Shown: positions 1 through 64,000 of the stretch, in pieces
Layout of the letters: each line of letters opens with the position of its first letter
How positions within the stretch are numbered: position 1 is the first letter of the stretch
Source: Ruminococcus sp.
GTDB lineage: Bacteria > Bacillota > Clostridia > Oscillospirales > Ruminococcaceae
Length of the DNA stretch: 64,000 nt
Direction: 5' to 3'
Assembly (NCBI GenBank): GCA_017460665.1
Contig: JAFUAO010000041.1
Span: forward strand, 124,001-188,000
Translations under genes and position numbers: made by a program
Notes under the pieces: model-generated
What the model saw: the letters and a program-made list of their open reading frames with translations, nothing else
Told to the model about the DNA's origin: nothing
Databases searched by the model: none

Positions 1-249
1 TCGATCAAGTCGGCTGTCGATGCTGGGCTGGAGCCCATAGTTTTCCTGCACTATCCGCCGATCTTCGCCTCGAATTTCAACTATGACATACTTGAGGTGC
101 TGTATAGGTATAAGATCAAGGAGTGCTATTACGGGCATATCCATGGCCGCTCAGCCCATGAGCTGTGCGTGACAAACACCTATGACGACATAAATTTCCA
201 CCTAATCGCTGGTGATTACCTACAATTTGTTCCGGAAAAAGTTATGTAA
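1..249 (+). CDS. Metallophosphoesterase family protein, C-terminal part (5' end outside window)
   Basis: The frame is open from base 1 to a TAA at 247-249 and gives the last 82 residues of a protein. The fragment holds FLHYPPIF followed by YYGHIHGRS. This is the usual C-terminal signature of calcineurin-like metallophosphoesterases, in which GHxH supplies metal-binding histidines. The N-terminal metal motifs (D-x-H, GDxxD, GNHD) lie upstream of the window, so neither catalytic competence nor substrate can be judged. A promoter and the tig gene follow on the same strand. Confidence 0.75.
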   Translation, partial: SIKSAVDAGLEPIVFLHYPPIFASNFNYDILEVLYRYKIKECYYGHIHGRSAHELCVTNTYDDINFHLIAGDYLQFVPEKVM

Positions 250-301
250 TTTGTTGATAATGTAGAAGTGGATCATTTTTGTAGAAAATATTTTTGAAAT
301 G

Positions 302-310
302 TGGTATAAT
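302..310 (+). promoter_or_regulatory. Extended -10 promoter for tig (clpP-clpX)
   Basis: TGG-TATAAT is an extended -10 element (TG at 302-303, TATAAT at 305-310). No good -35 hexamer sits at the right distance, which fits an extended -10 promoter. Transcription would start near 317, about 60 bases before the tig start. No CIRCE or CtsR-like repeat was seen here. Confidence 0.6.
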
Positions 311-378
311 GTACCAAGTATGTTATTGAAGTGCAGTATCTGCATATCAGTATATAAGTAATGGAGGACATATAAATC

Positions 379-1707
379 ATGAGTTTGAAATCATCTAACA
401 AGACCGATGTGAACACAACTGAACTGGTGATCTCTATCGACCCTGAGACCTTTGAGGCCGCTGTCGAGAAGGAGTACCAGAGACAGAAGAAGAATATCCA
501 GCTCAAGGGCTTCAGAAGAGGCAAGGTATCCCGTAAGCTGGCTGAGAGAGAGTTCGGCGAGGGCGCTTTCTATGAGGGCGCTATCAATTCCCTCCTCGGA
601 CCTGAGATCGACGCTGCTGTTGCCGAGACAGGCATCATCCTCGTTGATACTCCCAGCATCGACGTTACCTCTATCGATAAGGAGACCGGCGTGGAGCTGA
701 AGGCCATCTGCGTTACTAAGCCTGAGATCGAGATCTCTGACTATAAGGGCTTGAAGGCCGCTAAGACCGTAAGAGAGATCACTGATGAGGACATCGACAA
801 GCAGGTCGAGATCATCAGAAAGAAGAACGCCCGTATCGTTTCCGTTGACGACAGAGCCGCTCAGCTCGACGATGAGGTCATCATCGACTTCGAGGGCTTC
901 TTCGGCGACGAGGCCTTTGAAGGCGGAAAGGGCGAGGATCACCCCCTCAAGCTGGGAAGCGGACAGTTCATCCCCGGCTTCGAGGATCAGATCGTTGGCC
1001 ACAATATCGGCGATGAGTTCGACGTGGTAGTTACCTTCCCTGAGGATTATCAGATGGAGGACTACGCCGGCAAGGAGGCTACCTTCAAGACTAAGCTCAA
1101 GGCTATCAGCTTCGAGGAGCTCCCTGAGATCGACGACGACCTGGTAAAGGACGCTACTGATTTCGACAGTGTGGAGGAGTACAGAGCTGACATCAAGTCT
1201 AAGCTGGAGGACGCCGCTGTACAGCAGGCTGACGCAGCCTTTGAGGGCGCTCTTATCGCTGACCTCATCGAGAAGGTGGACCAGCCTATCCCCAATTGTA
1301 TGTTCGAGCAGCGCATCGACTCACTCATGCGTGCCTTCGAGCAGCAGCTCCAGCAGCAGGGCATGGACCTGAACCTCTACTTCCAGTACACAGGAATGGA
1401 TATGGACTCCTTTAGAGAGACCTACCGTGAGAGAGCTGTCGGCGAGGTAAAGCTGAGACTTGCTCTTGAGAAGATCGCTCAGATCGAGGGCATTGAGATC
1501 TCCGACGAGGAGCTGGACAACGGCTTGGCTGAGATCGCTGCTGCAAATAACGTTGACGTCGATACTATCAAGCGCTTCATCCCAATCAATGAGTACATCA
1601 ACGACATGAAGGTGCAGAAGGCTATGGCCCTCGTCAAGGAGAACGCTGTTGTTGACAACACAGCAGCCGAGGAAGAGGCTCCTGCTGAAAATACAGACGC
1701 AGAATAA
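379..1707 (+). CDS. tig: Trigger factor, ribosome-associated chaperone and prolyl isomerase
   Basis: The 442-residue length is normal for trigger factor. It binds the ribosome near protein L23 and shields nascent chains in the cytoplasm. The N-terminal ribosome-binding domain carries GFRRGKVS at residues 44-51, the family signature (usually GFRxGKxP). An FKBP-type prolyl isomerase domain spans about 160-245 and includes LGSGQFIPGFED. A helical C-terminal chaperone domain follows, with a short acidic alanine/glutamate tail. GGAGG lies 12 bases before the ATG. clpP and clpX follow on the same strand, the common tig-clpP-clpX order of Firmicutes, linking folding to degradation. Confidence 0.97.
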   Translation: MSLKSSNKTDVNTTELVISIDPETFEAAVEKEYQRQKKNIQLKGFRRGKVSRKLAEREFGEGAFYEGAINSLLGPEIDAAVAETGIILVDTPSIDVTSIDKETGVELKAICVTKPEIEISDYKGLKAAKTVREITDEDIDKQVEIIRKKNARIVSVDDRAAQLDDEVIIDFEGFFGDEAFEGGKGEDHPLKLGSGQFIPGFEDQIVGHNIGDEFDVVVTFPEDYQMEDYAGKEATFKTKLKAISFEELPEIDDDLVKDATDFDSVEEYRADIKSKLEDAAVQQADAAFEGALIADLIEKVDQPIPNCMFEQRIDSLMRAFEQQLQQQGMDLNLYFQYTGMDMDSFRETYRERAVGEVKLRLALEKIAQIEGIEISDEELDNGLAEIAAANNVDVDTIKRFIPINEYINDMKVQKAMALVKENAVVDNTAAEEEAPAENTDAE

Positions 1708-1720
1708 GTATATCCGTGAG

Positions 1721-1747
1721 TTGGCCCGCATTTCTATTGTGGGTCAA
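1721..1747 (+). other. Intercistronic hairpin between tig and clpP
   Basis: TTGGCCCGC (1721-1729) pairs with GTGGGTCAA (1739-1747). All nine positions pair in RNA, two of them as G-U wobbles, around a nine-base loop. No U-tract follows, so it is probably an mRNA processing or stability element rather than a terminator. Confidence 0.45.
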
Positions 1748-1777
1748 CCGCATTTAATAAAGAAAGGGCGATGAGTT

Positions 1778-2359
1778 ATGAGTTTAGTACCAGTAGTTGT
1801 AGAGCAGACCAGCAGAGGAGAGCGCTCCTTTGATATTTTCTCAAGACTGCTCAATGACAGGATCGTTATGCTGTCAGATCAGGTCAACGACGTTACAGCC
1901 AGCCTCGTTGTTGCACAGCTCCTTTATCTGGAGAGCCAGGACCCCGAGAAGGACATCTCGCTGTATATCAACAGCCCCGGCGGTTCGGTAACAGCAGGAA
2001 TGGCTATCTACGACACCATGAACTACATCAAGTGTGATGTTTCAACTATCTGTATAGGTATGGCTGCTTCTATGGGAGCCTTCCTGCTCTCATCAGGCGC
2101 TAAGGGAAAAAGGATAGCTCTGCCCAACAGCGAGATCATGATCCACCAGCCTCTGGGCGGCGCTCAGGGCCAGGCTACTGAGATCGAGATCGCTGCACGC
2201 CATATCCTCAAAACTAAGGAAAAGCTCAACAAGATACTGGCCGACAATACCGGCAAGCCTATCGATCAGATCGCTCTTGACACTGACAGAGACAACTGGC
2301 TCTCCGCACAGGAGGCTCTTGAGTACGGACTTATCGACAAGGTGATCGAAAAGAGGTGA
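1778..2359 (+). CDS. clpP: ATP-dependent Clp protease proteolytic subunit
   Basis: This 193-residue serine peptidase forms the tetradecameric barrel that degrades substrates fed in by ClpX or ClpC. The catalytic triad is visible: Ser98 in MAASMGAF, His123 in [10 protein letters not shown] and Asp172 in DTDRDNW. The oxyanion-loop motif NSPGGSV is also present. The N-terminus [11 protein letters not shown] is that of a processed or propeptide-free ClpP. A clear ribosome-binding site (AAAGGG) precedes the ATG. The stop codon lies seven bases before the clpX start, so the two are almost certainly translated from one message. Confidence 0.97.
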
Positions 2360-2366
2360 TCGTCAA

Positions 2367-3656
2367 ATGGCAGAAAGCTTTAAGTCATGCAGCTTTTGCG
2401 GAAAGGGCGAGAACAGGGTACACAGTATGTTCTCCGCCGGAAGCGCTAATATCTGCGATGAATGTGTCTGCTATTGCTATGAGATGATCTTCGGTCCCGG
2501 CGTTGTGAAGGCACAGAGAAAGGCTGCTAAGGCAAATGACGGCAATTTCTCGCTGTCGTCTATGAGACTGCTCAAGCCTATGGAGATCAAGGAGTTCCTG
2601 GACGACTATGTTATCGGTCAGGACGACGCAAAGATCTCGCTGGCTGTTGCAGTATACAACCACTATAAGCGTATCCTCAGTCAGGACGAGAAGGATCTGA
2701 GCAGCAAGTCCGACGGCGTGGAGCTCCAGAAGAGCAATGTGCTCCTCCTTGGACCTACCGGCGTGGGAAAGACCTTTTTGGCCCAGACCCTGGCAAAGCT
2801 CCTGAACGTGCCCTTCGCTATCGCAGACGCCACCACTATCACTGAGGCAGGCTATGTCGGCGACGACGTCGAGAACGTGCTCCTCCGCCTTATACAGGCC
2901 GCAGACTTCGATGTGAAGGCTGCCGAGAGAGGCATCATCTATATCGATGAGATCGACAAGATCGCAAGGAAGTCCGAGAACACCTCACTTACCCGTGACG
3001 TTAGCGGTGAGGGCGTTCAGCAGGCTCTCCTGAAGATCATCGAGGGCACTGTCTCGAACGTTCCTCCTCAGGGCGGCAGAAAGCACCCCAATCAGGAGGT
3101 CATCCAGATCAACACCAAGAATATCCTCTTCATCTGCGGAGGTGCCTTCGACGGTCTTGAAAAACAGATCCAGAAGCGTATCGGCAAGGCGCCTATCGGC
3201 TTCGGAGGCGAGATCAAGAGCAAGAGCGAGGAGAAGAACAACATCTTCAAGCACGTTATCCCCAAGGACCTTGTGAAGTTCGGCATGGTGCCTGAGTTCG
3301 TGGGACGTCTGCCGGTGATCACTGTCCTTGAGGAGCTGGACGAGGCTTCTCTTGTTAGGATCCTCACTGAGCCCAAAAACGCCCTTATCAAGCAGTACAA
3401 GAAGCTGTTCGATTACGACGACATCGAGCTGGAGATCGAGGACGACGCTCTCATCGAGATCGCTAAGAAGGCGATCGCCCAGAAGACCGGCGCAAGAGGA
3501 CTTCGCTCCATACTGGAGGGGATCCTCATGCATACCATGTTCGTGGTGCCCTCTGACGGGAGCATCGCAAGGGTCATCGTCAATGCAGACTGTGTGCTCA
3601 ATGGTACTCAGCCGCTCCTGATGAACAGGCGCAACAAGATCGTTACTATCGCATAA
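2367..3656 (+). CDS. clpX: ATP-dependent Clp protease ATP-binding subunit ClpX
   Basis: This AAA+ unfoldase (429 residues) feeds proteins into ClpP. The N-terminal C4 zinc finger is formed by Cys8, Cys11, Cys30 and Cys33. Walker A GPTGVGKT is at 129-136, the pore loop GYVG at 162-165 and Walker B IYIDEID at 191-197. The ClpP-docking IGF tripeptide is at 277-279, so an interaction with the upstream ClpP is expected. The Shine-Dalgarno AGAGGTGA overlaps the clpP stop codon. The transcript ends at a strong hairpin just after the stop. Confidence 0.98.
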
Positions 3657-3660
3657 AGGC

Positions 3661-3696
3661 AAAAGGCTGCCGGAGCTCGCTCCGACAGCCTTTTTT
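3661..3696. terminator. Bidirectional intrinsic terminator after clpX
   Basis: GGCTGCCGGA pairs with TCCGACAGCC (one mismatch) and is followed by six T on the plus strand. On the minus strand the same hairpin is followed by a shorter T-run, so it can also end the small cysteine-rich gene converging from the right. Confidence 0.85.
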
Positions 3697-3702
3697 ACCG
3701 GC

Positions 3703-3834
3703 TCAGCATCCGCATCCGCAGCCATTGTTGTTGCCGCAGTCGTTTCCGCAGCCGCAGCCTGACAGAAGGATGAACAGGAGGATGAGAAGGATGATCCACC
3801 AGCAGTTGTTACCGTCGAAGCATGAGTTACACAT
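3703..3834 (-). CDS. Small cysteine-rich membrane peptide (YjcZ / 'chorion-class high-cysteine' type)
   Basis: This 43-residue reading frame begins MCNSCFDGNN, continues with one hydrophobic segment (WWIILLILLFILLSG, about 12-26), and ends in a Gly/Cys/Asn-rich tail (GCGCGNDCGNNNGCGCGC). Nine residues are cysteine. It is supported by a good Shine-Dalgarno (AAAGGAG) eight bases before the ATG and by a terminator directly after the stop. The layout, short with one membrane span and a Cys/Gly tail, resembles tiny proteins of spore-forming Firmicutes annotated as YjcZ-like or 'chorion class high-cysteine' proteins. Function is unknown; a spore-coat or membrane role is inference. A CATACTAT sequence upstream on this strand resembles a sigma-E -10 element, but no matching -35 is clear. 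Confidence 0.7.
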   Translation of the reverse strand: MCNSCFDGNNCWWIILLILLFILLSGCGCGNDCGNNNGCGCGC

Positions 3835-4010
3835 AAAGAAAAACTCCTTTTATTGATGTATTTGAGGCGCTTTTGTCTGCGCTTCATAGTACATAGTATG
3901 CCATGGCGAAAAATGTGTGACGATTTTTTCGGCAAAGTTTTCTTTCGACTGTTATCGCAGGGAAAAGGTGGCATAATATTATCACCAAGAGAGATACAGG
4001 AGGCAGAAAA

Positions 4011-6353
4011 ATGACAGATCCGGAAAAATTTTCAAGAAAGAGCCAGAGGCTCATCGAGGGCGCTATCACCGAGGCTCAGGAGCTTGGCCACACCTACGTC
4101 GGCAGCGAGCACCTGCTCCTTTCCATTTGCGCAGACGGAACTACCTCTGCGGCTGAGATACTTGTGACGAACGGAGTGGCCTATGACGAGCTCAGGGCAG
4201 GGATCATAGAAATGGTGGGCCAGGGAGCTCCTACCTCGCTGAACAGGAGGTACTTCACCACCGCAGCCAAGCGGATCCTGGAGCTGGCATGGGGGATCGC
4301 GGTCAAGGATAAGAAGAAGCAGGCGGATCCGGAGCACCTTCTTGCGGCTATGATCCGGGAGTCCTCTTGCAGCGCCAGTGCTGCGGTCAAGCGGATCGGC
4401 GGAAATTTGGGCGGCATCTGCGACGGGCTGAAGATCATCGGCTCCTCTGAGGTCAGGGGCGAGCTCTATGAGGCGCTAAAGCCCAAGCTGTCCCACCTGC
4501 CGAACCTCTTCCGCTACGGCAGGAACATCACTGACATGGCGCTGATCCGGAAGAACGACCCTCTCATCGGCCGGAGCCGTGAGGTGGAGCGTGTCCTCCA
4601 GATCCTCTCACGGCGCAGCAAGAACAACCCCTGCCTGATCGGGGAGGCCGGCGTCGGGAAGACTGCGATCGTGGAGGGCGTGGCGGAGCTCTTCGTTCGG
4701 GGACTGGTGCCGGACGTGCTGAAAAACAAGTTCATCTTCTCCCTCGACCTGACGGCTATGCTCTCCGGGGCAAAATACAGGGGAGATTTCGAGGAGCGGA
4801 TCAAGGCCTGTCTTGACGAGGCGGTGAGCTCCGGGAACATTATCCTCTTCATCGACGAGATCCACACGATCGTTGGAGCAGGGGCTGCGGAGGGCGCTAT
4901 CGACGCCGCAAACATCATGAAGCCTCAGCTTGCCCGTGGGGAGCTCCAGATCATCGGCGCTACCACCTTCGAGGAATACGCCAGAACTATCGAGAAGGAC
5001 GCTGCTCTGGAGCGGCGCTTCCAGCCGGTGAAGGTCAGCGAGCCGGCTCCTGAGGAGTGCGTCACGATCATCAGGGGCCTCCGTCAGAGCTACGAGGAGT
5101 TCCACGGGATCGGGATCAGCGACGAGATGATCGCTCTTGCGGTGAACGCCTCGGTGCGATACATCACGGGGCGGTTCCTGCCGGACAAGGCGATCGACGT
5201 GCTGGACGAGGCCTGTGCAAGGGCGAAGATCCGCAAAAATTCGGGGATCTCCGAGACTGACCATGAATATATCGACATGGAGAAAAGGGGAGTGAGGCTG
5301 TGGGAGCTGGGACGGGTCCTGAGCAGCGGCTCTCCCGGGGAGGTCTGCGCCGAGGACATCTTTTCGGTGATCTCCACAAGAACAGGGATCCCTCTTGACC
5401 GAGTGGCGGAGGAGTCACCCACTGAGCTTGCACAGCTAAAGCAGAGGCTTTCGGAGCGTGTGATCGGCCACCCGGAGGCCGTCCGCCTGGTGACGGACGC
5501 TGTCTGCCGGGCCAGGTCCGGGCTCCGGGACGGCAGTCGTCCGGCGGGAGCGTTCATGTTCGCAGGGCCCACCGGTGTGGGCAAAACTGAGCTGGCAAAG
5601 GCGCTGGCGGAGGCGCTTTTCGCCTCTGAGGACCGCATGATCCGGCTGGATATGTCGGAGTATATGGAGAAGCACTCGGTCTCGAAGCTGATCGGTGCGC
5701 CGCCCGGTTACGCCGGCTACGACGACAGGTCCCCGAACCTCTGCGAGAGGGTCCGCCGGCAGCCCTACTCCCTGATCCTATTCGACGAGGTGGAAAAGGC
5801 GGATCCGGAGGTGCTGAACATCCTATTGCAGATCCTGGACGACGGGATCCTGACAAGCTCCTCCATGCGCAGGGTCAGCTTCCGGAGCTGTATCATCATC
5901 ATGACCACCAACGTGGGCGCCGAGACCATCGGAGGCCGTGCGCTGCTGGGATTTGGGGGAGAGACCGGTAACTGCGCCGTCGAGCGGATCAGGGAGCGTG
6001 TCCGTGAGCACTTCTCGCCGGAGTTCATAAACCGCCTTGACGAGATCGTGGTCTTCCGGCCGCTGGAAAGCGCTGACCTGCTCAAGATCGGCAGGAAGGC
6101 TCTGGAGGACCTTCGCCGCCGTGCCTCAGCCTTGGGGATAGACCTGAGCTATACCGATAAGGTGGTGGAGACCGTGGCTCTTGCCTCAGATACGGAAAAG
6201 TACGGCGCAAGGCCCATAAACCGCCGTGTTACGGACCTTATCGAGAACGAGATAGCGAAGATGATCGTCAGGAGCAAGCTGAGCTCCGGGGACCGTATCC
6301 GGATCGACGCCGAGGGGAGCTCTCTCCGCTTCACCAAGGGAGTTGCAGTATGA
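4011..6353 (+). CDS. clpC: ClpC-type double AAA+ unfoldase (Clp/Hsp100)
   Basis: The protein has 780 residues. A Clp-N repeat domain covers about 1-145. AAA+ domain 1 has Walker A GEAGVGKT (211-218) and Walker B ILFIDEIHT. AAA+ domain 2 has Walker A GPTGVGKT (519-526) and Walker B LILFDEVEK, then the C-terminal small domain. The middle region between the modules is short (about 405-445), which argues against ClpB with its long coiled coil. An LGF tripeptide (646-648) sits where ClpC/ClpA carry the ClpP-docking loop, so it probably works with the ClpP encoded nearby. AGGAGG precedes the ATG. The ctsR-mcsA-mcsB genes that usually accompany clpC are absent here. Confidence 0.9.
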   Translation: MTDPEKFSRKSQRLIEGAITEAQELGHTYVGSEHLLLSICADGTTSAAEILVTNGVAYDELRAGIIEMVGQGAPTSLNRRYFTTAAKRILELAWGIAVKDKKKQADPEHLLAAMIRESSCSASAAVKRIGGNLGGICDGLKIIGSSEVRGELYEALKPKLSHLPNLFRYGRNITDMALIRKNDPLIGRSREVERVLQILSRRSKNNPCLIGEAGVGKTAIVEGVAELFVRGLVPDVLKNKFIFSLDLTAMLSGAKYRGDFEERIKACLDEAVSSGNIILFIDEIHTIVGAGAAEGAIDAANIMKPQLARGELQIIGATTFEEYARTIEKDAALERRFQPVKVSEPAPEECVTIIRGLRQSYEEFHGIGISDEMIALAVNASVRYITGRFLPDKAIDVLDEACARAKIRKNSGISETDHEYIDMEKRGVRLWELGRVLSSGSPGEVCAEDIFSVISTRTGIPLDRVAEESPTELAQLKQRLSERVIGHPEAVRLVTDAVCRARSGLRDGSRPAGAFMFAGPTGVGKTELAKALAEALFASEDRMIRLDMSEYMEKHSVSKLIGAPPGYAGYDDRSPNLCERVRRQPYSLILFDEVEKADPEVLNILLQILDDGILTSSSMRRVSFRSCIIIMTTNVGAETIGGRALLGFGGETGNCAVERIRERVREHFSPEFINRLDEIVVFRPLESADLLKIGRKALEDLRRRASALGIDLSYTDKVVETVALASDTEKYGARPINRRVTDLIENEIAKMIVRSKLSSGDRIRIDAEGSSLRFTKGVAV

Positions 6354-6360
6354 TAACACA

Positions 6361-6386
6361 GGCAGCCACGCTCGGCTGCCTTTTTT
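6361..6386 (+). terminator. Intrinsic terminator after clpC-like gene
   Basis: GGCAGCC (6361-6367) pairs perfectly with GGCTGCC (6374-6380), followed by six T. It lies eight bases past the stop codon. Confidence 0.9.
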
Positions 6387-6388
6387 GC

Positions 6389-6417
6389 TTGACATAGACG
6401 GGCAGTAATGATATAAT
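6389..6417 (+). promoter_or_regulatory. Consensus sigma-A promoter for the two membrane-protein genes
   Basis: Perfect TTGACA (6389-6394) and TATAAT (6412-6417) are separated by 17 bases. The transcript would begin near 6424. Within a few bases it forms a ten-pair hairpin, CAGTCAGAAG (6429-6438) with CTTCTGGCTG (6442-6451), which could stabilise the 5' end. Confidence 0.9.
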
Positions 6418-6477
6418 AATAATGTATGCAGTCAGAAGGAGCTTCTGGCTGAAAAAGCTGCTTACGGAGGTCATAAA

Positions 6478-8634
6478 ATGAGTAAGTCAAAAAAGAAAAG
6501 ACCGGCGGCAAAGCCTGCTGCGCCGGCTGAGGATAAAAAGGAGATAAAGGCTCCTGTGGAGGAGTCTCCCGAAAAAAAGAAAGCCCCTGAGAAAAAGGAG
6601 GCTCCTGAGATAGAGGAGGAGGCCGCCGCTGAGGCTGCTGCCGAGACCGAGGAGAACCTGGCGGCTGAGGCCCTTGCTGAGGGAGAGGCTCCCGATACCG
6701 AGGAGGAGCCAAAGCTCTCCCTAAAGGACCTGATCGGTAAGGCCAAGGGCTTCCTGGACGACATCGGCATACCGGATATGCTCCTTGTCAGATTTGTGGC
6801 GGTATACTTCATGTTCGCAGGCTTCCTTGTCTCCGCAATGAGGGACACCCTGAGCCCTGTGGAACGCTGGCAGGACTTCATCAAGGAGGCTTCTCTGGGC
6901 AAGTACGTCATGCTGGGGCTCGTGGCCTTCATACTGCTGACGGTGATCTACGACCTGATCCCCAAGCGCTTTAGGATCGTGGACCAGTCCCTTGCCATAG
7001 CCTCGGTGCTGTTCTTCGATATACAGGCGCTGTGGCGGATCAATAAGTCCTACGTTTCGATCGCCTTCGTGGTGGTATCACTGGTCTTCATCTACTACTG
7101 CCTTGGCAAGCTCCCCTCAAAGAAGCTGTACAAGAAGGTGCCTTGGTGGGCCAGCGGCATAGTCGTTCTCATCGCAGCCGGTCTCGTATGCTTCTTCGTG
7201 GCACTGACCACTGTCTACAGGCACAAGACCTTCGGCACGGCCTGTCACGACTTCGGTCTCTTCGTCCAGATGTACCACTCGCTGACCGAGAATTTGACCG
7301 CAGTCACCACCTGTGAGCGTGACTACACTGTCTCGCACTTCCTCGTTCATGCCTCTTACATTTTCTACGCTCTCGTTCCTGTGTACAAGCTCTTCCCCTA
7401 TGCGGAGACCCTGCTCGTATGCCAGGCTATCCTTGCCATGGGCGGTATCGTTCCCATGTTCCTCATCGCAAAACGCCACAATTTCAAGGGAGTTTCCCTG
7501 ATATTCATGGGCTTTGCCTACGTTTTCTGCATCGGGCTCATAGCTCCCTGCTATTATGAGTTCCACGAGAACGCCTTCCTCCCCACGCTCCTGATGTGGC
7601 TGCTGTGGGCGGTGGACGGCAAAAAGATCATTCCCTTTTACATCTTCTCAGTGCTCACCTGTATCGTCAAGGAGGATGCTCCTCTTTACATCGTGTGCAT
7701 TGCGATGTATATGTTCTTCCGTGACAAGGGCTCTGTAAAGAGGCTCCACGGGATCATCATGGCAGCTCTTGCGGGCTCCTACATGATCATCATAACCAAC
7801 TACCTTACAAAGAACGGCGACGGCCAGATGATGACCTCATCACGCTTCGGGAACCTTATGATCGACCCCGAGGGCGGCTTTGCTGAGGTCATAAAGAACG
7901 TCCTTGCCGATCCGGCATACTTCTTCAGCCTCCTGATCCAGGAGCACTCCATGGAGTTCTTCATTCAGGTCATGCTGCCGCTGCTGTTCCTGCCCTTCTT
8001 CACGAAAAAGATCCACCGCTTCCTGCTCATGCTGCCCTTCGTCATCATGAACATGGTCATCGGAGCCGGCTACGGATATGCCTGCTCTATCGGGTATCAG
8101 TACATCTTCGGGCCTGTTTGCCTGCTGCTCTATATGTGCATCATCAACCTGGACGACATGGGCGCTGCAAAGAAGCACGACCTGCCGATCCTCATGGGCT
8201 CAGCAGCAATGATCCTGACTATCGGTACTCAGTCCCACAACATCGGCTCCTATGAGTCCTACAAGAACGAGGAGGAGAACGGTGCGAAGTACTACTCCAC
8301 CCTTGAGAGCATGATCCAGTCAGTTCCCGAGGACGCCTCACTTGCGATCGACACATGGCTCCTGCCCCACGCTGCCAACCGTGACAGGGTATACCTCTTC
8401 GACAACGGCGACATCGAGATCTACAATCCCGATCAGGTGGCCGAGGGCGAGGCTGCTATCGGCACGGTAAAGGATATCCAGAAGTACGATTTCTTCATTC
8501 TTTCCGAGAATTGGGAGAACTACGGCATATGCACTCAGGCCTTCGAGCAGTACGGTATCACCATGATCGACGAGATCCCCGGACGCATAGCACTTTTCAG
8601 GAGTAGCGCATATGCAGCGGACGAGCTCACCTGA
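6478..8634 (+). CDS. DUF2079-type multi-span membrane protein (GT-C-like) with charged N-terminal tail
   Basis: The protein has 718 residues. The first 95 or so form a low-complexity tail: a Lys-rich start (MSKSKKKRP), then Glu/Ala/Pro/Lys repeats. The rest has about a dozen hydrophobic segments. The stretch from CHDFGLFVQMYHSL through CYYEFHENAF matches my recollection of DUF2079 predicted membrane proteins, which are thought to have a GT-C glycosyltransferase fold. A soluble C-terminal part (about 600-715) probably lies outside the membrane. No donor or acceptor can be named. GGAGG lies upstream of the ATG. It forms a two-gene unit with the next gene. Confidence 0.75.
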   Translation: MSKSKKKRPAAKPAAPAEDKKEIKAPVEESPEKKKAPEKKEAPEIEEEAAAEAAAETEENLAAEALAEGEAPDTEEEPKLSLKDLIGKAKGFLDDIGIPDMLLVRFVAVYFMFAGFLVSAMRDTLSPVERWQDFIKEASLGKYVMLGLVAFILLTVIYDLIPKRFRIVDQSLAIASVLFFDIQALWRINKSYVSIAFVVVSLVFIYYCLGKLPSKKLYKKVPWWASGIVVLIAAGLVCFFVALTTVYRHKTFGTACHDFGLFVQMYHSLTENLTAVTTCERDYTVSHFLVHASYIFYALVPVYKLFPYAETLLVCQAILAMGGIVPMFLIAKRHNFKGVSLIFMGFAYVFCIGLIAPCYYEFHENAFLPTLLMWLLWAVDGKKIIPFYIFSVLTCIVKEDAPLYIVCIAMYMFFRDKGSVKRLHGIIMAALAGSYMIIITNYLTKNGDGQMMTSSRFGNLMIDPEGGFAEVIKNVLADPAYFFSLLIQEHSMEFFIQVMLPLLFLPFFTKKIHRFLLMLPFVIMNMVIGAGYGYACSIGYQYIFGPVCLLLYMCIINLDDMGAAKKHDLPILMGSAAMILTIGTQSHNIGSYESYKNEEENGAKYYSTLESMIQSVPEDASLAIDTWLLPHAANRDRVYLFDNGDIEIYNPDQVAEGEAAIGTVKDIQKYDFFILSENWENYGICTQAFEQYGITMIDEIPGRIALFRSSAYAADELT

Positions 8635-8686
8635 CGTATGCACTTTTCAAGAACAGCCCGAATAACGGCTGATCAAGGAGGAAAAA

Positions 8687-10573
8687 ATGATCAACACAGC
8701 AAAGCATGACCTGATCCCCGACAACAAGCTCACCGGCCTTGCAAGGTGGGTCATCGGGGTACTGATGATATTCATTATGGCAGTCCTGACCGCCGCCAGC
8801 CTTCTTCACACCACCGGTATGGAGATCGTCGGTGAGGGCATGGGCTACGACACCAGCGTGAACCGCCTCCGGCAGGGCCTGGAGGTAGTCATCTACTACA
8901 ACGACAATATCTTCTCTAACATCTTCTGGCTGGCCTTCGGACTGATCGCCTGCTGGATCGTGATGCCTTTGATGAAGAAGATCCCCCTTTGGGCAGAGCT
9001 GGTCTTCATCGGCCTGTGGACAGCGGTCCTGTCCTACATCTGGATCCACTCCTCCATGTGCGCTCCCTCGGAGGACTCCGGCATGGTGACCAGTGCTTCC
9101 TGGGCCTTTGCACACGACGACTTCAGCGCTCTGACCGGGGATGAGAGGTATTTCAAGAACTACTCATTCCAGTTAGGCTACGTCCTCTTCAACGAGATCA
9201 TCATCCGTATCGCCGAGGTGTTCGGGCCTCTGGAGGACCTTCTGGTGCTTGAGGTCATGAACGGCGTGTTCTTGGCTCTTGCCTACGTTGGCATAGTGCT
9301 GATCAACGACACGGTCTTCGCCGACAAGCGTATCCGCCATATCACAGTTTTCCTGCTGACGTTCAGCGCAGCACCGGTGATCTTCACCACCTTCATCTAC
9401 GGCATAATCCCCGGCTTCTGCTTCGCAGTTTGGGCCATTTACTTCGAGATCCTCTTCCTGCGCAGCGAAAAGCTGCCGAAAATGATCCTCTTCGGCCTGC
9501 TGTCAGCCTTCTGCATTACGATCGCAGTCATGATCAAGTCCAACAACCTGATCGGCCTCGTGGCTGTCTGCGGAGTTGCCTTTGTGGGACTTTTCAAGGA
9601 GAAGAGGCTGATCCCCAACATCGCCTACATCGTTTGCGCTGTCGTCATGGCAGTTTCGATCTCACCGATCGTCAAGTCCAGCTATGAGAGCAGGAGCGGC
9701 GCAGACCTAGGAGAGGCTGTTCCCTTCGTGTCATGGTTCGCTCTCGGTATGAACGAGCCCTCCTTCATCGAGACAGCTCCCGGCTGGTACAACTACGGCA
9801 GCACTGTCTCCAACTTCGAGGTCCACGGCTTCGATCCCGACGCCGCAGGTGAGGCCTCTAAGGAGAACATCAAGGAACGCCTCAAGTATTTCAGCGAGAA
9901 CACTCAGTACCGCAACGACTTCTTCTACAATAAGTTCGTTTCTCAGTGGAACGAGACCTCCTACCAGAGCATCTGGAACAACAAGGTCCGCTATCACTAT
10001 GAGGAGATGCACGCCCTTGCGAATTGGGCCTGCAACGACCACGAGCAGGGCGTCAAGAGGTACATGGACATCATCGCACAGCTAGTGTTCTTTGCGGTGC
10101 TCTTCGGACTGATATTCGCCCTCAGGGACAAGAATTTCCTTGCCCTTGTGTTCCCTCTGGTGATCTTAGGCGGAGTCCTCTACCATATGCTGGCGGAGGC
10201 GAAATCTCAGTACGCAATGCCCTACTACATACTGATGATCGGCTTTGCAGGCTACGGCCTTTGCGGGATCAGGGTTCATCTCCCGGAGAAGCTGGACGCC
10301 TTCCTCGGAAGGTTCAGGTTCCTGTGCGAAAAGGGCCCGATCCTTGAGGGCGCTGCTGCCGCTGCGGAGGAGCCGGCTTCTGTGAAGGCTCCCGTCAAGG
10401 CAGAGGAGCCTGCTGCTGAAAAGGCAGAGGCCGAGCAGGAGGAAGAGCTTCCGGAGGAGCCTGCTGAGGAGGAGCCCGTCAAGGAGGCTCCTGCGAAAGA
10501 GGAGAAGCCTGCTCCGAAGCAGCAAAAGCCCAAGCAGGGCTCCGGAAAAAAGAAGTCCGGAAAGAAAAAATAG
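8687..10573 (+). CDS. GT-C-like integral membrane glycosyltransferase with charged C-terminal tail
   Basis: The protein has 628 residues with about ten predicted membrane segments, beginning WVIGVLMIFIMAVL. The region around DSGMVTSASWAFAHDDF and YFKNYSFQLGYVLF resembles the first extracytoplasmic loop of Firmicute GT-C mannosyl- or arabinosyltransferase-like proteins. That class transfers sugars from lipid carriers outside the membrane. From about residue 553 it ends in a Glu/Ala/Pro/Lys tail closing with GSGKKKSGKKK, the mirror image of the tail that opens the neighbouring protein. AAGGAGG precedes the ATG, and a terminator follows the stop. The function is inferred from topology only. Confidence 0.65.
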   Translation: MINTAKHDLIPDNKLTGLARWVIGVLMIFIMAVLTAASLLHTTGMEIVGEGMGYDTSVNRLRQGLEVVIYYNDNIFSNIFWLAFGLIACWIVMPLMKKIPLWAELVFIGLWTAVLSYIWIHSSMCAPSEDSGMVTSASWAFAHDDFSALTGDERYFKNYSFQLGYVLFNEIIIRIAEVFGPLEDLLVLEVMNGVFLALAYVGIVLINDTVFADKRIRHITVFLLTFSAAPVIFTTFIYGIIPGFCFAVWAIYFEILFLRSEKLPKMILFGLLSAFCITIAVMIKSNNLIGLVAVCGVAFVGLFKEKRLIPNIAYIVCAVVMAVSISPIVKSSYESRSGADLGEAVPFVSWFALGMNEPSFIETAPGWYNYGSTVSNFEVHGFDPDAAGEASKENIKERLKYFSENTQYRNDFFYNKFVSQWNETSYQSIWNNKVRYHYEEMHALANWACNDHEQGVKRYMDIIAQLVFFAVLFGLIFALRDKNFLALVFPLVILGGVLYHMLAEAKSQYAMPYYILMIGFAGYGLCGIRVHLPEKLDAFLGRFRFLCEKGPILEGAAAAAEEPASVKAPVKAEEPAAEKAEAEQEEELPEEPAEEEPVKEAPAKEEKPAPKQQKPKQGSGKKKSGKKK

Positions 10574-10580
10574 ACCCAAT

Positions 10581-10610
10581 AAAAAACGGAGGCTGAGCCT
10601 CCGTTTTTTT
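10581..10610. terminator. Bidirectional terminator between convergent genes
   Basis: AAAAAACGGAGGC and GCCTCCGTTTTTTT form a near-perfect inverted repeat around a short loop, with A- and T-runs on the two sides. It serves both the membrane-protein unit (plus) and the asnB end of the nitrogen operon (minus). Confidence 0.9.
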
Positions 10611-10611
10611 G

Positions 10612-12189
10612 TTATTTGCCGCTCTCGCCGTAGTTTGAGAGGACCCTTGCGGAGGGATCGTCCACGTTGCAGCCCTCCCAATCCTTGTTGGGCATCCAAA
10701 AATCTACGATCATCTCGCTGTTGCCGGGGTAGAACTTCTCGAAGATCTCCCGGTAGAGGAGAGACTCTTTGGTGAAGGGACGTGCGTGGGAGAACCTCTG
10801 GCACCTTTCACGGAACTCCTCGTCTGTGTAGCAGCCCTCGGCGTACTCCTTCAGGTGGTCCACCATGGAGTGCCCCACAGCATCGGAGAAGGCGGCCTTC
10901 TCCCGGAAGAGTATGTCGTGTGGGAGGTAGTCTCCCTCGAAGGCGTGGCGGAGGAGGTACTTGCCCTTGTTGTACTTGTTCAGCTTCATCTCGGGATCGA
11001 TAGCCATGACGTACCTTACGAGATCCAGGTCTCCGAAGGGCACTCTCGCTTCAAGGGAATTTACCGAGATACAGCGGTCCGCACGGAGCACGTCGTACAT
11101 ATGGAGCTCCCTGACACGCTTGATGCTCTCCTGCTGGAAGGCCTCTGCGGAGGGGGCGAAATCCGTGTACTTATAGCCGAAGAGCTCGTCTGAGATCTCG
11201 CCGGTGAGCAGCACCCGGATGTCTGTCTGCTCGTGGATCGCCTTGCACAGCAGGTACATTCCCATGCTGGCACGGATCGTAGTTATATCGAAGGTCCCGA
11301 GAAGGTGGATCACGGTCTCAAGGGCGCCGATAACGTCCTCCCTTGTGATTATGACCTCGGTGTGGTCGCTGCCGATGTAGTCCGCCACCTGCTTTGCGTA
11401 TTTCAGGTCGATAGCGTCGGTGCTCATACCGATAGCGAAGGTCTTGATCGGCTTTTCGCTCTTGCGCTGTGCAACTGCACAGACAAGGGAGGAATCCAGT
11501 CCTCCGGATAGCAGGAATCCCACCTTTGCGTCAGAGTCAAGGCGCTTCTCGATGCCGGCCACCAGCTTCTCACGGATATTCCTGCAAACGGTCTCAAGAT
11601 CGTCCCGGATGACCTCGTCTACTGCCGTGATGTCGCAGTAGCAGGTGAACTTCCCGTCCTTGTAGAAATGTCCCGGTGGAAAGGGCATGATCTTTTCGCA
11701 GAGCCCCACAAGATCCTTGGCTTCGCTGGCAAAAACGATCGTCTCGCCGTCGTAGCCGTAGTACAGGGGCCTAATGCCGATCGGGTCACGGGCAGCTATG
11801 AATTGTCCGGTCTCTCCGTCGTAGATCACGCAGGCGAACTCTGCGTCCAGGGCGGCGAACATATCCGTCCCCAGCTCTTTGTAAAGGGGAAGGATGATCT
11901 CGCAGTCAGAGTCGCTGCGGAAGGTGTAGCCCTTCGCCCGGAGCTCCTCACGGGTCTTTCTGAAGCCGTAGAGCTCGCCGTTGCACACAGCGTAGCTGCC
12001 GCCCAGCTCAAAGGGCTGCATACCCTCGGGGGTGAGCCCCATTATGGAGAGCCGCTGAAATCCCAGGACACCGGCTCTCAGGTCGATGATCCGGCAGTCA
12101 TCAGGGCCTCTTGAGACCGTTGCCTCCAGCCCCCTTGTGACCTTTTCCATACCGCCGTCAGTGCCGCAGTAAGCCATGATCGTACACAT
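10612..12189 (-). CDS. asnB: Asparagine synthase (glutamine-hydrolysing)
   Basis: This enzyme makes asparagine from aspartate, ATP and glutamine. It has 525 residues. The N-terminal class II glutaminase domain starts MCTIMAY, with Cys2 as nucleophile once Met1 is removed. The C-terminal synthetase domain carries the PP-loop SGGLDSS and a later SLEARVPFGD, typical of AsnB. GGAGGT lies ahead of the ATG. It is the last gene of the minus-strand run gltB-gltD-glnA-like-ANTAR-purF-asnB and lies 36 bases after purF, so it is probably cotranscribed with the ammonia-assimilation genes that supply its glutamine. Confidence 0.95.
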   Translation of the reverse strand: MCTIMAYCGTDGGMEKVTRGLEATVSRGPDDCRIIDLRAGVLGFQRLSIMGLTPEGMQPFELGGSYAVCNGELYGFRKTREELRAKGYTFRSDSDCEIILPLYKELGTDMFAALDAEFACVIYDGETGQFIAARDPIGIRPLYYGYDGETIVFASEAKDLVGLCEKIMPFPPGHFYKDGKFTCYCDITAVDEVIRDDLETVCRNIREKLVAGIEKRLDSDAKVGFLLSGGLDSSLVCAVAQRKSEKPIKTFAIGMSTDAIDLKYAKQVADYIGSDHTEVIITREDVIGALETVIHLLGTFDITTIRASMGMYLLCKAIHEQTDIRVLLTGEISDELFGYKYTDFAPSAEAFQQESIKRVRELHMYDVLRADRCISVNSLEARVPFGDLDLVRYVMAIDPEMKLNKYNKGKYLLRHAFEGDYLPHDILFREKAAFSDAVGHSMVDHLKEYAEGCYTDEEFRERCQRFSHARPFTKESLLYREIFEKFYPGNSEMIVDFWMPNKDWEGCNVDDPSARVLSNYGESGK

Positions 12190-12225
12190 TTTCTATACCT
12201 CCGGTAAATTTTCTTTCTGTCTCAT

Positions 12226-13647
12226 TCATTTGTGTATCTTTTCGTCGAATTTATTCTTGCAGCCGGCTCCCGAAACGTCCACAGGATAGCTCCCTGTGAA
12301 GCAGCCCCGGCAGAAGCCCTCACGTCCGCCGACAAGTCCGCTGAGGGACTCTACCGGCAGGAATGCGAGGCTGTCCGCACCGATGAACTGTGCGATCTCC
12401 TGACAGGAGCTGCACTTTCCGGCGATAAGGTTCTCCTCCGAGTCTATGTCGGTGCCGAAGTAGCAGGAGTGCAGGAACGGCGGCGATGAGATCCTGACGT
12501 GGACCTCCCTTGCGCCGGCCTCCCGGAGGAGCCTTACGATCCGGGCAGAGGTGGTCCCTCGGACGATCGAGTCGTCGATCATGACCACACGCTTGCCCTG
12601 GACGGTCTCCTGGACGGCCCCCAGCTTGATCTTCACGGCGCTCTCACGCTGGTCCTGCTGGGGCTGAATAAAGCTCCGGCCGATGTATTTGTTCTTGATA
12701 AAGCCGATCCCGTAGGGGATACCGCTCTCGTTTGCGTAGCCAAGAGCTGCGTCGATCCCCGAATCCGGCACGCCGATCACTATGTCGGCCTGTGCAGGGG
12801 AGTGCTTTGCCAGCAGCTCGCCGGCCTTCAGCCTTGCGCCGTGTACGGAGACTCCTTCGATGACTGAGTCCGGACGGGCAAAGTAGATGTACTCAAAAAT
12901 GCAGATGTTCCGCCGCTGTGTGCAGTTGGTCCTGATCGAGCGCAGCCCCTTCGAGCCGATCACGACGATCTCGCCCGGGTCAATGTCCCGGATCAGCTCA
13001 GCGCCAACTGCCTCCAGAGCGCAGGACTCAGAGGCCACCACATAGGCCCCGTCATGGGCTCTTCCAAGGCAAAGGGGCCGGAAGCCGTCCGGGTCCCGGA
13101 AGGCGATCAGCTTTGTGGCTGTCATGAGGATACAGGAGTAGGCGCCCTTGATGTAGGGCATAGCACGCTCCACGGCCTCCTCGGTGGAGGAGCAGGTCAG
13201 GCGCTCACGGACGATAGCGTAGGCGATCGCCTCGGTGTCGCTGGTGCCGTGGAAGATCGCTCCTGACATCTCAAAGGAGCGCCTTAGCTCTCCGGCGTTG
13301 ACCAGGTTGCCGTTGTGGACGAGTGCGAGATTTCCCTTGATATGGCGGATAACAAGTGGCTGGATATTGTTGGGGCTGTGGCCGCCGGTAGTGGAGTAGC
13401 GGACGTGTCCCACCGCCATATCCCCTCTGCCGAGGCGGTCCAGCTCACTGCGGTCGAAGACCTCGGAAACAAGGCCGTCGGCCCGCTTGTGGCGGATCAC
13501 GCCGTCGTCACAGACTGCGATCCCGCAGCTCTCCTGACCACGGTGCTGTAGGGCGTAGAGCCCGAAATATGCAGAGGAAGCCGGGTCAGCCTTCTGGCTC
13601 TCAAAAATGCCGAAGACCCCACATTCCTCGTGTATGCTGCCAAACAT
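12226..13647 (-). CDS. purF: Amidophosphoribosyltransferase, iron-sulfur type
   Basis: This enzyme catalyses the first committed step of purine synthesis: PRPP plus glutamine gives phosphoribosylamine. It has 473 residues. The short propeptide MFGSIHEE precedes Cys9 (CGVFGIF), the glutaminase nucleophile exposed by processing as in Bacillus PurF. The PRPP loop is IDDSIVRGTTS. Cysteines in RRNICIFEY, FLHSCYFG and FCRGCFTG match the 4Fe-4S ligands of the Bacillus enzyme, so an oxygen-sensitive cluster is expected. No other pur gene lies nearby. Its place in a nitrogen operon suggests control by glutamine status rather than by the purine pathway alone. Confidence 0.96.
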   Translation of the reverse strand: MFGSIHEECGVFGIFESQKADPASSAYFGLYALQHRGQESCGIAVCDDGVIRHKRADGLVSEVFDRSELDRLGRGDMAVGHVRYSTTGGHSPNNIQPLVIRHIKGNLALVHNGNLVNAGELRRSFEMSGAIFHGTSDTEAIAYAIVRERLTCSSTEEAVERAMPYIKGAYSCILMTATKLIAFRDPDGFRPLCLGRAHDGAYVVASESCALEAVGAELIRDIDPGEIVVIGSKGLRSIRTNCTQRRNICIFEYIYFARPDSVIEGVSVHGARLKAGELLAKHSPAQADIVIGVPDSGIDAALGYANESGIPYGIGFIKNKYIGRSFIQPQQDQRESAVKIKLGAVQETVQGKRVVMIDDSIVRGTTSARIVRLLREAGAREVHVRISSPPFLHSCYFGTDIDSEENLIAGKCSSCQEIAQFIGADSLAFLPVESLSGLVGGREGFCRGCFTGSYPVDVSGAGCKNKFDEKIHK

Positions 13648-13660
13648 TTATACACCTCTG

Positions 13661-14242
13661 TTACAAATATTGCTCGTTCAGCTTATCGATCATCTCAAGA
13701 GCAGCGATGCTTTTCTTTTTGCGCTTGTTCATAGCGTATTGCTCAAGGTATGAGTGAGCCTCGTCCTCGGTCATGCCCTTGAATTCCATGAGCATGAACT
13801 TGGCCTTGTCGATAGCCTGGATCTCACGGATCTTCTCCTCAAGGCGGATATTCTCCTTGTACAGCTTAAGCGACCGGTTTATGGCTATATCCAGCGTTTT
13901 GACCAGCTGATACAGGAGAGTCCTGCTAAAGGGCTTTCCCACGACGATGATCCCGATCTTCTCGGCACGTTCGCCGATCTTTTCGGCCTGCTCCTCCTTG
14001 ATCATGAAGATGCAGTTCGAGGCTGTCTTTTCGACGATGTATTCCGCAAGCTCAAGGCCTGAGCCGTCCATAAGGGGGGAATTTATCACGGCAAGCTCCA
14101 CTGAAGGGTCCTTGTCCAGATAAGTCCGGGCCTGATAAGCCGACTCCACCACCTTCGGGGTACACATGAAGGAGTCACGGAGAAAGCTGACGAGTGCTTC
14201 AGAGGCGCTTTTATTACTTGAGATAACAAGTACCTTTTCCAA
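13661..14242 (-). CDS. ANTAR-domain RNA-binding regulator with degenerate receiver (NitR/NasT-like)
   Basis: The protein has 193 residues: a receiver-like fold (1-120), a short coiled coil, and an ANTAR domain (about 125-185, KAKFMLMEFKGMTEDEA, then the conserved AMNKRKK). ANTAR proteins bind paired small RNA hairpins and prevent transcription termination. The receiver lacks the usual acidic pocket (VLVISSNKS replaces the normal Asp pair), and Asn54 stands where the phosphoacceptor Asp should be (AVINSPLMDG). The conserved Lys of the GKPF segment remains. Control by phosphorylation is therefore unlikely; ligand or protein binding is an inference. Its position beside glnA-like and gltBD genes resembles the glnA-nitR-gltAB cluster known in solventogenic clostridia. 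Confidence 0.85.
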   Translation of the reverse strand: MEKVLVISSNKSASEALVSFLRDSFMCTPKVVESAYQARTYLDKDPSVELAVINSPLMDGSGLELAEYIVEKTASNCIFMIKEEQAEKIGERAEKIGIIVVGKPFSRTLLYQLVKTLDIAINRSLKLYKENIRLEEKIREIQAIDKAKFMLMEFKGMTEDEAHSYLEQYAMNKRKKKSIAALEMIDKLNEQYL

Positions 14243-14254
14243 AGCAGACCTCCG

Positions 14255-15529
14255 TTACAGACTGTAGAAATATTCCTGATCCTGGAAGGCGTCCTTGTCG
14301 TAAGCGGTGGAATAGCGCTTCCACTCCTCACGGCTCTGGGCAGTTATGACACTGAGCACCTTCTCGGGAACGTACTTTTTGATGAACTGAGAGCTCTCTG
14401 CACAGTCGGCAGCCTCGTTAAGATCTGCCGGCAGGACCCTCTCACCGCTGCCCTCTTCCGGGAGAGCAAGGCCGCTGCTTATGCCTTCAAGGGCAGCGTA
14501 TATCATTAGGCCGAAAACGTAGTACGGGTCGCAGACGCAGTCAGCAGCCCTCAGCTCGATCGGGTCGCCGGAGTTCCCGGCCATGCGGATGAGCTGGTCG
14601 TTCTCCTCGCTGCTCCAGACGATCCTCCTCGGGGAGGAGAACTCGCCTAGTCTTTCGTAGGAATTTACCGTAGTATCGGTGAAAATGGTGAAGTCACGGA
14701 TATGCTCCAGGATACCGGCAGCCGCCTGTCTGAGGATCGTGTCGCCCTCGGGGGACTTATCCTCGAAGAGGTCGCTGTCCCGGAAGATATTGCAGCTTAT
14801 GTGCATACCGTTCCCGCAGTCGTTCCTCAGAGGCTTCGGCATGAAGCTGGCATGGACGCCGTGGTTCTCGGCCACTGACTTTACCGCTGATTTGAAGCTG
14901 AGGAAGGTATCCGCAGCCTTCAGCGCAGAGGAGGCGTTGAAATCGATCTCGTGCTGTCCGCATCCGCTCTCGTGGCGTGATGAGACAGGGTGGATCCCCA
15001 TCTGTTCCAGCGTCAGGCAAACGTCCCTGCGGATATTCTCCCCCTTGTCGTCAGGGGCTGTATCGCAGTATCCGGCGTGGTCGTGGGGAGTTTTCAGTGG
15101 GAGTCCCTGCTCGCCCAGCATGAATAGCGTGAACTCACAGCTCGTCCCGAAGCGGAAGCAGTACCCGGCCGAAACAGCGGCCTTCATCGCCTTTTTCAGG
15201 AAGTACCGCCCGTCCCCTTCAAAGGGGGTCCCGTCGGCGTAGCGGATATAGCAGAACATCCTGATGACCCTGCCCTGCTGAGGCCGCCACGGAAGGACGG
15301 TCATGGTCTGGACGTCGGGGAAGAGGAACAGGTCCTTTCCGCCGGCAGTCTCAAAGCCGAAGATCTTCTTGCCGCTGATCCTGACTCCTCTTTCAAAGGT
15401 GGAGGCCAGCTCCGAGGAGAGGATCGAGATGTTTTTCAGTCTGCCCTTCAGGTCGCAGAAGGTGAGCTTGACGAACTTTACGTCATTTTCGTCGATATAC
15501 TGTAGGATCTCATTTTCCGAGTAGATCAT
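14255..15529 (-). CDS. Glutamine synthetase I-family protein, partly degenerate active site
   Basis: The protein has 424 residues, slightly short for GSI. Recognisable family blocks are RHESGCGQHEIDF (Glu187 and Glu194, metal ligands), SFMPKP, CGNGMHIS (His243), NSYERL (Arg293) and IELRAAD (Glu325/Arg327). By eye-alignment the first Glu of the usual E-x-E metal pair is Ser130 (GTSCEF), the second His of MHxH is Ser245, and the Arg of the W-S-x-x-N-R-S motif is Asn310 (WSSEENDQLIR). It may be a low-activity ligase, may act on another amine, or may be a regulatory relative. A full-length GSIII nearby could supply glutamine synthesis. Spacing to gltD is 11 bases and to the ANTAR gene 12 bases. 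Confidence 0.8.
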   Translation of the reverse strand: MIYSENEILQYIDENDVKFVKLTFCDLKGRLKNISILSSELASTFERGVRISGKKIFGFETAGGKDLFLFPDVQTMTVLPWRPQQGRVIRMFCYIRYADGTPFEGDGRYFLKKAMKAAVSAGYCFRFGTSCEFTLFMLGEQGLPLKTPHDHAGYCDTAPDDKGENIRRDVCLTLEQMGIHPVSSRHESGCGQHEIDFNASSALKAADTFLSFKSAVKSVAENHGVHASFMPKPLRNDCGNGMHISCNIFRDSDLFEDKSPEGDTILRQAAAGILEHIRDFTIFTDTTVNSYERLGEFSSPRRIVWSSEENDQLIRMAGNSGDPIELRAADCVCDPYYVFGLMIYAALEGISSGLALPEEGSGERVLPADLNEAADCAESSQFIKKYVPEKVLSVITAQSREEWKRYSTAYDKDAFQDQEYFYSL

Positions 15530-15540
15530 AATTTCCTCCG

Positions 15541-17034
15541 TTATTTTAGGTTCGTGTAGCCCATGAGGAAGCAGTCCACCTCAGCGGCGGCATCTCTGCC
15601 CTCACGGATCGCTCTCACAACGAGAGACTGTCCAATGTGCATATCTCCGGCGGCGAATACCTTGTCTGCGCCGGTGGAGAAGCCTCCCTTTTCTGTCGAT
15701 ACATTCGTTCTCTTGTCCAGCTCAGCGCCGAAGGCCTCAGCGACGTAGCTCTGTGCTCCCAGGAAGCCTGCTGCGATAAGGCAGAGCTGACAGGGGAGGG
15801 TCTCCTCGCTGCCCTCGATCTCCTTGGGAGATCTCCTGCCGGTCTCCGGGTCGGTGACGAACTCCAGCTTCACGGTCTTTACTGCTGAGAGCTTTCCCTC
15901 GCCGTCCTTGATGAACTCCTTGACCGTAGTGCAGTACAGCCTTGGGTCGTGGCCGAAGAGGGCGATCGCCTCCTCCTGACCGTAGTCTGTCTTGCAGACC
16001 CTTGGCCACTCCGGCCAGGGGTTATCGGCGCTGCGCTCATCGGGGAGCTTTGGCATCATCTCGAGCTGGGTCACGGACCTGCACCCGTGGCGGATCGAGG
16101 TCCCGACGCAGTCGTTGCCGGTGTCGCCGCCTCCGATGATAATCACGTCCTTGCCCTCTGCGGAGATGTAGCTGTCCTTTGCAAGGTCATGATCCAGAAG
16201 GCTCTTGGTGGTTGACTTTAGGAAGTCTACCGCAAAATAGATCCCTTCTGCATCTCTGCCCTCAGCCTTTATATCACGGGGATTCGCCGAGCCGCAGGCA
16301 AGGATCACTGCGTCGGAGCTGTCGAGGATCTCCTGAGCGGAAACGTTCACGCCTACGTTTGCACCGGTGACGAACCTTACGCCCTCGGCCTTCATGAGCT
16401 CAGTGCGCCGCAGGATCACGGATTTTTCCAGCTTCATATTGGGGATACCGTACATCAGCAGACCGCCGGGCCTGTCCTCACGCTCGTAGACGGTAACGCT
16501 GTGGCCACGCTTGTTGAGAGTGTCCGCAGCGGCCAGACCTGCCGGCCCGGAGCCGATGACTGCGATGTGCTTACCGCTCCTTACCGCCGGGATCTCCGGG
16601 CGGATAAATCCGCTGTCGAAGCCGAACTCAACGATCGACCTCTCGTTCTCCTTGACCGTAACGGGGCTGTCGTTTGCTCCGCAGGTGCAGGCCTTCTCGC
16701 AGAGCGCCGGACATACCCTTGATGTGAATTCCGGGAAGCTGTTGGTCATGAGCAGCCTTTTCAGAGCCTGTTCCTTCTGCCCACGGAAGAGCAGATCGTT
16801 CCACTCCGGGATCAGGTTGTTCAGAGGACAGCCTGAGATCATTCCGCAGAGCGGTTTGCCGTTCTGACAGAAGGGGACTCCGCAGTCCATGCAGCGTGCC
16901 GCCTGATCACGGCGCTGCTCCTCGCTGAGAGGAGTGTGGAACTCGCCGAAATGCTTGATCCTTTCAAGAGGCTCCTCACAGGTGCTCTCAGCTCTTGTGT
17001 ATTCCATAAAACCGGTAGCCTTGCCCATATTCAC
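15541..17034 (-). CDS. gltD: Glutamate synthase small subunit (NAD(P)H-dependent)
   Basis: This 497-residue FAD protein passes electrons from NAD(P)H through iron-sulfur clusters to the large subunit. N-terminal cysteine groups CMDCGVPFC, LCGMISGCP and CPALCEKACTCG provide the two 4Fe-4S clusters. GSGPAGLAAAD is the FAD-binding Rossmann motif, and VIIIGGGDTGNDCVG is the nucleotide-binding motif for NAD(P)H. A C-terminal FAD segment (VFAAGDM) follows. The start overlaps the gltB stop by four bases, indicating translational coupling and a matched amount of the two subunits. Confidence 0.96.
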   Translation of the reverse strand: MNMGKATGFMEYTRAESTCEEPLERIKHFGEFHTPLSEEQRRDQAARCMDCGVPFCQNGKPLCGMISGCPLNNLIPEWNDLLFRGQKEQALKRLLMTNSFPEFTSRVCPALCEKACTCGANDSPVTVKENERSIVEFGFDSGFIRPEIPAVRSGKHIAVIGSGPAGLAAADTLNKRGHSVTVYEREDRPGGLLMYGIPNMKLEKSVILRRTELMKAEGVRFVTGANVGVNVSAQEILDSSDAVILACGSANPRDIKAEGRDAEGIYFAVDFLKSTTKSLLDHDLAKDSYISAEGKDVIIIGGGDTGNDCVGTSIRHGCRSVTQLEMMPKLPDERSADNPWPEWPRVCKTDYGQEEAIALFGHDPRLYCTTVKEFIKDGEGKLSAVKTVKLEFVTDPETGRRSPKEIEGSEETLPCQLCLIAAGFLGAQSYVAEAFGAELDKRTNVSTEKGGFSTGADKVFAAGDMHIGQSLVVRAIREGRDAAAEVDCFLMGYTNLK

Positions 17035-20000
17035 GCCTCCTTTTTATTGATGAAAAACGCTTCGATCTCCGCCTGCTCGCTGTCCATGCCCTTTTCCTCA
17101 AGTGCAAGGACGGTGCTGCGGATCTTTGCGTAGTCGTGGGGTATGATCTTTTTGAATTTGGGGATATATTCATCGAAGCTCTCAAGGATCCTCTTTGCCT
17201 TCTCTGAGCCGGTCGCCTCAGCGTGCTCGGTGATGAGAGCCTTTAGCTCCATGATGTCGGCCTTTTCGCTGACAGTTTCCAGAGAGACCAGAGCCTTGTT
17301 CAGCCTCATGTACAGGTCACGCTCCTCGTCGAGGACGTATGCGATACCGCCGGACATACCGGCAGCGAAATTCTTTCCGGTCCGGCCGAGGACTACTACT
17401 CTTCCGCCGGTCATATACTCACAGCCGTGGTCGCCTACGCCCTCGCAGACAGCCACTGCACCGGAGTTCCTCACGCAGAAGCGCTCGCCGGCGATGCCGC
17501 TGATGAAGGCCTTTCCGGAGGTCGCTCCGTAGAGGGCGACGTTGCCGGCGATGATGTTATCCTCGGCCTTGAAGCCTGAGCTCTTAGGCGGGAACAGCAC
17601 CAGCTTTCCGCCGGAGAGCCCCTTTCCGAAATAGTCGTTGCAGTCTCCTGTCAGCTCGATGGTCAGTCCCTTGGGTATGAATGCGCCGAAGGACTGTCCT
17701 CCGCTGCCCTCACAGTGAACGGTGTAGGTGTCCTCCGGGAGAGCTCCCTCGCCGTGGAGCCTTGTGATCTCGGCCCCGAAAAGGGTCCCGAAGGAGCGGT
17801 CGGTGTTGGAGACCTTCAGTGAAACGGACTTTGCCTCGCCCTTCTTCAGAGCGCTGCCCATTTTCTTCAGGAGAACGCTCCTGTCGGGAGTTTTCTCCAG
17901 CTCGAAATCGTAGATGTCCTCCGGGTCGAAGTGCTGCTTCTGGGTCTGGTCCGTCCCGGCAAGGATCTGCCTTAGATCGATGCCCTCAGCGGCGGCGTTC
18001 TTCTTGGGGAAGAGCAGATCCGTCCTTCCTACCAGCTCATCGACTGTCCTAACGCCCAGCTTAGCCATGTATTCTCTCAGCTCCTGAGCGATGAAGTGCA
18101 TGAAGTTCACCACGTACTCAGGCTTGCCCTTGAAGCGCTTTCTCAGCTCAGGGTCCTGAGTAGCGATACCCATGGGGCAGGTGTCTAGGTTGCACACCCT
18201 CATCATGACGCAGCCCATAGTTACCAGAGGAGCCGTAGCGAAGCCGAATTCCTCGGCTCCCAGCATCGCCGCAACAGCTACATCTCTTCCGGTCATGAGC
18301 TTTCCGTCGGTCTCGATGACCACACGGGAGCGCAGGCCGTTCTTTATAAGGGTCTGATGAGCCTCAGCCAGTCCCAGCTCCCAGGGCAGTCCAGCGTTGT
18401 AGATGGAACTCTTGGGAGCAGCGCCTGTTCCTCCGTCATAGCCGGAGATCAGTATCACCTGTGCGCCGGCCTTCGCAACACCGGCAGCAACGGTCCCCAC
18501 GCCGGCCTCAGAGACCAGCTTCACGGAGATCCTTGCCTTGTCGTTGGCGTTTTTCAGGTCGAAGATCAGCTGCGCCAGGTCCTCGATAGAGTAGATGTCG
18601 TGGTGGGGCGGAGGAGAGATCAGGCCGACTCCTGCGGTGGAGCGGCGGGTCTTGGCGATCCAAGGGTATACCTTCTCCGAGGGCAGATGACCGCCCTCGC
18701 CGGGCTTGGCGCCCTGAGCCATTTTGATCTGGATCTCGTTGGCAGAGACAAGGTACTCACTGGTGACTCCGAACCGTCCCGAGGCCACCTGCTTGATAGC
18801 GGAGCACTTGTCGGAACCCAGTCTTTCGGGAGACTCGCCTCCCTCGCCGGAGTTGGACCTACCGCCGATACTGTTCATCGCCACGGCCATGCACTCGTGA
18901 GCCTCCTGAGAGATCGAGCCGTAGGACATGGCTCCGGTCTTGAACCTGCGGCAGATCGACTCGACGCTCTCCACCTCGTCGATCGGTACGCCTCCGTTCT
19001 CGTCGAACCTCAGCTCCATGAGGCTCCTGAGAGTCATCTCGCTGTCCTCACGGGTGAGACATTCTGTATACTTCTTGAACAGCTCGTAGCTGCCTGTTCC
19101 TGTGGCCTTCTGCAAAAGGTGTATAGTCTCGGGAGAGTACAGGTGCTCGGTCTTGCCGCTGCGTAGCTTGTGGCTGCCGGAGCTTGTGATCCCGTCTCTT
19201 GTTTTCAGTCCCAGGGGATCGAAGGCCGCTGTGTGGAGAGCCTCCGTCCTTCTGCTCAGGTCTGGGAGGCCAATGCCTCCGATACGGCTGACAGTTCCCG
19301 AAAAATACCGGTCTATCAGCTCCTGAGAGATCCCGACCGCCTCAAAGAGCTTGCTGCCCTGATAGGACTGGATCGTGGAGATGCCCATTTTCGATGCGAT
19401 CTTTACGATACCGTGGAGGACTGCGCTGTTGTAGTCGTCCTCAGCAGCGTAGAAGTCCTTGTCCAGCATACCCGTGTCGATCAGGTCACGGATCGTTTCC
19501 TGAGCGAGATAGGGGTTCACGGCGCAGGCTCCGTAGCCGAGGAGCGCCGCAAAGTGGTGGACCTCTCTGGGCTCGGCCGACTCTAAGATCATAGCCACGG
19601 CCGTCCTCTTCTTAGTGGAGACCAGGTGCTGCTGGAGGGCCGCAACTGCCAGCAGCGACGGGATCGGAGCACGGTACTCGTCCGTATCTCTGTCAGAGAG
19701 GATCAGGATATTTGCGCCCTCTCTGTAGGCCTTGTCAGCGTCGTTGAACAGCTTCTCCACCGCACGCTCAAGAGTCGTCCCGATGTAGTAGGTGATCGGG
19801 ATAACGGCAGTTTTCAGGCCCTTGATGTTCATGCTGCGGATCTTGAGCATATCTGTCTCGGTGAGGATCGGGTTCTCGATCTTCAGCACATGGCAGTTCT
19901 CAGGGCGCTCCTCCAGGAGGTTGCCGTCCTTGCCGATGTAGACGCTGGTATCAGTAACGATCTCCTCACGGATAGCGTCGAAGGGCGGGTTGGTGACCTG

Positions 20001-21566
20001 AGCGAAGAGCTGGCGGAAGTAGCTGAACAGGGGAGGCGACTGCTTGTCCAGAGGCGGAAGAGGTATATCGCTGCCCATGGAGGCTATGGGCTCAGCGCCT
20101 TTTTCAGCCATGGGAAGGATACTTGTCCTGATCTCCTCATAGGAATAGCCGAAGGCCTTCTGGAGCTTTTCCAGCTCCTCCTTGGGATAGCTTCGCACGC
20201 CCTTGTTGGGGATGTGCAGGTCATGGAGCCGCACCAGATTTGCGTCCAGCCATTCGCCGTAGGGCTGACGGGATGCGTAGGTGGATTTGAGCTCGTCATC
20301 GTCGATGATCCTGCCCTGCTTCGTGTCAGCAAGGAGCATCTTTCCGGGGCGGAGGCGGTCCTTCTTCACGATCATCTCCGGGGGAACGTCGATACAGCCG
20401 GTCTCGGAGGAGAGGATCAGGAAGCCGTCCTTGGTGATGCAGTAGCGTGAGGGGCGCAGGCCGTTCCTGTCAAGCACGGCGCCCATCATCTCGCCGTCTG
20501 AGAAGAGTATGGAGGCCGGGCCGTCCCAGGGCTCCATCATAGTTGCGTAGTATTGATAAAGGTCGTATTTCGCCTTAGAGATCGTCCTGTCGTTCTTCCA
20601 GGGCTCCGGGATCGTTATCATGACAGCCAGCGGAAGGGGCATACCTGCCATGACCATGAACTCCAGAGCGTTGTCCAGTCTTGCGGAGTCAGAGCCGCTG
20701 ACATTGATCGCCGGGAGGATCTTGCTCATGTCGTTTTTCAGCAGCTCGCAGGACATGGACTCCTCACGGGCCAGCATCTTGTCGGCGTTTCCGGTGATCG
20801 TGTTGATCTCGCCGTTGTGGACGATCAGACGGTTGGGGTGAGCCTTCTCCCAGCTGGGCTGAGTATTTGTGGAAAATCGTGAGTGTACCATCGCTATCGC
20901 AGAGACCATATCCTCGGCCTGGAGGTCGGTGTAGAACCGCCTGAGCTCGTGGACCAGGAACATACCCTTATATACGATAGTGCGGCTGGACAGTGAGCAG
21001 ACGTAGGTGGAGCCTGCGGACTGCTCGAATTCTCTTCTTGCGATGTAGAGCTTCCTGTCGAAGTCTGCGCCCCTTGCACAGCCCTCAGGCCTTTTCACGA
21101 AGGCCTGCATGATGCAGGGCTTGCTGTCCAGGGCCTTTTTTCCAAGGATCTCAGGGCAGGTGGGGACCTCCCTCCAGCAGATCAGCTCCATGCCGTTCTT
21201 ATTGATGATGACCTCGAAGAGCTTCTTGGCCTGATCACGCTTCAGAGCCTGAGTGGGGAGGAAGAACATACCCACGCCGAAGTCGCCCTTCTCGCCGAGG
21301 TCCTTGCCCATGAGAGAGAGCTCTCTGCGGAAGAGCTCCGCAGGGATCTGAAGGAGTATGCCTACTCCGTCGCCGGTCTTGCCGTCGGCGTCCTTGCCGG
21401 CACGGTGCTCCAGCTTCTCAACGATAGTCAGGGCGTCCTCAACTACTCTTCTGGAGGGCTCGCCCTTGATGTTCACCACAGCTCCGATACCGCAGTTGTC
21501 ATGCTCGAACTGTGGTCTGTAGAGGCCCTGCTGATGTGAGGGGACCTCATTTCTCAGCTTTTCCAT
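17031..21566 (-). CDS. gltB: Glutamate synthase large subunit
   Basis: This 1511-residue enzyme converts glutamine plus 2-oxoglutarate to two glutamate. After a short propeptide, Cys25 in HDNCGIGAV is the class II glutaminase nucleophile. The central and FMN-binding domains (GGRSNSGEGGE, PGEGGHLP, ISGYDGGTGA) form the synthase site. CNLDTCPMGIATQ belongs to the 3Fe-4S cluster segment. The C-terminal GXGXG beta-helix (KGLSGGKL, GATSGKAF) completes the full-length family architecture. It heads the minus-strand nitrogen operon. Its leader contains a strong intrinsic terminator, so expression probably needs readthrough. Confidence 0.97.
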   Translation of the reverse strand: MEKLRNEVPSHQQGLYRPQFEHDNCGIGAVVNIKGEPSRRVVEDALTIVEKLEHRAGKDADGKTGDGVGILLQIPAELFRRELSLMGKDLGEKGDFGVGMFFLPTQALKRDQAKKLFEVIINKNGMELICWREVPTCPEILGKKALDSKPCIMQAFVKRPEGCARGADFDRKLYIARREFEQSAGSTYVCSLSSRTIVYKGMFLVHELRRFYTDLQAEDMVSAIAMVHSRFSTNTQPSWEKAHPNRLIVHNGEINTITGNADKMLAREESMSCELLKNDMSKILPAINVSGSDSARLDNALEFMVMAGMPLPLAVMITIPEPWKNDRTISKAKYDLYQYYATMMEPWDGPASILFSDGEMMGAVLDRNGLRPSRYCITKDGFLILSSETGCIDVPPEMIVKKDRLRPGKMLLADTKQGRIIDDDELKSTYASRQPYGEWLDANLVRLHDLHIPNKGVRSYPKEELEKLQKAFGYSYEEIRTSILPMAEKGAEPIASMGSDIPLPPLDKQSPPLFSYFRQLFAQVTNPPFDAIREEIVTDTSVYIGKDGNLLEERPENCHVLKIENPILTETDMLKIRSMNIKGLKTAVIPITYYIGTTLERAVEKLFNDADKAYREGANILILSDRDTDEYRAPIPSLLAVAALQQHLVSTKKRTAVAMILESAEPREVHHFAALLGYGACAVNPYLAQETIRDLIDTGMLDKDFYAAEDDYNSAVLHGIVKIASKMGISTIQSYQGSKLFEAVGISQELIDRYFSGTVSRIGGIGLPDLSRRTEALHTAAFDPLGLKTRDGITSSGSHKLRSGKTEHLYSPETIHLLQKATGTGSYELFKKYTECLTREDSEMTLRSLMELRFDENGGVPIDEVESVESICRRFKTGAMSYGSISQEAHECMAVAMNSIGGRSNSGEGGESPERLGSDKCSAIKQVASGRFGVTSEYLVSANEIQIKMAQGAKPGEGGHLPSEKVYPWIAKTRRSTAGVGLISPPPHHDIYSIEDLAQLIFDLKNANDKARISVKLVSEAGVGTVAAGVAKAGAQVILISGYDGGTGAAPKSSIYNAGLPWELGLAEAHQTLIKNGLRSRVVIETDGKLMTGRDVAVAAMLGAEEFGFATAPLVTMGCVMMRVCNLDTCPMGIATQDPELRKRFKGKPEYVVNFMHFIAQELREYMAKLGVRTVDELVGRTDLLFPKKNAAAEGIDLRQILAGTDQTQKQHFDPEDIYDFELEKTPDRSVLLKKMGSALKKGEAKSVSLKVSNTDRSFGTLFGAEITRLHGEGALPEDTYTVHCEGSGGQSFGAFIPKGLTIELTGDCNDYFGKGLSGGKLVLFPPKSSGFKAEDNIIAGNVALYGATSGKAFISGIAGERFCVRNSGAVAVCEGVGDHGCEYMTGGRVVVLGRTGKNFAAGMSGGIAYVLDEERDLYMRLNKALVSLETVSEKADIMELKALITEHAEATGSEKAKRILESFDEYIPKFKKIIPHDYAKIRSTVLALEEKGMDSEQAEIEAFFINKKEA

Positions 21567-21618
21567 ATAGTAACATTCCTTTCAATACCTGCTCGCCATT
21601 GAACAGGCATGATAAAAC

Positions 21619-21659
21619 AAAAAAGGCGTCCCGACAGACAGCTAGTCCGTCGAAACGTC
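21619..21659 (-). terminator. Attenuator-type terminator in the gltB leader
   Basis: Reading the minus strand, GACGTTTCGACGGAC pairs with GTCTGTCGGGACGCC (G-U wobbles, one weak position) around a five-base loop, followed by six T. It lies about 10 bases after the predicted start of the gltB transcript and about 55 bases before the gltB start codon. No other minus-strand gene exists that it could terminate. A second smaller hairpin (ATGCCTG with CAGGTAT) lies between it and the Shine-Dalgarno. Confidence 0.8.
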
Positions 21660-21675
21660 TTTGTTCCTAAAGAAT

Positions 21676-21704
21676 ATATTAGCACGCTGAAGCGGAAATG
21701 TCAA
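21676..21704 (-). promoter_or_regulatory. Promoter of the gltB-gltD-glnA-ANTAR-purF-asnB operon
   Basis: On the minus strand, TTGACA (21704-21699) and TAATAT (21681-21676) are separated by 17 bases. Transcription should begin near 21668, leaving a leader of about 100 bases that holds the attenuator hairpin. Confidence 0.8.
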
Positions 21705-21794
21705 GGGGGAGGGTCGAATTTGTAGGCGCATACAAACAGTTTTGCGCTTTTGATCACTGAAATTGTACCGATCGCCGAAAATCGATTTTACCCC

Positions 21795-21823
21795 TTGACA
21801 TTTTCGCCGGGGAGGTCTATAAT
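21795..21823 (+). promoter_or_regulatory. Consensus promoter of the Amt-PII gene
   Basis: TTGACA (21795-21800) and TATAAT (21818-21823) are separated by 17 bases, a full consensus. The start would be near 21830, only about 11 bases before the terminator stem. Between this promoter and the gltB promoter (21705-21794) I see an AT-rich stretch with no convincing operator. Confidence 0.9.
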
Positions 21824-21840
21824 GGCATTGTAAACAGCAA

Positions 21841-21876
21841 GGGAGCTGCGGATATGGGTCCGCAGCTCTCTTTTTT
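21841..21876 (+). terminator. Attenuator-type terminator in the Amt-PII leader
   Basis: GGGAGCTGCGGA (21841-21852) pairs along its whole length with TCCGCAGCTCTC (21859-21870), one position as G-U, around the six-base loop TATGGG. Six T follow (21871-21876). It sits immediately downstream of the consensus promoter and about 100 bases before the Amt start codon, so the full transcript must read through it. Confidence 0.9.
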
Positions 21877-21894
21877 GGTTTATAGCGCTAATTC

Positions 21895-21942
21895 CATACA
21901 CAAAGGGGTGTATGAGGTCCTAAGGGCCTCTGCACCCCTTTG
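21895..21942 (+). promoter_or_regulatory. Two mutually exclusive hairpins in the Amt-PII leader
   Basis: CATACAC (21895-21901) pairs with GTGTATG (21908-21914) around the hexaloop AAAGGG. Alternatively CAAAGGGGTG (21901-21910) pairs perfectly with CACCCCTTTG (21933-21942) around an inner GAGG/CCTC stem. The two share bases and cannot coexist. A hexanucleotide loop with A at position 1 and G at position 4 is the feature described for ANTAR-bound RNA hairpins, but the paired partner hairpin here (loop TATGGG) fits only at G4. Confidence 0.55.
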
Positions 21943-21977
21943 ATATCTATGCTGTTACTAAAAAAGGAGGAAAACAT

Positions 21978-23789
21978 ATGGATATTCAGAGTATTATAGA
22001 TCAGGTAACAGCCAGTACGAATGAGACGATATTCGGCGTATGGTTCATGATCGCTGTTGCGCTCGTATTCTTCATGCAGGCGGGCTTCGCAATGGTGGAG
22101 ACAGGCTTCACCCGTGCAAAGAACGCCGGCAACATCATAATGAAAAACCTGATGGACTTCTGTATCGGTACAGTAATGTTCATCTTCATCGGCTTCGGAC
22201 TGCTCCTTGGAGAGGACGCTGCCGGGCTCATCGGAAAGCCGGGGCTGGATATATTCACGGCCTATGACGCCTTCCAGTGGGATCAGTTCGTTTTCAACCT
22301 TGTGTTCTGTGCAACTACTGCTACTATCGTTTCCGGAGCGATGGCCGAGAGGACGAAGTTCCTTTCGTACTGTATCTACTCCGGAGTGATCAGCGCTCTC
22401 ATCTATCCGATCGAGGCACACTGGATCTGGGGCGGCGGCTGGCTGGCTCAGATGGGCTTCCACGATCTTTCGGGCTCCTGCGCTATCCACATGGTAGGCG
22501 GTGTCTGTGCTCTTATCGGCGCAAAGATCGTCGGTCCCCGTATCGGAAAGTTCCACAAGACAAAGGACGGCGAGATCAAGGTCAACGCTATCCCCGGACA
22601 CAACCTGACGATCGGCGCACTGGGCTGCTTCATCCTTTGGTTCGGCTGGTATGGCTTCAACCCTGCCGCAGCCTCCAGCGTAGGACAGCTCGATTCGATC
22701 TTCCTGACGACTACTATAGCTCCTGCCGTTGCAACGGTGACCTGTATGATCTTCACATGGCTGAAGTACGGCAAGCCCGATGTTTCCATGTGTCTGAACG
22801 CATCTCTTGCAGGCCTTGTAGGTATCACGGCCGGCTGTGACGTGCTGGACGCTCTCGGCTCCTTCATCGTAGGTGTAGTTTCCGGACTCCTGGTATGCTT
22901 CGGCGTATGGCTCCTGGACTACAAGCTCCACATCGACGATCCTGTGGGCGCAGTTGCTGTACACATGATGAACGGTATCTGGGGAACTATCGCAGTTGGA
23001 CTTTTCGCAACTAAGACCTCTCCCGGATACGCTATACAGCTCGAGTCCGGCGGGATCAAGGGCGAGGGCCTCTTCTACGGCGGCGGCGTTGAGCAGCTCG
23101 GCATACAGCTCCTTGGCTTCGTTTCAGTCGCTTCCTTCGCAGCAGTAGCTATCACGATCACCTTCCTTATCATTAAGCACACGATCGGTCTGAGAGCCTC
23201 CGAGCAGGAGGAGATCATCGGTCTGGACGTTACAGAGCACGGCCTTATCTCTTCCTATGCTGATTTCGCTCCCTCGATGAGCGACGCATCGGTCTACGGC
23301 TACACAAAGGACGACGCAAAGAGCGTCGAGAAGGCCGAGAAGCCTGCCGTTCCCGCAGTTCCTGTGGAGAAGGCAGTAGAGGTGGAGAGCTACACAGCAC
23401 CTGCTCCCAACGGACAGCCTAAGCTGACCAACATCGTGGTCATTTTCAAGCAGCAGAAGCTCCAGGACTTCATACAGGCTATGGAGGCCATCGACGTCAA
23501 GGGCATCACTGTGACCAACGTGCTGGGCTGCGGTATGCAGAACGGCCAGCGCAACTACTACCGTGGAACTACCGTTGAGATGGATCTTCTGCCCAAGATC
23601 AAGGCTGAGATCGCTGTTTGTGCAGTCCCTGTGGACAGGGTAGTCGCAGCCGCCAGATCTGCTCTTTATACCGGAAACTACGGCGACGGAAAGATGTTCA
23701 TCTACGACATCGAGAACGTCATCAAGATCCGTACCGGCGAGGAGGGCTACAATGCGCTCCACGATTCCGAGGAGTGGGAAAAGTCATAA
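21978..23789 (+). CDS. amt: Ammonium transporter fused to a C-terminal PII signal protein
   Basis: The protein has 603 residues. Residues 1 to about 410 are an Amt/Mep ammonium channel with eleven membrane spans. The pore twin histidines are in CAIHMVGG and AVHMMNGIWG. A Pro/Val/Glu-rich linker (about 430-487) leads to a full PII (GlnB/GlnK) domain. That domain has ITVTNVLGCG, a T-loop with the conserved Tyr (NYYRGTTVEMDLLPK), the ATP-binding B-loop TGNYGDGK and the C-loop IKIRTGEEG. PII normally blocks the channel from the cytoplasm according to 2-oxoglutarate, ATP and ADP. Fusion would make that gate part of the transporter. AAGGAGG precedes the ATG. Its leader carries an attenuator. Confidence 0.95.
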   Translation: MDIQSIIDQVTASTNETIFGVWFMIAVALVFFMQAGFAMVETGFTRAKNAGNIIMKNLMDFCIGTVMFIFIGFGLLLGEDAAGLIGKPGLDIFTAYDAFQWDQFVFNLVFCATTATIVSGAMAERTKFLSYCIYSGVISALIYPIEAHWIWGGGWLAQMGFHDLSGSCAIHMVGGVCALIGAKIVGPRIGKFHKTKDGEIKVNAIPGHNLTIGALGCFILWFGWYGFNPAAASSVGQLDSIFLTTTIAPAVATVTCMIFTWLKYGKPDVSMCLNASLAGLVGITAGCDVLDALGSFIVGVVSGLLVCFGVWLLDYKLHIDDPVGAVAVHMMNGIWGTIAVGLFATKTSPGYAIQLESGGIKGEGLFYGGGVEQLGIQLLGFVSVASFAAVAITITFLIIKHTIGLRASEQEEIIGLDVTEHGLISSYADFAPSMSDASVYGYTKDDAKSVEKAEKPAVPAVPVEKAVEVESYTAPAPNGQPKLTNIVVIFKQQKLQDFIQAMEAIDVKGITVTNVLGCGMQNGQRNYYRGTTVEMDLLPKIKAEIAVCAVPVDRVVAAARSALYTGNYGDGKMFIYDIENVIKIRTGEEGYNALHDSEEWEKS

Positions 23790-23798
23790 GCTATGGAC

Positions 23799-23841
23799 GG
23801 TATCCGCAGAGGACCGCTCCGGCTGACTGCGGATACCTTCT
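23799..23841 (+). promoter_or_regulatory. Leader hairpin between Amt-PII and pyrG
   Basis: GGTATCCGCAG (23799-23809) pairs perfectly with CTGCGGATACC (23827-23837), an eleven-pair stem with a 17-base loop, followed by the weak tract TTCTC. It may be a leaky terminator after the transporter or a pyrG leader element. The poor U-tract argues against efficient termination. Confidence 0.5.
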
Positions 23842-23846
23842 CATAA

Positions 23847-25463
<1,617 letters not shown>

Positions 25464-25464
25464 G

Positions 25465-25503
25465 CGCATCAGCGGAGACGTCAAAGATGCCGTCTTCTGC
25501 TTA
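25465..25503 (+). promoter_or_regulatory. Alternative RNA pairings in the GSIII leader
   Basis: AGCGGAGACG (25472-25481) pairs with CGTCTTCTGCT (25492-25502) with one bulge. Its loop contains GATGC (25487-25491), complementary to GCATC (25467-25471) just 5' of the stem. With no linker bases a classical pseudoknot is strained, so the two pairings are probably alternatives. There is no U-tract. The Shine-Dalgarno of GSIII follows at 25515. Confidence 0.35.
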
Positions 25504-25528
25504 AAATATCACTATGGAGGAAATAAAA

Positions 25529-27616
25529 ATGGAAAAGGTAACAGATTATTTCGGCACTATGGTCTTTGATGACCGCATCATGAAGGCTACTCTTTCTGAG
25601 AAGGTCTACAAGAGCCTGAAGCGCACTATCGACAGGGGTACTCCCCTTGATATATCTGTGGCCAACGCCGTAGCCGCAGCCATGAAGGACTGGGCGATCG
25701 AAAAGGGTGCCACACACTACACACACTGGTTCCAGCCAATGACAGGCGTTACCGCTGAGAAGCACGACAGCTTCATCTCACCTGCTCCCGACGGAAGAGT
25801 CATCATGGAGTTCTCCGGCAAGGAGCTGGTAAAGGGCGAGCCGGACGCCTCCTCGTTCCCCTCAGGAGGCCTCCGAGCCACCTTCGAGGCAAGAGGCTAT
25901 ACAGCCTGGGACCCCACATCCTACGCCTTCATCAAGGACGGCACGCTCTATATCCCCACGGCCTTCTGCTCCTACACCGGCGAGGCTCTGGACAAGAAGG
26001 TGCCTCTCCTGCGCTCAATGGAGGCCCTCAACAGACAGGCTCTGCGTATCCTGAAGCTCTTCGGCAACGACAAGGTAAAGAGCGTCAAGACCTCAGTCGG
26101 CCCCGAGCAGGAGTACTTCCTTGTGGACAGAGAGCTCTGGAAGCAGCGCAAGGACCTGATCATGACGGGACGCACGCTTTTCGGCGCTATGCCTCCCAAG
26201 GGCCAGGAGATGGAGGACCACTACTTCGGTACGATCAAGCCCAGAGTAGCCGAGTATATGGCGGATCTGGACAAGGAGCTGTGGAAGCTGGGGATCCTTG
26301 CAAAGACCAAGCACAACGAGGTCGCTCCTGCACAGCATGAGCTTGCCCCGATCTACGATACTACAAACATCGCTGCCGACCACAACCAGCTCACCATGGA
26401 GGTCATGCAGAAGGTGGCACAGCGCCACGGCCTTGTGTGCCTGCTCCACGAGAAGCCCTTCGCAGGAGTGAATGGTTCCGGCAAGCACAACAACTGGTCT
26501 ATCTCCACGGATCAGGGCGTGAACCTTCTCTCGCCCGGTGAGACTCCCTACGAGAACGCACAGTTCCTGCTGTTCCTGGCCGCTGTCATCAAGGCAGTTG
26601 ACGACTATCAGGATCTGCTGAGGCTCTCTGTTGCAACAGCCGGCAACGATCACCGTCTTGGAGCAAACGAGGCTCCTCCGGCAGTCATCTCCATTTTCCT
26701 TGGGGACGAGCTGACCTCTGTTCTGGAGGCTATCGAGAACGACGCTCCCTACGGCGGCTATGAGAAGGAGAAGATGCAGCTGGGCGTCGATGTCCTGCCG
26801 AAATTCAGCAAGGACACCACCGACCGCAACCGCACCTCGCCCTTTGCATTTACCGGAAACAAGTTCGAGTTCCGTATGCTGGGATCCTCCAACAGCATCT
26901 CCTGTGCAAATATCCACCTGAACGCAGCAGTTGCCGAGGAGCTCAGACAGTTCGCTGACCAGCTCGAGAAGGCCAAGGACTTTGAGTCCGCCCTCCATGA
27001 GCTGATCCGTGACACGATCAAGGCCCACAAGAGGATCATCTTCAACGGCAACGGCTACGACGACGCATGGATCGAAGAGGCCGAGAAGCGTGGCCTTCTG
27101 AACCTTAAGACTACCGCAGACGCAATGCCTAAGATCTGCGATAAGAAGAACGTTGAGATGCTCACCTCTCACGGTATCTTCACCGAGGCCGAGATCTTCT
27201 CACGCCGTGACATAATGCTCGAGAACTACATCAAGACCGTCAACATCGAGGCTCAGACCATGATCGACATGGCCCGGAAGGAGATCATCCCTGCCGTTGC
27301 GAAGTTCGCCGCTGATACAGCTTCTGCGGTCTCTGTGAAGAGCAGTGTTGCGTCAGTTGCCTGCAAGTACGAAAAGAAGCTCATCACCGAGCTGTCCGGC
27401 CTTGTGGACGAAATGGACGAGGCTACTACCGTACTTGAAGAGAAGGTAGCACAGCTCAAGGACATCGAGGTGATCGTTGAGGCTGCTGAGTTCATCCGTG
27501 ACGAGGTACTTCCTGCAATGGAGGCTCTCAGAGCTGCCGCTGACAAGGCCGAGCCCGTGACTTCTGCGGAGTACTGGCCCTTCCCAACTTACGACAAGCT
27601 GCTTTTCGGAGTCTGA
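25529..27616 (+). CDS. glnN: Glutamine synthetase type III
   Basis: The enzyme makes glutamine from glutamate, ammonia and ATP. The ATG at 25529 ([10 protein letters not shown]) is preferred because GGAGG lies eight bases upstream. An in-frame ATG at 25514 would overlap that site. The 695-residue length is typical of the large GSIII family (about 700) of Bacteroides, cyanobacteria and ruminococci, and well above GSI. Family blocks include [11 protein letters not shown] (metal-binding E-x-E), [29 protein letters not shown] and [18 protein letters not shown]. Reading by eye, all the active-site elements I expect are present, in contrast to the GSI-like protein in the divergent operon. A terminator follows. 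Confidence 0.95.
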
Positions 27617-27648
27617 AAAGGCTCCGGGGGCTGCTAGTATTTCTCCCC

Positions 27649-27679
27649 GTCCCTCCCGTTTTGGGAGGGATATTTTTTT
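27649..27679 (+). terminator. Intrinsic terminator after GSIII
   Basis: TCCCTCC (27650-27656) pairs with GGGAGGGA around CGTTTT, followed by TATTTTTTT. It ends the Amt-PII / pyrG / GSIII run. Confidence 0.85.
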
Positions 27680-27681
27680 GC

Positions 27682-27713
27682 AAAAAAAGAGAGCGTGCCG
27701 CCTGACACGCTCT
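27682..27713 (-). terminator. Intrinsic terminator after the EAL-domain gene
   Basis: On the minus strand AGAGCGTG pairs with CACGCTCT around an eight-base loop, followed by C and seven T. It lies just downstream of the stop codon at 27719. Confidence 0.85.
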
Positions 27714-27718
27714 TGCTT

Positions 27719-29635
27719 TTATGAATTTACCCGGCTGAGAAAGCCTCTCAGCTCGCCGATCGGGATAGGCCTTGAATACTTGTAGCCCTGCAAATACTTG
27801 GCGTTCATGGAAAGGCAGCTCTCCTCGTCGGTGTCGTTCTCCACGCCCTCGAAGAGGATCGCATAGTCCAGCTTCCTGAACATACTTGCGAAGGTGCTGA
27901 CCATGTAGTAGGACTCAGAGCTCTTCCTTGACTCGATCAGGAGGGTCCGGTCGAACTTGATGATGTCGAAGGGGATCTCCATGATCCTCTCGAAGTTGGA
28001 GTAGCCTGTCCCGAAGTCGTCCAGGTAGAACTTTATGCCCAGCTCCTGGAGCTGAGTCACACGCTGCTTCATGATGTGGAACTCCGCCTCGCTGCGGCTC
28101 TCGGTGATCTCCACAGCGATCTTGCTGTATGGGATACCGTTGCGGTCGATAGCCTGCTTCACATCGGTGAAGAAGGACTCCTGCTGGAGCTCCAGAACTG
28201 AGATGTTCACTGAGACCCGGCGAATGTCGAAGCCGTCCTCCATGAGGTCCCGGATAGCGTAGCAGGTCTTGTGGAGGATTATCATGCTGAGCTGGTGGAT
28301 AAGGCCGTGCTCCTCGGCCAGCTCGATGAACTGTGCCGGCATGACGATCCCGGTCTTGTCCAGCTCAAGGCGCACAAGAGCCTCAGCGGTGTCGTAGCTG
28401 CCTGTGAGGATATTGAACACAGGCTGGCAGTAGATCAGCACACGCTTGTCGAAGGGGTCCTTTTTATCGGCGATGTCCTCCAGCTGACTGAGGATATAGC
28501 TGCTGTTGTAGTATTCGCTGATGTCAAGGGTGCTTATCCGGTGGACCTGGTTGAACTGCATCTTCTTCTCGGCCAGAGCGATCAGCTTTTCGTAGTCCTC
28601 TGCTGCGGAGATCTCGGGGCTGGTCTTGATGATGACGATCTTGTAGTCCAGACCGAAGACCTGATAGCTTTTCTGGAAGTCCTCCAGCATCTTGTTCATA
28701 AGTGGCTCCATGTCCTGCCCACGCTCCTTGGTAAGGGAGAGGATCAGGCGCTCGCCGGAGAAGTTGTACAGCACGCCTCTCTTGACGTTCTGCCGGAAGA
28801 AACGGTAGAACTCGTATCTCAGGGACTTATCGGCGACGATCTTCTTGGAGAAATCACTGATCCGGCAGCTCATGAGCACGATCTCGCCGCCGTGCTCGAT
28901 GGCGCTTTTCAGCTCGTCGATCAGATACCTTCCTGAGATCGCACCTGTGTCAATGTCATAGGGGTTGGAGTGGAGCATGAAGACTATCCCTATGACAGGG
29001 AAGAAGTAGGCGGAAACGGTGTATGAGACCTGATCGTGGGTCCCCTGTAGGGCCAGTATGAACACAGAGATGATGTTCACGCACAGCAGTCCCCAGAAGA
29101 CCTGCTTGATGACACGGCTGCGGTACCTAATGATCATGTGGAAGATCGTTATTGCGAAAAGCGCATAGACTATGCTGTAGACGTTGATCCCGGAGTGTAT
29201 CTCCCTGTCAGTTATGAAGAAGCTGAAGGGGAGCTTCATGACTGTACCGTAAACGTCCAGCACCACGGCAGCAGCCAGCACGACGGATGCGATCAGGACG
29301 TAGCGCTTCTGAGTTTTTTGCGGGATCCAAAGGGGCTCATGGAGGTATCTTATGTACAGGAAGAGCACCACGGTCAGCAGGATATGGTGAGCGATCCTAA
29401 GGCAGTATACCGGCAGGGGAGAGATCCTTTCGGCGTTGAGAAGGCTCTCATAGAAGATATTTGTCATAGAGGAGAAAACTATCCCGCCAAGGATCAGCAC
29501 GATCGTTTTATAGTTGCGGTCTCTGTGGATATAGGTCTGCAGCATAAGGACCACCATGATAAGGCACAGTGCCATGACGATTATGTCGCCGACAGGCGTA
29601 TACCTTGCGGTATTGAGGATATGAGTATCGACCAT
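27719..29635 (-). CDS. Membrane-anchored EAL-domain protein (c-di-GMP phosphodiesterase) with degenerate GGDEF
   Basis: The ATG at 29635 has a G-rich Shine-Dalgarno (GGAAGGGG) upstream, giving 638 residues. About seven hydrophobic helices (1-220) form a membrane sensor region. A GGDEF-like segment (about 230-370) lacks the GGDEF signature (FSGERLIL stands there), so it should not make c-di-GMP. The C-terminal EAL domain looks active: AEALVRL, VSVNIS, AVEITES, DDFGTGYS, IKFDR and EGVEND supply the usual metal and catalytic residues. It would lower c-di-GMP in response to an unknown signal. It has its own promoter and terminator and stands alone. Confidence 0.9.
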   Translation of the reverse strand: MVDTHILNTARYTPVGDIIVMALCLIMVVLMLQTYIHRDRNYKTIVLILGGIVFSSMTNIFYESLLNAERISPLPVYCLRIAHHILLTVVLFLYIRYLHEPLWIPQKTQKRYVLIASVVLAAAVVLDVYGTVMKLPFSFFITDREIHSGINVYSIVYALFAITIFHMIIRYRSRVIKQVFWGLLCVNIISVFILALQGTHDQVSYTVSAYFFPVIGIVFMLHSNPYDIDTGAISGRYLIDELKSAIEHGGEIVLMSCRISDFSKKIVADKSLRYEFYRFFRQNVKRGVLYNFSGERLILSLTKERGQDMEPLMNKMLEDFQKSYQVFGLDYKIVIIKTSPEISAAEDYEKLIALAEKKMQFNQVHRISTLDISEYYNSSYILSQLEDIADKKDPFDKRVLIYCQPVFNILTGSYDTAEALVRLELDKTGIVMPAQFIELAEEHGLIHQLSMIILHKTCYAIRDLMEDGFDIRRVSVNISVLELQQESFFTDVKQAIDRNGIPYSKIAVEITESRSEAEFHIMKQRVTQLQELGIKFYLDDFGTGYSNFERIMEIPFDIIKFDRTLLIESRKSSESYYMVSTFASMFRKLDYAILFEGVENDTDEESCLSMNAKYLQGYKYSRPIPIGELRGFLSRVNS

Positions 29636-29673
29636 AGCTCTTCCCCCCCCTTCCAATAGTTAAGGTTATAGGT

Positions 29674-29702
29674 ATTATACTATTTTTTGCGGCAAAAGTC
29701 AA
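29674..29702 (-). promoter_or_regulatory. Promoter of the EAL-domain gene
   Basis: On the minus strand TTGACT (29702-29697) and TATAAT (29679-29674) are separated by 17 bases. Transcription starts about 30 bases before the start codon. Confidence 0.85.
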
Positions 29703-29781
29703 TGATAATTAGCATTTTTGTAGCAATTGACAAAGAATTTGACGCAAATAAATATTTCATGCAACAATTTCGGATCCCCAT

Positions 29782-29815
29782 AACAAATTCGCCTGAGAGC
29801 GATATGCTCTCAGGC
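29782..29815 (-). terminator. Terminator after the GH31 gene
   Basis: GCCTGAGAGC (29791-29800) pairs perfectly with GCTCTCAGGC (29806-29815) around five bases. On the minus strand it is followed by GAATTTGTTAT, a modest U-tract. Confidence 0.7.
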
Positions 29816-29823
29816 GATCATTG

Positions 29824-32142
29824 TTATCTTATTACGATCTCAAGTCCCTGTGCGCTCTCGGCGGTGAAGGGCTTGTCAGTGCCGGAAACGCTGACCTCGA
29901 TGATGTCTCCGGAGCGCCTTGCGGTGATCTGAGCCGCCGGCTGAGCCTTCATATCGTAGACGGTGGAGCTGATCTCTCTGCCGTCCTCAAGGCCGTAGAT
30001 CACGATCTTCATGTTGTCGGTGTAGTCGTACTCGACGGTCTTCTTGAAGTCGCCGAAAACTATCATGGAGTTCGGCTTCGCATAGAGGGGGAGCCCGAAG
30101 TAGTCATAGGTCTTGGTGTACCAGCTCCCGCCGGGGAGCTCCTCGCCGGTCTGTATATCGGTCCAAGTGCCGCAGTCAGGCAGGTAGAAGCTGCACTGGC
30201 CGTCCTCGCTGAACACAGGCGCCACCAGCAGCGAGTCGCCCAGCATATACTGAGTGTCCACGGTGAGGGCCGCTCTGTCGAAGGCATAGTCGATGACCAT
30301 CGCCCTCATCATGGGAACACCGGTCTTGTGGGTGTTCACGGCGTTTGCGAAGAGGTAGGGCATGAGCCTGCCCTTGAGCTTTACGAAGTGACGGGAAACG
30401 TCGCAGCTCTCCTCATCGAAGTTCCAAGGAACTCGGTAGGAGGCGTTGCCGTGATAGCGTGAGTGAGTAGACATAAGGCCGAAGGCTGTCCAGCGCTTGT
30501 AAAGGTCCGGGGAGCCTGTTGCCTCGAAGCCGGAAATATCGTGTGAGAAGAATCCGAAGCCTGACAGACAGAGGGAAAGTCCGCCTCTGAGGGTCTCCCA
30601 CATGGACTCATAGTTCGAGAAGCAGTCGCCGCCCCAGTGAACAGGGAACTGCTGGCCGCCCACAGTTGCGCTCCTTGCGAAGAGGCAGGCATTGCCCTCG
30701 CCCTTGGCCTCCTGGAGAGCCTCAAAAACTGTCTTGTTGTACAGGTATGTATAGTAGTTGTGCATCTTGTATGGGTCTGAGCCGTCGCTGTAGACCACGT
30801 CAGTGGGGATACGCTCGCCGAAATCGGTCTTGATAGCGTCAACGCCCAGCTTGGCCAGTCCCTTGATCTTGGAGGCATACCAAGCTCTTGCACCGGGGTC
30901 GGTGAAGTCGATGATAGCCAGTCCCGGCTGCCACATATCGCACTGGAACACCGATCCGTCCTTGTTCTTGATGAAATAGCCCTTCTCCACGCACTCGTCG
31001 AATACAGGAGCTCTCTGGCCGACGTAGGGGTTGATCCACACGCAGATCTTCAGGCCCTTTGCCTTCAGACGGGCGATCATTGCCTTGGGGTCGGGGAACA
31101 TATCCTTGTCCCACTCAAAGGAGCACCACTGGAACTCCTTCATCCAGAAGCAGTCGAAGTGGAAGACCTCAAGGGGTATGTCCCGGCGCTCCATCTCGTC
31201 GATGAATGAGTTCACGGTCTCCTCGTCGTAGCTGGTGGTGAAGGAGGTGGAGAGCCACAGTCCGAAGGTGTAAGCCGGAGGAAGTGCAGGCTTTCCGGTA
31301 AGGTCAGTGTAGGAGGAGAGAACGTCGGCAACGGTCTCGCCGCCGAAGATGAAGTACTCCATGTGCTGGCCCTGGACGGTGAAGGAGGTCTTTGAGACGG
31401 TCTCACTTGCCACCTCGAAATTCACGTTCTCCGGGTGGTCAACGAAAACGCCGTAGCCTCTTGATGAAACGAAGAAGGGGATAGACTTGTAGCTCTGCTC
31501 CGAGCAGGTGCCGCCGTCGTTGTTCCAAACGTCAACGGTCTGGCCGTTCTTCACGAAGGTGGAGAACTTCTCGCCGAAGCCGTAGATGTACTCGCCCACG
31601 CTGATCCCCAGCATCTCACGGATATACGAGGTCTCGCCGCTGTCTGACTTGGCGAAGAACCGTGTGCCCTCCTGTGAGAGCTGCCTGTTCTTGGTGAGCC
31701 ATTCCTCCTCCTCGATAAGGGAGGTGGTCCTCCAGCCGGTCTTTGTCAGCAGCCTGTCGCCGTACCAATAGCTCACGTCCCAGCCGCAGCCCTGAGGCCC
31801 GATCTTTACCTTAGTTTCGCCAGAGATCAGCTCATAGGAGCCGTCGTCCTCGTTCTTTTTTACGACAGGCTTGAAGGAGGCGTCCTCATAGAGGGTGAAT
31901 TCGGGTGCCTTCTTCTTGGTGCCTGTGAAGTGGTCGATGTCTACCTTGATGCTGTTCTTCAGTGTGGAGGAGAACCTGACAGTCAGCATAGGACCGCCAA
32001 GGGTCATGCCACGGTTGCCGATCCACTGGTCGGTGGCATACACAGTCACCGAGGTCTCGTCGGCCTCGATCGTGTACATCTGAGTGGCATAGTGAACGTT
32101 GTAGCCCGGCTTGTTCAGCCAAAATCCGTCTGAGATCTTCAT
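29824..32142 (-). CDS. GH31 alpha-xylosidase (YicI/XylS type)
   Basis: This 772-residue glycoside hydrolase releases alpha-linked xylose, for example from the ends of xyloglucan oligosaccharides. The N-terminus MKISDGFWLNKPG closely matches E. coli YicI as I recall it. The catalytic block KTDFGERIPTDVVYSDGSD is the YicI-type nucleophile motif, with Asp in KTDFGE. There is no signal peptide, so it acts in the cytoplasm on imported oligosaccharides. AAGGAG lies ahead of the ATG. It is divergent from an AraC regulator, which probably controls it. No transporter lies beside it. Substrate assignment within GH31 rests on motif similarity only. Confidence 0.92.
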   Translation of the reverse strand: MKISDGFWLNKPGYNVHYATQMYTIEADETSVTVYATDQWIGNRGMTLGGPMLTVRFSSTLKNSIKVDIDHFTGTKKKAPEFTLYEDASFKPVVKKNEDDGSYELISGETKVKIGPQGCGWDVSYWYGDRLLTKTGWRTTSLIEEEEWLTKNRQLSQEGTRFFAKSDSGETSYIREMLGISVGEYIYGFGEKFSTFVKNGQTVDVWNNDGGTCSEQSYKSIPFFVSSRGYGVFVDHPENVNFEVASETVSKTSFTVQGQHMEYFIFGGETVADVLSSYTDLTGKPALPPAYTFGLWLSTSFTTSYDEETVNSFIDEMERRDIPLEVFHFDCFWMKEFQWCSFEWDKDMFPDPKAMIARLKAKGLKICVWINPYVGQRAPVFDECVEKGYFIKNKDGSVFQCDMWQPGLAIIDFTDPGARAWYASKIKGLAKLGVDAIKTDFGERIPTDVVYSDGSDPYKMHNYYTYLYNKTVFEALQEAKGEGNACLFARSATVGGQQFPVHWGGDCFSNYESMWETLRGGLSLCLSGFGFFSHDISGFEATGSPDLYKRWTAFGLMSTHSRYHGNASYRVPWNFDEESCDVSRHFVKLKGRLMPYLFANAVNTHKTGVPMMRAMVIDYAFDRAALTVDTQYMLGDSLLVAPVFSEDGQCSFYLPDCGTWTDIQTGEELPGGSWYTKTYDYFGLPLYAKPNSMIVFGDFKKTVEYDYTDNMKIVIYGLEDGREISSTVYDMKAQPAAQITARRSGDIIEVSVSGTDKPFTAESAQGLEIVIR

Positions 32143-32176
32143 AGAAAAAACTCCTTTTGCGATAAATGTCTGAGGG

Positions 32177-32205
32177 TTGACGTTATCATTATACTATGGT
32201 ATAAT
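32177..32205 (+). promoter_or_regulatory. Promoter of the araC-type gene (divergent control region)
   Basis: TTGACG (32177-32182) and TATAAT (32200-32205) are 17 bases apart on the plus strand. A minus-strand TATAAT (32193-32188) overlaps this promoter and may serve the GH31 gene, though its -35 is poor. Overlapping divergent promoters would allow the AraC protein to affect both genes. Confidence 0.7.
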
Positions 32206-32282
32206 AATAACATCATTACAGGAATTATTCTATCAATATACAGGCAAAAACTATAACGATAATGCCAAAGGAGGCTACTGAC

Positions 32283-33254
32283 ATGGAGAAAGAACAGAAA
32301 GCAGCTCCCCTTGACCGGTCACGCTACAGAGAGACCGCCGTCCACGGCACGCCCATGTTCCCCATGAGGGTCTACGCCAACGATTTCAGTTGGTACGCCG
32401 GCCATGTCATCGACTGGCACTGGCACCCTGAGATCGAGATAGCGGTGGTCCTGTCGGGAAGGGTCCGCTGCCACATCAGCGATACGGTGATCGAGGTGGG
32501 CCAGGGCGAGGGCTTCTTCATAAACTCCAACACCATGCACATGGAGACTCCCATAGAAGGCCAGCCCGATCCGATCATGAACACGGTGGTATTCATGCCG
32601 GAGTTCATCGGCGACTGCGGCGAGGACCTGATCTATAAGCGCTACGTTCGGCCGGTGACTTCGGATACCTCACTGAGAGGCTTCAAGCTCTCCTCACAGA
32701 TCCCATGGCAGGAGGAGATCCTCCGCCGGGTCCGGGAGCTTCTTGCCCTTGCACAGGACAGGAGCTGGGGCTATGAGCTGCTGCTGAGGAACATGATCGG
32801 CCAGATCTGGTACACCCTTGCGGTGAACCTACGGATCGGCCAGACCGAGGCCCTTCCGCCGTCGACTGGGCTCTCTGAGAGCCGGATCAAGAAGATGCTG
32901 TCGTTCATACACGAGAATTACGGCAGCGACATCACCGTGGAGGACATCGCTGCTTGTGCGAATATCAGCAAGAGCGAGTGCTTCCGGTGCTTCCGCCGTA
33001 CCATAAGCAAGAAGCCGATAGCCTACCTTAACGAGTATCGGCTGAAAAAGGCCTCGGAGCTGCTGATCTCCGGGGATATGCCGGTCACGGAGATCTGCCT
33101 TGCCTGCGGCTTCGACCACATCAGCTACTTCGGGAAGATGTTCCGCCAGCAGTACGGCATGACGCCGAGGCAGTTCCGCACAGAGGCGGCTCCTCTGCGC
33201 CAGAGGGAGGATCTCTATCAGCCTCAGGAGGAGGCTCAGGCCGGCGGCAACTGA
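32283..33254 (+). CDS. AraC-family transcriptional regulator with cupin sensor domain
   Basis: GGAGG ends eight bases before the ATG at 32283; an upstream in-frame ATG at 32262 overlaps that site. The protein has 323 residues. The N-terminal cupin-like sensor domain includes HVIDWHWHPEIEIAVVLSG and PW-type sugar-sensing motifs. The C-terminal AraC double helix-turn-helix (about 205-305) has YGSDITVEDIAACANIS and the conserved second helix ACGFDHISYFGKMFRQQYG with PRQF. It is divergent from the GH31 alpha-xylosidase and is probably its activator in response to xylosides or xylose; that link is contextual. Confidence 0.9.
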   Translation: MEKEQKAAPLDRSRYRETAVHGTPMFPMRVYANDFSWYAGHVIDWHWHPEIEIAVVLSGRVRCHISDTVIEVGQGEGFFINSNTMHMETPIEGQPDPIMNTVVFMPEFIGDCGEDLIYKRYVRPVTSDTSLRGFKLSSQIPWQEEILRRVRELLALAQDRSWGYELLLRNMIGQIWYTLAVNLRIGQTEALPPSTGLSESRIKKMLSFIHENYGSDITVEDIAACANISKSECFRCFRRTISKKPIAYLNEYRLKKASELLISGDMPVTEICLACGFDHISYFGKMFRQQYGMTPRQFRTEAAPLRQREDLYQPQEEAQAGGN

Positions 33255-33279
33255 GGGCTCCGATCCGGTGAACATTTGT

Positions 33280-33308
33280 TTGACATAAGACGATCTTTGT
33301 GATATAAT
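33280..33308 (+). promoter_or_regulatory. Consensus promoter of the TerB / ATPase / helicase unit
   Basis: TTGACA (33280-33285) and TATAAT (33303-33308) are 17 bases apart, a perfect consensus. It gives the three-gene unit its own constitutive-looking promoter, with a leader of about 30 bases. Confidence 0.88.
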
Positions 33309-33343
33309 ATAAGGTACAGCATTTTGCAGGGGAGGTGCAGGCT

Positions 33344-34834
33344 ATGTCCGATATAAAAGAGATCCTTGAGAGCGTTCTCCACGACGAGAAGCTGCTCAGC
33401 AGCAAGGCCTTTCGGGAAAGGGTCTACTCCGACCAGCTTATCCTTCGGCCGGCCTCTCAGATAAAGCGCCCGGAGACTCCTGCCAAGCTGCGTGAGATGA
33501 AGGCCCTTGCCTACACCCCCGAGGCCTACTGGAAGACCTCCGCTTGGCTCTTCGTCCAGCAGGGGCAGTTCATGGCCGACTATGAGGACAGCTTCCCCAC
33601 TCCGGAGGAGTTCGAGATGCCCTTCCCCACATACCGGGACATGACCTCCGACCAGCTAAGAGGCTATTTTGCTTGGCGGAGCGCCCTTCGCCGCGGGAGT
33701 TTCCAGCCTGCGCCTTTGCCGTTCCTGACCATGTACGCCTTCGAGCAGATCAACCTGATCGGCACCGACAGCCCGGAGGAGGCCTTCTGTCGGCTGGGGC
33801 AGCTCAGAGAGAGCTATCCCCAGAGGGAGGAGCTCTGCCGCAGGATCCTTGTGTGGCAGAGGGACTTGGCGGTCCGGTATGAGCTGCCAAGAGAGATCTT
33901 CGCTGAGCTGCCGGATCTGGAGATCGACCGGCTCCTCATGACGCTGATCCGCTGGGACAAGACGGACGACGGTGAGCTCTTCTCTGCGATCACTCAGCTC
34001 TCAGCCTACCGACCCGACAGCTCACGGCTCTTCGCCGAGCAGCCGGAGCTGTTCCGGGCCGGGGTCTGTGCAGCTTACAGGAGGCTTGCGGAGTTTTACC
34101 GTGACAAGCGGAAAAACAGCCTCTTCGAGAAGCTCTTCGGCAAGCTGGCGGACTCGGCCTATCATCTGTTTGCCGACGGGATCTACTACGAGCGCAAGCC
34201 GGACCTGAGCCTGTGCTGCGCCCTCAGCGATATACAGATCTACACCTGTGAATACGGCCGGTGGAGCGTCATGCGCTTCCACAACAGAGGCCGCAGCAAG
34301 GCCCTTGGTGAGGTGGTACGAACGGTCGACAGCCTCCTTCGTGAGATCTCCGGCTACCGCTTCAAGGTGGGCCTTGGGGAGGTCAGCAAGCAGACCTGCG
34401 CCCTGCTGAAAAAGGAGCTGGAGGGCCTTTGGGAGAGCCGGAAACGCTCTCAGGCGGTGAAGATCGAGTTCGATCTTTCCAAGCTCAACGCTATCCGAGC
34501 GGCTTCTGAGGCCACCTGCGAGAAGCTGATCGTGGACGAGGAGGAGCTCCCTGAGCTGACCGCAGCTGAGGAGGAGCCGGCTGCCGAGGAGACCTCCGCC
34601 GCAAATGTGCCCCTTTCCCCGGGGGAGCTGCCCTTCCTCCGGGCCCTGCTGACAGGAGGGGACTGGGCCGGCGCTGCACGGAGCGCAGGATCAATGGCGT
34701 CCCTCCTTGCGGACAGCATAAACGACCGGCTCTTCGACCGCTTCGGCGACACTGTCATCGAGTTTTGCGGTGAAGCTCCCCAGATCATAGAGGACTACGC
34801 AGAGGAGCTCAGAGAGCTCCTAGGCCTGAGATAG
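33344..34834 (+). CDS. TerB-N / TerB-C domain protein
   Basis: GGGGAGGTG lies before the ATG at 33344 (MSDIKEILES), giving 496 residues. Residues about 45-250 match my recollection of the TerB-N domain: YTPEAYWKTSAWLFVQQG, FPTYRDMTSDQLRGYFAWR, and FLTMYAFEQINLIG. The second half (about 250-495, with SLCCALSDIQIYT and an acidic Glu/Ala-rich stretch at 400-425) is consistent with TerB-C. TerB-N/C proteins are thought to scaffold membrane- or DNA-associated complexes related to tellurite-resistance (Ter) systems. No enzyme motif is visible. It is cotranscribed with a P-loop ATPase 13 bases downstream and an SF2 helicase. Confidence 0.8.
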   Translation: MSDIKEILESVLHDEKLLSSKAFRERVYSDQLILRPASQIKRPETPAKLREMKALAYTPEAYWKTSAWLFVQQGQFMADYEDSFPTPEEFEMPFPTYRDMTSDQLRGYFAWRSALRRGSFQPAPLPFLTMYAFEQINLIGTDSPEEAFCRLGQLRESYPQREELCRRILVWQRDLAVRYELPREIFAELPDLEIDRLLMTLIRWDKTDDGELFSAITQLSAYRPDSSRLFAEQPELFRAGVCAAYRRLAEFYRDKRKNSLFEKLFGKLADSAYHLFADGIYYERKPDLSLCCALSDIQIYTCEYGRWSVMRFHNRGRSKALGEVVRTVDSLLREISGYRFKVGLGEVSKQTCALLKKELEGLWESRKRSQAVKIEFDLSKLNAIRAASEATCEKLIVDEEELPELTAAEEEPAAEETSAANVPLSPGELPFLRALLTGGDWAGAARSAGSMASLLADSINDRLFDRFGDTVIEFCGEAPQIIEDYAEELRELLGLR

Positions 34835-34847
34835 AAAGGAACTGACC

Positions 34848-36158
34848 ATGCAGATACCAAAAAGAATCGCCTCGGCGGTCATCAATTCCCTTAAAGGCGG
34901 AGTCGTTCCCCGGACCGGCCTGCCCTACATCACCGTGGGCCGTGAGGCCGAGATCGACGCTCTGCTCCGTGATGTGGAGATCATCAGCGACGGCGGTGCC
35001 TCATTCCGCTTCATAGTGGGAAAATACGGCAGCGGCAAGAGCTTCCTGCTGCAAACTATCCGCAGCCACGTCATGGACAGAGGCTTCGTGGTGGTGGACG
35101 CAGACCTCTCGCCGGAGCGCCGCTTACAGGGCACCAAGGGGCAGGGCCTTGCAACCTACAAGGAGCTCATGAAGAATATGTCCACCAAGACCCGTCCCGA
35201 CGGCGGAGCCCTCTCCCTGATACTGGACCGCTGGATCAGCTCGGTCCAGTCCTCGGTCATGACCGAGAAGGGGATCTCTCCCGAGGATCCGGGCTTTTCC
35301 GCAGCCGTTGACAGGGCGATCGCCGGCGTTATAGGCTCCTTGAGCGAAATGGTCCACGGCTTCGACTTCACCCGGCTGCTGACTCTGTACTGCCATGCCT
35401 GCACTGGCTCCGACGATGAGACCAAGGCCAAGGTGGTCAAGTGGTTCCGAGGGGAGTACACGACTAAGACTGAGGCCAAGAACGACCTTGGCGTAAATAT
35501 CATCATAACTGACGACGACTGGTACGAGTACCTAAAGCTCTTTGCGCTGTTCCTGAAAATGGCAGGATACAGCGGCATGATGATCCTTATCGACGAGCTG
35601 GTGAACATCTACAAGATCCCCAACGCCATTACCCGGCAGTACAACTACGAGAAGATCCTCACCATGTACAACGACACCCTCCAGGGGAAGGCCAAGTATC
35701 TGGGGATCATCATGGGAGGGACTCCCCAGTGCATCGAGGACACACGCCGTGGAGTCTACAGCTATGAGGCGCTGAGGTCAAGGCTCTCCGAAAGCAGGTT
35801 CGGCGGCGAGGAGGTCCGGGACATGATGGCTCCCGTGATCAGGCTCACGGCCCTGACTTATGAGGAGATGCTGGTGCTGACGGAGAAGCTCTCCGACATA
35901 CACGCCGGGCTATTTGGCTATGCTCAGCGCATAACTCAGGAGGAGATGGTGGCCTTTTTGCAGAGCGAGTTCGGCCGGATCGGCGCCGACAGCCACATAA
36001 CTCCCCGTGAGGTGATCCGTGACTTCATCGGCCTTTTGGACATCGCCTTCCAGAACCCTTCGATACCCATTGCCAAGCTGATCGGCGAGCTGCCTGAGAC
36101 CTCCTCCGATGACGGAGAGGACGGCGAGGGCGCTCTGTTCGCCGAGTTCGACATCTGA
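34848..36158 (+). CDS. BrxC/BrxD-like P-loop ATPase (DUF2791 family)
   Basis: The protein has 436 residues. An N-terminal block IVGKYGSGKSFLL (Walker A) is followed by VVVDADLSPERRLQGTKGQG, characteristic of DUF2791 ATP-binding proteins. Walker B is MMILIDELVNIY. DUF2791 proteins are relatives of the BREX phage-defence ATPases BrxC and BrxD, and of AAA+/STAND-like conflict ATPases. AAAGGAAC precedes the ATG. The gene sits between the TerB-type gene and a helicase with gaps of 13 and 10 bases, so the three products are probably made together and act as one complex. No BREX methylase (PglX) or phosphatase (PglZ) lies in the window. Confidence 0.82.
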   Translation: MQIPKRIASAVINSLKGGVVPRTGLPYITVGREAEIDALLRDVEIISDGGASFRFIVGKYGSGKSFLLQTIRSHVMDRGFVVVDADLSPERRLQGTKGQGLATYKELMKNMSTKTRPDGGALSLILDRWISSVQSSVMTEKGISPEDPGFSAAVDRAIAGVIGSLSEMVHGFDFTRLLTLYCHACTGSDDETKAKVVKWFRGEYTTKTEAKNDLGVNIIITDDDWYEYLKLFALFLKMAGYSGMMILIDELVNIYKIPNAITRQYNYEKILTMYNDTLQGKAKYLGIIMGGTPQCIEDTRRGVYSYEALRSRLSESRFGGEEVRDMMAPVIRLTALTYEEMLVLTEKLSDIHAGLFGYAQRITQEEMVAFLQSEFGRIGADSHITPREVIRDFIGLLDIAFQNPSIPIAKLIGELPETSSDDGEDGEGALFAEFDI

Positions 36159-36168
36159 GGAGGGAGAT

Positions 36169-38409
36169 ATGGACGTTTACGACCGCTATGCTCCTTTTAT
36201 ACAGGACTTCATCTACCGCAACGGCTGGGAGTCCCTTCGGGGAGTACAGGCTGCTGCCGGCGAGGCGATATTCGGCACCGAGGACAACGTCCTCCTGTCG
36301 GCCTCAACTGCCTCCGGAAAGACCGAGGCGGCATTTTTTCCCATACTCACGCTGTTCTCAGAGGATATGCCAAGGTCAGTGGGAGCTGTGTACATCGGGC
36401 CGCTGAAGGCCCTGATCAACGATCAGTTCTCACGGCTCACAGAGCTTTGTCAGGAGGCGGAGATCCCCGTCTGGCACTGGCACGGTGATGTGGCCCAGTC
36501 CCACAAGACGAAAATGCTGAAGTCCCCCTCAGGGATACTCCAGATCACGCCGGAGTCCCTTGAGGCGCTGATGCTGCGAAAGCACGCCCTGATCCCGAAG
36601 TTCTTCCACGACCTGCGCTTCGTGGTGATCGACGAGATCCACTCACTCATGCGTGGGGACCGTGGAGGCCAGACCATGTGCCTGATCGAAAGGCTGTCAA
36701 GGCTCTCCGGCTCGGACCCCAGAAGGATCGGGCTCTCGGCTACGATCGGGGATATGGAGGCCGCCGGAAGGTTCCTCTCCTCCGGATCCTCCAGAGGCAC
36801 GGTGATCCCCAAGATCCAGTCCAAGGGCGACCGCTGGAGGCTGTCCATGGAGCACTTCTACATCAGCCAGCAGAACGTTCCGGAGGAGAATGAGGCTCCC
36901 GAGGGCGCCATGCCTGTCCTTGACGAGAAAACGGACAGCGCTCCCAAAAACGCAGACCCGGGGATGGGCTATATCTTCGAGCATACACGGGGCCGGAAAT
37001 GCCTTGTTTTCGTCAATTCTAGGGAGGAATGTGAGGCTGTCACTACCACCCTGCGCTCCTACTGCGAGGCCAACGGCGAGCCCGACCGCTTCCTGATCCA
37101 CCACGGGAACCTTTCCGCCGCCTACCGTGAGACTGCCGAGGACGCCATGAAGGACGACGACATCTTCATGACTACCTGCACCACGGCTACCCTTGAGCTG
37201 GGGATCGACATAGGCCGTCTGGAGCGTGCTTTCCAGATCGATGCGCCCTTCACCGTGTCTTCATTTTTGCAGAGAATGGGACGCACCGGCCGCCGTGGGC
37301 TGCCTCCGGAGATGTGGTTCGTCGTTCGGGAGGAGCTGCCGGAGCCACGGTCCATGCTGCCTGAGACCGTTCCGTGGAAGCTCCTGCAAGGCATAGCGCT
37401 GATCCAGGTCTATCTGGAGGAGCGCTGGGTGGAGCCGCCGAAGCTGGACAGGCTGCCATTCAGCCTGCTCTACCACCAGACCATGAGCACGCTGGCCTCA
37501 TCCGGGGAGATGTCTCCAAGGGAGCTGGCGGCTAAGGTGCTGACACTGAACTGCTTCAAGCGAATCACTCAGGAGGACTATAAGCTCCTGCTCCGGCACC
37601 TGCTGGAGACCGAGCATATCCAGCGCACTGAGGAGGGCGGACTGATCGTAGGCCTTGCCGGAGAGCGGATCGTGAACAGCTTCAAGTTCTACGCCGTTTT
37701 TCAGGAGAACGAGGAGTACACCGTCCGCTGGAACTCACAGGAGCTGGGCACGATCGTCATGCCGCCGCCGGTGGGTGAGAAGGTGGCTATCGCCGGCCAT
37801 GTTTGGGTGGTGGAGGAGCTGGACCACAAGCGCCGTCAGGTCTACGTCGAGAAGATCAAGGGCAGGGTCCCGGCTTATTTCGGGGACTGTCCCGGCGACA
37901 TCAACACCAAGATCTTAGAGCGCATGAGACAGGTGCTCCGGGAGGAGAAGAGCTACCCGTACCTGATGAAGAACGCCGTTCTGCGGCTGGATCAGGCAAG
38001 GGCGGTCTCCCGAAACTCCGGCCTTACGGAGTCTCCCCTCATCTGCCTTGGAGGGACCATGTGGTGTCTGCTGCCGTGGCTGGGATCCTACGCATTTCTG
38101 GCAATGGAGCGCTTTCTGAAGATCCGCTGCGGTGAGCGCCTCGGCCTAAAGGGGCTGAGCTCCTCACGGCCTTATTTCATACAGTTCACCATGAAGGTCA
38201 GCCCTGAGGAGTTCCTGAGGGTCCTCATCGAGGAGGCCGAAAGGGAGCTTGATCCTCTGGAGCTGGTCTACCCCGGCGAGGTGCCGCTCTTTGAGAAATA
38301 CGATGAGTTCGTCCCGGAGGAGCTGGTCCGGAAGGGCTTTGCCTATGGGATACTGGGCATCGACGAGATGAGGAGCAGGATCCTTGGCTGGAAGGAGCTC
38401 ATACAGTAA
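36169..38409 (+). CDS. Lhr-like superfamily II DEAD/DEAH helicase
   Basis: The start at 36169 (MDVYDRYAPF) follows GAGGAGGG at the end of the ATPase gene and gives 746 residues. Motif I is STASGKTEAAFFP, motif II VVIDEIHSLMRGDRGG, motif III GLSATIGD and motif VI QRMGRTGRRG. These, with the DEIH box followed by an RGG element, resemble Lhr-type helicases. The C-terminal region with RRQVYVEKIKGRVPAYFGD and YPYL resembles the winged-helix and beta-barrel part of that family. No nuclease motif is visible. A 3'-5' DNA or DNA/RNA-hybrid translocase acting with the TerB protein and the ATPase is the most likely role; the target is unknown. Confidence 0.85.
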   Translation: MDVYDRYAPFIQDFIYRNGWESLRGVQAAAGEAIFGTEDNVLLSASTASGKTEAAFFPILTLFSEDMPRSVGAVYIGPLKALINDQFSRLTELCQEAEIPVWHWHGDVAQSHKTKMLKSPSGILQITPESLEALMLRKHALIPKFFHDLRFVVIDEIHSLMRGDRGGQTMCLIERLSRLSGSDPRRIGLSATIGDMEAAGRFLSSGSSRGTVIPKIQSKGDRWRLSMEHFYISQQNVPEENEAPEGAMPVLDEKTDSAPKNADPGMGYIFEHTRGRKCLVFVNSREECEAVTTTLRSYCEANGEPDRFLIHHGNLSAAYRETAEDAMKDDDIFMTTCTTATLELGIDIGRLERAFQIDAPFTVSSFLQRMGRTGRRGLPPEMWFVVREELPEPRSMLPETVPWKLLQGIALIQVYLEERWVEPPKLDRLPFSLLYHQTMSTLASSGEMSPRELAAKVLTLNCFKRITQEDYKLLLRHLLETEHIQRTEEGGLIVGLAGERIVNSFKFYAVFQENEEYTVRWNSQELGTIVMPPPVGEKVAIAGHVWVVEELDHKRRQVYVEKIKGRVPAYFGDCPGDINTKILERMRQVLREEKSYPYLMKNAVLRLDQARAVSRNSGLTESPLICLGGTMWCLLPWLGSYAFLAMERFLKIRCGERLGLKGLSSSRPYFIQFTMKVSPEEFLRVLIEEAERELDPLELVYPGEVPLFEKYDEFVPEELVRKGFAYGILGIDEMRSRILGWKELIQ

Positions 38410-38440
38410 AAAAGAGCCGCCCATGCCGGACGGCTCTTCT
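38407..38440. terminator. Bidirectional terminator between helicase and ackA
   Basis: AGAGCCG pairs with CGGCTCT, with an inner CC/GG extension across one mismatch. On the minus strand it is followed by six T, making a strong ackA terminator. On the plus strand the U-tract (TTCTTG) is weaker. Confidence 0.8.
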
Positions 38441-38472
38441 TGCAATACGAGCAGAATTATGGTATAATGGGA

Positions 38473-39672
38473 TCACTTGCTGATGAGCTCAAGAGTATCT
38501 CTTGCGATAAGGAGCTCCTCATTTGTGGGAACGATCCATACCTCGATCTTTGAGTCGGGAGTGGACAGCTTTGTGAGCTTGCCTCTGATGGATCTGTTCA
38601 GCTCATTGTCGATCTTGATGCCGAAGTAGTCCATATCCTCGCATACAGCCTCTCTTACCTCCCATGAGTTCTCGCCGATACCGCCTGTGAAGAGGATAGC
38701 GTCAAGACCGTTCATGGCAGCGGCATAGGAGCCGATGTACTTCTTGATCTCGTATGCGAGCATCTCTGATACCAGCTCAGCTCTCTTGTTGCCGTGGTTA
38801 GCAGCCTCCTGTATGTCACGGTTGTCAGAGCCCACGCCGGAAACTCCCAGGAAGCCGGACTTCTTGTTCATGTACTCGCTCATCTGAGAGGGAGTGAAGC
38901 CGTGCTTGTCTGCAACGAATGTAACAGCAGAGGGATCAACTGCACCTGTTCTTGTTCCCATGACAACGCCGTCCAGAGGAGTGAATCCCATGGAGGTATC
39001 GACGCTCTTTCCGCCGTCGACAGCGGTGATAGAGGAGCCGTTGCCAAGGTGACATGAAACGATCTTAAGGTCCTTTACGTCCTTGCCCATAGCGTCAGCC
39101 AGAGCCTTTGAAACGAACCTGTGAGATGTGCCGTGGAAGCCGTACTTCCTTACATGGAGGGTCTCATAGTCATCGTAGGGGAGACCGAACATGAAGGCCT
39201 TGGGGGGCATGGTCTGGTGGAAGGCAGTATCGAAAACTACTACCTGAGGAACGTTTGCAGGGATAACGCTCTTGCAGGCCCTCAGAGCCAGAGCGTGTGC
39301 GTGGTTATGTACGGGAGCCAGCTCACGGAGCTCGTCGATCTTGTCGATGATCTCGTCAGTTACGAGAACGGACTTGTCGAAAACATCGGCGCCCTGTACG
39401 ATACGGTGGCCAACGGCTGAGATCTCGTCCATGCTGTCGATGACCTTAGCGTCGCCTGTAGTAAGAGCCTCCACCAGCTTCATGAAGGCCTCGGTATGTG
39501 TGGGGAACGAGCAGTCCTCATCGAGGGTCCTGCCGTCAGCGGCCTTGTGGTTGATATGGCCGTCGATGCCGATACGGTCGCAGTTGCCCTTAGCGATAAC
39601 GCTCTCATCCTCCATATCTATGAGCTGATACTTCAGTGAGGAGCTTCCTGCGTTTACAACTAAAATGATCAT
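38473..39672 (-). CDS. ackA: Acetate kinase
   Basis: The enzyme interconverts acetyl phosphate plus ADP with acetate plus ATP, the main ATP-yielding end step of acetate fermentation. The start at 39672 (MIILVVNAGSSSLKYQL) is the family N-terminus and has AAAGGAA upstream; it gives 399 residues, the normal length. NAGSSSLK binds phosphate, GFHGTSHRFV and CHLGNGSSI are acetokinase signatures, and FTGGIGENS belongs to the nucleotide site. Codon use is strongly biased, as expected for a highly expressed gene. Phosphotransacetylase is not in the window. Confidence 0.97.
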   Translation of the reverse strand: MIILVVNAGSSSLKYQLIDMEDESVIAKGNCDRIGIDGHINHKAADGRTLDEDCSFPTHTEAFMKLVEALTTGDAKVIDSMDEISAVGHRIVQGADVFDKSVLVTDEIIDKIDELRELAPVHNHAHALALRACKSVIPANVPQVVVFDTAFHQTMPPKAFMFGLPYDDYETLHVRKYGFHGTSHRFVSKALADAMGKDVKDLKIVSCHLGNGSSITAVDGGKSVDTSMGFTPLDGVVMGTRTGAVDPSAVTFVADKHGFTPSQMSEYMNKKSGFLGVSGVGSDNRDIQEAANHGNKRAELVSEMLAYEIKKYIGSYAAAMNGLDAILFTGGIGENSWEVREAVCEDMDYFGIKIDNELNRSIRGKLTKLSTPDSKIEVWIVPTNEELLIARDTLELISK

Positions 39673-39710
39673 AAAAGAAATTCCTTTCCAAATAATATTT
39701 TGCATATACT

Positions 39711-39738
39711 ATTATATACCATTCTGAGAAAATTGCAA
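39711..39738 (-). promoter_or_regulatory. Promoter of ackA
   Basis: On the minus strand TTGCAA (39738-39733) and TATAAT (39716-39711) are 16 bases apart. The leader is about 35 bases. Confidence 0.7.
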
Positions 39739-39774
39739 GTATTTTTTGTAAATTTTCCTCTCACTTGCAGTATT

Positions 39775-39828
39775 CCCGGCTTTTTCTTCGGCAAATCGGA
39801 CAAAATGACTGCCGGAGAGCCGGGTTTT
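39775..39828 (+). terminator. Terminator-like hairpin upstream of tmcAL
   Basis: CCCGGCT (39775-39781) pairs with AGCCGGG (39818-39824). Inside, TTCGGCA (39787-39793) pairs with TGCCGGA (39810-39816, one G-U), and TTTT follows. It points at tmcAL and lies 60 bases before its start, with no plus-strand gene upstream. It may be an attenuator or block stray transcription. I see no clear promoter between it and tmcAL. Confidence 0.55.
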
Positions 39829-39887
39829 ATGTAAACTAAATGAAAATTTCCCTAAAACCATTGAAATAAATGAAAAGAGGTAGTAAA

Positions 39888-41081
39888 ATGAAAGTCAGCG
39901 GGATCATCTGTGAGTACAATCCATTCCATAATGGCCACGCCCGGCATTTAGCCGAAACAAGGCGGAACGGTGCCACCCACGTCGTGTGCGTGATGAGCGG
40001 CGGCTTCGTTCAGCGGGGCGACGTTGCCATAATGGATAAGCTGGATCGGGCACGCCTGGCGGTAAGGTCAGGGGCAGATCTGGTGATCGAGCTCCCTGTG
40101 CAGTATTGCCTTGCGCCGGCGGAGAAGTTCGCCGAGGGCGCTGTGTGGCTGCTGAACAGCCTTGGGGCCGTGGACGAGCTCTCCTTCGGCAGTGAGTGCG
40201 GAGATATCTCCGGCCTGGCCCATGCCATGATAACCTCTGAGACTGCCGCTGTGGAGTACAGCGAGGAGATAAAGAGCATCATGGAGAAGGGCTACACCTA
40301 CCCAAGGGCCCTGAGCTCCGTGATAAACGGCATGGACCATGAGGCGGCCTCTGTGATCAGTGAGCCGAACAACCTCCTTGCGATCGAGTATCTGAGGGCC
40401 CTCAGGAGCTTTTCGTCGCCTATGCGCCCCTTCACCGTGAAGCGTGACGGTGCCGGCCACGACAGCGCCTCGCCCAAGGACGGAATCGCAAGTGCCTCCT
40501 TCATCAGGGAACAGATAGCTTTCGGAAATGACATCTCAGCCTTTACCTCAGCGCTTTGGGCAGAGGCGGTCGAAAGGGCAGTAAATGCCGGAAAGACTGC
40601 GGATATCGCAAGACTTGAGCGAGTCCTGCTCTATAAGCTGCGGACCTCTTCACCGGAGGAGATCGCAGGCCTCAGCGATGTCGGTCAGGGACTTGAAAAC
40701 AGGATCTACGGCGCAAGGATGTCCGGCTCCTTAGAGGAGCTCCTTTACGCCGTCAAGACAAAAAGATATACTATGGCTCGTATCAGGAGGATACTGCTGT
40801 CGCTGCTGATCGGCATAACTCGGCAGGATATGACCCACCTTCCGCCCTACGGCAGGATCCTTGCCTTCAACGAGGCAGGAAGAGAGATCCTTGCTAAGGC
40901 AAAGGATAAGGCGTCGATACCCTTCGGCTCGTCGCTGGCGAAGCTCTCACAGAAGAACAGGATCGCCAGGCGCTTTGCCCAGCTCGAGGGCGCTGCATCG
41001 GACATCTACGGCCTTGCTCTTGATACTGTGACATCCTCACAGGAGGACTTCCGGGCGAAAATACAAATAGATATGGAGTAA
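39888..41081 (+). CDS. tmcAL: tRNA(Met) cytidine acetate ligase (TmcAL, YlbM)
   Basis: The enzyme uses acetate and ATP to make N4-acetylcytidine at position 34 of elongator tRNA(Met), sharpening AUG decoding. The ATG at 39888 (MKVSGIICEYNPFHNGH) follows GAGGTAG and gives 397 residues, the usual size. HNGH is the nucleotidyltransferase HxGH motif. SGGFVQRGDVA, KLDRARLAV and ADLVIELP are family blocks. It opens a tightly packed operon containing three further RNA-modification genes. It is divergent from ackA, whose product controls acetate, its substrate. Confidence 0.93.
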   Translation: MKVSGIICEYNPFHNGHARHLAETRRNGATHVVCVMSGGFVQRGDVAIMDKLDRARLAVRSGADLVIELPVQYCLAPAEKFAEGAVWLLNSLGAVDELSFGSECGDISGLAHAMITSETAAVEYSEEIKSIMEKGYTYPRALSSVINGMDHEAASVISEPNNLLAIEYLRALRSFSSPMRPFTVKRDGAGHDSASPKDGIASASFIREQIAFGNDISAFTSALWAEAVERAVNAGKTADIARLERVLLYKLRTSSPEEIAGLSDVGQGLENRIYGARMSGSLEELLYAVKTKRYTMARIRRILLSLLIGITRQDMTHLPPYGRILAFNEAGREILAKAKDKASIPFGSSLAKLSQKNRIARRFAQLEGAASDIYGLALDTVTSSQEDFRAKIQIDME

Positions 41082-41084
41082 ACA

Positions 41085-42089
41085 ATGATAGGAAAGATCG
41101 TAAAAACGGCTGCTGCGGCCGTGCTGTGTACCGCTATGGTATCATGCGGGAAGACAGTACAGCTCGCAGGCAGCAACGAACAAAAGGATCCGGACAACAG
41201 CAGTACAGACATAAGATCTCTCACAGATGAGATACCTATAGACGAGGAGACAGAGCCTGTAACGGAGGAGCCTACGGATCCCCCGAGACCTGTCGCCCCG
41301 GATAAGTTAAGCGTGGATACGGATATGCCCTCCGGATATGAGCTTCCTGAGAGCTTCGTGCTGGACTTCGAGACGGTCATGCAGGAGCCTGAGCTGCCTA
41401 CGGGCTGCGAGGTGACGGCCCTGACCGAGACCCTCAATTACTACGGCTTCGGCATCGACAAGGTGGACCTGTGCGATGAATACCTCCCCAAGGACTATGA
41501 GGGGTATTACTACATGGACGAGGCCTATGTGGGCGACCCCCATTCCTATAACGGCTTCGGCTGCTATGCCCCGGTCATCGTCAATACCGCCAACGATTAT
41601 TTCGAGTCGATACAGTCCGACTGGTACGCCAAGGACCTTACCGGGTGCAGCCTTGACGACCTCTGCTATCAGATCGAGCAGGGAAGGCCAGTGATCGTTT
41701 GGGTCACTATGGATATGCGTGAGACCTATCCCAATTTTAAGTTCACGACCGGCAACGGCAAGGACTTCATGTTCAACGACTATCAGCACTGTGTGGCCAT
41801 TTACGGCTTCGATTTCGGTGCAAGGACCATACATACCGCCGATCCTCTGGTGGGCAACATCGAGTACGACATGGACCAGTTCGACAAGATTTTCCAGATC
41901 CAGGGCAACCAGGCCGTCATCCTTCTTGGGAACGAGGAGTCTGCCGGGACCGTCTATGCTACAGATGAGGAGATCCAGGCTTGGTTCGAGGAGAAGCACC
42001 CCTCAGAGAACGAGGAGGAAAGCTCCTCCGATGAGGACGAAGGCTATGACGTGGAGGACTACTACGATGAGGTCTTCTATGAGGGCTGA
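41085..42089 (+). CDS. Lipoprotein with C39-like peptidase domain
   Basis: The protein has 334 residues. A lipoprotein signal (MIGKIVKTAAAAVLCTAMVSC, split here as signal plus lipobox MVSC, with Cys21 the anchor) leads to a Ser/Asp/Pro-rich spacer. A peptidase C39-like domain follows (about 95-290). Catalytic residues are apparent: Cys in LPTGCEVTAL, His in DYQHCVAIYGFD and Asp in HTADPLVG. It ends in a strongly acidic tail. It should act outside the cell on peptides or wall components; the substrate is unknown. It lies three bases after tmcAL and overlaps the next gene by 11 bases, odd company for RNA-modifying enzymes. Confidence 0.85.
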   Translation: MIGKIVKTAAAAVLCTAMVSCGKTVQLAGSNEQKDPDNSSTDIRSLTDEIPIDEETEPVTEEPTDPPRPVAPDKLSVDTDMPSGYELPESFVLDFETVMQEPELPTGCEVTALTETLNYYGFGIDKVDLCDEYLPKDYEGYYYMDEAYVGDPHSYNGFGCYAPVIVNTANDYFESIQSDWYAKDLTGCSLDDLCYQIEQGRPVIVWVTMDMRETYPNFKFTTGNGKDFMFNDYQHCVAIYGFDFGARTIHTADPLVGNIEYDMDQFDKIFQIQGNQAVILLGNEESAGTVYATDEEIQAWFEEKHPSENEEESSSDEDEGYDVEDYYDEVFYEG

Positions 42090-42741
42090 GAGGCCCATAA
42101 AAGCGGTGATCTTCGACCTTGACGGCACCCTGATCGACTCCATGGGGATCTGGTACCGGATCGACAGGGAGTTTTTGATGGAGAACGGCGTCACTGAGCC
42201 GCCGGAGGACATCTCTGAGCGCATGAAGCGCCTGACCGTTGAGGAGGCTGCGGAGCTCTTCATAAGTGAGTTCTCTCTGCCCCTTAGCCGGGATAGCGTC
42301 ATAAGGCGGATCGAGGAGCTGGTCCGTGAGGAGTACGAGGAGCACATCGCCCTAAAGCCCTGTGCCGAGGAGCTCCTTGACACGCTGAGCAGGAGCAGGA
42401 TCCCCTGCGGCATCGCAACAGCGACCTACAGATCTCTTGCGGAGGCTGTGCTCAAAAGGCACGGGATCCGTGAGAGGTTTGACTTTATACTGACGGACAG
42501 CGAATACCCCATGGGGAAGTGCCGTCCGGATATTTTTCTGGGAGCCGCCTCACGCCTGGGGAGCGCTCCGGAGGAGACCCTCGTGATCGAGGACTCCCTC
42601 CACTGCATCGAAACGGCCTCTGCTGCCGGATTTGTGACAGCGGCGGTCTATGACGAGGCCTCTGCCGGAGAGAGGGCGGCGATCCTCTCGGCGGCGGACT
42701 ATTACTTCGAGGATCTGGGAGAGGCAAGGATCCTCTTCTGA
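42079..42741 (+). CDS. HAD-superfamily phosphatase (beta-phosphoglucomutase-like)
   Basis: The start at 42079 (MRAERPIKAVIFDLDGTLID) lies within the last codons of the preceding lipoprotein gene and gives 220 residues. DLDGTLID is HAD motif I with nucleophile and acid Asp. GIATATYRS is motif II, KCRPDIFL supplies the motif III Lys, and VIEDSLHCIETASAAGF is motif IV. The helical cap between motifs I and II places it in subfamily I, like phosphoglycolate phosphatase or beta-phosphoglucomutase. Substrate cannot be told from sequence. mnmA starts 16 bases after the stop. Confidence 0.88.
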   Translation: MRAERPIKAVIFDLDGTLIDSMGIWYRIDREFLMENGVTEPPEDISERMKRLTVEEAAELFISEFSLPLSRDSVIRRIEELVREEYEEHIALKPCAEELLDTLSRSRIPCGIATATYRSLAEAVLKRHGIRERFDFILTDSEYPMGKCRPDIFLGAASRLGSAPEETLVIEDSLHCIETASAAGFVTAAVYDEASAGERAAILSAADYYFEDLGEARILF

Positions 42742-42757
42742 GGAAGAAAGGAACGTT

Positions 42758-43834
42758 ATGAAGAAGGTCATGGTGGGAATGAGCGGCGGAGTAGACAGCT
42801 CCGTTGCGGCGATGCTCCTCCGGGAGCAGGGCTTCGAGGTCATGGGCGTCACCATGAAGCTGTTCAGTGACGAGGACATAGTGGAGGCCGAGAAGGAGGG
42901 CAAGACCTGCTGCGCTCTCAGCGATGTCTCCGACGCAAGGAGCGTCGCACGGCGGCTGGGCTTCGATCATGTGGTCTTCAACTTCCGTGACGTGTTCCGT
43001 GAGCACGTCATGAAGCAGTTCGCAGAGAGCTATCTCTCGGGAAAAACTCCCAATCCCTGCATAGAGTGCAACCGCCATGTGAAGTTCGACAAGATGCTCC
43101 GGCGAGCGCTGGAGCTGGGCTACGACTACATCGCAACAGGCCACTATGCCGTGAGGGCCTTCGACGAGGCCTCAGGCAGGTATCTGCTCAGGCGCCCTGC
43201 CGACCGCAGCAAGGATCAGACCTATGTGCTGTACTCCCTCACTCAGGAGCAGCTGGCTCACACGCTCTTTCCGCTGGGTGAGCTGGACAAGTCTCAGGTG
43301 AGGGCCCTTGCGGAGAAGGCCGGCCTTGTGAACTCCAACAAGCCTGACAGCCAGGACATCTGCTTCGTGCCGGACGGAAAATACGCCCAATTCATCGAGA
43401 AGTTCACAGGCCTTGGAGCTCCCGAGGGGGATTACCTCGACATGGCCGGGAACGTGATCGGCCGCCACAGGGGAGTGATCTGCTATACGATCGGCCAGCG
43501 CAAAAGGCTTGGGATCTCTCTTGGCAGACCGGCCTATGTGGTCAGGAAGGACGTCTCGGCCAACACAGTCACTCTTGGGGAGGAGAAGGATCTTTATACG
43601 GACAGCCTTTTGGCAGAGGACGTGAACCTGATCTCAGTGCCGGAGGTCGAGGCTCCCATGAGGATAACTGCAAAGACCCGCTACAGCCAGACCGACCAGC
43701 CGGCGGTCCTCTCAAAGGCGGAGAACGGCCTTTACCGGGTGGAGTTCGACAGCCCTCAGCGTGCTGTCACCAGCGGACAGGCGGTGGTCTTCTACGACGG
43801 AGACATCGTAGTCGGCGGAGGGACTATAGTTTGA
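42758..43834 (+). CDS. mnmA: tRNA-specific 2-thiouridylase MnmA
   Basis: The enzyme adds sulfur to the wobble uridine (U34) of Lys, Glu and Gln tRNAs. AAAGGAAC precedes the ATG at 42758 (MKKVMVGMSGGVDSSVA), giving 358 residues. SGGVDSS is the PP-loop that adenylates the tRNA. The catalytic cysteine pair is in NPCIECNRHVKF and SQDICFVPDG. The central GYDYIATGHYA and the C-terminal beta-barrel are complete. It lies between a HAD phosphatase and a tRNA methyltransferase; the spacing to both is short. No IscS-type sulfur donor is adjacent. Confidence 0.96.
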   Translation: MKKVMVGMSGGVDSSVAAMLLREQGFEVMGVTMKLFSDEDIVEAEKEGKTCCALSDVSDARSVARRLGFDHVVFNFRDVFREHVMKQFAESYLSGKTPNPCIECNRHVKFDKMLRRALELGYDYIATGHYAVRAFDEASGRYLLRRPADRSKDQTYVLYSLTQEQLAHTLFPLGELDKSQVRALAEKAGLVNSNKPDSQDICFVPDGKYAQFIEKFTGLGAPEGDYLDMAGNVIGRHRGVICYTIGQRKRLGISLGRPAYVVRKDVSANTVTLGEEKDLYTDSLLAEDVNLISVPEVEAPMRITAKTRYSQTDQPAVLSKAENGLYRVEFDSPQRAVTSGQAVVFYDGDIVVGGGTIV

Positions 43835-43845
43835 AAGGTAACGCA

Positions 43846-44568
43846 ATGGTATACAAATACGAAAAGCTGACTGATAAGATATGCGTCTGTGCAAGCAGCG
43901 ACCACCGCTTCGGCACGGACGCTTTTCTTCTTGCGGATTTCTGCGGCTACCGGAGGAAGGACAAGGCCTGCGACTTAGGGACAGGCTGCGGGATCATACC
44001 GCTGATAATGCAGAAGCAGGATCCGCCCCAGATCACCTACGCCGTGGACATACAGGAGGGCGCTATAGAGCAGCTCCGCCTCGGTCTGGAGCGCAGCGAG
44101 ACCACCGGGATCGTTCCTGTCCTTGCAGATCTTAAGGAGCTCTGGCCTGAGGCGCCTTTGGGGAGGCTGGACCTTGTGACCTGCAATCCGCCCTATAAGG
44201 CTCCCGGAGCCGGCTTCGAGAGCGCTCTCACGGCCCAGCGTATCGCCCGGCACGAGGTGCTGTGTACGATCTATGATGTGTGCCGGGCGGCGGCGAGGCT
44301 GCTGAAATTCGGCGGAAGGCTCTGTCTGTGCAACCGTCCGGAGCGCCTGAGCGACGTCATGGACGCTATGAAGCAGAGCGGCATCGAGCCGAAGCGGATA
44401 CGCTTCGTGTCAAAAGGCCCCGAGGAGGCTCCGTGGCTGTTCCTGATCGAGGGGAAAAAGGGCAGCAAGCCCTTCATGAAGGTGGAGCCTCAGCTCTACG
44501 TTCGCAGCGAGGACGGCTTCTCAGAGGAGCTGAAAAGGATCTACTCCATAGGAAAGGAACAGATATGA
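43846..44568 (+). CDS. tRNA1(Val) A37 N6-methyltransferase-like enzyme
   Basis: The ATG at 43846 (MVYKYEKLTDKI) has AAAGGT upstream and gives 240 residues. The SAM-binding motif is CDLGTGCGIIPLIM, and the catalytic motif NPPY (LVTCNPPYKAPG) marks an N6-adenine or amino-group methyltransferase. The N-terminal segment RFGTDAFLLADF is typical of the TrmN6/YfiC and Firmicute YabB-like group, which methylates A37 of a tRNA. The mnmA stop lies 11 bases upstream, and the gene overlaps rsmI by four bases (ATGA). The order methyltransferase then rsmI is common in Firmicutes. Confidence 0.88.
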   Translation: MVYKYEKLTDKICVCASSDHRFGTDAFLLADFCGYRRKDKACDLGTGCGIIPLIMQKQDPPQITYAVDIQEGAIEQLRLGLERSETTGIVPVLADLKELWPEAPLGRLDLVTCNPPYKAPGAGFESALTAQRIARHEVLCTIYDVCRAAARLLKFGGRLCLCNRPERLSDVMDAMKQSGIEPKRIRFVSKGPEEAPWLFLIEGKKGSKPFMKVEPQLYVRSEDGFSEELKRIYSIGKEQI

Positions 44569-45392
44569 GCGGCATATTATATATAGTGGGAACTCCCATC
44601 GGCAACCTTGACGACATCACCCTCCGCCAGCTCAGGACATTAGAGGAGGCGGACTTCATCTGCGCTGAGGACACCCGTGTGACCTTGAAGCTCCTAAATC
44701 ACTTCGAGATAAAGAACAGGCTGATCAGCTTCCATGAGCACAGCTCTCATGCGGAGGCCCAGAGGATCGTCGAGAGACTGATCTCCGGGGAGAACGGCGC
44801 TGTGGTAACTGACGCAGGTATGCCCTGTATCTCGGACCCGGGACAAGTGCTTGTGGAGCTGTGTGCTGAGCAGGGGATAGACGTGAGGGTCGTCCCCGGA
44901 CCTACGGCAGTGGCCTCGGCTGCGGCTCTTTCAGGGATGAAGATCAGCCGCTTCACCTTCGAGGGCTTCCTGCCGGTGCAGAAGAAGGAGCGCCGGGAGA
45001 GGCTGGAGCTATTGAGGAACGAGACTGCGGTGATGATCTTCTATGAGGCTCCACATAAGCTGCGGAGCACCCTTGACGATCTGGCGGAGGTCTTTGGGGG
45101 AGAGCGAAGGATCGCTCTTTGCCGGGAGCTGACCAAGCTCCACGAGGAGACCCTTCGCACAGATCTTGCCGGAGCGGTCAGTCATTTTGCCGAAAACGAG
45201 CCAAGGGGCGAGTTCGTCTTGGTGGTGGAGGGCAGGAAGGAGCCTGCCGGAGAGGTCTCGCTGGAGGCAGCCCTGGAGCAGGTGAGGGCACTGATCGAAA
45301 TGGGAGAAAAGCCTACAGACGCCTGCAAGGCAGTCGCCAAGGAGACCGGCCTGAAAAAGGGGGAGCTGTATTCAGCTCTGCAAGATCGATGA
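44565..45392 (+). CDS. rsmI: 16S rRNA C1402 2'-O-ribose methyltransferase
   Basis: The enzyme methylates the ribose of C1402 in the decoding centre of 16S rRNA. The start at 44565 (MSGILYIVGTPIGNLDDIT) overlaps the preceding stop (ATGA) and has GGAAAGGA upstream; it gives 275 residues. ADFICAEDTRVTLKLL, VTDAGMPCISDPG, VVPGPTAVASAAALSG and FYEAPHKL are the tetrapyrrole-methylase fold blocks typical of RsmI. It is the last gene of the RNA-modification operon. A new promoter follows after its stop. Confidence 0.95.
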   Translation: MSGILYIVGTPIGNLDDITLRQLRTLEEADFICAEDTRVTLKLLNHFEIKNRLISFHEHSSHAEAQRIVERLISGENGAVVTDAGMPCISDPGQVLVELCAEQGIDVRVVPGPTAVASAAALSGMKISRFTFEGFLPVQKKERRERLELLRNETAVMIFYEAPHKLRSTLDDLAEVFGGERRIALCRELTKLHEETLRTDLAGAVSHFAENEPRGEFVLVVEGRKEPAGEVSLEAALEQVRALIEMGEKPTDACKAVAKETGLKKGELYSALQDR

Positions 45393-45418
45393 AACGGAGA
45401 AATTTTGCACAAAAATAC

Positions 45419-45447
45419 TTGCAATTTGTCGCAAGATATGCTATAAT
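45419..45447 (+). promoter_or_regulatory. Promoter of the PHP / DUF218 genes
   Basis: TTGCAA (45419-45424) and TATAAT (45442-45447) are 17 bases apart. A leader of about 80 bases follows before the start at 45534. Confidence 0.75.
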
Positions 45448-45533
45448 GTATATCGCTGTGTAGACTTTTGAGCTCCGACATCATTTTTTGCAGCATAAGA
45501 AACCGCTTTTTGGCGGCGAAAGAAGGTACTATA

Positions 45534-46370
45534 ATGATCTGCGATCTGCATTGTCATACCAAGCTCTCTGACGGATCCCTCGGCATTGAGGACGTCATAG
45601 CTCAGGCAAGACGAATGAACATCGACTGGCTCTCTATCACGGACCACGACACAATGGCGTCCTTCTCACGGGCCGACGTTATCGGTCAGCGTGAGGGCGT
45701 TAAGATACTTCACGGGGTGGAGCTCTCTGCATGGGACAAGGAGAGGAACAGCAAGGTGCATATCCTCTGCTACGCTCCTCAGAAGCCCGACAGACTTGAA
45801 GGCCTCTGCCTCAAATCCTGCGAGATCCGAAAGGAGTGCTCCAAGGAGATGATCGAGAAGGTCATGGAGAAGTTCCCCATAACCCTTGAGAGCGTCCTGA
45901 AGCATACCACCGGCTCAAAGAGCATTTTCAAGCAGCACATCATGCGTGCTCTCATCGACTACGGCTATGCGCTGGAGTTCTACGGCGACCTTGACAGGGA
46001 GCTCTTCAACCCCCAGACCGGCAGCTGCTACGTCGAGCGTGAGTACCCCGATGTGAACTTCGTCATCGACCTTATCCATACCGCAAGAGGAGTCGCTGTC
46101 ATGGCTCACCCTGCTCAGTACGACAATATGGAGCTGCTGGAGGAGCTGGCGAAAAAGGGCAAGATCGACGGCGTTGAGATCGGTCATTATTCCGCTGACG
46201 AGAGCTACCGCAGGGAGCTGACCGAGATCGCTGACAGGTACGGCCTCATCAAGACCGGCGGATCGGATTTCCACGGGCTGTACAACAGCGTACCCACTCA
46301 TCTGGGCAGCGAGACTACGGCCGAGGAGGAGCTTGACAGGATACTGAAGCTGGCAGCAAAAATGCAGTGA
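45534..46370 (+). CDS. PHP-domain phosphoesterase (TrpH / RNase AM-like)
   Basis: The ATG at 45534 (MICDLHCHTKLSDGSL) follows GAAGG and gives 278 residues. Metal-binding motifs of the PHP fold are in place: DLHCHTKLSDG, ITDHDTMAS, GVELSAW, MAHPAQYDN and GGSDFHG. This set matches the small stand-alone PHP phosphatases related to E. coli YciV, which hydrolyse 3',5'-nucleoside bisphosphate and trim 5' ends of RNA. An RNA-end-processing role is plausible beside the RNA-modification operon but is not shown by the sequence. The DUF218 gene follows after nine bases. Confidence 0.9.
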   Translation: MICDLHCHTKLSDGSLGIEDVIAQARRMNIDWLSITDHDTMASFSRADVIGQREGVKILHGVELSAWDKERNSKVHILCYAPQKPDRLEGLCLKSCEIRKECSKEMIEKVMEKFPITLESVLKHTTGSKSIFKQHIMRALIDYGYALEFYGDLDRELFNPQTGSCYVEREYPDVNFVIDLIHTARGVAVMAHPAQYDNMELLEELAKKGKIDGVEIGHYSADESYRRELTEIADRYGLIKTGGSDFHGLYNSVPTHLGSETTAEEELDRILKLAAKMQ

Positions 46371-46379
46371 GGACTTACT

Positions 46380-47168
46380 ATGGATCTCTTTATCAAGGGC
46401 ATAATGATGAGAGCTGTACCGGCTCTCATTTCTTTTATACTTCTGATGCTGTTCATACTTCCCGTGATACGCATCGGCAATATCAATATAGGGAATATCG
46501 CCGGGGGAGCTGTCAGCCTTGGGCTGCTGCTGATCTTCCTCTTCCCCGGGAGCTTCCGGCGGCTGATACATACCATTAAAGAGACTGCCGGAGGTAGAGC
46601 TCTCCTGTGGGCGGTAGGGATCATAGTCGTGATCTGTGCAGCAGCGGCGATCGTCATCAGCTGCTTCATGGTGAGAGCTGTCAGCGATCCTCCCACGGGA
46701 CCTACTACTGTGGTTATCTTGGGCTGTCAGGTGAAGAACGGCGGGCCAAGCAAGATGCTCCGGCGGAGGCTGGAGGCTGCCTACAGCTATCTCTCTGAGC
46801 ACGAGGAGGTCATGGTGGTGGTCTCCGGCGGAAAGGGCGACGACGAGGAGATCAGCGAGGCTCAGTGCATGGCGGAGTACCTTACGGCAAAGGGGATCGC
46901 TCCGGACCGGATCTTCATGGAGGACAAGTCCACCAGCACCGAGGAGAATTTGAGCTTCTCCAAGGCCGTGATCGAGGAGAACGGCCTGTGCCCAGACATA
47001 ACTATCGTGACTGACGGCTATCACCAGCTCCGGGCAGAGATCCTGGCAAGGCGGCTGGGGTACGAGCCGTGGCATATCTCCGCAAAAACTGCCGGCTGGC
47101 TCCTGCCCACCTACTGGGTCAGGGAGTGGTTCGGCGTGGCATATTACGTTTTATCGGGTATCAGATAG
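46380..47168 (+). CDS. DUF218 (YdcF/SanA-like) membrane protein
   Basis: The protein has 262 residues. Three hydrophobic segments (about 10-30, 37-58 and 78-98) precede a DUF218 domain with the usual blocks TTVVILGCQV, MLRRRLEAAYSYL, VVVSGGKGDDE, ISEAQCMAEYL and STSTEENLSFS. Relatives (SanA, ElyC) affect envelope integrity and vancomycin sensitivity, probably by acting on lipid-linked wall precursors; the exact reaction is not known. It begins nine bases after the PHP gene. AAGGAG of the following protease gene lies just past its stop. Confidence 0.88.
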   Translation: MDLFIKGIMMRAVPALISFILLMLFILPVIRIGNINIGNIAGGAVSLGLLLIFLFPGSFRRLIHTIKETAGGRALLWAVGIIVVICAAAAIVISCFMVRAVSDPPTGPTTVVILGCQVKNGGPSKMLRRRLEAAYSYLSEHEEVMVVVSGGKGDDEEISEAQCMAEYLTAKGIAPDRIFMEDKSTSTEENLSFSKAVIEENGLCPDITIVTDGYHQLRAEILARRLGYEPWHISAKTAGWLLPTYWVREWFGVAYYVLSGIR

Positions 47169-47193
47169 TACCTATTATTAAAGGAGTGATCAT

Positions 47194-50100
47194 ATGAGGA
47201 GTTTTGGCCGGAGGGCTGCGGCAGCGGTCTCTGCTGCGGCGCTCAGCACAGGCTGCTTCCTCCCCGGCGGAGCTCAGGCGGCTCCCCGGATCCCGGAACA
47301 GGAGCAGCCTCTTAGGCAGGAGGAGCTCAGAGTGTCCCTCTCAGAGCCCGCATTTCAGCAGGATCCCCTCACCGGCGAGCTTACGGCCGTGCCGGTTTAT
47401 GAGGTCTCGGAGGAGAACACAGATCTCCTTGCGGCGGCAGAGAGCCTTCCCTCCAGCTTCGACCTGAGAGAGGAAAAGGCCATGAGCCCGGTCCGGGACC
47501 AGTCCGGCTTCGGCACCTGCTGGGCACACTCTGCCTGTGCCAGCGCAGAGGCGAGCCTTCTGGAGAGGGTCCCGGACATCGACCTGTCGGAGTTCCACAT
47601 CGCATACTATTCCTATGAGGGCTATGACCAGATCGACATCGGGGACCTTGATCTGAAGGAAAGGCTAAACTACGGCGGGACCGCCGACATCGTCACTAAC
47701 CTTTGGGCCCAGTGGATCGGGCCGGTCCGGGAGGACAGGATCCCCTACGGCGACCTGGAGTTCTTCTCAACGGACAGCGTGTACGACATGAAATATTTCG
47801 CCGACTATCACCTGGACAGCGCCTGCATCTTCGACTACAACTGGGAGCACGACGATACAGAACAGGTGGGAGCTCTGATCAAGGAGCTGGTCTACAGCGG
47901 TTCTCCCGTGGACGTTTCCTTCTACTCCAATTCCTCGGACTGCTACAGCACCCTCTACAACAGCACCAACAGCAAAAAGCGGCCACGGTTCGCAAATCAT
48001 TCCGTGACCATAGCCGGCTGGGACGACAGCTTCCCTAAGGACCACTTCCTGATCCCTGCGGAAAATGACGGCGCTTGGCTGGTGAAGAACAGTTGGGGGC
48101 CTGACTACGGCTCGGGAGGCTATATGTGGATCTCCTATGAGGATGCCTCGCTCTCGGAGTGCGTGGCCTATGAGCTGGCCGACAAGAACGAGTACAAATA
48201 CTCCCACCAGCACGATTCCTTCGTGCATGTGCAGTCTCTCAGTGCCTGGGACGACGCCGAGGATACCCGCGGCTCCTACATGGCCAACATCTTCACGGTC
48301 TACAGCGATGAGGAGATCGACGCTGTTTCCACTTATATAAGAGAGCCCGGCACCGAGTACGAGGTGACGGTCTACACGGGGCTCCCCGACAAGAGCCGTC
48401 CCGATCAGGGGGAGGCCTCTGCCGTTTCAAGGGGAACTATCGACAGCATGGGCTACTTCACTATCCGGCTGGACGAGCCTGTTTTCGCAGCCGCAGGCAC
48501 TGACATAGGAGTGGTGGTGAAGCTGACGAACCCCAACGATCCCTTCGTGATCCCTCTGGAGAGCTGCCTCATCGTCGAGGACGGCGAGAAAGTCACCAGC
48601 CTCAGCGGTCACACCAGCTATGACGGCATCATGAGCTGCACCGGCGTGGGCGAGAGCTTTTTCAGCACCGACGGGGAGGAGTGGACCGACGTCACCGACG
48701 GAAAGTATACCTACTCCGACGCTGAGGTGGAGGAGCTCATGGGCTCTATCGAGATCCAAATGTACGACGGCATCGAGCCCGACGACGAAGCCGGACTTGC
48801 TCAGGCAGAGAAAAACGTGGAGACCTACCGGGAGATCCTGAGCTCCGGACAGGTCTCGCTGATCATGGGGAACATCTCCCTGAAGGCCTTCGGCAACGAC
48901 TGGGGAACGGTGAAGTTCTCCCATGGCTCAGGTCAGATCATGGCCGGCGAGACAGTGGAGCTCTCCGCAATCTCCGGGAAGATCCTTTACAGCATCAACG
49001 GCGGCGAGGAGCAGGAGTATACCTCGCCTATCGAGATAACTGAGGAGACAAAGATCTCCGCCACAACTGACGGGATCAGATATTCCGAGAGGATCTACAG
49101 CCCGGCCAGCGCTCAGCTCATGGCCTTGGGCTATCAGGAGGGCACGGGACAGGTGGTCCGCACAGTGAAGCAGGCAGAAAAGACCGGCACCGGCCAGTAC
49201 CTGATCAGCCTTGGGGCAGACAAGAAGGGCCTCAGGCTCTACCCGGAGACCTACGCCCAGGCGACTCTTGACGGCGCAGAGCTGGAGAGCTTCGCACTTT
49301 CGGAGTACATCGAGATCCCCTACGGCGAGACCGAGCTGACCCTTCTTCTTTCCGAGGAGGGGAAGGCCGACAGTACAGCGACCTTGACGGTCAGGAGGCT
49401 GCCCTGCACGATCGACCTTGATGCAGAAACGATCGACCTGGGATCTGCCGAGTCTGTGACTGCGCCGGACGGCACGGCTTTGCAGACCGGAGACAGTGTC
49501 TCGGACTACGCCGGGCAGTTGCTCACAGGCGTGGCCGAGGGGGAGGGCTTTGAGATGAAGGTGCCGGAGAGATATGCTCTCCCCAAGCTCAGCGAAAATT
49601 TCCGCCGGGAGACCCTTGACGGGATCCCCTCGGAGGCCTATAGCCTGCTGGAGGTCTCGGTCAACGGGAAGGACTTCCTGCCGGCGTCCATGAGGCTCTC
49701 TGAGCCCTATGATACGGAGAACGTCAGCCTTAACATCATCCCCGGAGAGACAGTTTCTCTGCGGACCAAGGCCGGGAACGGCTGCTTCGCCGGGATACCG
49801 GTGGAGTACCGGATCAGCGATCCTCCGGAGGCTCCCGAAAGACTAACGGGGATCTCTGTGAAGGCCGGTGAGCTGATCCTCCCGGAGGGAGAGGGCGTCC
49901 AGATCGGCGCTTATCACGAGAACTACGGACATTTCCTCGAGATCTGCGCCGACGCCTACGGCTATCCTTCCCTCGATGAGGTGAAGGCTGCCATGGAAAA
50001 GCGCTACGGCCTGACAGATGCGATCGAGACCATGAGCGCAGCGAACGTGCTCTGGGGAGAGACTGAGGGGATCGGCTATGGCGACAGGATAGCGGTGCGT

Positions 50101-50376
50101 TATCCGGCCAGCGATACGGCCTACGCCTCGAAGGTGCTGATCACGAGAGCGGTCCAAATGGGAGACACCGACGCTGACGGGAATGTAGACTCGACTGACG
50201 CGAGTCAGGTACTGGAGCACTTCGCCAGCACCTCCACAGGAGGAGAGGGAACGATCCCCGAGGACCTGCGGCCCTTTGCCGACATGGACGGGGACCGGAT
50301 CATCGACTCCACCGATGCGAGCGCTATACTTATCTTGTATGCCGAGCTGATGACCAGTTCATCGGACCAGACGTAA
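47194..50376 (+). CDS. Secreted papain-like (C1) cysteine protease with C-terminal type I dockerin
   Basis: The protein has 1060 residues. A signal peptide (about 1-29, ending AQA) and a propeptide lead to a C1 peptidase domain (about 85-320). Catalytic residues are Gln103 and Cys109 (DQSGFGTCWAHS), His269 (ANHSVTIAGW) and Asn299 (VKNSWGPDYGSGGY). A lectin-like beta domain (about 340-480) and a chitobiase-type repeat domain (about 590-650) follow. At about 990-1050 two calcium-binding repeats, DTDADGNVDSTDASQVL and DMDGDRIIDSTDASAIL, form a type I dockerin. The dockerin implies docking to a scaffoldin in a cellulosome-like complex. No cohesin gene is in the window. AAAGGAG precedes the ATG. 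Confidence 0.93.
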   Translation: MRSFGRRAAAAVSAAALSTGCFLPGGAQAAPRIPEQEQPLRQEELRVSLSEPAFQQDPLTGELTAVPVYEVSEENTDLLAAAESLPSSFDLREEKAMSPVRDQSGFGTCWAHSACASAEASLLERVPDIDLSEFHIAYYSYEGYDQIDIGDLDLKERLNYGGTADIVTNLWAQWIGPVREDRIPYGDLEFFSTDSVYDMKYFADYHLDSACIFDYNWEHDDTEQVGALIKELVYSGSPVDVSFYSNSSDCYSTLYNSTNSKKRPRFANHSVTIAGWDDSFPKDHFLIPAENDGAWLVKNSWGPDYGSGGYMWISYEDASLSECVAYELADKNEYKYSHQHDSFVHVQSLSAWDDAEDTRGSYMANIFTVYSDEEIDAVSTYIREPGTEYEVTVYTGLPDKSRPDQGEASAVSRGTIDSMGYFTIRLDEPVFAAAGTDIGVVVKLTNPNDPFVIPLESCLIVEDGEKVTSLSGHTSYDGIMSCTGVGESFFSTDGEEWTDVTDGKYTYSDAEVEELMGSIEIQMYDGIEPDDEAGLAQAEKNVETYREILSSGQVSLIMGNISLKAFGNDWGTVKFSHGSGQIMAGETVELSAISGKILYSINGGEEQEYTSPIEITEETKISATTDGIRYSERIYSPASAQLMALGYQEGTGQVVRTVKQAEKTGTGQYLISLGADKKGLRLYPETYAQATLDGAELESFALSEYIEIPYGETELTLLLSEEGKADSTATLTVRRLPCTIDLDAETIDLGSAESVTAPDGTALQTGDSVSDYAGQLLTGVAEGEGFEMKVPERYALPKLSENFRRETLDGIPSEAYSLLEVSVNGKDFLPASMRLSEPYDTENVSLNIIPGETVSLRTKAGNGCFAGIPVEYRISDPPEAPERLTGISVKAGELILPEGEGVQIGAYHENYGHFLEICADAYGYPSLDEVKAAMEKRYGLTDAIETMSAANVLWGETEGIGYGDRIAVRYPASDTAYASKVLITRAVQMGDTDADGNVDSTDASQVLEHFASTSTGGEGTIPEDLRPFADMDGDRIIDSTDASAILILYAELMTSSSDQT

Positions 50377-50603
50377 CAGGCAAACTTGAACAAAAACGGC
50401 CCTGACTGAAAGGGGAAAATTTTACCGGTTGGGCAATAGGCATAGATCCGAGACGTCAGATATGTGTAATAGAGTCAAAAAACACTGAGTTACCGAATTG
50501 TAACTTTTTAATATTTTCATCGTCGATTATGTAATATTAGACGAAGAAATGATGTTGAAAGTGTACAATGTGCTCAAAAAATATTAAGAACCGATACAAA
50601 GCA
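50377..50603 (+). other. AT-rich gene-free stretch
   Basis: This is the first part of a 615-base gap. It has no open frame with a ribosome-binding site. A weak hairpin (CCCT/AGGG, then AAAATTTT) near 50405-50425 may end the protease transcript. The remainder is AT-rich spacer before the promoter at 50604. Confidence 0.5.
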
Positions 50604-50632
50604 TTGACTTCTCAAAAAAAATAGGGTATATT
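50604..50632 (+). promoter_or_regulatory. Promoter of the ABC-importer leader RNA
   Basis: TTGACT (50604-50609) and TATATT (50627-50632) are 17 bases apart. Transcription would start near 50640, leaving about 350 bases of untranslated RNA before the binding-protein gene. Confidence 0.75.
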
Positions 50633-50639
50633 TTAAGTA

Positions 50640-50920
50640 CAAAAACAGCACGCCTGCGATATAGAAATATGCAGGGTATCGGCTCAGGACTTAGTCCGAG
50701 GAACTTCGGTGCAAGGTGAAAACGTCACTGGCTCCGCTGCGGACAGGAAAAGGGCCTATCGGAAAACTCCCGAGCAAACGGCTGTTTTGGATGATCACAA
50801 GGACGCAAGTCTTGTGTTATATCGCTCATTTTTGAGCACTCGGCCAAACCACAAAGCTATTATGCGGCGGGTGAGGACAGTCATTCGAGCTGAGAACGCA
50901 AAAGGGAAGGGCCGGCAACA
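50640..50920 (+). ncRNA. Candidate structured leader or stand-alone RNA, family not recognised
   Basis: About 280 bases downstream of a promoter show many hairpins and no supported gene. They include CCTGC/GCAGG (50653-50675) with an inner ATAT/ATAT; GGAC-TTA-GTCC near 50687; CACAAGGAC-GCAA-GTCTTGTG near 50798-50818 with a GNRA tetraloop and one bulge; and GCTCA-TTTT-TGAGC near 50824. CCGAG (about 50770) can also pair at a distance with CTCGG (about 50839). GC content is higher than the flanks. It could be a riboswitch-like leader of the importer or an independent RNA such as one of the large ornate bacterial RNAs. I could not match it to cobalamin, lysine, c-di-GMP, T-box, RNase P, tmRNA or SRP consensus. 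Confidence 0.55.
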
Positions 50921-50938
50921 AACAATCACATCTCAAAC

Positions 50939-50967
50939 ATATTATATTTCATAAGAAAATATAATAT
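50939..50967 (+). promoter_or_regulatory. AT-rich hairpin just before the binding-protein ribosome-binding site
   Basis: ATATTATATTT (50939-50949) pairs perfectly with AAATATAATAT (50957-50967) around seven bases, ending eight bases before the TAAGGAGG Shine-Dalgarno. It could shape translation start or protect the 5' side of the message. Confidence 0.55.
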
Positions 50968-50991
50968 ACATAATTAAGGAGGAAAAATCTA

Positions 50992-52470
50992 ATGAACACA
51001 CTTAAGAAGACATTAGCATTAGTAGCTACTCTCGCTATGGCAGCAACTGCTTTCGTAGGCTGCGGCGACGACGCTTCATCCAGCTCTTCTTCTGAGGCTT
51101 CTACTGAGTCTAGCGAGGAGTCCAGCGAGGAGTCCGGCGAGGAGTCCAGCGAGGAGACACCCGCTGAGCCCTCTGGTGAGATCGACGCTTCTGTTGCTAC
51201 AGGCGGCGACCAGTTCACAGTAGCAGCTTGGAACGCTGACGATGTACCTTACCTCATCGCTCAGTGGAAGGGCATCAGCTTTGACACTATCGCTGACGAT
51301 CTTGCTAACGGCAAGGTAGACGGCATCAACTTCATCAACTTCGGTGTAGGCGGCGGCGACGCTTCCGAGAAGTACGATCAGCTCTTCCAGAGCGGCGAGG
51401 ATCTCGACGTTTACTTCTGTGAGGCTGACTGGGCTCTGAAGTATGTAAACGACGACACTAAGACACTTGCTCTTGAGAAGCTCGGCCTTTCTGATGCTGA
51501 CTTCCCGAACCTCTACAGCTACACTGACGAGATCGGTAAGGCTACAGACGGCGCTAACGCTGGCAAGCGTGTAGGTGTTTCATGGCAGGCTGCAGCAGGC
51601 GGCTTCTACTACAGAGCTGACCTGGCTAAGGATTACCTGGATGCTGATTCACCTGAGGCAATGCAGGAGCAGATCTCTGACTGGGATAAGTTCGTAGCTG
51701 CTGCTGAGACAGTTGCTGACAAGTCTGGCGGTAAGACAGCTCTGGCTGATACTCTCGGTGGTATGTGGCAGGCTTACGCTTGCGGACGTACACAGCCTTG
51801 GGTAGTTGATAACAAGCTCGTTATCGACGACTTCTGCAAGGACTTCGCTGACACAGCTAAGAAGCTCTGGGACATCGGCGGTATCACAAAGAACGGCCAG
51901 TGGACAGATGAGTGGACAGCTGCTGGTACAAACGACACCTGCATGGGTTACTTCGTATCTACATGGGGCTTCGGTGGATTCGCACTCGACGCTGCTGGCG
52001 GCGAAGGCGGAGCTACATACGGCAACTGGAACGTTTGCCAGGGTCCTCAGGCCTTCTACTGGGGCGGTACATGGATCGTTGTTAATCCCGCTACAGATAA
52101 CGGCGATCTCGCTAAGGAGTTCATCATCTCTGCTACTTCTGACGAGGCTCAGATGTCTGAGTACGCTAAGAACAAGCCTGAGTATGTTAACAACAGCAGC
52201 GTAATGGATAGCCTCATTTCTTCTAACACAGTATTCAATGAGACTATCACAAACAACCTGGGCGGACAGAACTTCTATGCTGCTCTGGCTGACAATGCTA
52301 AGTCCATCAACTTCAATGGCCTTATCACTCCTTACGATGCTACTATCAAGACCAACTTCATCAACGCTGTTCAGGAAGAGTACCTCGACGGTTCTGGTGA
52401 TTGGGATAAGACTCAGGAAGCATTCAAGGACAAGGTTGCTGAGGCTATCACAGACCTGGAGATTGACTAA
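50992..52470 (+). CDS. Extracellular solute-binding lipoprotein of a carbohydrate-type ABC importer
   Basis: The protein has 492 residues. The lipoprotein signal ends in the lipobox FVGC (Cys24). A low-complexity Ser/Glu linker (about 28-60) tethers the binding domain. The fold is that of family 1-type sugar-binding proteins, with TVAAWNADDVPYL opening the domain. A ligand cannot be read from sequence; oligosaccharide uptake is the usual role. Codon choice (many GCT, AAG, TTC, GAC) is strongly biased, like tig and ackA, suggesting very high expression. AAGGAGG precedes the ATG. It is separated from its permeases by a very stable hairpin. Confidence 0.9.
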   Translation: MNTLKKTLALVATLAMAATAFVGCGDDASSSSSSEASTESSEESSEESGEESSEETPAEPSGEIDASVATGGDQFTVAAWNADDVPYLIAQWKGISFDTIADDLANGKVDGINFINFGVGGGDASEKYDQLFQSGEDLDVYFCEADWALKYVNDDTKTLALEKLGLSDADFPNLYSYTDEIGKATDGANAGKRVGVSWQAAAGGFYYRADLAKDYLDADSPEAMQEQISDWDKFVAAAETVADKSGGKTALADTLGGMWQAYACGRTQPWVVDNKLVIDDFCKDFADTAKKLWDIGGITKNGQWTDEWTAAGTNDTCMGYFVSTWGFGGFALDAAGGEGGATYGNWNVCQGPQAFYWGGTWIVVNPATDNGDLAKEFIISATSDEAQMSEYAKNKPEYVNNSSVMDSLISSNTVFNETITNNLGGQNFYAALADNAKSINFNGLITPYDATIKTNFINAVQEEYLDGSGDWDKTQEAFKDKVAEAITDLEID

Positions 52471-52510
52471 TTACAAACAAATATACCTTGATCTAAATAC
52501 GATCATGATG

Positions 52511-52538
52511 CCTACGGAATACTTCGGTATTCCGTAGG
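52511..52538 (+). promoter_or_regulatory. UUCG-capped intercistronic hairpin after the binding-protein gene
   Basis: CCTACGGAATAC (52511-52522) pairs perfectly with GTATTCCGTAGG (52527-52538) around TTCG, a twelve-pair stem with an extra-stable C(UUCG)G cap, followed by a patchy T-tract (TGTATATTTATTT). It probably acts as a partial terminator and 3' stabiliser, giving more binding protein than permease. Confidence 0.85.
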
Positions 52539-52581
52539 TGTATATTTATTTAACAATTGATTCTTTGAGAGGGTGTGTGTT

Positions 52582-53643
52582 ATGGCATCAGCTGCACAGA
52601 GGCGAATTAAATCCATCAGCTATGCAAAATATGGCTACTTATTTATTCTGCCGTTTTTTATCGTTTATTTCATTTTCCAGTTATGGCCTCTGATCAATAC
52701 CTTCATCATCAGCTTTAAGGGCAACGGTAATGCCGAGGCTCTTGAGACTTATGTGGGATTTGATAACTATAAGGCTATCCTCTTCGGTGGCGAGAACCGT
52801 GCCATCAAGATGGTCCATCAGAAATTCCTGGCTTCACTGGTCAACACTGTTATCCTGTGGGTAGGTAACTTTATTCCTCAGATCATTCTGTCTCTTTCCC
52901 TTGCTGTATGGTTCACTGAGGCTAACCTCAAGATCCCGGGAAAGGGATTCTTCAAGATCGTTATGTATCTCCCGAACATCATCACAGCAGCTTCAGTTGC
53001 TGTACTGTTCCTTCAGCTCTGCGGTGAGGCTGAGAACGGCCCTGGTGCCCTTAACCTCCTGCTAAACAAGATGGGAGTAGTTAGTCAGGACGCTACATCC
53101 GAGAAGTATGATACTATCAAGTTCATCACCGGTGTTTGGCAGTCCCGTGGAGTCGTAATGTTCATCCAGACATGGATGTGGTTCGGTAATACCATGATCA
53201 TGCTCATGTCCGGTATCCAGGGTATCAACCCCTCACTGTTCGAGGCTGCTGCTATCGACGGTGCAAGCTCGGGACAGGTCTTCAGAAAGATCACCTTCCC
53301 TCTGTTGAGCCCCATTATGGCTTATACTCTGGTAACCTCCATGATCGGTGGTCTCCAGATGTTCGATATTCCTTATCTCTATCATAAGGATCCTAACAAA
53401 GTCAGTGATAACCTCAAAACTGTTGCTGTTTATATTTACGAATATTTCCACGACATCGTATCTCCTAAGATGGGCTACGCTGGTGCAGCTTCAGTTATAC
53501 TTTTCTTTATCACTCTTGTTCTGGGCTGTATCGCCTTCTATCTCACCCGTGACAAGGACGAGATCGCTAAGAAGAAGCAGCGCAAGAAGATCGCCCAGCA
53601 GGCAAAGAGAGAAAGTAAACAGTTTGGAGGTCTTTCGATATGA
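52582..53643 (+). CDS. ABC importer permease, MalF/UgpA-like
   Basis: The ATG at 52582 (MASAAQRRIKSISYAKYGY) follows GAGAGGG and gives 353 residues. Six membrane spans are expected, beginning LFILPFFIVYFIFQLWPLI. The permease EAA loop that contacts the ATPase is present (SLFEAAAIDGASSGQVFRK). The protein is longer than a typical 290-residue UgpA-type permease, owing to an insertion around 155-185. The stop overlaps the next start (ATGA). It forms the membrane pore with the following protein. Confidence 0.93.
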   Translation: MASAAQRRIKSISYAKYGYLFILPFFIVYFIFQLWPLINTFIISFKGNGNAEALETYVGFDNYKAILFGGENRAIKMVHQKFLASLVNTVILWVGNFIPQIILSLSLAVWFTEANLKIPGKGFFKIVMYLPNIITAASVAVLFLQLCGEAENGPGALNLLLNKMGVVSQDATSEKYDTIKFITGVWQSRGVVMFIQTWMWFGNTMIMLMSGIQGINPSLFEAAAIDGASSGQVFRKITFPLLSPIMAYTLVTSMIGGLQMFDIPYLYHKDPNKVSDNLKTVAVYIYEYFHDIVSPKMGYAGAASVILFFITLVLGCIAFYLTRDKDEIAKKKQRKKIAQQAKRESKQFGGLSI

Positions 53644-54536
53644 GTAATATGAAATCTGTTTATGGAACAGGCAAGGATAACTATACCGCTAAGATCAGAC
53701 TGAAGTCAACAGTTCTCTTCATTTGGTTCGTTATTCTTACTATCATATGCCTCCTTCCTATTTACATCCTTATTATCAATGCTACCCGTGAGAATTCTGA
53801 GATCGCAAACGGTATCTCCTTCATTCCCGGTACTAACCTTGGAAAGAACATCACAAAGCTCTTCAAGGACGTAAACTATCGTACAGTTTACGATGTATGG
53901 ATCGGTTACAGGAACAGCCTTTTCATCACAGGCTTTGCTACCGTTTTCACAGTATTCTTCTCTGCAATGACAGCTTACGGTATCCACGTTTACGACTTCA
54001 AGCTCAAGGAGATCTCCTACACAGTCATCCTTCTCGTAATGATGGTACCTGTGCAGGTAACTTCTGCCGGATTCGTATCCTTCATGCTGAAGCTGAAATT
54101 GACAGATACATACTGGCCTCTGATCGTGCCCTCGATCGCAGCACCTGCGGTAGTTTACTTCATGCGTTCCTACATGAAGTCATCCTTCCCGCTCGACATC
54201 GTTGAGGCTGCCCGTATCGACGGCTGTAACGAGTTCAGGACCTTCGTATCCATAGCGATACCCATGATGAAGCCCGCTATCGCTGTACAGGCTATCTTCG
54301 CCTTCATCGCTAGCTGGAACAACTTCTATACACCTAACATGATCCTTATCAGCTCCAAGTTCAAGCAGAAGACCCTTCCTATGATGGTATCTGCTATCCA
54401 GGCTTCTGATAAGTTCACAGATTACGGTGCTATCTACTTGGCAATTGCGCTGAGTATCCTGCCTATCGTTATCGTTTACATTCTCCTTTCCAGATTTATC
54501 ATCGCAGGCGTTGCCCTCGGTGGTGTAAAGGAATAA
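53640..54536 (+). CDS. ABC importer permease, MalG/UgpE-like
   Basis: This second permease has 298 residues, six predicted spans, and the EAA loop VEAARIDGCNEFRTFVS. It starts by a four-base overlap with the first permease, so the two are translationally coupled. No ATP-binding subunit follows; two terminators close the unit. As in many Gram-positive oligosaccharide importers, a shared MsiK-type ATPase encoded elsewhere probably powers it. That is inference from the family. Confidence 0.93.
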   Translation: MSNMKSVYGTGKDNYTAKIRLKSTVLFIWFVILTIICLLPIYILIINATRENSEIANGISFIPGTNLGKNITKLFKDVNYRTVYDVWIGYRNSLFITGFATVFTVFFSAMTAYGIHVYDFKLKEISYTVILLVMMVPVQVTSAGFVSFMLKLKLTDTYWPLIVPSIAAPAVVYFMRSYMKSSFPLDIVEAARIDGCNEFRTFVSIAIPMMKPAIAVQAIFAFIASWNNFYTPNMILISSKFKQKTLPMMVSAIQASDKFTDYGAIYLAIALSILPIVIVYILLSRFIIAGVALGGVKE

Positions 54537-54544
54537 TATCAAAG

Positions 54545-54572
54545 CAGCACACTTCGGTGTGCTGTTTTTTTT
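54545..54572 (+). terminator. First terminator of the ABC importer unit
   Basis: CAGCACAC (54545-54552) pairs with GTGTGCTG (54557-54564) around TTCG, followed by eight T. Confidence 0.95.
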
Positions 54573-54574
54573 GC

Positions 54575-54599
54575 GGACGCCGATCGGCGTCCTTTTTTT
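54575..54599 (+). terminator. Second, tandem terminator
   Basis: GGACGCC (54575-54581) pairs with GGCGTCC (54586-54592) around GATC, followed by seven T. The pair in tandem insulates the spoIIIA operon from the strongly expressed importer. Confidence 0.93.
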
Positions 54600-54600
54600 G

Positions 54601-54629
54601 TCATAGCTGCTCCGACCCGTGAATATACT
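54601..54629 (+). promoter_or_regulatory. Sigma-E-like promoter of the spoIIIA operon
   Basis: TCATAGC (54601-54607) and AATATACT (54622-54629) are 14 bases apart. This fits the sigma-E pattern (kmATATT, 14 bases, CATACAnT), with most conserved positions matched. Mother-cell sigma-E control is what is known for spoIIIA in Bacillus. Confidence 0.55.
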
Positions 54630-54650
54630 TTGGTGTAAGGAGTTGATGAG

Positions 54651-55556
54651 GTGGACCACAGTACAAGCTATGAGATCATTGCAAGATACCTGCCCCAAGC
54701 TGTCCGGGAGGCCATGAGGAGAGTTCCCCAGTCGGCCAGAGAACGCCTCAGTGAGGTCCGGCTCCGCAGCGGCCGTCCAGTCAGCTTCGTTTATCCGGAC
54801 AAGTTCCGCTTCCTCGCAAGGGACGGGAGGCTTTCCCCTGATCATAGGGCTCAGGGCCTCCTGACGACTTCCCCGGAGGAGCTTTCTGCCGTGGTGCAGG
54901 CGCTGGCTCGGTTCTCGGTCCACAGCCGTCCCCGTGAGCTTGCCCAGGGCTATTTCGTCATTGAGAACGGGATCCGGGTGGGAGTTTCCGGGGCCTTCTC
55001 CGAAGCGGATCCGCCTGTTCTCAGGCAGTTCACAGGCCTGAATTTCAGGATCTCCCGTCAGGTCATTGGCTGCGGAGCGGAGATCCTCCGCCTCATGGAG
55101 CGCAGCGGCGGCAGCGTTCTGATCTGCGGAGAGGTCAATTCCGGAAAGACTACGGTCCTTCGGGATCTGTGCCGGCTCTGCGGAGACCGCTGGAAGGTGA
55201 CCTTGATCGATGAGCGCAGCGAGATCGCTGGAGACTGCGACGTGGGGGCCATGACGGACGTGCTGTCCGGGTGCAGCCGCTCCCACGGGATCACAATGGC
55301 TGTGCGGACCCTTTCCCCGGATCTGATCTTCTGTGATGAGATCTCTACCGATGCTGACCAAGAGGCTATTTTTCTGGCTTTGGGAACTGGCGTGCGCTTT
55401 GCCGCAACGATCCATGCTGGCAGCTATGAGGATCTTTTTCGGCGAAAGACAGCCTCGGAGCTCCTTTCAAGGGGAGCGTTCAGTCACGCTGTTTTCCTGA
55501 CCGGCAGCAGCTTCCCGGGGCGGATCTCCGAGATAAGGAGGCTCGGCCGTGGTTAG
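54651..55556 (+). CDS. spoIIIAA: Stage III sporulation protein AA (secretion-type ATPase)
   Basis: The GTG start at 54651 has TAAGGAG upstream; no suitable ATG exists. The protein has 301 residues. Walker A is GEVNSGKTT, and Walker B-type LIDERSEIAG follows, as in type II/IV secretion ATPases. SpoIIIAA is thought to energise the SpoIIIA-SpoIIQ channel that links mother cell and forespore after engulfment. It heads a complete eight-gene spoIIIA operon with mostly overlapping genes. Confidence 0.95.
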   Translation: MDHSTSYEIIARYLPQAVREAMRRVPQSARERLSEVRLRSGRPVSFVYPDKFRFLARDGRLSPDHRAQGLLTTSPEELSAVVQALARFSVHSRPRELAQGYFVIENGIRVGVSGAFSEADPPVLRQFTGLNFRISRQVIGCGAEILRLMERSGGSVLICGEVNSGKTTVLRDLCRLCGDRWKVTLIDERSEIAGDCDVGAMTDVLSGCSRSHGITMAVRTLSPDLIFCDEISTDADQEAIFLALGTGVRFAATIHAGSYEDLFRRKTASELLSRGAFSHAVFLTGSSFPGRISEIRRLGRG

Positions 55557-56052
55557 GGTCGTGGGAGCGCTTCTGCTGACTCTCTGCGGTGGTGGGGCAG
55601 GCGTGATATTTGCCGAAAAATTGAGGGAAACACGAGATCTCTCCCGGCAGACATCTGACCTTATTCGTGCTCTTGCAGCCTCGGTCCGTGGGAGGGAAAC
55701 TGACCTCTTCCGGCTTATCGGGCTGCTGAGAGCGGACGACCGCCTTGGTCTGCTGACCTTTCTCAGTGATCTGCCGGAAGATTTCGCACCGGAGACCGAT
55801 CTTCCGGCGCTATGGAGGCAGTCAGCCTCCTCTCAGCCGGGAGCCTCGCCAGCCCAAAGGCAGCTCCTCTCGGAGATCAGCTTCGCCCTGACCGCAGCCG
55901 ACTCGGAAAGCGTGCTCCGGTCGCTGGAAGTGCTGGAGGAGCGCTCCCGGCAGCTTGAAATGACGGCGCAGGACAGGCTCGAAAGGTGCGGAAGGCTCTA
56001 TCGGAGCCTGGGTCTGCTATTTGGCGCAATGGCCGGGATCCTCGTAATATAG
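55549..56052 (+). CDS. spoIIIAB: Stage III sporulation protein AB
   Basis: The protein has 167 residues from a GTG that overlaps the end of spoIIIAA by eight bases. It has hydrophobic segments at the N-terminus (VVGALLLTLCGGGAGVIFA) and C-terminus (LYRSLGLLFGAMAGILVI), with a helical middle that resembles type II secretion protein F. It is a membrane part of the mother cell-forespore channel. Assignment rests on size, topology and position. Confidence 0.88.
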   Translation: MVRVVGALLLTLCGGGAGVIFAEKLRETRDLSRQTSDLIRALAASVRGRETDLFRLIGLLRADDRLGLLTFLSDLPEDFAPETDLPALWRQSASSQPGASPAQRQLLSEISFALTAADSESVLRSLEVLEERSRQLEMTAQDRLERCGRLYRSLGLLFGAMAGILVI

Positions 56053-56070
56053 CCAAAAGGAAGGGATAAA

Positions 56071-56268
56071 ATGGATATAGACCTGATTTTCAAGATCGCC
56101 GGAGTCGGGATCATCGTGTCGGTGCTGAGTCTGGTGCTGAAACGGGCGGAACGGGAGGAACAGGCCATGATGACCACGCTGGCCGGCCTGATCGTGGTCC
56201 TCGTGCTAATCGTTCAGGAGATCGGCGGCCTCTTCGAGCAGGTCAAAACGGTGTTCGGCCTATGGTGA
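56071..56268 (+). CDS. spoIIIAC: Stage III sporulation protein AC
   Basis: This 65-residue protein has two membrane helices and the family opening MDIDLIFKIAGVGIIVSVL, nearly identical in pattern across sporulators. AAAGGAAGGGA precedes the ATG. It overlaps spoIIIAD by seven bases. Its role in the channel is structural. Confidence 0.93.
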   Translation: MDIDLIFKIAGVGIIVSVLSLVLKRAEREEQAMMTTLAGLIVVLVLIVQEIGGLFEQVKTVFGLW

Positions 56269-56651
56269 GGGACAGCCTTTCGACTGCCGGATTTTGCCTG
56301 TGTTCAGCCATTTTGGCGGTCCTTCTCCGGCAGTATTCCCGTGAGCAGTCCATGGCCGCAGCCCTTGCCGCCTGCATTGTGGTGGCTGCAGCCGCCCTGT
56401 CCATGGGTGCGCCGTTGGTGGAGGAGCTCCAAGAGCTCTTCTCGGAGTCTGGCCTTGCAGAAGGCTATTTTTCGGTAGTTTTCAAGGCCATAGCCGTTGC
56501 GTTCATCACCCAGATCACGTCAAGCCTCTGCCGGGACTGCGGTGAAACTGCGATCGCTGCAGCAGCCGAGATGTGGGGCCGTGGAGCCCTCGTTTTTCTG
56601 AGCCTTCCGCTGATCCGGGAGCTTGTAAGAAGGGCAGGTGAGCTGCTGTGA
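56262..56651 (+). CDS. spoIIIAD: Stage III sporulation protein AD
   Basis: This 129-residue protein has three or four membrane helices. It resembles an extended SpoIIIAC (SpoIIIAC/AD family), with KAIAVAFITQITSSLCRDCGE as the best family block. It starts inside the end of spoIIIAC and overlaps spoIIIAE by four bases. Confidence 0.92.
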   Translation: MVRDSLSTAGFCLCSAILAVLLRQYSREQSMAAALAACIVVAAAALSMGAPLVEELQELFSESGLAEGYFSVVFKAIAVAFITQITSSLCRDCGETAIAAAAEMWGRGALVFLSLPLIRELVRRAGELL

Positions 56652-57745
56652 GAAGGACAGTCTTAGGGCTGATGATCGCCTGTATTTCGGCAGTTTTTCT
56701 TTTGTGGGGAGCATCGACTCTTCCGGCATTCGCACAGGAGGAGGCTCAGGAGCAGATCCTTTCAGAGATCGACCAGATTCTTTCTGAGTCGGATCTGGAG
56801 CTGAGCTGTCAGGAGGCAGCGCAGCTCTCTCCCCAGGGCTTCCTTGAGACTGCAAAGACCGCAGTGATCAGCCGTTTGGGAGCTCCTCTGCGGCTCCTAG
56901 GGAGCCTTGTGCTGATAGCTGTGTTTTCCACAGTTGTTGGAGCTCTTTCCGAGGGCGGATCCCAGGCCGGCCGGCTCACCGAAATGGTCGCAGCGCTGGC
57001 GGCGGTGGGAGTAGTCCTGCCCCAGATCTGCGTAGTTTACGAGACCGCCGCTCAGGTGATCTCCCGGACCGGAGGCTTCATTTTGGTCTTCGTTCCGGCC
57101 TTTGCCGGGCTTACGGCGGCCTGCGGAGGCCTGACCTCGGCAGGAGCCTACGACATGATGATCCTTGGGGCCTCCCAGCTCATCGTCGCCCTTTCTGAGA
57201 GCTTTCTGATGCCAGTTTTGGGCGTAGTTTCGGCACTTTCCATTACCGGGAGCGCTTTTCGCAGCCGCCCCTCGGACGCTCTGGTGACGGCTCTGCGGAA
57301 GGTCATCGTGTGGGCGATGACAGTTGTGATGACCCTGTTCACCGGCTTTGTGAGCCTGAAATGCACGATCGCAGGCCGGGCGGACAGCGCCCTCTCGAAA
57401 ACTGCTCGCTTCGTGATCTCGGGAGCGGTGCCGGTGGTGGGCGGAGCGGTCTCAGATGCCTATTCTTCGGTCCGTGGGAGCTTCGACATCCTCCGCTGCA
57501 CGGTGGGAGCCGCCGGTACTGCTGCGATCATTCTGATCATGGTGCCGCCGGTCTTGGAGCTCCTCCTCTTCCGGGGAGCCCTCAGCCTGGGAGCGGCAGC
57601 GGCTGAGATCTTCTCAGCGGAGGCCCTTTCAAAGCTGCTCAGGAGCTTCGACAGCGGACTAGCGATAGCGCAAAGCCTGCTGGTGAGCTACGGGCTGATG
57701 TTCCTCATCAGCTCAGCCATTCTGATACAAAGCGGAGGTCTATGA
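56648..57745 (+). CDS. spoIIIAE: Stage III sporulation protein AE
   Basis: The protein has 365 residues from a GTG start. A signal peptide (about 1-28) leads to a periplasm-facing segment and then about seven membrane helices with FVPAFAGLTAACGGLTSAGAY and GGAVSDAYSSVRGS, characteristic of SpoIIIAE. It forms a polytopic part of the feeding-tube channel. It overlaps both neighbours by four bases. Confidence 0.94.
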   Translation: MRRTVLGLMIACISAVFLLWGASTLPAFAQEEAQEQILSEIDQILSESDLELSCQEAAQLSPQGFLETAKTAVISRLGAPLRLLGSLVLIAVFSTVVGALSEGGSQAGRLTEMVAALAAVGVVLPQICVVYETAAQVISRTGGFILVFVPAFAGLTAACGGLTSAGAYDMMILGASQLIVALSESFLMPVLGVVSALSITGSAFRSRPSDALVTALRKVIVWAMTVVMTLFTGFVSLKCTIAGRADSALSKTARFVISGAVPVVGGAVSDAYSSVRGSFDILRCTVGAAGTAAIILIMVPPVLELLLFRGALSLGAAAAEIFSAEALSKLLRSFDSGLAIAQSLLVSYGLMFLISSAILIQSGGL

Positions 57746-58209
57746 CTATGGAAGGCTTAAATTCGGCAGTTAGAGCACTTTGCGCAGTCTCTGCCGGCAT
57801 ATGTATGGTGGAAGCTCTGGCCGGAGGGACTAAGCTGAGGGCCCAGCTACGCCTGATCCTTGACCTGATCCTAGCGCTGGTGCTGACGGCGCCTTTCGTC
57901 AGCGGCGGACTGGACTTCCGGCTGCCGGCGGTCAACGAGGCGGACCTGAGCGCCTACGGCTACTCTCAAGAGGCCTATCTTGCCCAGATGAGGGCTCAGT
58001 CTGAGGAGAACATCGCCTCGGTCCTGGCGGAGCAGATCGCTGCGGCCGGGATAAGCTGCGAAAAAGTTTCGGTGGAGGCTGATATTTCGCCGGACATGAG
58101 CATATATATTACTAAGGTGGAGCTTGAAACGGACAGCTTTTCCGAAGCCGCACAGGTGGTAAAGAGCAGTCTCGGGGCAGAAACGGAGGTCGTAAATGGA
58201 GATCGCTAA
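57742..58209 (+). CDS. spoIIIAF: Stage III sporulation protein AF
   Basis: The protein has 155 residues with two N-terminal membrane helices (about 8-27 and 32-54) and a soluble C-terminal domain, as in SpoIIIAF, which forms ring-like assemblies in the intermembrane space. It starts by overlap with spoIIIAE and overlaps spoIIIAG by 14 bases. Confidence 0.88.
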   Translation: MTMEGLNSAVRALCAVSAGICMVEALAGGTKLRAQLRLILDLILALVLTAPFVSGGLDFRLPAVNEADLSAYGYSQEAYLAQMRAQSEENIASVLAEQIAAAGISCEKVSVEADISPDMSIYITKVELETDSFSEAAQVVKSSLGAETEVVNGDR

Positions 58210-58729
58210 CAGGCTCAGAGAGCTGCTCAAAAACCGAAGCGGCACGGCCATCGTCGTACTTTTGGGAGGGGCCGGGCTGCTGCTGATCCTGCTCTCGTCC
58301 CTATTCCCGGGAGCTTCCCCCAAAGAGGAGCCCGACCAGCCCTCTGCTGAGATAACGGCGGAGGAGTACAGGCTCTCGGCGGAGGCAAGGCTCGAGGAGT
58401 TCCTTGGGGGGATCGAGGGCGCCGGACAGGTGAAGGTATGCCTGACGGTGGGGAGCGGACAGCGCCGTGTCTACGCTTCAGAGGACAAGGTCAGCCGCTC
58501 GGCGGACCGGACAGAGGAGGAGAGGAAATATGTTATAGTTGGCGGGAACAGCGAAAGATCTGCGCTGGTGGAGAAGGTGGAGCTCCCGGAGATCACCGGC
58601 GCAGCGGTGCTCTGTACCGGCGGAGGGAGCCCGGTGGTGCAGGAGAGGATATACAAGGCGGTCACGGCGGTGCTGGGACTGCCTGCCGGAAGGATCTACG
58701 TTACTGAACTCAAGGAGGAATACAGATGA
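58196..58729 (+). CDS. spoIIIAG: Stage III sporulation protein AG
   Basis: The protein has 177 residues with one membrane helix (about 18-38) and a ring-building domain like that of type III secretion EscJ proteins. ERKYVIVGG and SPVVQERIYKAVTAVLGLP are family blocks. It forms the large ring between the two spore membranes. It overlaps spoIIIAF and spoIIIAH. Confidence 0.92.
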   Translation: MEIANRLRELLKNRSGTAIVVLLGGAGLLLILLSSLFPGASPKEEPDQPSAEITAEEYRLSAEARLEEFLGGIEGAGQVKVCLTVGSGQRRVYASEDKVSRSADRTEEERKYVIVGGNSERSALVEKVELPEITGAAVLCTGGGSPVVQERIYKAVTAVLGLPAGRIYVTELKEEYR

Positions 58730-59274
58730 AAAAGCCATCAATGATAATCGGAAAGAAGCAGATAATCATGACCTGCCTGACCCTGATGCTGGCGATCGCA
58801 GTGTACATAAACTATACGGCAGCTCCGCCGCTGGGGGGACGTGACAGCGTGGGAGTCTCTGAGAAGGAGAGCTACGGCGAGACTGAGTTCGTCAGCGCCG
58901 AGGCCGATCCCTCCGAGGAAAACGCCGAGGACTTCTTCGCTCAGGCAAGGCTCGACAAGATGAACGACCGTGATCAGGCGGTCCAGACCCTCCAGTCGAT
59001 CATCGGCGGAGGAGACCTTACCGAGGACGAAATGGTGGTCAACGCTCTTGACGCTGTGGAGGTCTCACGGCTGATCGAGTCCGAGGGAACGATCGAAACT
59101 TTGATCAAGGCTCAGGGCTTTGAGGACTGCGTTGCCTATCTTGACGGGGAGACTGCCAAGGTCGTGGTCCGCACAGAGGGCCTTGATAAGGCCCAAGCAG
59201 CCTCTATAAAGGAGATAATTTTGGGAGAAAGTGAAGTTTCTGTAGAAAATATAAGAATTTTTGAGGTAAAGTAG
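58726..59274 (+). CDS. spoIIIAH: Stage III sporulation protein AH
   Basis: The protein has 182 residues with one membrane helix (about 11-29) and a C-terminal EscJ-like domain with ARLDKMNDRDQAV and VVRTEGLDKAQAASIKEI. It binds SpoIIQ from the forespore side to zip the two membranes together. It is the last gene of the operon. The next promoter begins right after its stop. Confidence 0.94.
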   Translation: MKKPSMIIGKKQIIMTCLTLMLAIAVYINYTAAPPLGGRDSVGVSEKESYGETEFVSAEADPSEENAEDFFAQARLDKMNDRDQAVQTLQSIIGGGDLTEDEMVVNALDAVEVSRLIESEGTIETLIKAQGFEDCVAYLDGETAKVVVRTEGLDKAQAASIKEIILGESEVSVENIRIFEVK

Positions 59275-59303
59275 TTGAATAATGAGAATTTTTTTGGTAT
59301 AAT
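59275..59303 (+). promoter_or_regulatory. Promoter of the asp23-nusB-xse-ispA-dxs operon
   Basis: TTGAAT (59275-59280) and TATAAT (59298-59303) are 17 bases apart, immediately after the spoIIIAH stop. The leader is about 65 bases. Confidence 0.8.
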
Positions 59304-59375
59304 ATACGAGTAGGGGTGTATAGCAAGTAATAATTAAAAGATACACCCAAATCTTTGGACTTCCGGAGGTACAAT

Positions 59376-59711
59376 ATGGACGAAGTAAAAAAGCCTGCTG
59401 CAAGCAAGCTGAAGATATCAGAGGACGTTATCATCACCGTCGCCAAGCTGGCAGCCCTTGACGTCAAGGGCGTTGCCGGTCTGGACGGCGAGGTGGGCAA
59501 GATGAGCAAGCTCCGCAAGAACGGACCTATCTCTGCGAGCATGATCGGAGACGTTGCCGCTATCGAGATGAGGATCAAGGTAAGGGGCGGCGAGAAGGCT
59601 ACCGCTGTTGCACAGGAGGTGCAGTCTGCCGTAAAGGAGAACGTTCAGAATATGACGGGCGTTACCGTGGCAAGAGTAAACGTTACGGTCAACGGCGTGG
59701 TATTTGAATAA
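59376..59711 (+). CDS. Asp23/Gls24 family envelope stress protein
   Basis: CCGGAGG lies ahead of the ATG at 59376, giving 111 residues. LKISEDVIITVAKLAALDVKGVAGL and the C-terminal VTVARVNVTVNGVVF are the Asp23 (DUF322) signature regions. In other Firmicutes these proteins coat the inner face of the membrane and help with envelope stress. The position just before nusB is common in Clostridia. nusB begins 12 bases later. Confidence 0.92.
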   Translation: MDEVKKPAASKLKISEDVIITVAKLAALDVKGVAGLDGEVGKMSKLRKNGPISASMIGDVAAIEMRIKVRGGEKATAVAQEVQSAVKENVQNMTGVTVARVNVTVNGVVFE

Positions 59712-59723
59712 AGGAGAGGTCAA

Positions 59724-60140
59724 ATGACAAGACGTGAAATAAGAGACAGCGCTTTCAAGCTGCTTTTCGAGCAGCTATTGCGTGACGACGATATACAGGA
59801 GCTCTATGACATCGCTGAGGAGATCGACGAGATCTGCGTCAACGACGAGGTCAAGAAGCTGGTGGACGGCACCCTCGCCCATAAGGACGAGCTGGACCAG
59901 ATCATTTCCGGCTACAGCAAGTCGAGGAGCATCGCCCGTATCTCAAAGCTCAACCTTGCTATACTGAGACTTGCCATGTTCGAGTCCCTCTATGACGACA
60001 ACACTCCCATGAATGCTGCCATCAGCGAGGCCATAAAGCTGGCAGGGACCTATACATATCAGGAGGACACCTCCTTCATCAACGGCGTTCTGGGAGCGTT
60101 CTCTCGGGACAGAGTGAAGGAAGCGACGGAAAATGCCTGA
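59724..60140 (+). CDS. nusB: Transcription antitermination factor NusB
   Basis: This 138-residue all-helical protein opens with TRREIRDSAFKLLFEQLL, the NusB N-terminal helix, and has the closing block DTSFINGVLGAF. With NusE (S10) it binds boxA RNA and supports rRNA transcription. AGGAGAGG precedes the ATG. It overlaps the next gene by eight bases. Confidence 0.95.
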   Translation: MTRREIRDSAFKLLFEQLLRDDDIQELYDIAEEIDEICVNDEVKKLVDGTLAHKDELDQIISGYSKSRSIARISKLNLAILRLAMFESLYDDNTPMNAAISEAIKLAGTYTYQEDTSFINGVLGAFSRDRVKEATENA

Positions 60141-61077
60141 TTTCCTCGGCATAGACACCAGCAACTATACCACCTCAGCAGCTATTTTCCGCAGCGATGA
60201 GGGCTCTATCGTACAGGCCAGAAGGCTCCTCCCCGTCAAGGAGGGCGAGCTGGGCATGAGACAGAGCGACGCTGTTTTCCACCATACGAAGCAGCTCCCG
60301 GATATGGTGGAGCAGATCTGCGGAGAGTACCGCTCAGAGGCGCTGGCGGCAGTTACGGCTTCCGCCCGTCCCAGAAATATGGAGGGCAGCTATATGCCCT
60401 GCTTTCTCTGCGGTGAGGGCTTCGCAAGGAGCCTTGGAGCGGTCACAGGTGCGCCGGTGTACACTACCTCCCACCAGATCGGGCATATCCTTGCGGCGCT
60501 GTATTCGGCCGGGCGCCTGGATCTGGTGAAGGAGCGCTTCATCGCCTTCCACGTCAGCGGAGGGACTACGGACTGTCTCCTGTGCGAGCCGGACCGTGAT
60601 CTCCTCATAAAGGTCACTGAGCTGGGGAGCTCCCTTGACCTGAAGGCCGGACAGGCCGTTGACCGTGTGGGACTTATGCTGGGGCTCCGCTTCCCCTGCG
60701 GAAGGGAGCTGGAGAGGCTTGCGGAAAAGTCAGGCCGCCATTTCAAGGCAAGGCCCGTTCTGAAGGAGGGGAGCTGCTGCCTTTCCGGAGTGGAGAACAA
60801 GTGCCGCAGTATGCTGGATAAGGGCGAGAGCCCTGAGGACATCGCAGCGTATTGCCTTGACTTCATCGCAGAGACAATAACGGAGATGACCGGCTGGGCG
60901 CTGGAAAAATGCGGTGGGCTCCCCCTGATCTACGCCGGGGGAGTCATGTCGGACCAGCTCATCCGCCAGAGGATCATTTCCCGTTTCCCAAATGCAAAAT
61001 TCGCAACCCCGGAGCTTTCCTGCGACAACGCCGTGGGAACAGCTATTTTCGGCTATCTTATGCAGTCAGGAGAATGA
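60133..61077 (+). CDS. TsaD/Kae1-like (M22 glycoprotease family) paralogue
   Basis: The protein has 314 residues. FLGIDTSNYTTSAAIF opens an ASKHA-type ATPase fold. SHQIGH provides the HxxxH metal-binding pair of TsaD, and AFHVSGGTTD, LDLKAGQAVDRVGLMLGL and LIYAGGVMSDQLIR are further family blocks. It differs from true TsaD in lacking the longer insertions and in lying away from tsaB/tsaE. A t6A-synthesis role is therefore uncertain, and it may be a Clostridia-specific paralogue. It overlaps nusB and nearly touches xseA. Confidence 0.82.
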   Translation: MPDFLGIDTSNYTTSAAIFRSDEGSIVQARRLLPVKEGELGMRQSDAVFHHTKQLPDMVEQICGEYRSEALAAVTASARPRNMEGSYMPCFLCGEGFARSLGAVTGAPVYTTSHQIGHILAALYSAGRLDLVKERFIAFHVSGGTTDCLLCEPDRDLLIKVTELGSSLDLKAGQAVDRVGLMLGLRFPCGRELERLAEKSGRHFKARPVLKEGSCCLSGVENKCRSMLDKGESPEDIAAYCLDFIAETITEMTGWALEKCGGLPLIYAGGVMSDQLIRQRIISRFPNAKFATPELSCDNAVGTAIFGYLMQSGE

Positions 61078-61079
61078 CC

Positions 61080-62276
61080 ATGCCGGCAAAAACAGTTACT
61101 CAGCTCACCGATGAGATCGCGTCTGCGATCGAGGGGAGCAGACAGTTCCAGTCAGTGCTGGTGCAGGGGGAGCTCACAGGAGTTTCCCGGTATCAGCGTG
61201 ACGGACGGCTCTCGCTGTACTTCTCATTGAAGGACAGCCAGAGCCTGATAGGTGCGGTGATGTTCGACCAGAGCGTCCGGCGGATGAGGTTTTATCCCGA
61301 GGACGGCATGAACGTCATCGTCATGGGTTCTGTGGCAGTCTATAAGCCAAGGGGCGTGTACCAGATCAAGGTCACTGAGATGGTACAGGCCGGGGCAGGC
61401 TCCGAGAGCGCAGCTCTTGAGCAGCTAAAGACAAGGCTGGAGAAGGAGGGCATCTTCTCGGCCTCCCACAAAAGGCCCATACCCGAAATGCCTCGTAGGA
61501 TAGGCGTTGTCACCTCTTTGAGGGGAGCGGCTATCAACGATATAAAAAAGGTGCTGCGCAGACGGTATCCCTTGGGAGAGATCTACGCCGTGGACGCTGT
61601 CGTCCAGGGCGAGGAAGCCCCGAATTCTATCTGCCGCGGCATACTAAGGGCCGAGGCCGCAGGCTGCGATGTGATCATCGTCGGCCGTGGAGGAGGCTCT
61701 GCCGAGGACCTGAGCGCATTCAATGCCGAGAAGGTCGCCTACGCCATATACAACTGCCGGGTGCCGGTGATCTCGGCTGTGGGACACGAAAAGGATGTCT
61801 CCATCGCCGATCTTGCCGCCGACCTGAGAGCTGCGACGCCTTCTGTTGCAGCGGAGCGTGCGGCTGTTTCTGTAGACGAGCTCTTCGCACGGATCGAGGT
61901 CCTTGAAAAACGAGCAGAGCAGGGAGCTCTAAGAGCTCTTGACCGCTGCTCGGACCGCTTTGCTGCAATGAACGCAAGGCTGGCTCTACAGTCCCCTGAG
62001 CATAGGCTAAAGCTCATGAGACAGAAGGTGGAGTCACTGAGCGAGCGGAGCAGGACTGCGGCAGCAAGATACCTTGAAAGGCTGGACCACCGCCTTAGCG
62101 GAGCTGTTGGAAGGCTTGACAGCCTCAGCCCGCTGAAGGTCCTTTCACGAGGCTATTCGCTGGTCTACAGCGGAGACGAGCTGGTCAGGAGCTCGGAGAC
62201 ATTGAACGAAGGCGACAGCGTTACCCTGAGATTTGATAAGGGCGGCGCTGAGGCCGAGATAAAGAAAAAGTGGTGA
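61080..62276 (+). CDS. xseA: Exodeoxyribonuclease VII large subunit
   Basis: The ATG at 61080 (MPAKTVTQLTDEIA) has CAGGAG eight bases upstream; the ATG at 61074 is too close to that site. The protein has 398 residues, the normal length. The N-terminal OB-fold (about 1-100, with VLVQGELTGVSRY) precedes the catalytic core: RRIGVVTSLRGAAINDI, VIIVGRGGGSAEDLSAFN, VISAVGHEKDVSIADLAAD and RAATPSVAAE. A long coiled-coil and a C-terminal segment binding XseB (LSRGYSLVYSG) follow. It degrades single-stranded DNA in repair. Confidence 0.96.
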   Translation: MPAKTVTQLTDEIASAIEGSRQFQSVLVQGELTGVSRYQRDGRLSLYFSLKDSQSLIGAVMFDQSVRRMRFYPEDGMNVIVMGSVAVYKPRGVYQIKVTEMVQAGAGSESAALEQLKTRLEKEGIFSASHKRPIPEMPRRIGVVTSLRGAAINDIKKVLRRRYPLGEIYAVDAVVQGEEAPNSICRGILRAEAAGCDVIIVGRGGGSAEDLSAFNAEKVAYAIYNCRVPVISAVGHEKDVSIADLAADLRAATPSVAAERAAVSVDELFARIEVLEKRAEQGALRALDRCSDRFAAMNARLALQSPEHRLKLMRQKVESLSERSRTAAARYLERLDHRLSGAVGRLDSLSPLKVLSRGYSLVYSGDELVRSSETLNEGDSVTLRFDKGGAEAEIKKKW

Positions 62277-62280
62277 TAGA

Positions 62281-62481
62281 ATGGAAGAAAAATCTACGTT
62301 CGAGCAAGATCTTAAGGAGCTCGGCAGGATCGTTGCTGAGCTCGAAAAAGGCGATATCCCATTGGAAAATGCAGTGGAGCTCTACGGCTTAGGAGTGAAG
62401 CTGGCAGCAAAATGCAGAAAACAATTGAGCGATGCTCAGCTAAAAATCACGGAGGATGACGGCACAAAGCCGTTAGAATGA
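62281..62481 (+). CDS. xseB: Exodeoxyribonuclease VII small subunit
   Basis: This 66-residue helical-hairpin protein has FEQDLKELGRIVAELEKGDIPLE and ALYGLGVKLA-type family blocks (here VELYGLGVKLAAKC). Several copies wrap the coiled coil of XseA. It begins four bases after xseA and ends three bases before ispA. Confidence 0.94.
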   Translation: MEEKSTFEQDLKELGRIVAELEKGDIPLENAVELYGLGVKLAAKCRKQLSDAQLKITEDDGTKPLE

Positions 62482-62484
62482 GTT

Positions 62485-63378
62485 ATGAACAAGATATATG
62501 AAGAACAGCTTAAAAAGTACATCGACCTTACTGACAAGAACCTGAAGGAGTTCCTGAGCAAGCCCGGCGAGAGCGAGGCTCAGAGCAAGCTCATCGAGGC
62601 TATGAGGTATTCTCTTGAGGCCGGCGGAAAGAGAGTCCGCCCCGTGCTGGTGTATGCCTTCTGCGAGGCCTTGGGCGGAAATTACAAGGACGCTGTCACA
62701 GCGGCCTGCGCTATCGAGATGATACATACCTTCTCGCTGATCCACGATGACCTTCCGGCTATGGACGACGACGACTACCGCAGAGGCAAGCCCTCATGTC
62801 ACAAGGCCTATGGCGAGGCCATGGCGATCCTTGCCGGCGATGCTCTGTCAGTGCTCCCCTTCGAGATGATCGCCGACGACAGCAAGCTCTCATCAGACCA
62901 GAAGATCAGCATCGTTTCTCTCCTTGCGAACGCAGTCGGAAAGGACGGCATGATCGGCGGACAGGTAATGGATATGTCCTATGAGAAGCGCAGCGACATC
63001 ACCGACGAGATGCTGCGTGCTATGTACCGCAACAAGACAGGCCAGCTCATCGCTGTTTCCTGCGTTATGGGCGGCATCTGCGCCGACGCTGAGCGTGATA
63101 AGCTCAGGACTGCCGCAGAGTACGGCTTCCGTCTGGGACTTGCCTTCCAGATCATCGACGACATCCTTGACGTTACCGGAACTGCCGCTGAAATGGGCAA
63201 GCTCACCGGCAGCGACGAGAAGGACGAGAAGACCACCTTCGTTACTATCTACGGGGTCGAGAAGGCTCAGGAGATAGCCGATCAGATCACCAATGAGGCC
63301 CTTGAGTGGCTGGACGATTTCGAGAACACGGGCTTCCTCAGAGAGCTCACAGAGCTTCTTCTCAGACGTAAAAAATAA
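62485..63378 (+). CDS. ispA: Farnesyl diphosphate synthase (short-chain polyprenyl synthase)
   Basis: This 297-residue enzyme condenses isopentenyl diphosphate with allylic diphosphates. Both Asp-rich motifs are present: first HDDLPAMDDDDYRRGK, second FQIIDDILD. SLEAGGKRVRPVLVYAFCEA and the GQLIA region (KTGQLIAVSC) are also typical. Bulky and small residues ahead of the first motif are of the kind that stops at C15, but product length is not certain. The Shine-Dalgarno is weak. Translation may be coupled to xseB, three bases upstream. dxs follows, completing an isoprenoid pair. Confidence 0.93.
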   Translation: MNKIYEEQLKKYIDLTDKNLKEFLSKPGESEAQSKLIEAMRYSLEAGGKRVRPVLVYAFCEALGGNYKDAVTAACAIEMIHTFSLIHDDLPAMDDDDYRRGKPSCHKAYGEAMAILAGDALSVLPFEMIADDSKLSSDQKISIVSLLANAVGKDGMIGGQVMDMSYEKRSDITDEMLRAMYRNKTGQLIAVSCVMGGICADAERDKLRTAAEYGFRLGLAFQIIDDILDVTGTAAEMGKLTGSDEKDEKTTFVTIYGVEKAQEIADQITNEALEWLDDFENTGFLRELTELLLRRKK

Positions 63379-63380
63379 CA

Positions 63381-63413
63381 AGGAGTGCGGAGTTTTCCGC
63401 TTGATATACAATG
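63381..63413 (+). promoter_or_regulatory. Shine-Dalgarno and start of dxs separated by a hairpin
   Basis: AGGAG (63381-63385) lies 25 bases before the dxs ATG (63411). Between them GCGGA (63387-63391) pairs with TCCGC (63396-63400) around GTTT. Folding would bring the Shine-Dalgarno to an effective distance of about 11 bases. A stop in frame just upstream (63402) rules out an earlier start, and no other Shine-Dalgarno is visible. Confidence 0.6.
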
Positions 63414-64000
63414 AGTGAATTTATCAATGACGGGAGCAGAGTGCTGCTTTCTGAGCTGAGCCTGCCGGAGGACCTGAAGGATCTCTCTCTGCGCCAGTGC
63501 AGGTATCTTTGCAGCGAGATCCGCAGCCTCCTTGTTTCGACTGTGTCAAAGAACGGAGGGCACCTTGCTTCCAATCTAGGCGTGGTGGAGCTGACTATGG
63601 CTATACACCGCAGCTTTGACTCTCCTGAGGACAAGATCATCTGGGACGTGGGACATCAGGCCTATGTCCACAAGATCCTCACCGGCCGCCGGGACAGCTT
63701 TGCTACCCTCAGGCAGGAGGGCGGTATTTCCGGATTTCCCAAGCCGGAGGAGAGCGTCCATGACGTGTGTATCTCGGGCCACAGCAGCAACTCAGTGTCT
63801 GTTGCCTGCGGTATCGCCGAGGCCATGAAGCTCCAGGGCAGCGACCGGTACGCCGTGGCTGTTATCGGCGACGGCGCTATGACCGGCGGTATGGCTTATG
63901 AGGCGATGAACAATATCTCCCGGACGCCGGGCTGCAACTTGATCGTTATCCTCAACGATAACAATATGTCCATTTCAAAAAGCGTCGGCTCGCTGCAAAA
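63411..64000 (+). CDS. dxs: 1-deoxy-D-xylulose-5-phosphate synthase, N-terminal part (cut by window end)
   Basis: The first 196 residues of DXS, the thiamine-diphosphate enzyme that opens the MEP isoprenoid pathway from pyruvate and glyceraldehyde 3-phosphate. SKNGGHLASNLGVVELT, WDVGHQAYVHKILTGR, GGISGFPKPEES, SGHSSNSVS and the ThDP/Mg motif VIGDGAMTGGMAYEAMNN ending in NDNNMSIS are all present. The frame is open to the window edge; the 3' two-thirds lie outside. Coupling with ispA places start and chain elongation of isoprenoid synthesis in one transcript. Confidence 0.96.
   Translation, partial: MSEFINDGSRVLLSELSLPEDLKDLSLRQCRYLCSEIRSLLVSTVSKNGGHLASNLGVVELTMAIHRSFDSPEDKIIWDVGHQAYVHKILTGRRDSFATLRQEGGISGFPKPEESVHDVCISGHSSNSVSVACGIAEAMKLQGSDRYAVAVIGDGAMTGGMAYEAMNNISRTPGCNLIVILNDNNMSISKSVGSLQ

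Follow-up and report, generated by a model that had tools for sequence, protein, structure and literature searches.

Three genes lie on the + strand of the window, by which we mean the whole stretch of 64,000 nucleotides analysed, probably from a gut Ruminococcus. sngA (33344..34834, 496 aa) encodes a protein with TerB_N and TerB_C domains, no central TerB match and a predicted C-terminal winged helix (residues ~420–496); sngB (34848..36158, 436 aa) encodes a P-loop ATPase of the BrxC/BrxD family, and sngC (36169..38409, 746 aa) an Lhr-type SF2 helicase. Alternative starts are available for sngA (33335 or 33344) and sngC (36109 or 36169). The ATG codons at 33344 and 36169 each have a GGAGG-type sequence upstream (judged by eye), and with these starts the genes are separated by 13 and 10 bases, in agreement with the layout given in the preliminary description. 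A sigma-70 type promoter (TTGACA-17-TATAAT, 33280..33308, + strand) matches the consensus at 12/12 positions, as had been claimed, and was the best among 8 sites returned by a consensus scan of 32000–40000 (shuffle mean 2.9 sites). The terminator said to close the operon fared less well. A hairpin is present between sngC and the convergent ackA (38410..38440; z = –4.6 on the + strand and –5.3 on the – strand within 38404–38446), but its six consecutive U fall on the – strand and the U-run on the + strand is weak, so that the hairpin suits ackA better than sngC; it was also absent from the consensus-scan output.

By Pfam, the left neighbours encode CTP synthase, glutamine synthetase III, an EAL protein, a GH31 glycosidase and an AraC regulator, and the right neighbours AckA, a HIGH nucleotidyltransferase (presumably tmcAL), a C39-like peptidase, MnmA and a small methyltransferase. 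The operon does sit, as described, between a sugar-utilisation pair (the AraC-type regulator and the GH31 glycosidase) and the acetate kinase gene. The C39-like peptidase gene beside tmcAL (window 41085–42089) was the least conserved among ten genes compared with the genus genome G012 (73% identity, dN/dS 0.14).

The HMM search called the three proposed protein families above their Pfam cut-offs: TerB_N (67.8 bits, cut-off 25) and TerB_C (84.6 bits, cut-off 26.3) in SngA, BrxC_BrxD (PF10923; 564.8 bits, cut-off 22.2) in SngB, and DEAD (94.8 bits, cut-off 26) and Helicase_C (61.4 bits, cut-off 23.5) of SF2 helicases in SngC. The Lhr winged helix in SngC, at 19.7 bits, fell under its cut-off of 27. 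The best PADLOC models for the first, second and third proteins were SngA (227.9 bits, 1.1e-67, residues 27–493), SngB (630.3 bits, 4.7e-190) and SngC (916.1 bits, 5e-276), each spanning almost the entire protein. The three families and their A-B-C order are those required for Shango, with near full-length matches to all three models. We conclude, with a probability of roughly 0.9, that these genes make up a complete Shango anti-phage system; it is real and, within an established defence family, an ordinary member found in a new setting. The earlier reading as a compact operon of defence type was thereby borne out, whereas that of an unnamed minimal system was ruled out, since PADLOC names the operon as Shango, previously described and tested. 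Thus the preliminary description was accurate as an observation and in its families, operon and link to defence, but not in the novelty of the system.

Shango was reportedly first described in E. coli by Millman et al. in 2022. In the accessible part of PMC10250203, anti-phage activity is published for the PA14 Shango and SngA is defined as a 'TerB-like protein'. The mechanism is given as unknown in the excerpted text of a 2026 review (PMC12926258), and our search of the literature from 2024 on for a Shango mechanism or cryo-EM returned no match. Phage protection has thus been demonstrated by others, for homologues; for the window copy it would follow from family identity.

The ATPase had been linked to BREX, and the PF10923 match upheld this link. 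It also extends to the helicase: the second-best PADLOC names were BrxD for SngB (159.4 bits) and BrxHI for SngC (402 bits), and BrxD and BrxHI of type 2 BREX are likewise a tight pair of adjacent, homologous ATPase and helicase (available portion of PMC12839542). The operon could accordingly be a reduced or derived, type 2-like BREX module built on that pair. However, the BREX models score clearly lower on the window proteins than the Sng models, SngB at 161.3 bits missed the NCBIfam BrxD cut-off of 350, and no PF10923 gene other than sngB was found in the source genome (92.9% complete). Among the 10 neighbouring genes scanned, none encoded BrxC, PglX, PglZ or PglW, nor a BREX methylase or phosphatase. 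On these grounds the BREX reading was rejected as having next to no chance of being correct.

A Sulfitobacter plasmid locus named Shango in print (PMC10221251, as far as its text was accessible) has the same gene order as the window, with SngB 40% and SngC 37% identical. Its SngA gave no significant BLASTP match to the window SngA; it is 847 aa long with a central TerB domain (PF05099, 34.8 bits), whereas the window protein, at 496 aa, is without one. No PF05099 match was found in any of 61 aligned SngA proteins (window included), and this domain, which one review names as a feature of Shango (PMC10952713, in the section available), does not figure in the definition given in PMC10250203. Genes for a PD-(D/E)XK nuclease and a UvrD-type helicase directly follow Shango on the Sulfitobacter plasmid (L185:6015–8757). 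As modelled, the C-terminal end of the window SngA may be a winged helix; Foldseek with whole SngA returned nothing at E 0.001. Against their G012 counterparts, the window proteins showed amino-acid identities of 80.5% for SngA (dN/dS 0.148), 93.6% for SngB (dN/dS 0.051) and 94.2% for SngC (dN/dS 0.051). Positive selection on SngA was ruled out at this ratio. SngA is the freest-evolving of the three, which could suit an adaptor or sensor, but two neighbouring genes are equally fast (reaching 0.14 too).

The ATPase and helicase motifs are intact. SngB has a Walker A motif at 58–65 and D249-E250, and its residues G58, G61, G63, K64, S65, D249 and E250 were identical in 11/11 aligned proteins; the GKT, DExH, SAT and QRxGRTGRR residues of SngC were identical in 46/46. 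Structurally, the SngC model came closest to the Lhr helicase of M. smegmatis (PDB 5v9x, 864 alignment columns, 18% identity). Lhr is a repair helicase that is not known to have SngA or SngB as partners. The best NCBIfam match of SngC was the ligase-associated DNA-damage-response helicase, at 198 bits far under the cut-off of 850. Both matches favour an alternative in which the Lhr-type helicase, the ATPase and a TerB partner form a genome-maintenance module that repairs DNA, phage resistance being a by-product, and the purifying selection on all three genes (dN/dS 0.05–0.15) is consistent with it as well.

The distribution of the genes argues against such a maintenance role. SngB was found in 50 of 125 genus genomes (33 of 68 high-quality ones; E 0.001), so the system is not universal in the genus, and the remaining 75 genomes (35 of the 68) had no SngA, SngB or SngC at the cut-offs used. 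Among 72,556 plasmid records, 692 carried relatives of SngB. Named relatives were confirmed in 579 cases, and the best 80 of these included Ruminococcus flavefaciens strains, many Ruminococcus MAGs, and isolates of Selenomonas infelix and Lactobacillus hamsteri whose SngB was 71% and 69% identical. More widely, 37 of 99 relatives of the genus and order were positive. Phage-borne Shango was looked for and rejected, with 0 of 50,697 phage records positive and 127 candidate stretches of viral contigs yielding no confirmed relative.

The surroundings of sng in the genus were surveyed through genes at most 5 kb away and at least 100 aa long, excluding conserved ackA-block genes (124 clusters, 33 loci). 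From 27 genus loci, 87 representatives were taken and 85 scanned with PADLOC, one small protein and one of 1864 aa having been dropped. Nine families matched one member each at 1e-10; the DndA/SspA-type matches among them we take to be possible housekeeping desulfurases. Of ten further, partly overlapping flank proteins, two matched (mad3, mad8 and ATPase-Toprim models), one of which resembles an ABC transporter by eye. The idea that the neighbours are defence genes thus gained no support in the flanks sampled: unlike known Shango, the sampled genus loci are flanked by housekeeping-type genes, and no defence island was seen. Such a setting also suits the genome-maintenance alternative. Set against the patchy and plasmid-borne distribution, the high SngB identity in the Selenomonas and Lactobacillus isolates and the anti-phage activity of homologues (PMC10250203, same part), we consider that alternative improbable and retain the Shango reading.

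Several chromosomal positions are occupied in the genus. In 15 of the 50 carriers (ackA was located in 49), ackA has a sng gene no more than 2 kb away, in three relative orientations, and 11 of 27 fetched genus loci have sng near a LysR-type regulator gene (assigned by eye) instead of ackA. The order sng-ackA-tmcAL was kept in 7 of 10 ackA-side loci (window, G012, G053, G008, G032, G033 and G018); G005 and G009 depart from it, and G038 gives no clear reading. An old position with later local inversions explains these data no less well than repeated insertion does. ackA (window 38473–39705) and tmcAL form the edge of a conserved block, the other side of which varies from clade to clade; in some species ackA is itself inverted. 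Relatives of the window araC (E up to 1e-60) were found in 18 of 125 genus genomes, with ackA located in 17 of the 18. In the window and G012, araC and ackA stand on either side of sng; they are on one contig but ~20 kb apart in G028 and ~130 kb apart in G030, and lie on different contigs in the remaining 13. No clean empty araC–ackA site was seen among these 17 genomes, and the proposed insertion between the two genes therefore went unsupported. Pure vertical descent is opposed, as the sng data rejected the topology of a marker tree of six linked genes, which included 18 of the other 49 carriers (p-AU 0.0002, 19 genomes). Some transfer is therefore likely, or else the six-gene marker tree is wrong.

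The new observation is that presence is all-or-none: SngA (E 1e-10) and SngC (E 1e-60) were found in the same 50 of 125 genus genomes as SngB when the sets were compared, and no single-gene remnant was detected in the other 75. All three genes share one contig in 45 of the 50. In four carriers one gene is on another contig with all three still present, namely sngC in G005 (L034), G032 (L036) and the fourth such genome, G118, and sngA in G028 (L056); G006, the fifth exception, is cut by contig ends. The triad is also conserved when counted by locus. Among 113 related loci (L032–L144), 105 were distinct by sngB and 80 of these had enough flanking DNA; all three genes were present at 71 of the 80 (78 of 87 before removal of duplicates). 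The nine others include L034, L036 and L056, with a gene on another contig as above. At L062, SngA was missed by BLAST and found by Pfam, and the genomes of L063, L064 and L118 hold a sngC relative at a different place. For L098 and L136, SngA and SngB were found and the genome had no sngC at 1e-40, an argument against all three genes being strictly required. sngC is inverted beside sngB in G134. A stop codon within sngC in G031 and a split sngA in G046 indicate that some copies are decaying or misassembled. Other ORFs lie between sng genes at L104, L106, L133, L143, L041 and L055, that of L041 encoding a small kinase-like protein by eye. A very large gene follows sngC at L058 (4280–9874, 1864 aa) and L062 (12018–17000, 1661 aa, cut by the fetched stretch; part of it matches REase_MTES_1575), and is a possible fourth component.

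Does the all-or-none pattern require that the parts work together? Where the three genes share one contig, as they do in 45 of 50 carriers, gain or loss would affect them jointly, and the sng tree partly matches the marker tree; the pattern could thus reflect the shared history of one operon with no need for all parts, a reading compatible with Shango. However, the four carriers with a scattered gene are still complete (G028 and G032 at 99–100% genome completeness), and the other 75 genomes showed no single-gene remnant at the cut-offs used. We therefore regard shared history alone as somewhat unlikely. The all-or-none pattern, scattered genes included, argues that the three proteins act together.

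Most likely, then, Shango is one three-part DNA machine. SngA would use its TerB_N/TerB_C body and its C-terminal winged helix to recognise or mark a DNA or DNA-protein structure specific to infection. The Orc/Cdc6-like AAA+ ATPase SngB would oligomerise and load SngC on phage DNA at the direction of SngA, and SngC, the Lhr-type helicase, would unwind or translocate along the invading DNA and block its replication or expression. We infer the target, the loading step, the division of labour and the absence of a dedicated nuclease, and the loading of SngC by SngB is put forward tentatively, at rather less than even odds. Equally tentative is the fuller proposal of an obligate machine with SngB as loader, SngC as motor and SngA as target adaptor with a dispensable TerB domain, having no nuclease of its own, all parts of which selection would retain even where the genes are scattered on the chromosome.

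The genus offers a natural experiment, with 50 carriers, 75 genomes without the system, more than one chromosomal position and, in four genomes, scattered genes, and it provides unusually clean evidence that the three Shango parts belong together. The TerB-less SngA proteins suggest which portion of SngA is dispensable. These findings place Shango outside defence islands in a genus that is probably Ruminococcus, known for fibre degradation in the gut and rumen.
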